Position numbers and translations under genes: made by a program
IMG/VR virus record: IMGVR_UViG_3300009194_000052
Location: 1 to 22,245 of that record
Origin: a virus
Strand: one strand, 5' to 3'
Length of the DNA: 22,245 nt
The notes under the pieces: model-generated
What the model saw: the letters and a program-made list of their open reading frames with translations, nothing else
Database searches by the model: none
What the model was told of the DNA's origin: nothing
Shown here: one piece after another, positions 1-22,245 of the stretch
How the letters are laid out: each line of letters opens with the position of its first letter
Numbering within the stretch: position 1 is the first letter of the stretch

Positions 1-1
1 A

Positions 2-139
2 CTGATCGTAGAGGTAGGTTCATGCTGGCTCAGCAAGTACGGCCCGGTGTTTGGAGAGGACGCACTGCCCGACCCACTTTCCGCTACTCGCCGTGCAATC
101 GTCCGCGCAGCAGCCGAGATCGGGAGGGCGATGCCGTGA
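2..139 (+). CDS. C-terminal end of an upstream gene (5' partial)
   Basis: The frame starting at base 2 is open from the window edge to a TGA at 137-139, giving the last 45 residues of a protein. The tail reads like real coding sequence, with an amphipathic Ala/Arg-rich helix (ATRRAIVRAAAEIGRAM) and mostly G/C third positions. The competing frame over the same stretch is Arg-rich and low in complexity. The next gene starts two bases after this stop, the tight spacing seen throughout the window. I do not recognise the family from this fragment. Position suggests the end of an early/middle (nin-like) operon. Confidence 0.55.
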   Translation: MIVEVGSCWLSKYGPVFGEDALPDPLSATRRAIVRAAAEIGRAMP

Positions 140-141
140 CC

Positions 142-576
142 ATGATCGAAGTGAAGACCGCCGACCTGATCGGGCCGGCGCTGGACTACTGCGTTGCGCT
201 TACAGAGCAAGAGGAAAGAGCTAAAAAAGGCCACAGGCTGGCATTCTGGAAGTTTGACGGGGAAGAGGCATTCGTCGGCTTTAATGTCCCGAGAAATTAC
301 GGGCTGGCAAAGTCGGGAGTAATGCGCCGCAAGTACGAGCCACACCAATTTTCTCCGTCAACCAAGTGGGCGGATGGTGGCTTACTTATTGATAAGTACG
401 ATGCTGTCATCGATATAAATCACGACGGCAGGTTCTACTCCGAGACGCAGGTCTGCCAGTTTGGTAAGGGCTGGGCGTCGGAAGACGAAGGTCGCCTGGT
501 TGCCGTATGCCGAGCCATCGTGTCCGCAAAGTTTGGCGACGTGGTGATGGTGCCGGCTGAGCTGGTCAGCGCATGA
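142..576 (+). CDS. NinX-like phage protein (DUF2591 family)
   Basis: A 144-residue protein. Residues 1-20 (MIEVKTADLIGPALDY...) and the block at 70-86 (FSPSTKWADGGLLIDKY) match the pattern I know from the Phage_P22_NinX/DUF2591 family, whose members start with a tVktaeLiG.aLdwaVa motif and carry an FSPStdWaqGGplIe block. The family is common in the nin region of lambdoid and P22-like phages and its molecular role is unknown. The frame is open further upstream, but the extra residues are Arg-rich and overlap the end of the upstream gene. I therefore start at the ATG at 142, two bases after that gene's stop. No strong Shine-Dalgarno is visible at proper spacing, so translational coupling is likely. 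The gene overlaps the next one by ATGA. Confidence 0.8.
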   Translation: MIEVKTADLIGPALDYCVALTEQEERAKKGHRLAFWKFDGEEAFVGFNVPRNYGLAKSGVMRRKYEPHQFSPSTKWADGGLLIDKYDAVIDINHDGRFYSETQVCQFGKGWASEDEGRLVAVCRAIVSAKFGDVVMVPAELVSA

Positions 577-788
577 AATGGGCAAAGGCCAAAGACAAGG
601 ACGGCAATGTCCTCGATCGCGTGGCGGTGAGCGATGCCGGCTACAAGGTTGCGCGCTTCACCATCGACGGTCAGGACCAGTACCGCGCCAGCCTATCGGG
701 TGAGTTCCTGCACTTCCCTGTTACTGACCCCAAGGAAGCGCAGGCTGTGTGCGAGCGTCATTACATGATCACGGGCGCCAGGCTGTAA
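573..788 (+). CDS. Small hypothetical phage protein (71 aa)
   Basis: Starts at an ATG overlapping the stop of the NinX-like gene (ATGA at 573-576) and ends with TAA at 786-788. The 71 residues are charged, with no membrane segment, signal peptide or cysteine motif, and are predicted to form a small alpha/beta protein. I do not recognise the family. The overlap with the preceding gene and codon usage like its neighbours support it being real. It is the last gene before a 232-base gap that carries a promoter, so it probably closes the upstream transcription unit. Confidence 0.65.
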   Translation: MKWAKAKDKDGNVLDRVAVSDAGYKVARFTIDGQDQYRASLSGEFLHFPVTDPKEAQAVCERHYMITGARL

Positions 789-816
789 AGACGGCGGTGT
801 TCCCATCGTCACCGGT

Positions 817-851
817 CTGGTCGCCGAAAGCAGCCCACCCGCGGCGGCCAG
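817..851 (+). other. Stem-loop in the gap after the early genes (possible terminator-like structure)
   Basis: Bases 817-825 (CTGGTCGCC) pair with 843-851 (GGCGGCCAG) to give a 9-bp stem with one G-U pair and a 17-base loop. It lies 29 bases after the stop of the preceding gene and upstream of the promoter at 887-915, where a terminator would be expected. It is followed by a pyrimidine-rich stretch (tctcttctcc, around 872-881), not by a clean T-run. It may be a weak or factor-dependent terminator. The rest of the 789-1020 gap holds the promoter and two short direct repeats; I see no RNA gene in it. Confidence 0.3.
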
Positions 852-886
852 TTCGGAATACTCGAGCCCACTCTCTTCTCCTATGG

Positions 887-915
887 TTGCCTTCATACCT
901 ATTCGGTTCGATAAT
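887..915 (+). promoter_or_regulatory. Sigma70-type promoter ahead of the terminase/packaging operon
   Basis: TTGCCT at 887-892 and GATAAT at 910-915 are separated by 17 bases, the optimal sigma70 spacing. The -10 lies in the 14-base string cgataatcagaccg (909-922), which recurs exactly at the promoter before the capsid gene (8214-8227). A 5-bp inverted repeat, TCGGT (903-907) and ACCGA (919-923), flanks the -10. The small terminase starts about 100 bases downstream, so this would drive the packaging genes. Confidence 0.6.
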
Positions 916-930
916 CAGACCGACGTGGGG

Positions 931-965
931 AGGTCAATGCCCCGAGCCACGACCAAGGTCAATGC
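931..965 (+). repeat. 10-bp direct repeat upstream of terS
   Basis: The string aggtcaatgc occurs at 931-940 and again at 956-965, start to start 25 bases apart, in the leader between the promoter and the small terminase. The first copy overlaps a possible 19-codon leader ORF (937-996, MPRATTKVNATVGVWLITR) preceded by GGAGG at short spacing. Repeats next to terS can be terminase binding sites in headful phages, but nothing here proves that. Confidence 0.35.
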
Positions 966-1020
966 GACTGTTGGCGTGTGGCTTATCACCAGATGAGCAA
1001 TACGAGTTTGAGGCCGATCA

Positions 1021-1584
1021 ATGAGAAAGGGCGAGCAGTCTGATCCAGGTAAGGGGCGCGAATCAGCGAAGCGCCAGACATCGACTGCGAAGAAGCCTTC
1101 GGTGAAAGCCGAAAAAGCTGCGCGCAAGCCTGGCCGCCCGACCGATTACAGGCCCGAGTACGCGGAGCAGGCGAAGAAGCTAACGCTGCTTGGCGCTACA
1201 GATATCGAACTGGCCGACTTCTTCCAGGTGGCGGTGTCCACCATCAGCCGCTGGAAGGTCATGCAACCTGAATTTTCGGAGGCCCTAAAGGTCGGGAAAG
1301 ATGCAGCTGACGAGCGCGTTGCTCAGTCTCTGTATCACCGCGCGCTTGGGTATAGCCATCCAGAGGTTGATATCAGGGTGGTCGAAGGTCAGATCGTCCA
1401 GACCCCATTGATCAAGCACTACCCGCCGGACACGACTGCCGCGATCTTCTGGCTGAAGAACCGCCGCAAGGAAGAATGGCGCGACAAGGTGGACGTTGAC
1501 CACGGCATTCAAGAGGACAGCCCGCTCGCGTCGTTGTTCGCCCAGCTGGCCGGCAAGACCCTGAAGCCAGGTGGTTCTGAATGA
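1021..1584 (+). CDS. terS: Terminase small subunit
   Basis: A 187-residue DNA-recognition subunit of the packaging motor. Residues 1-40 are Lys/Arg-rich with a KPGRPTDY segment, a common lead-in to phage terminase small-subunit HTH domains. Residues about 45-85 (LTLLGATDIELADFFQVAVSTISRWK) form a clear helix-turn-helix. The rest contains a helical oligomerisation region and the FWLKNRRKEEWRDKV element typical of this family (TerS of the HTH type, often annotated as phage terminase small subunit or DNA-packaging protein). The start at 1021 has TGAGG seven bases upstream. It overlaps the next gene by ATGA, and the large terminase follows one small gene later. It would bind the packaging site and load TerL. 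Confidence 0.85.
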   Translation: MRKGEQSDPGKGRESAKRQTSTAKKPSVKAEKAARKPGRPTDYRPEYAEQAKKLTLLGATDIELADFFQVAVSTISRWKVMQPEFSEALKVGKDAADERVAQSLYHRALGYSHPEVDIRVVEGQIVQTPLIKHYPPDTTAAIFWLKNRRKEEWRDKVDVDHGIQEDSPLASLFAQLAGKTLKPGGSE

Positions 1585-1856
1585 CCGACAGCAAGAAGCC
1601 GGCCCTTGCGCCTGTCGTCACGATCCACCCACATACGCTACGCGACGTGCCGGCTGTGCTGCGCTCGATAGCTGATCGCATTGAAGGAGGCGAGTTCGGC
1701 GATGCGACGCAATGCGCGGTGGTGCTGAACGGCGATATGCTGGAGATATTCGCCATCGGAGACTGCGACCCGACCGACGCCCATTACCTGCTCTGCTGCG
1801 GCGCCGCCCGCATGCAGGAGCCGCTGCTTCGCAAGGGCCTGGGCGCTGATGGCTGA
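1581..1856 (+). CDS. Small hypothetical protein between terS and terL (91 aa)
   Basis: Overlaps terS by ATGA at its start and the large terminase by 8 bases at its end, so it is translationally embedded in the packaging operon. The protein contains a predicted alpha/beta domain: a helix around residues 20-36 (LRDVPAVLRSIADRIE), then two beta strands (CAVVLNGDMLEIFAIG) and a Cys-containing helix (AHYLLCCGAARMQEPLL). No membrane segment or known enzyme motif is visible. I recall similar small proteins beside terminases in related phages but cannot name a function. Confidence 0.75.
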   Translation: MTDSKKPALAPVVTIHPHTLRDVPAVLRSIADRIEGGEFGDATQCAVVLNGDMLEIFAIGDCDPTDAHYLLCCGAARMQEPLLRKGLGADG

Positions 1857-3426
1857 GCGCGTCGAGTTTCCGCCCATCGAGGAACTGGACCCGGCCCTGC
1901 TCGAGCAGGCGCTGGCAGATCCTCTTTGGCGGCTGGACAACCTCTACATGGTGAAGACCAAAGAGGACGAGGACGGCGAGGGCCTGGTGGTGCGCTTCCG
2001 CATGAACCGGGCTCAGCGTCGGCTGGCGAAGAACCTGTGGTATCGCAACATCATCCCGAAGGCCCGTCAGCTTGGCTTTACGACCTGGGCCTGCATCTAC
2101 GCGCTGGACTGCGCGCTGTTCACCCCGAACTTCCAGGCCGGCATCGTTGCGCACACTGACGGCGCGGCGAAGAAACTCTTCCGCGACAAGGTGCTCTTTG
2201 CCTATGAGCGCCTACCCGAGATCCTGCGCCAGGCCATGCCGCTGACCAAGCAGAGCGCCGAGGAACTGGTGTTCGCCAACGGCTCGTCGATCCTGGTATC
2301 CACCTCCATGCGCGGTGGCACCATGCAATTCCTGCATGTCTCCGAGTTCGGAAAAATCTGCGCCAGGTTCCCGCACCGCGCCCGGGAGATCGTCACCGGC
2401 TCTCTGCCGGCCGTACCGAAGAGCGGTGTCGTCATCATCGAGTCGACCGCCGAAGGCCGCGATGGCGACTTCTACCTGATGACCATGCGCGCCAAGGCCC
2501 TGGCCGACGCCGGCAAGGATCTGACCAGCAAGGACTACCGGCTGCATTTCTTCCCCTGGTACGAAGGCCCAGACTACTGGATGGAGCCGGACGGCGTGGT
2601 CATCACGCCAAAGGACAACGAGTATTTTGACAGCCTCGAGTCGAAGCTCGGCATCGAGCTGCCGGTCGAGCGCCGCGCCTGGTACTGCGCCGTGCGCGAT
2701 GGCGACTTCTCCGGCGACGAGCAGAAAATGTGGCAGGAGTACCCGTCCACCGTCGAAGAGTGCTTCCAGGTGTCGAGCGAGGGCTGCTACTTCACCAAGC
2801 AGCTGACCGCGGCGCGCAAGGATGGCCGAATCAAGTCCCTGCCGCTGATCCAGTCGACGCCATGCTTCACCTTCTGGGACATCGGCAACAGCGACGGCAC
2901 CGCGATCTGGGTCGTCCAGCGTGTCGGCCATGAGTGGCGCTGCGTCCGTTTCTACGAGGCGTGGGGCGAGCCATACAGCCATGCCGTCGCCTGGCTGCAA
3001 TCGCTGGGCGTGATCTGGGAGACAATGTTCCTGCCGCACGATGCCGAGCACGTCCGCCAGGGCCAGAAAGTCAACAAGAGCCCGCGCCAGATGCTGGAAG
3101 AGCTGATGCCCGGCGTGCGCTTCGAGATCGTGCCGCGCATCGACGACGTGAATTGGGGCATCCAGCAGACGCGCGACTTCTTCCCGAATCTCTGGTTCGA
3201 CGAAGTGCACTGCAAGGAAGGCCTGATCCACATCGAGAACTACCGCAAGAAATGGAGCGAGCGCCAGAAGACGTGGAGCGATCAGCCGGACAAAACCGGC
3301 GGTCACTCCGAAGCTGCCGACGCCCTGCGCCAGCTCGCCCAGGCATACGCCGGCGGACTGATCAACATAAGCCGCGGTCCGAGCCTGTCGAGCGTTCGCC
3401 GCACCAGAAGCTGGAGAACCGCATAG
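1849..3426 (+). CDS. terL: Terminase large subunit (packaging ATPase/nuclease)
   Basis: A 525-residue motor that drives DNA into the procapsid and cuts the concatemer. N-terminal ATPase: a Walker A-like ARQLGFTT segment (72-79), the position where related terminases have ARQLGKST; a Walker B-like FLHVSEF (161-167); and the coupling motif STAEG (199-203). C-terminal RNase H-like nuclease: FWDIG with Asp344, HDAEH with His397/Asp398, and SEAADALR with Asp491, which supply the acidic metal-binding cluster. Length is normal for the family. The Walker A lacks the usual Lys after Gly (GFTT rather than GKS/GKT), a deviation known in several large terminases, where an alternative Lys or Arg (K71/R73) may serve. 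Start 1849 overlaps the preceding gene by 8 bases. Confidence 0.93.
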   Translation: MAERVEFPPIEELDPALLEQALADPLWRLDNLYMVKTKEDEDGEGLVVRFRMNRAQRRLAKNLWYRNIIPKARQLGFTTWACIYALDCALFTPNFQAGIVAHTDGAAKKLFRDKVLFAYERLPEILRQAMPLTKQSAEELVFANGSSILVSTSMRGGTMQFLHVSEFGKICARFPHRAREIVTGSLPAVPKSGVVIIESTAEGRDGDFYLMTMRAKALADAGKDLTSKDYRLHFFPWYEGPDYWMEPDGVVITPKDNEYFDSLESKLGIELPVERRAWYCAVRDGDFSGDEQKMWQEYPSTVEECFQVSSEGCYFTKQLTAARKDGRIKSLPLIQSTPCFTFWDIGNSDGTAIWVVQRVGHEWRCVRFYEAWGEPYSHAVAWLQSLGVIWETMFLPHDAEHVRQGQKVNKSPRQMLEELMPGVRFEIVPRIDDVNWGIQQTRDFFPNLWFDEVHCKEGLIHIENYRKKWSERQKTWSDQPDKTGGHSEAADALRQLAQAYAGGLINISRGPSLSSVRRTRSWRTA

Positions 3427-3842
3427 TGACCCGCCACATCCTCGACCTATCCCAGCGCCACGCCGAAAAGGTAGATGGCGAGCTGACCCTGGTATTCACC
3501 TGGCTCGGCGAAACCGTGGCCGACTCCGAGCCCTGCGTCGTGCTGCTGCCGACCTACCGCGTACTGGCGCCCGGGCATTACAAGCCATGCGTGATCGCGC
3601 TATCCTCCGCCTACAAGTACGACGACGCGCGGTATCTGTGGGAGTCGGCAGGCAGTATCGCCAGCATTCTTGGCCTTGGGCCGAGCGCGACGTTCAAGGT
3701 GGCCGACAACATCCAGTCCGCGCTGCTGGCGCTGATCAAGATGCCGCCCAAGCCTGTGACCGAGGCGAAGGTAGTGGCTGACGCCATTGTGACGGAAGAA
3801 AGCGGCCGGCAGACCACGGCCGAAATTATCGAGGAAGTATGA
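3426..3842 (+). CDS. Hypothetical phage protein between terL and the portal region (138 aa)
   Basis: The frame is open far upstream inside terL, but the real start is most likely GTG at 3426. It shares a base with the terL stop (TAGTG) and is preceded by GGAG at 3413-3416, nine bases away. The 138-residue product has beta-rich segments (ELTLVFTWLGETV; CVVLLPTYRVL; CVIALSSAYKYDD) and a helical C-terminal half. It has no signal peptide or membrane helix. I do not recognise an enzyme motif. Location between terminase and portal suggests a structural or packaging accessory role, by context only. It ends by overlapping the HNH gene (ATGA at 3839-3842). Confidence 0.7.
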   Translation: MTRHILDLSQRHAEKVDGELTLVFTWLGETVADSEPCVVLLPTYRVLAPGHYKPCVIALSSAYKYDDARYLWESAGSIASILGLGPSATFKVADNIQSALLALIKMPPKPVTEAKVVADAIVTEESGRQTTAEIIEEV

Positions 3843-4399
3843 GCGCTCCTGCGAAGGTAGTTTCAGAGGCTGACAGGCAAGACCTGATTACGCACGTTGA
3901 CTACAGGCCAGAAACTGGAGAGTTTTTCAGGAAGACGAAGGGTCCTGGATGCATTGGTGGCATTGGTGCGCGCATGTGTACCAAGCCTGCGCGTGACGGT
4001 TATTACAACCTCTGTGTAAAACAGAAGCGCTATCTTGCGCACCGTGCTGCTTGGATAATCGTCAACGGTCTAATCCCGGAAGGGATGCAGATAGACCATA
4101 TAGATCACGATCGAGGTAACAATCGCCTCAACAATCTGAGATTGGTAACCGTCCTAGGCAACAAGAAGAACGAGAGCAGGCGCAAGGACAATAAGTCTGG
4201 CGTAACCGGGGTGTGCTGGAATGATAGAGCGAAGAAGTGGCAGGCGTATTATTACCGCAACAGAAAGCTGATTTCGCTTGGCTACTATGAAAACAAGGAG
4301 CACGCAGCCGCTGCTCGTGCCGCAGCTAACGAAAACGCAGGTTTTCACCAAAACCATGGGAAGCCAGCACAGCAGAGGGTGGCGAATTGTTCGATCTAG
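3839..4399 (+). CDS. Free-standing HNH homing endonuclease with AP2 DNA-binding domain
   Basis: A 186-residue selfish nuclease. Residues 65-101 carry the HNH_3 signature: AHRAAW (His68), then QIDHIDHDRGNNRLNNLR (84-101) with the Asp-His pair and conserved Asn residues of the beta-beta-alpha metal finger. Residues 120-165 (SGVTGVCWN...KKWQAYY...LISLGYYENKEHAAAARAAA) form an AP2 domain that would bind the target site. Base composition is clearly lower in GC, with more A/T-ending codons than the flanking terminase and portal genes, indicating recent acquisition. It overlaps the preceding gene by ATGA and runs 13 bases into the portal gene, which starts at an unusual TTG. The element is therefore packed without any intergenic space. 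Confidence 0.92.
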   Translation: MSAPAKVVSEADRQDLITHVDYRPETGEFFRKTKGPGCIGGIGARMCTKPARDGYYNLCVKQKRYLAHRAAWIIVNGLIPEGMQIDHIDHDRGNNRLNNLRLVTVLGNKKNESRRKDNKSGVTGVCWNDRAKKWQAYYYRNRKLISLGYYENKEHAAAARAAANENAGFHQNHGKPAQQRVANCSI

Positions 4400-6648
4400 C
4401 TGATAAAAACTCGACGCGCGTGATCAAGGGCGGTCCCGAATCGCGGCTGTCGTTCGACGATCCCGAGCCGGCCGAGCACCGCGGCAACGTCCTGGACAAC
4501 GAAGAGCACCATCGCCTGCACAAGCGGCTGATGGGTAACTACCAGCGCGAGCTGGATCGCCAGCACGACAACCGCATCGAGCAGGCGCAGGACGAAGATT
4601 TCTACGACAACATCCAGTGGTCGGAAGAGGACGCTCGCACCCTGCGCGATCGCGGCCAAGCGCCTCTGACCTACAACGTCATCAGCCAGACCGTGAACTG
4701 GATCATCGGCAGCGAGAAGCGCGGGCGCACCGACTTCAACATCCTGCCGCGCGGCAAGGAAGACTCGAAGCCGGCCGAGCGCAAGACCAGCCTGCTCAAG
4801 TACCTGAGCGACGTGAACCGCACGCCTTTCCACCGCTCCCGCGCGTTCGAGGATGCCGTGAAGGTCGGAATCGGCTGGATCGAGGATGGCGTAACCGACG
4901 AGGACGACGGCGAGCCGATTTACAGCCGCTACGAGTCCTGGCGCAACATGCTGTGGGATTCGGCCTCGACCGAGTTCGACCTGTCCGACTGCCGCTACGT
5001 CATCCGCACCAAGTGGGTTGATCTCGACATCGCCATCGCCATGTTCCCCGATCGGCAGCACCTGCTCGAGCGCTCCGCCGAGGTGGGCGACCGGCTTGGC
5101 TACGACCTGGCCAACGGCGACGAGGTGATGGACTACGCCGAGAACGAGCGCGAGACGACCGTAGGCTCCGCTATCGATAACGTGGATTCCCGCCGTGACC
5201 GCGTTCGCCTGATCGAAATATGGTTCCGCAAGCCAGAGCGCGTGCAGAAGGTGGTGGGCGGCGAGTTCGGTGGCGAGCCCTATGATCCCGAGCATCCGGG
5301 CCACATGAAGACCCTGCAGTCCGGCCAGGCCATCGTCGCCGAGCGGGTGATGCTGCGCATGCACTGCGCGGTGATGACCACCGAGGGCCTGCTGTTCTTC
5401 GGCCAGAGCCCGTACCGGCACAACCGCTTCCCCTTCACCCCGATCTGGGGCTATCGCCGCGGGCGCGACGGCCTGCCCTATGGCGTGATCCGCGGACTGA
5501 AGGACATCCAGGAGGACATCAACAAGCGCGCGAGCAAGGCGCTGTTCATCCTGTCCACGAACAAGACCATCATGGAAGAGGGCGCAGTGCCCGACATGGA
5601 TGAGTTCATGGAAGAGGTGGCCAGGCCGGACGGCGTGCTGGTCGTCAAGCCCAACAAGCGCCTCGAGCTGAATGTTGACCGCGACCTGGCGCCGGCGCAC
5701 CTCGAGCTGATGGGTCGCTCGATCCAGATGATCCAGTCGGTATCGGGCGTCACCGACGAGCTGATGGGGCGGACCACCAACGCCACGTCCGGCATTGCCG
5801 TGCAGGCGCGCCAGGAGCAGGGCGCCATGTCCACCAGCAAGCTCTTCGACAACCTGCGCTTCGCCGTCCAGGTGCAGGGCGAGAAGCAGCTGAGCCTGGT
5901 CGAACAGTATTTCACCGAGCAGAAGCAGTTCCGCATCACCAACAGCCGCGGCACGCCGGACTACATCACCGTGAACGACGGCCTGCCTGAGAACGACATC
6001 GTGCGCTCGAAGGCCGACTTCGTGATCTCCGACGCCGAGTGGCGCGCCTCCATGCGCCAGGCCCAGGCCGAGCAGCTGATGGAAATGATGACCCGCCTGC
6101 CGCCGCAGGTCGCCATGGTCATGCTGGACCTGGTGATCGAGACGATGGACCTGCCGAACCGCGACGAGCTGGTCAAGCGCATCCGCCAGGTGACCGGCCA
6201 GCGCGACCCGGACGCCCAGGAGCTGACCCCGGAAGAGCAGCAGGCCATGCAGGCGCAGCAGCAGCAGGCGCAACTGCAGCAGGAGATGTTCATGGCGGAG
6301 CTGCGCGCCAAGATCGCCAAGGCCGTCAAGGACGAAGTGGACGCCCAGGCCAAGGCCGCCGGCATCGCCAAGACCAACGTGGAGATCCAGCAGGCCGCCG
6401 TGAACACTGCCCAGACCGCCATGCAGGCGCCGGGACTTCTGCCGGTGGCCGATGGCATAATGGAAGAGGCCGGCTTTGTCTCGGCCACTGATCAGCAGCG
6501 CATGCAGCAGGAGCAAGCCGCCCAGCAGCAGGCGATGGCCGAGCAGCAGGCGGCAGAGCAAGCCGCAATGCAGCAGATGCAGCAGGCGCCCGATGGTGCT
6601 ATGCAGCAGCAACCCGCACCGGATGGTGCAGCACCGCAACCCATGTGA
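4387..6648 (+). CDS. Portal protein (P22 gp1-like)
   Basis: A 753-residue dodecameric portal through which DNA enters and leaves the head. Length is close to the P22 portal (about 725). The N-terminal half has the features I associate with the P22-like portal family: NVISQTVNWIIGSEKRGRTDF, TPFHRSRAFEDAVKVGIGW, RYESWRNMLWDSAS, and later GYRRGRDGLPYGVIRGLKDIQEDINKRASKAL. Residues after about 610 are Gln/Ala/Met-rich helix, predicted coiled coil, matching the barrel region of P22-type portals. The start is TTG at 4387, supported by GAGGG at 4375-4379 seven bases upstream. There is no in-frame ATG or GTG between the upstream stop (4327) and this codon, and the HNH gene overlaps it. Confidence 0.92.
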   Translation: MFDLADKNSTRVIKGGPESRLSFDDPEPAEHRGNVLDNEEHHRLHKRLMGNYQRELDRQHDNRIEQAQDEDFYDNIQWSEEDARTLRDRGQAPLTYNVISQTVNWIIGSEKRGRTDFNILPRGKEDSKPAERKTSLLKYLSDVNRTPFHRSRAFEDAVKVGIGWIEDGVTDEDDGEPIYSRYESWRNMLWDSASTEFDLSDCRYVIRTKWVDLDIAIAMFPDRQHLLERSAEVGDRLGYDLANGDEVMDYAENERETTVGSAIDNVDSRRDRVRLIEIWFRKPERVQKVVGGEFGGEPYDPEHPGHMKTLQSGQAIVAERVMLRMHCAVMTTEGLLFFGQSPYRHNRFPFTPIWGYRRGRDGLPYGVIRGLKDIQEDINKRASKALFILSTNKTIMEEGAVPDMDEFMEEVARPDGVLVVKPNKRLELNVDRDLAPAHLELMGRSIQMIQSVSGVTDELMGRTTNATSGIAVQARQEQGAMSTSKLFDNLRFAVQVQGEKQLSLVEQYFTEQKQFRITNSRGTPDYITVNDGLPENDIVRSKADFVISDAEWRASMRQAQAEQLMEMMTRLPPQVAMVMLDLVIETMDLPNRDELVKRIRQVTGQRDPDAQELTPEEQQAMQAQQQQAQLQQEMFMAELRAKIAKAVKDEVDAQAKAAGIAKTNVEIQQAAVNTAQTAMQAPGLLPVADGIMEEAGFVSATDQQRMQQEQAAQQQAMAEQQAAEQAAMQQMQQAPDGAMQQQPAPDGAAPQPM

Positions 6649-6659
6649 GGTAGAGACCC

Positions 6660-7097
6660 ATGAGCGACCCCCAGATCGAGCAGGAAATCCAGGCCAAGGG
6701 CCTGACCGCGCCGCGCGTTACGCCGGCTGATATCGAGGCGAACATCGCCAGCGAGCACTACTTCACCGGAGCGGATGGCCGATACGGTGCGATCCTCAAC
6801 GAGACGTATGTGGGGACGGAACTCCCACGGGACGATGATGGTGATCTGGAGCCATTGGAGCTGATCACCTTCTGTGTGCTGGTCATGCGAAACGGCTTCA
6901 CCGTCACCGGTGAATCGGCCTGTGCCAGCCCGGAGAACTTCGACGCCGAGCTGGGGCGCAAGATCGCGCGCCAGAACGCCGTCGCCAAGGTGTGGCCGCT
7001 GATGGGCTACGAGCTGAAGCAGCGCCTGCATGATCGCGCAGGCGAATGCACCTGCGGCCCAAATGAAGGCTGCACCAACTGCCCGACCACCAACTGA
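6660..7097 (+). CDS. Gp49-family phage protein (N4 gp49 / Sf6 gp66 family)
   Basis: A 145-residue protein. Residues 30-45 (ASEHYFTGADGRYG) and especially 68-121 (LITFCVLVMRNGFTVTGESACASPENFD...GRKIARQNAVAKVWPLMGYELK) fit the conserved pattern of the Phage_gp49_66 family (PF13876): lTfCvl...NGF.vtGesa...penFd...G...A...A....W...gy.L. Its function is unknown although it is widespread in tailed phages. Unusually, the last 16 residues hold four cysteines (130, 132, 138, 141) in a C-x-C-x5-C-x2-C arrangement that could bind zinc. It lies between portal and scaffold with 11-base gaps on both sides. In other phages the gene is often outside the head module. Confidence 0.85.
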   Translation: MSDPQIEQEIQAKGLTAPRVTPADIEANIASEHYFTGADGRYGAILNETYVGTELPRDDDGDLEPLELITFCVLVMRNGFTVTGESACASPENFDAELGRKIARQNAVAKVWPLMGYELKQRLHDRAGECTCGPNEGCTNCPTTN

Positions 7098-7108
7098 GGA
7101 CAACAGCC

Positions 7109-7975
7109 ATGGCTTACACCGAAGAAGAACTCGCCGGCCTGACCGCCGAGGAACGCGCCGCGCTCGAAGAGGACGACGGCACCGAAACCGACGAGGAAGA
7201 GGACGATGAAACAGAATCCGGCGACGAAACTGAAGCGGATGCTGGCGACGATGCTGCTGAAGGCGCTGATGACGGCGAGCAGCAAGCCGACGATAGCGCA
7301 GATGACAGCGACGAGGGGGATGAATCCGGGGCTGAGCGTTCGCAGCAGCAAGGGCCGATCCTGGTAGCCGAGGCGCCGGAGAAGGCCGAAGAGCGCCTGG
7401 GCGAGATCAAGACCGCCAAGGCCGACCTGCGCAAGAAGTACGACGATGGCGAACTGACGTTCGACGAGTACGAAAGCCAGGTCGAGGCGCTGGACGACGA
7501 GCGCATGGAGATCCGCCTTGCGCTCAAGGAGGCCGAGACGGCAGCCAAGATCGAGCACCAGCGCCAGGTCAACGAGCGCGAGGCGCAGATCAACGGCTTC
7601 CTGGCTGAGATCGGGGTGAAGCGAGACTTCTCCGACCTGCGGTTCGCTGCGCTGGACAACGCGGTGAAGATCATCGCCAGCAAGGAAGAGAACGCCGACC
7701 TTGGCGTGCGCGAGATCCTGGAGAAGGCTTACGGCCTATGCGTCGAGCAGGGCGTGATCCAGAAGAAGGCCGACAAGGCGCCCGAGGTTCAGGCCAAGCC
7801 GCGCAAGCCGATCGCCACCGTTCCGAACCTGGCGAAGGTGCCGGCCGCTGACCAGACGGATACCGACGACGGCAACCGTTTCGCCTACATCGACCGCATA
7901 GCCGACCCGGTGGCGCGCGAGAAGGCATTCCAGAAGCTGAGCCCGGCCGACCAAGAAGCCTACCTTTCCACATAA
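7109..7975 (+). CDS. Capsid scaffolding protein
   Basis: A 288-residue protein. After MAYTEEELAGLTAEERAALE, residues 21-75 are almost entirely Asp/Glu with Ala, Gly, Ser and Thr. Residues about 92-165 are predicted coiled coil (EKAEERLGEIKTAKADL; YESQVEALDDERMEIRLALKEAE; RQVNEREAQINGFL). Basic and Pro-containing segments lie in the C-terminal third (KADKAPEVQAKPRKPIATV). Very acidic, helical, low-complexity proteins just ahead of the coat gene are the hallmark of P22-type scaffolds, which assemble with coat through a C-terminal helix and leave before packaging. Good start context (GAGGA 10 bases upstream of ATG 7109). Assignment rests on position and composition, with no catalytic motif. Confidence 0.78.
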   Translation: MAYTEEELAGLTAEERAALEEDDGTETDEEEDDETESGDETEADAGDDAAEGADDGEQQADDSADDSDEGDESGAERSQQQGPILVAEAPEKAEERLGEIKTAKADLRKKYDDGELTFDEYESQVEALDDERMEIRLALKEAETAAKIEHQRQVNEREAQINGFLAEIGVKRDFSDLRFAALDNAVKIIASKEENADLGVREILEKAYGLCVEQGVIQKKADKAPEVQAKPRKPIATVPNLAKVPAADQTDTDDGNRFAYIDRIADPVAREKAFQKLSPADQEAYLST

Positions 7976-7984
7976 GGGAAAATC

Positions 7985-8185
7985 ATGCAGAGCACCCTGC
8001 GCATCGACCTGAAGCCTGGTGAGAGCGTGACCATCGGCGACGTTGCCGTCATCACGCTCGAGGAAAAATCCGGCAAGGCCGCACGCATCGTCTTCAAGGC
8101 CGATCGCAGTGTGCCCATCAACAAGGTCAGGCAGTCCACCGCGGCGCAGTCGCTGCGTAATGGGCTGTCGGCCATGTCTGCATGA
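7985..8185 (+). CDS. CsrA-like small protein between scaffold and coat genes
   Basis: A 66-residue protein. Residues 5-47 align by eye with the RNA-binding regulator CsrA: PGESVTIGD (11-19) matches the vGEtl.IGD strand, VITLEEKSG matches V.VL.vkG, and KAARIVFKADRSVPINK matches qVRIGv.AP.eV.vhRE. R34 and I45 fall on CsrA R31 and V42, and the key R44 becomes K47. The first strand differs (LRIDLK rather than LILTRR), so RNA binding is not certain. CsrA acts as a dimer on GGA-containing hairpins. The gene starts 9 bases after the scaffold stop and just upstream of a promoter and a hairpin leader. It could be a virion gene regulator or an unrelated beta protein. Confidence 0.6.
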   Translation: MQSTLRIDLKPGESVTIGDVAVITLEEKSGKAARIVFKADRSVPINKVRQSTAAQSLRNGLSAMSA

Positions 8186-8191
8186 GGTCGG

Positions 8192-8220
8192 TTGCAAAAG
8201 TGAACCGCCACGCCGATAAT
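8192..8220 (+). promoter_or_regulatory. Sigma70-type promoter ahead of the major capsid gene
   Basis: TTGCAA at 8192-8197 and GATAAT at 8215-8220 are separated by exactly 17 bases. The 14 bases 8214-8227 (cgataatcagaccg) are identical to 909-922 at the terminase promoter. CGGTT (8189-8193) and AACCG (8203-8207) make a 5-bp inverted repeat over the -35, a possible operator. This promoter would add transcripts of the most abundant virion protein. Confidence 0.65.
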
Positions 8221-8240
8221 CAGACCGTCATAGAGCGCAG

Positions 8241-8283
8241 GAGCTGCCTATGGATTTATTTCATATCCACATGAGGGTAGCTC
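8241..8283 (+). promoter_or_regulatory. Hairpin leader directly before the capsid start codon
   Basis: GAGCTGCC (8241-8248) pairs with GGTAGCTC (8276-8283), 8 bp including one G-U. Inside it, TGGAT (8251-8255) pairs with ATCCA (8265-8269) around a 9-base loop. The structure ends two bases before the capsid ATG at 8285 and partly covers its Shine-Dalgarno GAGGG (8273-8277). It also contains GGAG plus ATG at 8250, the start of a possible 34-codon ORF (8250-8354) that overlaps the capsid gene in another frame. Confidence 0.4.
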
Positions 8284-8284
8284 C

Positions 8285-9382
8285 ATGGCTCAGACCGTCA
8301 TTCCTTTCGGCGATCCGAAAGCTGCGAAAAAGTGGTCCTCGGCTCTTGCCGTAGACCAGATCAAAAAGTCCTACTTCGAGCGCAAGTTCATCGGCGAGTC
8401 CGACAACTCGGTCATCCAGAAGAAGACCGAGCTGGAAACCGACTCCGGTGACCGCATCAGCTTCGACCTGTCCGTGCAGCTGCGCGGCGAAGCAACCGAG
8501 GGCGATGCTCGCCTCGAGGGCAAGGAAGAAAGCCTGAAGTTCTACACCGACGAGGTGGTCATCGACCAGACCCGTAAGGCTGTCTCGGCCGGCGGCAAGA
8601 TGACCCGCAAGCGCACCCCGCACGACCTGCGCAAGGTCGCCAAGGATCGCGCCTCCGACTACTGGGCTCGGTACATGGACGAGATGATGTTCATCTACCT
8701 GTCCGGTGCCCGCGGCATCAACAAGGACTTCCTGTTCCCGACCGATTGGGCTGGTCGCGCGCAGAACGCCATCCAGGCGCCTGATGCCGGCCACATGCTC
8801 TACGGCGGCGATGCCACCAGCAAGGCGACCCTGGCGGCTGACGACAAGATGACCCGCAATGTCATCGAGCGCGCTAAGGTTCTCGCCACCATGCTCCAGG
8901 CCCAAGACCCGGATGCCGCCAACATGGCGCCGCTGACGATCGAAGGCGAAGAGCACTACGTCCTGCTGATGAACCCGTTCCAGGCGCACGACCTGCGTAC
9001 TGCCGCCGGTTCCGAGTGGCTGGACGTGCAGAAGGCCGCCGCTGCCGCTGAAGGCAAGAGCAACCCGATCTTCAAGGGTGGCCTGGGCATGATCAACAAC
9101 GTGGTCCTGCACGAGCACCGCAACGGCATCCGCTTCAGCGACTACGGCGCTGGCAGCAACGTCGAGGCCGGTCGCGCCCTGTTCATGGGTCGCCAGGCTG
9201 GCGTGGTCGCCTACGGCACCCCAGGCGGCATGCGCTGGACCTGGGAGGAAGAGCTGAAGGACTACGGCAACGAGCCGACCGTCGCCTCGGGCGCCATCTT
9301 CGGCTTCAAGAAGTCCCGCTTCAACGGCAAGGATTTCGGTGTGATCAGCATCGACACCGCTGCCGCCAACCCGAACGCCTAA
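8285..9382 (+). CDS. Major capsid protein (N4 gp56 family)
   Basis: A 365-residue coat protein of the N4-gp56/DUF4043 family (PF13252, HK97-fold capsids). Family features visible include the N-terminal WSSALAVDQIKKSYFERKFIGESDNSVIQ, the strand-rich block TELETDSGDRISFDLSVQLRGE, LEGKEESLKFYTDEVVIDQTRKAVSAGGKMT, and the C-terminal LFMGRQAGVVAYG and WTWEEELKDYGN. Length is typical. Codons are strongly biased to the C-ending forms of a highly expressed gene. It follows scaffold and portal in the usual head order. GAGGG lies seven bases before ATG 8285, and a dedicated promoter and structured leader lie upstream. Confidence 0.93.
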   Translation: MAQTVIPFGDPKAAKKWSSALAVDQIKKSYFERKFIGESDNSVIQKKTELETDSGDRISFDLSVQLRGEATEGDARLEGKEESLKFYTDEVVIDQTRKAVSAGGKMTRKRTPHDLRKVAKDRASDYWARYMDEMMFIYLSGARGINKDFLFPTDWAGRAQNAIQAPDAGHMLYGGDATSKATLAADDKMTRNVIERAKVLATMLQAQDPDAANMAPLTIEGEEHYVLLMNPFQAHDLRTAAGSEWLDVQKAAAAAEGKSNPIFKGGLGMINNVVLHEHRNGIRFSDYGAGSNVEAGRALFMGRQAGVVAYGTPGGMRWTWEEELKDYGNEPTVASGAIFGFKKSRFNGKDFGVISIDTAAANPNA

Positions 9383-9396
9383 CGGAGGGCTGAGTA

Positions 9397-9831
9397 ATGG
9401 CTATCTTTCAATCCCGCTGGGGTGCTGGTCAGAAGATCGCCCCCGTGTCTCGTGAAGCCGGCGGCGCCGTCGTCGAGAAGTACGAGTTCACCATCAGTGC
9501 CAACCTGGCGTCGACCGACATCGTGGAGCTCGGCGTGCTGCCGGCCTACCACACTGTCGTCGATGCCACTCTGGTGACTGGCGACCTTGGCGCCGGCGTA
9601 ACTGCTGACATCGGCATCATGTCCGGCACTCTCGGTTCGGTCGACGTATCCCGCACCAGCGGCAACGAGCTGTTTGCGGGCGCTGCGAACAACACCGTCG
9701 TTCGCATGAGCAAGGCGGCTGGATTCCAGATCGCCCCGGTTGAGGCTGACCGTTCGATCGGCCTGAAAGTCTCCGGCGCTGTCACTGCGAGTGATCAGAA
9801 GGTCACCCTGATCCTGACCACCAAGCAGTAA
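9397..9831 (+). CDS. Small structural protein after the capsid gene, possible head decoration protein
   Basis: A 144-residue, Ala/Gly/Thr-rich protein with no Cys, no long helix and many alternating hydrophobic stretches (YEFTISANLASTDIVELGVLP; QKVTLILTTK), predicted all-beta. It begins 14 bases after the capsid stop with GGAGG about ten bases upstream of ATG 9397. A hairpin terminator follows, so coat and this protein form a short transcription unit. That position and composition fit a head decoration or capsid-stabilising protein made in large amounts. I cannot name a family, so the role is inferred from context. Confidence 0.6.
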   Translation: MAIFQSRWGAGQKIAPVSREAGGAVVEKYEFTISANLASTDIVELGVLPAYHTVVDATLVTGDLGAGVTADIGIMSGTLGSVDVSRTSGNELFAGAANNTVVRMSKAAGFQIAPVEADRSIGLKVSGAVTASDQKVTLILTTKQ

Positions 9832-9837
9832 CCGAGA

Positions 9838-9863
9838 GGGGCCGGGTTCGCTCGGCCCCTTTA
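9838..9863 (+). terminator. Intrinsic terminator after the capsid unit
   Basis: GGGGCCG (9838-9844) pairs with CGGCCCC (9853-9859), extended by G-U and G-C pairs to close a TTCG loop, and is followed by TTTA. The T-run is short, so termination may be partial. The hairpin is bracketed by a 10-base direct repeat, accgagaggg, at 9831-9840 and 9863-9872. The second copy doubles as the ribosome binding site of the next gene. Confidence 0.7.
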
Positions 9864-9878
9864 CCGAGAGGGCATCGC

Positions 9879-10466
9879 ATGAAAATCGTGAGCAAAATCA
9901 AGCGCCGCAACGGGCACACTGTCACCCTGGGTGATACCGCCTACAAATTTCTGCCGCCCGACTATGCCGCCGAGGTCACCGACAAGGCGCATGTCGAGCG
10001 GTTCCTGTCGATCCCTGAAGGCTACGGCATCGCCGATGGCGAGGTATCGACCAAGGCCGAGCAGAACAGCGAGCCGAAGCGTGTCGAATCTGTCGAGTAT
10101 GCCGGCAGCGACGTGCATCCTGCCGCCTTCGAGATCGGCGGCAAGACCATCGAGCAGGCTGTCGTGGTCAAGCTGGCCGCCGGCGAGCGCACGGCAGAGC
10201 AGTGGAACGCCATGCCGGAAGGCGAGCGCGCCGACCTGATCGACGAGCAGCTGGATAAGCTGGCTGAGAGCACGGAAGGCACGGAAGACGGCGACACTGC
10301 AACGGAAGGCGCCACGGACGATCAGCTCGAAGGCGACCTGAACGGCGATGGCGACCTGGACCGCGAAGAACTGGCCAAGCAGTACGAGGCCAAGTTCGGC
10401 AAGCGCCCGCACGGCAAGTGGACGGCCGAGCGCATCAGCGAAGAGCTGAAGAAGGACGCTGAGTAA
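9879..10466 (+). CDS. Head-tail connector-region protein with EF-hand loop and LEM/HeH-like tail
   Basis: A 195-residue protein. Residues 1-50 (MKIVSKIKRRNGHTVTLGD...YKFLP) form a small beta domain. The middle is helical (AEQWNAMPEGERADLIDEQLDKLAE), followed by an acidic Thr/Glu/Gly linker. Residues 153-164 read DLNGDGDLDREE, a full match to the 12-residue EF-hand calcium loop (D1, N3, D5, G6, L8, E12). Residues 165-190 (LAKQYEAKFGKRPHGKWTAERISEEL) resemble the HeH/LEM-like module that ends many phage head-completion proteins. It is the first gene after the capsid terminator and shares one base with the next gene (TAATG). Role is inferred as head completion. Confidence 0.65.
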   Translation: MKIVSKIKRRNGHTVTLGDTAYKFLPPDYAAEVTDKAHVERFLSIPEGYGIADGEVSTKAEQNSEPKRVESVEYAGSDVHPAAFEIGGKTIEQAVVVKLAAGERTAEQWNAMPEGERADLIDEQLDKLAESTEGTEDGDTATEGATDDQLEGDLNGDGDLDREELAKQYEAKFGKRPHGKWTAERISEELKKDAE

Positions 10467-11095
10467 TGGTGATCCGGGCCGGCGATGTTCTGCAGCGCGC
10501 GGGGATCATCCTCAACGATGAGGACTTCGTGCGCTGGACGAAAGAAGAGCTCTTCGCGTGGCTGAACGATGCAGCCTGCGAGGTGGTCATTCGCCGGCCT
10601 GCTGCGCGCGCCGTCACCGGGGAGATCACCCTGGCTGCCGGTGCGCTGCAGCGTCTTCCCGATGGCGGGCTCGAGCTCCTGGACGTGGTGCGCAACCTGG
10701 GCGGTCGCCCGGTTCGCCGCACCGATCGCCAGCTGCTCGACGACTCCGCACCCGACTGGCCGATCATGCGTCAGGCCAGCGCCATCAAGCACTACACATT
10801 CGACGAGCGCACGCCGACCGTGTTCTACGTCTACCCGCCGGCCAAGACTGGCGTTGTGGTGGAGGCTCTGTATTCCGAGGCACCGCCGGCCGTTGCTGCC
10901 GACGATGACCTGCTCGAGCTCGACCGAGCCTACATGGGCCCGCTGGTCAGCTACCTGCTTTACCGGGCACTCGCCAAAGACAGTGAGTTCGCCAACGGTA
11001 CCCTGGCTGCCGCTCACTTCCAGGCCTTCAACGAGGCGCTTGGAGCCAACAATCAGATGACCGCGGCGGCCTCGCCCAATGTGAGCAGCGTATGA
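10466..11095 (+). CDS. Phage adaptor / head-tail connector protein (DUF6682-like)
   Basis: A 209-residue protein. The N-terminus MVIRAGDVLQRAGIILNDEDFVRWTKEELFAWLNDAA is the pattern I associate with the DUF6682 phage adaptor family: a helix pair that begins 'dvl.ra..iL.D....rWt..ELl.wlNdaq'. Later segments (FYVYPP; VVVEALYSEAPP; LELDRAYMGPLVSYLLYRALAKDSEFA) continue the same family. Helical adaptors of this size form the ring under the portal in short-tailed phages (compare P22 gp4 in role, not in sequence). It starts on the last base of the previous stop and overlaps the next gene by ATGA. Confidence 0.72.
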   Translation: MVIRAGDVLQRAGIILNDEDFVRWTKEELFAWLNDAACEVVIRRPAARAVTGEITLAAGALQRLPDGGLELLDVVRNLGGRPVRRTDRQLLDDSAPDWPIMRQASAIKHYTFDERTPTVFYVYPPAKTGVVVEALYSEAPPAVAADDDLLELDRAYMGPLVSYLLYRALAKDSEFANGTLAAAHFQAFNEALGANNQMTAAASPNVSSV

Positions 11096-11709
11096 CCGAG
11101 ATCGACGTATTCCTGCCGCGCATCATGCCCTACGCCCCGGGCTGTCCTGAGCCGACCGCATTAGCCGGCATCATCAAGGCCGCGCAAGAGTTCTGCGAGC
11201 GCACCAGGCTCTGGCGCGACGAGGACCAGTTCACCGTCTCGCCGACGAGCTACAACGTCGTGTGCGCGCCCGAAGGCGCTGACCTGTTCGAGATCGAGCA
11301 CGCATCGCTCGACGGTTACAAGCTGGAGCCGATCAGCATCGGCGACCTGAACCGCGACATGCCTGACTGGCGCGACCAGGAGGGCACCCTGGGCCGCTGG
11401 ATCACCCAGACCGAGCCCGGCAGTGTCATCGTGGTTCCGCGCTCTGCCGGCACGCTGCGCCTGTCGACGATCCTGAAGCCGTCGAACGATGCCGATCAAC
11501 TGCCCGACTTCATCGCCAAGGACTACCGCCAGGTGATTGCCGATGGTGCCCTGGCCGAGATCCTGATGACTCCGAACCAGCCCTTCACGGCTCCAGACCG
11601 CGCGCAGTTCTACGCCATGCGCTTCGAGGGCCGGGTTTCGGAGCTGTCCACCCGTTCCATCAAAGGCCAGCAGCGCGCACGCCTGCGCACGCGGCCGCAG
11701 TGGTTTTAA
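11092..11709 (+). CDS. Second connector/tail-tube-region protein (205 aa)
   Basis: Overlaps the previous gene by ATGA. The N-terminus (TEIDVFLPRIMPYAPGCPEPTALAGIIKAAQEFCERTRLWRDED) is the typical helical opening of phage proteins that sit at the bottom of the connector, often annotated as adaptor or tail-tube-like. A beta-rich middle follows (SVIVVPRSAGTLRLSTILKPS), then a C-terminal helix (DFIAKDYRQVIADGALAEILMTP) and a basic tail (KGQQRARLRTRPQW). The overall layout of N-terminal helices, middle sandwich and a late helix resembles the preceding gene, so the two may be distant paralogues. Function is inferred from position. Confidence 0.65.
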   Translation: MTEIDVFLPRIMPYAPGCPEPTALAGIIKAAQEFCERTRLWRDEDQFTVSPTSYNVVCAPEGADLFEIEHASLDGYKLEPISIGDLNRDMPDWRDQEGTLGRWITQTEPGSVIVVPRSAGTLRLSTILKPSNDADQLPDFIAKDYRQVIADGALAEILMTPNQPFTAPDRAQFYAMRFEGRVSELSTRSIKGQQRARLRTRPQWF

Positions 11710-11721
11710 CCAGGAGGGCTT

Positions 11722-12141
11722 ATGTCCGCAGCATCCAACTACCTCGAAAGCAAGATCATCAACCTGGTCTGCCGCGGCGTGGCCTTCACGCCACCGGCCA
11801 AGACCTACGTTGCCCTGCACACGGCGAACCCGGGCGACACCGGCGCTGGCGAGGTGACCACCACCGCCTACCCGGCCTATGTCCGCCAGGATGCGGCCAA
11901 AGGTGGAGCGCAGGCCGATGCCTGGGTGGAAACCGACAACGGTGTGGTGAAGAACTCCCAGCAGCTGATCTACCCGATGTATGACGGTGCCGCGGCCCTG
12001 ACCGTGACGCACTTCAGCGTCTGGGATGCGCCGACCGGCGGCAACTTGCTGTTCGCTGCGCCGCTTGCGAGCTCCCGCACGATCAACAACGGCGACGTGT
12101 TCGTGGCCGACTCCCAGAAGCTGACCGCGCAGATGCTCTAA
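11722..12141 (+). CDS. Gp80-like phage protein, often labelled tail fiber-associated
   Basis: A 139-residue protein. The start SNYLESKIINLVCRGVAFTPPAKTYVALHTANPGDTG and the later HFSVWDAPTGGNLLFAAPL are the two conserved blocks of a small family found in many tailed phages and annotated as phiC31 gp80-like or 'tail fiber protein': '.NyLe..lld...r...y..P...yvaL.t..p..', then 'htf.gi.da..GGnlL....l'. Predicted all-beta jelly-roll-like fold. GAGGG precedes ATG 11722 at good spacing. It opens the fiber cluster. The precise role is not known to me. Confidence 0.7.
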   Translation: MSAASNYLESKIINLVCRGVAFTPPAKTYVALHTANPGDTGAGEVTTTAYPAYVRQDAAKGGAQADAWVETDNGVVKNSQQLIYPMYDGAAALTVTHFSVWDAPTGGNLLFAAPLASSRTINNGDVFVADSQKLTAQML

Positions 12142-12143
12142 CC

Positions 12144-12983
12144 GTGCAGAACTTCGCCATCGCCGGAGGGGCGCTCAATGGCGACCCCGAAGTCTGGATC
12201 GAAGAGGCTGTAGCCAGCCTCTCGCTTCAGGCTGCCGGCGATGTCATGCGCGGGCACATGCTGGCCGGTGATGCGCAGATGGCGATGCAGGCCAGCCTGC
12301 CGCTGTCGCTGCACGCCAGGATCACCGGCGGCGCGAGCATGAGCATGGCGGCCTCCGGCAGCCTGATCCGTGGCGCGACCCTGGCGGGCGATGCCGTGAT
12401 GCAGATGGGCGCGGCCGGCGACTTCACGCGCTGGGTGATGCTCGAGGGCCTGGCTCCGGTCGAGTTCTACGCCGAGGGCGACATCAAGGTCGTCGAGTCG
12501 GTCAGCGCCACCTTCTCGATGGAGCTGAGCGCCACCGGCGACATTCGTGTTGCGCGGTCGCACCAGCTGGAAGGCACGGCGACGATGGAGCTGGGCGCCG
12601 GCCTGAAGGCCTGGAGCGTGCCTGCAACGCCATTGTCCGGCCATGCCGTGATGGAGTTCGCCAGCATCGGCTACGGGGCGCTTCGCATCATGTCGCCGCC
12701 TGGCGTGGCAACGCTCGAGCTCGCAGCGCACGGTGCTGCACGGCTTGGTGCGAAAGTGCCGCTCGAAGGCTCCGCCGTAATGGGGCTCTACGCCAGGGGC
12801 GACCTGGGCAAGTTCCGTTACGTCTTCCTCGAAGGCACGGCGACCATGGAGCTCGCGGCCTGGGCCGAGAAGATCGGCGTGCCAGCGATCAATGACCACT
12901 ACGTCGAGGCGCCGAAGATCCGGATGCTTCGCGTGAATGACGAAACCCGCCGGTTCACCGTACCGGCTGAAAGGAGACTGTGA
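12144..12983 (+). CDS. Repeat protein with about 11 tandem beta units, probable virion/fiber component
   Basis: A 279-residue product starting at GTG 12144, two bases after the previous stop; no good Shine-Dalgarno, so coupled translation is likely. After an AIAGGALNG opening, residues 20-248 are a tandem array of 20-22-residue units with the pattern L-x-G-x-A-x-M-x-[LFM]-x-A-x-G-[D]. Unit starts are near 20, 40, 60, 80, 100, 120, 142, 164, 185, 207 and 229. Each unit gives two short strands, as in a beta-solenoid or stacked-hairpin fiber. The last 31 residues are basic and not repetitive. It lies between a Gp80-like protein and an Ig-like fiber protein, so a tail spike or fiber-base role is inferred. 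No known family name comes to mind. Confidence 0.75.
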   Translation: MQNFAIAGGALNGDPEVWIEEAVASLSLQAAGDVMRGHMLAGDAQMAMQASLPLSLHARITGGASMSMAASGSLIRGATLAGDAVMQMGAAGDFTRWVMLEGLAPVEFYAEGDIKVVESVSATFSMELSATGDIRVARSHQLEGTATMELGAGLKAWSVPATPLSGHAVMEFASIGYGALRIMSPPGVATLELAAHGAARLGAKVPLEGSAVMGLYARGDLGKFRYVFLEGTATMELAAWAEKIGVPAINDHYVEAPKIRMLRVNDETRRFTVPAERRL

Positions 12984-13258
12984 TGCTCGGCACCGTCCGC
13001 AAACGTCCCGATGACCAGCTCGATTACGATGTCGACTTCGAGCGCTGGCTGTCCGATGGCGACACCATCCAGGACGCCACGGCCGCGGCATCGCCTGCCG
13101 GCGTCACCGTCGATCGCGTCGTAGTGTTCGGCGCCATCGTGAAGGTCTGGCTGTCCGGTGGCACCGCTGGCGCATCCCATGAAATCACCGTGACCGCCTC
13201 CACCGCCAAAGGGCGCGTGAAGGAGGTTGCATTCAACCTACGAGTAGCGGAGTGCTGA
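12983..13258 (+). CDS. Ig-like fiber-associated phage protein (91 aa)
   Basis: ATG 12983 shares a base with the upstream stop (TGATG) and is preceded by AAGGAG at 12971-12976, six bases away. The GTG at 12980 in the same frame is less well placed. The sequence YDVDFERWLSDGDTI...VTVDRVVVFGAIVKVWLSGGTAGASHEITVTASTAKGR fits a widespread phage beta-sandwich family ('dyd.dfs.wL...Dti....v...g......g..v.vw.sGGt.G..y.vt....T..GR') found next to tail fiber genes. Probably a fiber-attachment or baseplate-like accessory. It ends one base before the tail fiber gene. Confidence 0.7.
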   Translation: MLGTVRKRPDDQLDYDVDFERWLSDGDTIQDATAAASPAGVTVDRVVVFGAIVKVWLSGGTAGASHEITVTASTAKGRVKEVAFNLRVAEC

Positions 13259-13259
13259 T

Positions 13260-14357
13260 ATGGCTGTCTTGCTCGCCAACAACGCAACATCCAAGCTGGC
13301 GTCATCCCTGACCGCCGCCGCAACCACGCTTTCCGTCACGACAGGCGAGGGCGCAAAGTTCCCCAGCCCTACGGGTGGCGACTGGTTCCCGTTGACCCTG
13401 ATCAAGTCATCGGGCGCGCTGGAGATCCTGAGATGCACGGCCAGGTCTGGCGACGTGTTCACCGTTACCCGCGCGCAGGAAGGCACAGCTGCGCAGGCGT
13501 TCTCGGCCGGCGATCGTGTTGAGGTTCGGCTTACCAAGGCCGTCATGGATGCGATAGTTCAGCAGATCAATGATCTGACAAATTCCGCGCTGCTCGACGC
13601 CAACAACCTGTCCGACCTGACAAACGCGGCGACTGCACGCACCAATCTTGGTCTCGGCACTGCTGCAACCAAGAATGCTCAAACCTCACCTACTGACACC
13701 ACTGCCGGGGCGCTGATGGCGGTTGGCTCGCATGGACTTGGTGGTCGGAGCGTCGTCGCGCCGAACGACAATCTGAACCTTATTGCTGCCAGCGGCTTCT
13801 ATGCTGTCAATTCGACCACCCTGAATATTCCACTAGCGGCGTCGGGCTCCATGTGTCTGCACATGGAGTACAACACAGGATTCGCTCAACAGATTTTAAC
13901 GAGTCGAATTTCGGATCGCGTGTGGTTCAGGCGCTCTAGCTCTGGGGTCTGGAGCGCCTGGGTTGAACTGTTCCACGCCGGCAACGTCTCGTCGTTCGCG
14001 CAGACCCTTCTCGATGATGCGGATGCTGCTGCTGCTCGGTCAACGCTTGGCATTTCTGTTGCCGACGGTGGCCTTGGCTATGGGCAGACATGGCAGAATG
14101 TAACTGCAAGTCGCGCGTCCGGCACTACGTATACAAACACTACAGGCAAGCCGATAATGGTTTCTGTGTATAGTAATGTCTTTAACAACAATAAGGCACA
14201 ACTAAGTGCCTATGTGGATGGGTTGAATATACAGGTGAGCCTCAACCACTCCAATTATACCGGACGCGCGACCGTGTGCTTTATTGTTCCTGCTGCGTCA
14301 ACTTATGGCGTCGCATCGACATATACCTCAATCGCAATGTGGGCGGAGCTACGTTAA
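13260..14357 (+). CDS. Tail fiber protein, probable receptor-binding protein
   Basis: A 365-residue fiber. Residues 1-95 form an N-terminal anchoring beta domain (MAVLLANNATSKL...GDWFPLTLIKSSGALEILRCTARSGDVFTVTRAQEGTAAQAF) that recurs in truncated form at 15400-15651. Residues 110-140 hold the fiber repeat LDANNLSDLTNAATARTNLGLGTAA, and a related unit recurs at 249-265 (LLDDADAAAARSTLGIS). Residues 215-242 (ISDRVWFRRSSSGVWSAWVELFHAGN) resemble the pyocin-knob domain. The C-terminal domain (273-365, with TYTNTTGKPIMVSV) is all-beta. From about 13790 on, the DNA becomes more AT-rich with non-preferred codons, as expected for a swapped receptor-binding tip. It overlaps the next gene by TAATG. 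Confidence 0.87.
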   Translation: MAVLLANNATSKLASSLTAAATTLSVTTGEGAKFPSPTGGDWFPLTLIKSSGALEILRCTARSGDVFTVTRAQEGTAAQAFSAGDRVEVRLTKAVMDAIVQQINDLTNSALLDANNLSDLTNAATARTNLGLGTAATKNAQTSPTDTTAGALMAVGSHGLGGRSVVAPNDNLNLIAASGFYAVNSTTLNIPLAASGSMCLHMEYNTGFAQQILTSRISDRVWFRRSSSGVWSAWVELFHAGNVSSFAQTLLDDADAAAARSTLGISVADGGLGYGQTWQNVTASRASGTTYTNTTGKPIMVSVYSNVFNNNKAQLSAYVDGLNIQVSLNHSNYTGRATVCFIVPAASTYGVASTYTSIAMWAELR

Positions 14358-14689
14358 TGAAATATTTTAAAGACAAAAAAACAGACGAAGGTTACGCCTA
14401 CGAAACCGAAGCCGAGCGCAAAGAGTGGGGCAGTCCCGTGCTTGTCGAAATGACAGCAGAGGAAGTTGATGCGCACCTAAACCCGCCTGCCAAGCCGTTA
14501 ACTCGTGAGCAAATAGAGGTCTTGCGACTGCAAGCCTACGCCGACCAGATAACCGGCTCCGACCGCTACTTTTCCGAGGCTGCTCGACTGCAAGCGATGG
14601 GGGCTGCGCAAGAGGAAATCGATGCGGCGAATGCGGCAGGTGCCAAACGTTACGCTGAAATTCAGGGGGAATACCCATGGCCGGCATGA
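14357..14689 (+). CDS. Tail fiber assembly protein-like (110 aa)
   Basis: The frame is open upstream inside the fiber gene, but ATG 14357 overlaps the fiber stop (TAATG) and has GGAG upstream. I choose it, giving 110 residues. MKYFKDKKTDEGYAYETEAERKEWG...MTAEEVDAHLNPP has the layout of caudoviral tail fiber assembly chaperones (PF02413-like): a short strand region, then 'mt.eE...h.npp', then helices. The C-terminal SDRYFSEAARLQAMGAAQEEI...AKRYAEIQGEYPWP resembles the end of related fiber-partner proteins. The first 60 bases are AT-rich, like the fiber tip upstream, suggesting they move together. Probably folds or trimerises the fiber. Confidence 0.7.
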   Translation: MKYFKDKKTDEGYAYETEAERKEWGSPVLVEMTAEEVDAHLNPPAKPLTREQIEVLRLQAYADQITGSDRYFSEAARLQAMGAAQEEIDAANAAGAKRYAEIQGEYPWPA

Positions 14690-15261
14690 TCCTGCGCGCG
14701 CTGCTTCAGTGGTCCTGGCTGATCATCGCGCGGCTGGCCGGCATCCTGTCCGGCTTCCTGATGGTCGCCCTGGCGATCCCGTTCCGCGTTCCTGCCGTGT
14801 CGCTGAGCGATGGCCGGGCGATCGTCAACCTGCCGCGCTGGGCCTGGCTCTGGGGCAACGACTTCGACGGCCTTCTGGGCGACAAGCGCGGATGGTGGGC
14901 TGAGAACACGCCGTTCGGCTGGGCGGTCGATTCCTTCGCGGCCATGTGGTGGTGGGCGGCATTCCGCAACCCGGCGAACAACATGCGCCTGCTCGAGGCC
15001 TTCAGCGCGCCGGTGATCGACAGCAAGATCACCTATCGCGGGCGCTACGTCGTCGAGGACAAACCCGGCATGGGCGGCTGGCAGTTCGTCATTGTCGAGA
15101 ACGACGGCAAGCGCTGGTTCGGCTTCTACTGGGTTCACGAGTGGAGCACCACGCGCGCCTTCGTCATTCGCCTTGGCTTCAAGGTGAAGCCGAGCCACCA
15201 GGGCGCCAACGAGCCGCGCAAGGGGCTGACGTTCAAGTTCAACCCGGCAAAAAGCATCTGA
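14677..15261 (+). CDS. Membrane-anchored phage protein (DUF7338-like), 194 aa
   Basis: Overlaps the previous gene by 13 bases. Residues 5-37 (ILRALLQWSWLIIARLAGILSGFLMVALAIPF) form one long or two short membrane segments. The rest is Trp-rich and soluble-looking (RWAWLWGNDFDGLLGDKRGWWAENTPFG; FAAMWWWAAFRNPANNMRLLEAF; KITYRGRYVVEDKPGMGGWQFVIVENDGKRWFGFYW). I recall a phage family of this type annotated as DUF7338, function unknown. An alternative start at ATG 14686 is possible; ATG 14677 has AGGGGGA upstream and is preferred. Being in the fiber cluster and in the membrane, it could act in lysis, superinfection exclusion or DNA entry. None is demonstrated. Confidence 0.7.
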   Translation: MAGMILRALLQWSWLIIARLAGILSGFLMVALAIPFRVPAVSLSDGRAIVNLPRWAWLWGNDFDGLLGDKRGWWAENTPFGWAVDSFAAMWWWAAFRNPANNMRLLEAFSAPVIDSKITYRGRYVVEDKPGMGGWQFVIVENDGKRWFGFYWVHEWSTTRAFVIRLGFKVKPSHQGANEPRKGLTFKFNPAKSI

Positions 15262-15264
15262 CGC

Positions 15265-15651
15265 ATGGGTGCCCTTGACCGCTCAGCCAAGTGGCGCCCA
15301 CAATTCGCGCATGGATACCTCGCGCTTCTCTTCGTCGCTGTCATCACGCTCCTGATCTTCGGAAAGGACACGTCTCGACATCACGAAGAGGGCGCATACA
15401 TGCCTCTGGTAGCGAACAACGCTGCATCCCGGCTCGCCGTATCCATTGGCGCGGCCGACACCCAGATCAGTCTTCAGGCCGGCACTGGCTCCGCATTCCC
15501 AGCGCCGAGTGGTGACTGGTTCCCCATTACCCTGATCAAGCCGTCCTGCGAGTTCGAGATCGTGCATTGCACGGCTCGCGACACCGACGTGCTGACTGTC
15601 GTGCGCGCGTGCGAGGGAACCGGGGTAACCAACATGATCGTCAAGACATGA
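15265..15651 (+). CDS. Membrane segment fused in frame to a truncated copy of the tail fiber N-terminus
   Basis: The 128-residue frame has two parts. Residues 1-45 carry one membrane helix (about 17-32, HGYLALLFVAVITLLIF) with a charged flank. From Met46 (ATG 15400) the sequence follows the N-terminal domain of the tail fiber gene at 13260: LVANNAASRLAVSIGAADTQ, then GDWFPITLIKP, FEIVHCTARDTDVLTVVRA and EGT. It stops at TGA 15649. Beyond the stop the same frame continues QAF, which the full fiber also has near this point. ATG 15400 has its own GAGGG at spacing 7, while ATG 15265 has no clear Shine-Dalgarno. Either this is an 83-residue fiber remnant behind a small membrane gene, or a real membrane-tethered fusion. 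Confidence 0.55.
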   Translation: MGALDRSAKWRPQFAHGYLALLFVAVITLLIFGKDTSRHHEEGAYMPLVANNAASRLAVSIGAADTQISLQAGTGSAFPAPSGDWFPITLIKPSCEFEIVHCTARDTDVLTVVRACEGTGVTNMIVKT

Positions 15652-15691
15652 CAGGCCTTCGCGCCCTACAATGCCATGCAGGAGGCTCACC

Positions 15692-17440
15692 ATGGCGCTA
15701 CTGAAACTGATCGGGTTTGCCGGCGAAATGCCGAAGGTTATCCCGCGCCTGCTTGGCGATACCTTCGCGCAGGCGGCCTACAACACGCGCCTTGATGATG
15801 GCGGCCTGACCCCGATCCGCAAGCGGCGCTTCGTGCAGCAGCTGTCCGGCGCCCCGGCCGAGGGCTACGGCACGATCTACCTGCACAATGGCGACTGGAT
15901 GGCCTGGCCTGGGATGGTCTATGCGGCCCCTGGCCCGGTGGCGACCGACCGGCTCTACGTCATGGGTGACGGCGCACCGAAGATGATCGTCGGCGGCACG
16001 ACCTACCCGCTCGCCATCGCGGCGCCATCGCCGGCCTTGACCGCAGCCGTCAGCGGAACATCCACGTCGGATCTCGGCTCGACGCGCCTATACGTCTACA
16101 CCTGGGTGACCGATTTCGGCGAAGAGTCAGAGCCGTGCCCTGTCTCGAACGAGGTGTACTGGAAGCCCGGCCAGACCGTGACGCTCTCCGGTTTCGCGGC
16201 CACGCCAGCCGGCCGCAACATCACCAAGCAGCGCATCTACCGCAGTCAGACCAGCACCACCGGCACGCAACTGTACTTCATCGCCGAGCGCGCCGCGGCG
16301 ACGACGGATTTCGTCGACAACATCCCGTCCGAGTCGATCCAAGAGCCGCTGCCGTCGCTGGAGTGGAATGCGCCGCCCGATGATCTCACCGGCTTGGTAG
16401 CGGGGCCGAACGGCATGATGGCCGCCTTCCGAGGGAAAGAGGTGTATTTCTGCGAGCCCTACCGACCGCACGCCTGGCCGGAGAAGTATGTGCTGACGAC
16501 GGACTATCCTGTCGTCGGCCTTGCCTGGTTCGGCACGTCGCTGGCGATCGTCACCGAGGGCGTGCCCTACGTCGCCAGCGGCACCGCGCCGGAGAACATG
16601 GCGATGGAGAAGACCGAGCTGAACCTGCCCTGCATCAATGCGCGCGGGATCGTTGATCTCGGCTACTCCGTGGTCTACCCGTCGCATGACGGCCTAGTGC
16701 AGGTTTCCACGTCCGGAACCAGCGTGGCGACCGCTGGCCTGTTCACGCGCGACGACTGGCTGCGCCTCAACCCGCAGAACATGGTCGCGGGCCAATACAA
16801 CGGGCGCTACTTCACGAGCTACAGCTATTCCGACGTGCGCGGTCAGGAGTTCCGCGGCTCGTTCATCATCGACCTGACGGGCTCGCAGCCGTTCCTGATC
16901 CGCTCCGACGTGCGCGCCAACGCGATGCACTACGACATCCCGAGCGGCGTGCTCTACATGCTGGTCGACGACTCGATCTACGAGTGGGATGCGCTCTCCG
17001 AGCCCTACGACCTGCAATCCTGGAAGTCGAAGCTGTTCGTCATCCCGACGCCGACGAACTTCGGCGCGATCCTGGTCGAGGCCGATGAGGGCCTGACCGA
17101 TGAAGAGGTCGCGGCGATCGAGGCCGAGATCGCGCGCATCAAGGCCGAGAACGAAACCCTATTCGCGCTGCCGTCTCTCGGCGGCGAGCTCGGCGGCGCA
17201 GCGCTCAACGTCTACGAGGTGAACGGCGATATCCTCGAGCCGATCCCGACCGTCAACCGCACCGTGTCGGTCAGCATCTACGCCGACCGCAAGCTGGTCG
17301 CCACCATCGGCAAGGTCAACCAGATGGCGCGGCTTCCGTCCGGCTTCAAGGCGGACAAGTGGGAGATCGAGGTCGCGAGCGACATGCCGATCACCCAGAT
17401 CCTCATGGCGACTACAGGGCAGGAACTGGCGGGGGCATGA
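15692..17440 (+). CDS. Large tail protein, possible P22 gp10-like packaged-DNA stabilisation/tail hub
   Basis: A 582-residue product from ATG 15692 (GGAGG at 15681-15685; a weaker in-frame ATG lies at 15671). Predicted mostly beta. Repeated short motifs of the kind RLYVMGDGAPKM, GTSLAIVTEGVPYVASG, GYSVVYPSHDGLVQVS and GVLYMLVDDSIYEWD look like blades of a propeller. An Fn3-like insert lies at about 110-215 (ALTAAVSGTS...RLYVYTWVTDFGEESEPCPVSNEV). A coiled coil follows at 471-490 (EEVAAIEAEIARIKAENETL). Position after the connectors and fiber and a propeller-like layout fit the P22 gp10/tail-hub role, but sequence similarity to gp10 is not evident to me. It overlaps the next gene by ATGA. Confidence 0.65.
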   Translation: MALLKLIGFAGEMPKVIPRLLGDTFAQAAYNTRLDDGGLTPIRKRRFVQQLSGAPAEGYGTIYLHNGDWMAWPGMVYAAPGPVATDRLYVMGDGAPKMIVGGTTYPLAIAAPSPALTAAVSGTSTSDLGSTRLYVYTWVTDFGEESEPCPVSNEVYWKPGQTVTLSGFAATPAGRNITKQRIYRSQTSTTGTQLYFIAERAAATTDFVDNIPSESIQEPLPSLEWNAPPDDLTGLVAGPNGMMAAFRGKEVYFCEPYRPHAWPEKYVLTTDYPVVGLAWFGTSLAIVTEGVPYVASGTAPENMAMEKTELNLPCINARGIVDLGYSVVYPSHDGLVQVSTSGTSVATAGLFTRDDWLRLNPQNMVAGQYNGRYFTSYSYSDVRGQEFRGSFIIDLTGSQPFLIRSDVRANAMHYDIPSGVLYMLVDDSIYEWDALSEPYDLQSWKSKLFVIPTPTNFGAILVEADEGLTDEEVAAIEAEIARIKAENETLFALPSLGGELGGAALNVYEVNGDILEPIPTVNRTVSVSIYADRKLVATIGKVNQMARLPSGFKADKWEIEVASDMPITQILMATTGQELAGA

Positions 17441-17673
17441 CCATGGATAACATCATCAAGCAGGACGTTGAGATCCTGGCCGGGAAGCGCGGCGACCGCC
17501 AGGAGGCAGCGGCCAGAGTCAAACACTTACAGGCCCTGGTCGGTTCTGTGCCGGCTGAGATTACGGCCGTGCCGCTAACCGCGGCGCCAACTGCTGATCA
17601 GTACAACGCTCTACTGGAAGACGTGCGCCGACTGCACGCAGGTTTCAACGCCTTGCGCGTGCTTCTTCGGTAG
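17437..17673 (+). CDS. Small helical phage protein after the tail hub (78 aa)
   Basis: ATG 17437 overlaps the previous stop (ATGA); a second in-frame ATG lies at 17443. The frame is open further upstream but only as an antiphase reading of the tail gene. The 78 residues include a charged helix (IIKQDVEILAGKRGDRQEAAARVKHLQALVGSV), a Pro/Ala linker, and a second helix (TADQYNALLEDVRRLHAGFNALRVLLR) with heptad-like spacing, suggesting a two-helix oligomer. It ends just before the promoter-like element at 17679, so it is the last gene of the connector/fiber unit. No function is known to me. Confidence 0.65.
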   Translation: MTMDNIIKQDVEILAGKRGDRQEAAARVKHLQALVGSVPAEITAVPLTAAPTADQYNALLEDVRRLHAGFNALRVLLR

Positions 17674-17678
17674 TGGAG

Positions 17679-17717
17679 TGGTTCGATTGTGCATAGAATG
17701 ATCAGAAAACCGAACCA
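17679..17717 (+). promoter_or_regulatory. Promoter-like element inside an inverted repeat before the GNAT gene
   Basis: A perfect 7-bp inverted repeat, TGGTTCG (17679-17685) and CGAACCA (17711-17717), encloses attgtgcaTAGAATgatcag, with a -10-like TAGAAT at 17694-17699. No good -35 is found at 16-18 bases (TAGTGG at 17671 is poor), so an activator or phage factor may be needed. The loop resembles the element at 21050-21065. A start near 17706 would exclude the left arm. The right arm runs into the weak AGG that serves the gene at 17730. The 56-base gap 17674-17729 is otherwise empty. Confidence 0.45.
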
Positions 17718-17729
17718 GGCACAGTCATC

Positions 17730-18152
17730 ATGCTGATTTTTGGCGAGAGCGAGCGACTTCTACCGTGGGCTGCTGAGCGCATTGGGCTTCAGCGGTTCCA
17801 GCCTGGCGCGCGCGCGATCGGCATCGAGGGCAAAGGCGGCCTGCGCGGCGTGGTGGTCTACGACAATATCGGGCCAGCCGACTGCAGCATGCACGTTGCC
17901 AGTGACGGCAGCGGGCGCTGGCTGACTCGAGAGTTTCTGTGCCACGCCTTTTCCTATCCATTCATCCAGCTGCGCCTTCGCCGAGTCACGGCCATGGTGC
18001 CGGCCAAGAACCTGCACGCGCTCCGCTTCGACGAGAAGCTGGGCTTCGTGCGCGAGGGGTATCACCCGCACGGCATGCCAGACGACGACCTGATCTCGCT
18101 CGGCATGCTGCGAAAGAACTGCCGATTCATTCCCCAGGAGTACCGCCAATGA
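17730..18152 (+). CDS. GNAT-family N-acetyltransferase
   Basis: A 140-residue protein with the GNAT pattern: a beta-rich N-terminal half (AIGIEGKGGLRGVVVYDNIGPADCSMHVASDG) and, at residues 84-110, RRVTAMVPAKNLHALRFDEKLGFVREG. This is the usual 'v.a.v...N..A....eklGF..eg' acetyl-CoA/substrate strand and helix. The preceding helix (WLTREFLCHAFSYPFIQL) takes the position where many GNATs have the R/Q-x-x-G-x-G/A pyrophosphate loop, but that loop is not obvious. The fold is therefore more like small phage and RimJ-type relatives. Substrate unknown. It is the first gene after a promoter-like element and overlaps the next gene by ATGA, tying it to the ejection protein genes. Confidence 0.82.
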   Translation: MLIFGESERLLPWAAERIGLQRFQPGARAIGIEGKGGLRGVVVYDNIGPADCSMHVASDGSGRWLTREFLCHAFSYPFIQLRLRRVTAMVPAKNLHALRFDEKLGFVREGYHPHGMPDDDLISLGMLRKNCRFIPQEYRQ

Positions 18153-19396
18153 GCGACTACGAGTTTTGGAGCCTGCCGGGCGATGATCTGCTCGGCGGCG
18201 ATTTCTTGCACGAGAAGCTGGATCGCAAGCTGCGCCGCCAGTTGCTCGGTGCGCATATCTGCTTCGGCGGCGGCAAAGGCGGTGGCGGCAGCAGTGCTCC
18301 ATCCCCTGACCCGCAGATCGGTCAGGCCGCACTCATGCAGGCACAGACCGGGCAGCAGTGGCTTGATTTTGCCAAGGAGCAGTTTGCGGTAGGCAACGAG
18401 CGGCAGAAGGGCATCGACGAGCTGACCAACCAGGTGACTGGTGCGCAATTGGAGTCGATGAAGGATTCCAACGCCCGCTCCGAAGAAATGTGGAACCGCT
18501 ACCAGACGGTTTTCAAGCCTGAGCATGATCGCTACATCAAGGAAGCGCGCGACTGGGATAGCGAGCAGCGCCAGCAGGAGGTTGCCGCCGAGGCCAAGGC
18601 CACGGTTATGGGCAATGCCGCAGCCGCGCAGCAGCAGAACCAGCGCCAGATGGCTAGCATGGGTGTCAGCCCAACCAGCGGGCGATTTGCCGGTATCGAG
18701 CGAGCGAACTCCACCACCACTGCACTCGGTGCGGCCGGCGCGCAGAACCAGGCGCGCAACCAGGTCCGCGCGCAAGGACTCGCCATGCAGGAGGGCATCG
18801 CCAACATGGGCCAAGGCGCCACGTCCACTTCTGCGCAGCAGGTCGGCCTTGGGCTCAACTCCGGCAACTCGGCCACCGGCAACATGAACGCGGCCAATGC
18901 GCAGTGGCAGGGCAACAACCAGATCATGGGCCAGGGCTTCTCCGGCGCCATGCAGGGCTATGCCGGCCAGGCCAGCACGCTGAACAACCTCTACGGGAAC
19001 CAGCTAAACGCCTGGAGCGCCCAGCAGCAGGCGAACTCTGCCAGCTCCGCAGGTCTGATGAGCGGAATCGGCCAGCTCGCTGGCTCCGGCGCAGCGCTTT
19101 ACATGATGTCGTCCAAGGACGCGAAGGAGAACAAGCGCCCTGTCGAAGGTTCAGCGCTCGAAGCGGTCGAGCAGATGCCTGTCGAGCAGTGGAAATACAA
19201 GGACGGCATGGGCGACGGCGGCGAGCACATCGGACCCTATGCCGAGGACTTCCAGGCCGCCACCGGTAAGGGCGACGGCGCCACGATCCCGGTTGTCGAC
19301 GCCATCGGCGTGACCATGAAGGCCGTGCAGGAACTCAACCAGAAGGTCGACAAGATCGCCGGCAAGAAGAACGCGATGGCAGGAGGTATTGCATGA
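18149..19396 (+). CDS. Virion protein with Gln/Ala/Asn-rich helical body and C-terminal S74-like domain
   Basis: The frame is open from 17939, but ATG 18149 (ATGA overlap, CAGGAG upstream) is the proper start, giving 415 residues. A Gly-rich hinge (40-48, GGGKGGGGS) precedes a long helical region rich in Ala, Gln, Asn and Gly (60-320), typical of proteins ejected by short-tailed phages. Residues 321-400 (SSKDAKENKRPVEGSALEAVEQMPVEQWKYKD...HIGPYAEDFQAATG...VDAIGVTMKAVQELNQKV) match the Peptidase_S74/chaperone of endosialidase pattern, with KDAKENKRP for the usual SD.R.K.nI.p. That domain usually self-cleaves after helping spikes fold. It overlaps the next gene by ATGA. Confidence 0.75.
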   Translation: MSDYEFWSLPGDDLLGGDFLHEKLDRKLRRQLLGAHICFGGGKGGGGSSAPSPDPQIGQAALMQAQTGQQWLDFAKEQFAVGNERQKGIDELTNQVTGAQLESMKDSNARSEEMWNRYQTVFKPEHDRYIKEARDWDSEQRQQEVAAEAKATVMGNAAAAQQQNQRQMASMGVSPTSGRFAGIERANSTTTALGAAGAQNQARNQVRAQGLAMQEGIANMGQGATSTSAQQVGLGLNSGNSATGNMNAANAQWQGNNQIMGQGFSGAMQGYAGQASTLNNLYGNQLNAWSAQQQANSASSAGLMSGIGQLAGSGAALYMMSSKDAKENKRPVEGSALEAVEQMPVEQWKYKDGMGDGGEHIGPYAEDFQAATGKGDGATIPVVDAIGVTMKAVQELNQKVDKIAGKKNAMAGGIA

Positions 19397-19785
19397 ACGG
19401 ATCAGCGTTTGGAGGGCTGGCGGAAGGCCTCGCCGGCGGCATGAGCAACACCATGTCGCTGATGAACCTCGCCCAGAAGAAGAAGGACAAGGCCGCTCCA
19501 GTCTCGAGCGATGTCAGCGGCGAGAAGATGGGCTTGCAGGACACGCCAGAACCTGAAGGCGGCGACATCGTGTCGGACTCGTGGAGCACGCTGAAGGGTA
19601 TCGTCGGCGGCCCGGCCGGCGGCACAGCGCTCGGCTCCACGCCGGCCGGCGGCATCATCGAAAGCGGAATGAAGAACTCGATTGCCGGCAAGCTGCTCGG
19701 CGGCGGCATCGGGAACACGATCATCGGCAAGCTGGGCGGCGATAAGCTGCTGAGCAAGGGTCTGGTTGGAGGCCTACTGAAATGA
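19393..19785 (+). CDS. Small Gly-rich protein, possible internal virion protein (130 aa)
   Basis: Overlaps both neighbours by ATGA. Very rich in Gly, Ala, Ser and Lys, with no Cys. Residues 1-26 (MNGSAFGGLAEGLAGGMSNTMSLMNLA) and 95-130 (SIAGKLLGGGIGNTIIGKLGGDKLLSKGLVGGLL) are amphipathic glycine-zipper-like segments able to insert in membranes; the middle is acidic and disordered. Such proteins are common among ejected or internal head proteins that help make the channel for DNA entry. The role is inferred from composition and from lying between two ejection-type genes. Confidence 0.6.
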   Translation: MNGSAFGGLAEGLAGGMSNTMSLMNLAQKKKDKAAPVSSDVSGEKMGLQDTPEPEGGDIVSDSWSTLKGIVGGPAGGTALGSTPAGGIIESGMKNSIAGKLLGGGIGNTIIGKLGGDKLLSKGLVGGLLK

Positions 19786-21026
19786 GCTTCGCAAACTTCG
19801 GAATCGGCATCGGGGCGTTAGCGCAGGGCCTGAGCAGCGGGATCGACACAGGCGCAAAGCTCCACGGCCTTATGCAGCAAGGGAAATTGCGCAAGGCCCG
19901 CGAGGCAGGCATGGCCGACGCCAAGACGGCGCGTCAGTCGGCGATCGACGGGCTGGTGCAGGTCGGATCGACATCGAACGCCGACAACACCATGACCATG
20001 CCGACCTTCAACGTCGGCGATCAGAGCTATTCGGACGAGGCATCCGCGAGGAAGGCGGCCGAGGGTCAGGTCGGCAGCCTCGACGAGTTCTACATCAAGG
20101 TCGCGGCGCCCAAGATTTACGAGGAATACCTGGCGATCGACCCAGAGAAGGCGGAAGCCTGGAAGGCCTGGAACGACGCCAAGGAGGTCAAGCAGGGGCA
20201 AAAGCTTTGGGCCAGCGCCGTGATGAAGGCGAACATGGGCGACTTCGACGGCTTCGGCAAGGATCTCGTGAAGGCCTACAACTCCCGCGGCTACTTCGAC
20301 GACGGCACGCAGGTGAAGGACTGGAAGACCCTGAAGGACGACAAGGGCAACATCACCGGCGCGCAGCTGACGTTCAAAGGCCCTGACGGCAAGGAATACT
20401 CGCAGGTCATCAACGGGATGGAGGACGCCTATCGCATGGGTGCCTTCATGCTGTCGCCCGAGAACGTGTTCAACACCGGCTGGTCCGAGATCCAGGCGGC
20501 GAAGAAGGCGCAGCTCGAAATGGCGAAGGAAGATCGTAAGTTCCAGCGCGACGTTTACCGTGATGACCGCAAGGCCGCCAACCAGTCCGCCCTGCAGAGC
20601 CAGCGTGACGATGCCGCACTTGAGCGCACGGTAACCGGCAAGCAGATGGACGCGGCGAACAAGAACGACGCGGTGGACCGCAAGGTCGAGATACTGAAGC
20701 GGAACAACTACTCGGACGAGTGGATCGCGCAGAACCTTCCGGCGATCCTCGGCATCGGCGAATACAAGAAGGCGATTTCGCCGGATGACGCGCGCCTGCG
20801 CCTGCACGAGGGCCGTATCAAGAACGACTACAGCTACGCTCGCAAGAGCCAGGCCGAGCAGCGGGCGATCATCGAGCAGGACATGCAGATGATCTACGGC
20901 AGCCAGCCGCAGCAGCGCAGCAATCCCTTGTCCGGCGGGATATCCGGCCAAGGCGCCAGGCCGACCGGGCGCGTCCCGATGATCTACGACACCACCACCG
21001 GCAAGACGGTGCCTTACTCCCGGTAA
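19782..21026 (+). CDS. Probable ejection/internal virion protein (414 aa)
   Basis: The N-terminus (MSFANFGIGIGALAQGLSSGIDTGAKLHGLMQQGKLRKAREAGMADAKTARQSA) has a Gly-zipper-like hydrophobic stretch followed by a long helix, a frequent opening of phage pilot/internal virion proteins. The rest is largely helical and charged (EEYLAIDPEKAEAWKAWNDAKEV; AKKAQLEMAKEDRKFQRDVYRDDRKAANQSALQSQRDDAAL), with one mixed region around 190-230. The C-terminus is Gly/Arg/Pro-rich. No enzyme motif is visible. It overlaps the previous gene by ATGA and is followed by a 76-base gap with a promoter-like inverted repeat. Function is inferred from position between the S74-tailed protein and the transglycosylase protein. 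Confidence 0.65.
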   Translation: MSFANFGIGIGALAQGLSSGIDTGAKLHGLMQQGKLRKAREAGMADAKTARQSAIDGLVQVGSTSNADNTMTMPTFNVGDQSYSDEASARKAAEGQVGSLDEFYIKVAAPKIYEEYLAIDPEKAEAWKAWNDAKEVKQGQKLWASAVMKANMGDFDGFGKDLVKAYNSRGYFDDGTQVKDWKTLKDDKGNITGAQLTFKGPDGKEYSQVINGMEDAYRMGAFMLSPENVFNTGWSEIQAAKKAQLEMAKEDRKFQRDVYRDDRKAANQSALQSQRDDAALERTVTGKQMDAANKNDAVDRKVEILKRNNYSDEWIAQNLPAILGIGEYKKAISPDDARLRLHEGRIKNDYSYARKSQAEQRAIIEQDMQMIYGSQPQQRSNPLSGGISGQGARPTGRVPMIYDTTTGKTVPYSR

Positions 21027-21034
21027 ACCCTGCT

Positions 21035-21097
21035 GCCCTCGGCGGTCGGATTGTTCTATCATCGGACCATCCGCACCGTAACCGAACCGCCGAGGGC
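21035..21097 (+). promoter_or_regulatory. 12-bp inverted repeat enclosing a -10-like element and covering the next gene's RBS
   Basis: gccctcggcggt (21035-21046) and accgccgagggc (21086-21097) are perfect inverted repeats with a 39-base spacer. The right arm contains the GAGGG (21092-21096) that is the Shine-Dalgarno for GTG 21103, so a full-length transcript could hide it. Inside the spacer lie TATCAT (21057-21062), a poor -35 (CTGCCC, 18 bases upstream), and a nested CGGAT/ATCCG pair (21047-21051 / 21069-21073). There is no T-run after the stem, so it is not a usual terminator. Confidence 0.5.
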
Positions 21098-21102
21098 ATA
21101 TC

Positions 21103-22245
21103 GTGGCTGAAAACCGCTTCCTCCAGTCCCCCATCGACAAGCTGATCGAAGAGTCCAAGAGCTACGAACTGCCCAAGATTGAGCTCCCGGAGCGATCCGA
21201 ACCGCGCAGCGCCGCGCAATCCATGCGCACCAGCGGCCTGATGCCGCCGCAGAACTTCCAGCCGATCTTCGAAGAGGCTAGCGCCGAGTATGGCGTTCCG
21301 CTGAACGTGCTCGCCGCGCTTGGCCAGCAGGAATCGAGCTACAATCCGAGCGCGGTCGGTGCGCGCACGAAATGGGGCCGCGCCAAGGGCCTGATGCAGT
21401 ACCTTGACAGCACCGCGAGCAGCCTCGGCATCAATCCGTTCGACGCCAAGCAGTCGATCCATGCCGCGGCCAAGCAGCTGCGCGAGCGCCTGGACAAGGG
21501 CTACACCCTCGAAGAAGCCATCATGGCGCACCACGGCGGCGACGATCGCAGGCAGTGGGGCCCGAAGACCCGCCAGTATGTGCAGGACGTGATGGGCAAG
21601 GCCGGCAAGATCGGCCAGGGCTTCATGCAGAACGCCCAGGCTTCCGCCGAAGAGGCCGAAGAGTTCGACCTGTCCGCCATCCAGGCCGAGCTCGATGCCA
21701 AGGAGCCGGGCCGCTACAAGGTCGTGATGCCCGGCCAGGAGCCGCCTTCTCCGCTGCGCCCTGACGTGCAGCAGGAAATGATCAAGACCGGCGCCGATCC
21801 GGTCGAGGCCGCGAAGGCTGTCGCCGCAACCACGCCGCAATCCGCACCGGCAGCCCAGACGCCGGCTGTGCAGACTCAGGCGCAGGAAACGCCAGACGAT
21901 GGCGGCATGCTGAGCGATGCCGGCAACCTCCTGTGGATGGGCACAACCAGCGCAGCGCAGAACCTGCGCGAGCTCGTCAGCCGCATTCCGGTGGTGGGCG
22001 AAAGCATTGTGCGGGCCGGCGATGCCGCCGACCGCTGGCTGCAGGGCAAGGACTCCGAAACCCTGCTGCGCGAAAGCATCGAGGCCTCCCGCAAGGATCT
22101 GACGCCCGAGCAATCGCAGGCGCTCAACAAAGCCTGGTGGGATTCCGAGAAGGGCACCTTCGGCCCGGCCTGGAGCGATCCGCGCGCCTATGCCGGCGGC
22201 ATCATCCAGTCCCTGCCGGAAACGGTGCTGACCATGGGGGCAGCC
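21103..22245 (+). CDS. Large ejection protein with N-terminal lytic transglycosylase domain (3' partial)
   Basis: Starts at GTG 21103 with GAGGG six bases upstream and stays open for 381 codons to the window edge. Residues about 52-165 form a Slt-type lytic transglycosylase domain: NVLAALGQQESSYNPSAVG with catalytic Glu77, then AKGLMQYLDSTASSLGI (GLMQ at 96-99), AAAKQLRERLDKGYTLEEAI, and MAHHGGDDRRQWGPKTRQYVQDV, where AHHGG replaces the usual AYNAG. After a disordered Pro/Gln/Ala linker (about 205-265), helical segments begin and a hydrophobic stretch starts at the edge (GGIIQSLPETVLTMGAA). It would open peptidoglycan during DNA entry. The full protein is probably very long, as in other podoviruses, but its end is not visible. 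Confidence 0.85.
   Translation, partial: MAENRFLQSPIDKLIEESKSYELPKIELPERSEPRSAAQSMRTSGLMPPQNFQPIFEEASAEYGVPLNVLAALGQQESSYNPSAVGARTKWGRAKGLMQYLDSTASSLGINPFDAKQSIHAAAKQLRERLDKGYTLEEAIMAHHGGDDRRQWGPKTRQYVQDVMGKAGKIGQGFMQNAQASAEEAEEFDLSAIQAELDAKEPGRYKVVMPGQEPPSPLRPDVQQEMIKTGADPVEAAKAVAATTPQSAPAAQTPAVQTQAQETPDDGGMLSDAGNLLWMGTTSAAQNLRELVSRIPVVGESIVRAGDAADRWLQGKDSETLLRESIEASRKDLTPEQSQALNKAWWDSEKGTFGPAWSDPRAYAGGIIQSLPETVLTMGAA

Follow-up and report, generated by a model that had tools for sequence, protein, structure and literature searches.

A conserved hairpin with a promoter/operator-like motif in its loop precedes the giant DarB-like gene of Bcep22-like podophages

The window analysed here is the whole stretch of 22,245 nucleotides from virus record IMGVR_UViG_3300009194_000052, and the features of the locus described below all lie on its plus strand. 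At its end an open reading frame starts with GTG and runs off the window (21103–22245); residues 56–154 of its product form an SLT transglycosylase domain. Given a homologous N-terminus carrying this domain and an adjoining gp74-like gene, sequence comparison identifies the frame as the 5' part of the giant DarB-like virion gene known from Bcep22-like podophages, which comprises 4,816 amino acids in a near-identical 60-kb contig; in phage JC1 over a fifth of the genome encodes the giant DarB-like protein. A first-pass annotation of this DNA had spoken of a transglycosylase gene, which is correct for the SLT domain near the N-terminus, although that domain is only part of a giant DarB-like protein. 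The upstream gene (414 amino acids, 19782–21026), whose relatives are annotated as 'virion associated' and Bcep22 gp74-like, ends with a TAA stop codon at 21024–21026, leaving an intergenic gap of 76 nt.

This gap contains an exact inverted repeat, whose left arm TGCCCTCGGCGGT (21034–21046) begins 7 nt after the upstream stop codon and is separated by 39 nt from the right arm ACCGCCGAGGGCA (21086–21098), identified both by the repeat search and by the fold. The perfect 12-bp repeat reported earlier (21035–21046/21086–21097) is therefore real and exact, but its length is 13 bp. It is the sole perfect inverted repeat of at least 11 bp with a loop of up to 60 nt in the window. As had also been stated, the right arm harbours the Shine-Dalgarno (SD) sequence GAGGG (21091–21095), located 7 nt before the GTG start codon. 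In the predicted fold of the read-through RNA the SD is paired with 21037–21041, and the −10-like hexamer TATCAT (21057–21062) falls exactly inside the apical loop at 21057–21063. The folding energy of the 151-nt region was −52.2 kcal/mol (z = −2.6). Since 4.5% of dinucleotide shuffles of the window also contained a 13-bp inverted repeat, the repeat alone is only marginally unusual and no more than suggestive.

The start of the giant gene was located in about 40 related loci, among which two groups share the arrangement: the group of the window (the window/L022, L027, L038, L039, L041–L044, L046 and L047) and the Lessievirus group (Bcep22, BcepMigl, BcepIL02, DC1, JC1, CSP3, L057 and L060–L065). 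In all 23 sequences the giant gene is preceded by a gap of 76–84 nt and the motif TAnnATC is kept in the loop, and in 22 of them a long hairpin closes the ribosome binding site (RBS), L027 forming it only weakly. Left arms comparable to that of the window occur in the relatives, and the stem is interrupted in the window's group. The −10-like box of the relatives reads TAGAAT or TAAAAT, its positions T1, A2, A5 and T6 being kept in 23/23 sequences while the stem sequences vary. Outside these groups, gaps of 8–27 nt were found in Pavtokvirus, Lastavirus, Skulduggery, Parlo, Itty13 and some contigs, with an open RBS in those that were refolded, and L049–L052 possess a gap of 57–58 nt with a −10-like TACAATC, no RBS hairpin and an open RBS. 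Several relatives thus keep the gene while lacking the complementarity, a situation which the first-pass annotation had named as evidence against a switch and which in part speaks against one. The short-gap relatives lack the whole module and do not contradict a switch, since their gaps offer no room for a loop promoter either; the gap classes indicate that the gene is separable from the hairpin, whereas hairpin and loop motif co-occur. In the genome contig scan the N-terminal region of the giant frame differed in two rhizobial relatives (L053, L054), which were left out.

Paired changes in related phages were examined in two ways. Column-wise covariation (RNAalifold and column counts on MAFFT alignments) was modest with few pairs changed on both sides, because the SD fixes the right arm and the middle stems are shifted relative to one another. 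The closest contigs were uninformative, L001, L002 and L005 having an identical gap and L006 being identical up to its end at 21064. An arm-swap test was therefore used in place of the column-based methods, and own arms paired best: the summed energy over the 23 sequences was −730 for own arms and −571 for swapped arms (0/20,000 permutations; within the clades 0/20,000 for the Lessievirus group and 0.00015 for the window's group), permutation values which are inflated by the relatedness of the sequences. Furthermore, with the partners slid by one column, no more than 48% (instead of 77%) and no more than 47% (instead of 83%) of the cells remained paired. Judged by this pairing, the predicted hairpin is kept by selection, and it is its conservation in the relatives, not the window alone, which raises it above chance.

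A chance repeat, a tRNA remnant or an intrinsic terminator could in principle account for the structure. The shuffling result would agree with a chance repeat, which is at odds with its retention in 22 of 23 relatives. The loops of the Lessievirus group resemble a reverse-strand tRNA T-arm, a resemblance that arises from the operator-like palindrome described below, and neither ARAGORN nor Rfam found a tRNA or a known RNA family at the junction. On the 3' side the stem is followed by CATATCGTGG, so that the U-run which, after a GC stem, would mark an intrinsic terminator is missing; terminator prediction made no call in the gap upstream of the giant gene, and the flanking genes are co-directional. 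Taken together, we regard this set of explanations as scarcely credible.

The loop sequence itself belongs to a recurrent element. In the window, TATCAT is part of a promoter/operator-like palindrome copy (TTGTTCTATCATCGGACCA, 21051–21069) with 3/16 mismatches to TGGTTnGATnATCnAACCA, and from the motif spacing transcription is predicted to start at the A at 21069, at the CCA end of the motif. Promoter prediction called no sigma70-type promoter at 21057–21062 and no −35 is recognisable in the window's group, the window copy included, in line with the earlier description of the −35 as poor. The loop motif TAGAATCGAACCA yielded 29 matches with at most one mismatch in 11 genomes (giant-gene copies counted) versus 0 for the backward control. 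In the annotated genomes of BcepMigl and JC1 the forward copies are intergenic and face genes on the same strand, with one exception: in BcepMigl they precede gp24, gp29, the capsid gene and DarB, with one more before a reverse-strand gene, and in JC1 they precede gp22, gp31, the capsid gene, DarB and the holin gene. In many copies a TTGACA- or TTGnAA-like hexamer is found 17 nt upstream. The −10 box lies within the palindrome TGGTTnGATnATCnAACCA, whose copies are often paired at a distance of about 20 bp and are present as well in the divergent region that separates the repressor gene from the transcriptional-regulator gene (position 7394 in BcepMigl, L084, and 5771 in JC1, L085). This position beside the repressor gene suggests that the palindrome is a repressor operator. 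The near-identical 60-kb relative (reverse complement, ~46681–46731) has a weak palindrome copy upstream of a gene for a putative HTH regulator.

Searching the window with the palindrome of the relatives returned two sites, 904–922 and 21051–21069 (expected 0.00). A pattern fitted post hoc to the window copies matched exactly three sites, 910–922, 8215–8227 and 21057–21069 (expected 0.02), which precede the gene at 1021, the capsid gene and the giant gene, respectively. The first of these (GATAATCAGACCG, plus strand, palindrome 904–922) lies upstream of a gene that looks like the small terminase subunit. The copy at 8215 belongs to the plus-strand sequence TTGCAA-N17-GATAAT followed by CAGACCG (8192–8227) upstream of the major capsid gene (8285), and TTGCAA-N17-GATAAT is a candidate capsid promoter. 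A further pair of operator-like, half-matching palindromes, spaced by about 20 bp, was noticed at 17679–17717, just upstream of the gene at 17730. Within the hairpins the pairing partner of the loop motif lies 5' of it in the Bcep group and 3' of it in the window's group; since the side differs, the motif seems to be conserved as DNA and not as RNA structure.

The predicted start site allows the accessibility of the SD to be compared between two transcripts. RNA reading through from the upstream genes would possess both arms and fold the SD shut, whereas RNA started in the loop at ~21069 lacks the left arm and should therefore present an open SD. Averaged over the 23 sequences, opening the SD costs 13.6 kcal/mol in read-through RNA versus 4.7 kcal/mol from the predicted +1. 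For the window these costs were 14.9 and 4.5 kcal/mol (from ~21069), so that the earlier claim of an RBS closed in read-through RNA and free in the shorter RNA is supported computationally. The lock is modest in Bcep22 (7.3 vs 3.6 kcal/mol) and weak in L027 (5.2 vs 4.4 kcal/mol), a near-exception. Regarding the dependence of the RBS on its 5' context, the giant gene ranked 1st of 24 genes tested in the window, 1st of 47 in BcepMigl and 2nd of 50 in JC1. This bears on the view that the hairpin arises incidentally from tandem palindromic operators, whose half-sites TGGTT/AACCA are complementary, and that its effect on the RBS has no role. Operator-like copies are indeed paired ~20 bp apart here and elsewhere, and some inner stems use the half-sites. 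Yet the 13-bp stem of the window lies wholly outside the operator at 21051–21069, the lower stems of most relatives join the SD to a matching left arm with own arms fitting best, and the motif-bearing genes gp24, gp29 and capsid in the BcepMigl and JC1 lists show no equally strong 5'-context effect. We thus consider a mere by-product highly improbable.

The strongest rival to a two-transcript gate is translational coupling: ribosomes ending the upstream gene would melt the left arm, and output of the giant protein from the polycistronic mRNA would scale with translation of the upstream gene, leaving the loop promoter secondary or with another purpose. In most relatives the upstream stop codon sits a few nucleotides before the left arm, where a terminating ribosome could open the hairpin, and with 10 or 12 nt past the stop occluded the mean SD cost dropped to 6.0 or 3.9 kcal/mol, respectively, compared with 13.4 kcal/mol otherwise, which is near the value for the own promoter (4.6 kcal/mol). 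The short-gap relatives with their open RBSs are, moreover, arranged for a simple operon or coupled translation. On the other hand, at an occlusion of 10 nt the cost was still 8.7 kcal/mol in the window and 9.9–11.6 kcal/mol in several relatives, and in a 76-nt gap the arm has to begin near the stop anyway. Coupling also leaves the promoter/operator motif in the loop of 23/23 sequences unexplained. We therefore judge it to be rather unlikely, while noting that it could act together with a loop promoter.

Other leaders of these phages were inspected as well. In all six Lessieviruses examined the tail-fibre gene, too, is preceded by a conserved hairpin that hides the RBS (CCCTCGCACATCGTC.../GACGATTGCGAGGG before ATG); it lies in a gap of 160–168 nt in BcepMigl (38880–38990, gene at 38978) and JC1 (36390–36490, gene at 36484), and its loop carries no promoter motif. 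RBS-hiding hairpins can thus exist without a promoter, which counts against the two-transcript gate at the DarB-like leader. The leader of the capsid gene contains a long stem in which an AGGAGCTGCC-like stretch is paired with the surroundings of the capsid SD (window 8215–8285; BcepMigl 30264–30331; JC1 28590–28660), together with an SD-like AGGAG and a start codon upstream of the real start, and a CsrA-like gene lies directly upstream of it in BcepMigl and JC1.

The tail-fibre hairpin, along with the near-perfect long stems of most relatives, would also fit a mechanism in which RNase III or another nuclease cuts the stem, so that the left arm is lost and the RBS becomes accessible, or the stability of the mRNA is determined. 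Such cleavage requires neither a conserved TAnnAT(C) nor a palindrome in the loop, yet both are kept, and the interrupted stem of the window's group is a poor fit, which makes the nuclease explanation improbable.

The arrangement of a two-transcript gate has a precedent in phage T4, where e, soc, 49 and I-TevI carry a late promoter inside an RBS-sequestering hairpin and about 100-fold less lysozyme is synthesised from the long transcript (PMC3014915, PMC2988022). In its working principle the DarB-like leader is similar to the switch of T4 gene e: a helix conceals the SD of read-through RNA, as predicted here for the window and 21 of 22 relatives and weakly for L027, a promoter nearby upstream would give RNA without the 5' strand, hairpin and putative promoter are retained together in relatives, and the product of gene e is a cell-wall enzyme too. 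In contrast, T4 uses TATAAATA late promoters with gp55 and the outcome was shown experimentally, whereas here it is predicted from sequence; the −10 TATAAATA of T4 late promoters is absent from the loop, which has TATCAT/TAGAAT instead. The present case, from a podophage family of the temperate type, would involve a sigma70-like predicted promoter with an operator-like palindrome and concerns a giant virion gene.

Closer at hand, the DarB-like leaders of Bcep22, BcepIL02, BcepMigl, DC1, JC1 and CSP3 share with the window the homologous gene pair, a comparable gap and a hairpin whose right arm contains the SD and whose loop contains TAGAATCGAACCA. Unlike the window's group, where none was seen, they possess a TTGAT(A/C/T) hexamer as −35 in the left arm, 16 nt upstream. 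Mycobacteriophage stoperators, which are dispersed, asymmetric repressor sites that halt elongation (PMC9283540), are similar in that many copies of one regulator-like site lie in short intergenic gaps; the Bcep22-like site differs in being a palindrome that contains the −10 box. The JC1 paper mentions neither a promoter nor a hairpin at the DarB-like leader, and no description of this arrangement was found in the literature searched, which did not include the original Bcep22/BcepIL02 paper.

The computational analysis shows a hairpin that is shared with relatives, a recurrent promoter/operator motif and a predicted difference in how accessible the SD is; the original observation is confirmed. 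We consider it only just probable that a two-transcript translation gate with a loop promoter is the best explanation of the 76-nt gap. The hairpin loop would then hold a phage-type promoter whose −10 box lies inside a palindrome resembling the binding site of a phage repressor or another regulator, and the giant DarB-like protein would be made mainly when its own promoter is active and not with every transcript of the structural operon. Promoter activity, start site, regulator and the physiological role of such a gate are inferred. As the hairpin–loop-promoter arrangement is kept in more than 20 relatives, efficient translation of the giant gene probably requires its own promoter. The dedicated-promoter switch proposed by the first-pass annotation is plausible, with a −10 from a recurrent family and with hairpin and motif kept, although the window copy lacks a good −35; it gains support from the recurrence of the element that includes the weak −10, and is in this sense partly supported.

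More tentatively, and with some doubt on our side, a single element may act at three levels, as operator for a phage regulator, as promoter and as RNA lock on the RBS, so that a temperate phage family would keep its giant virion protein under a double lock. If so, the promoter would be repressed in the lysogen and any read-through RNA untranslatable, production of the giant protein would be uncoupled from the capsid operon during lytic growth, and a switch of the T4 e type, kept in two phage groups, would exist outside the T-even phages. The motif provides a candidate promoter/operator for Bcep22-like phages, and the gate, if true, would extend control of the T4 lysozyme/I-TevI type to an unrelated, temperate-type phage group and offer a testable account of how these phages limit their giant DarB-like protein.
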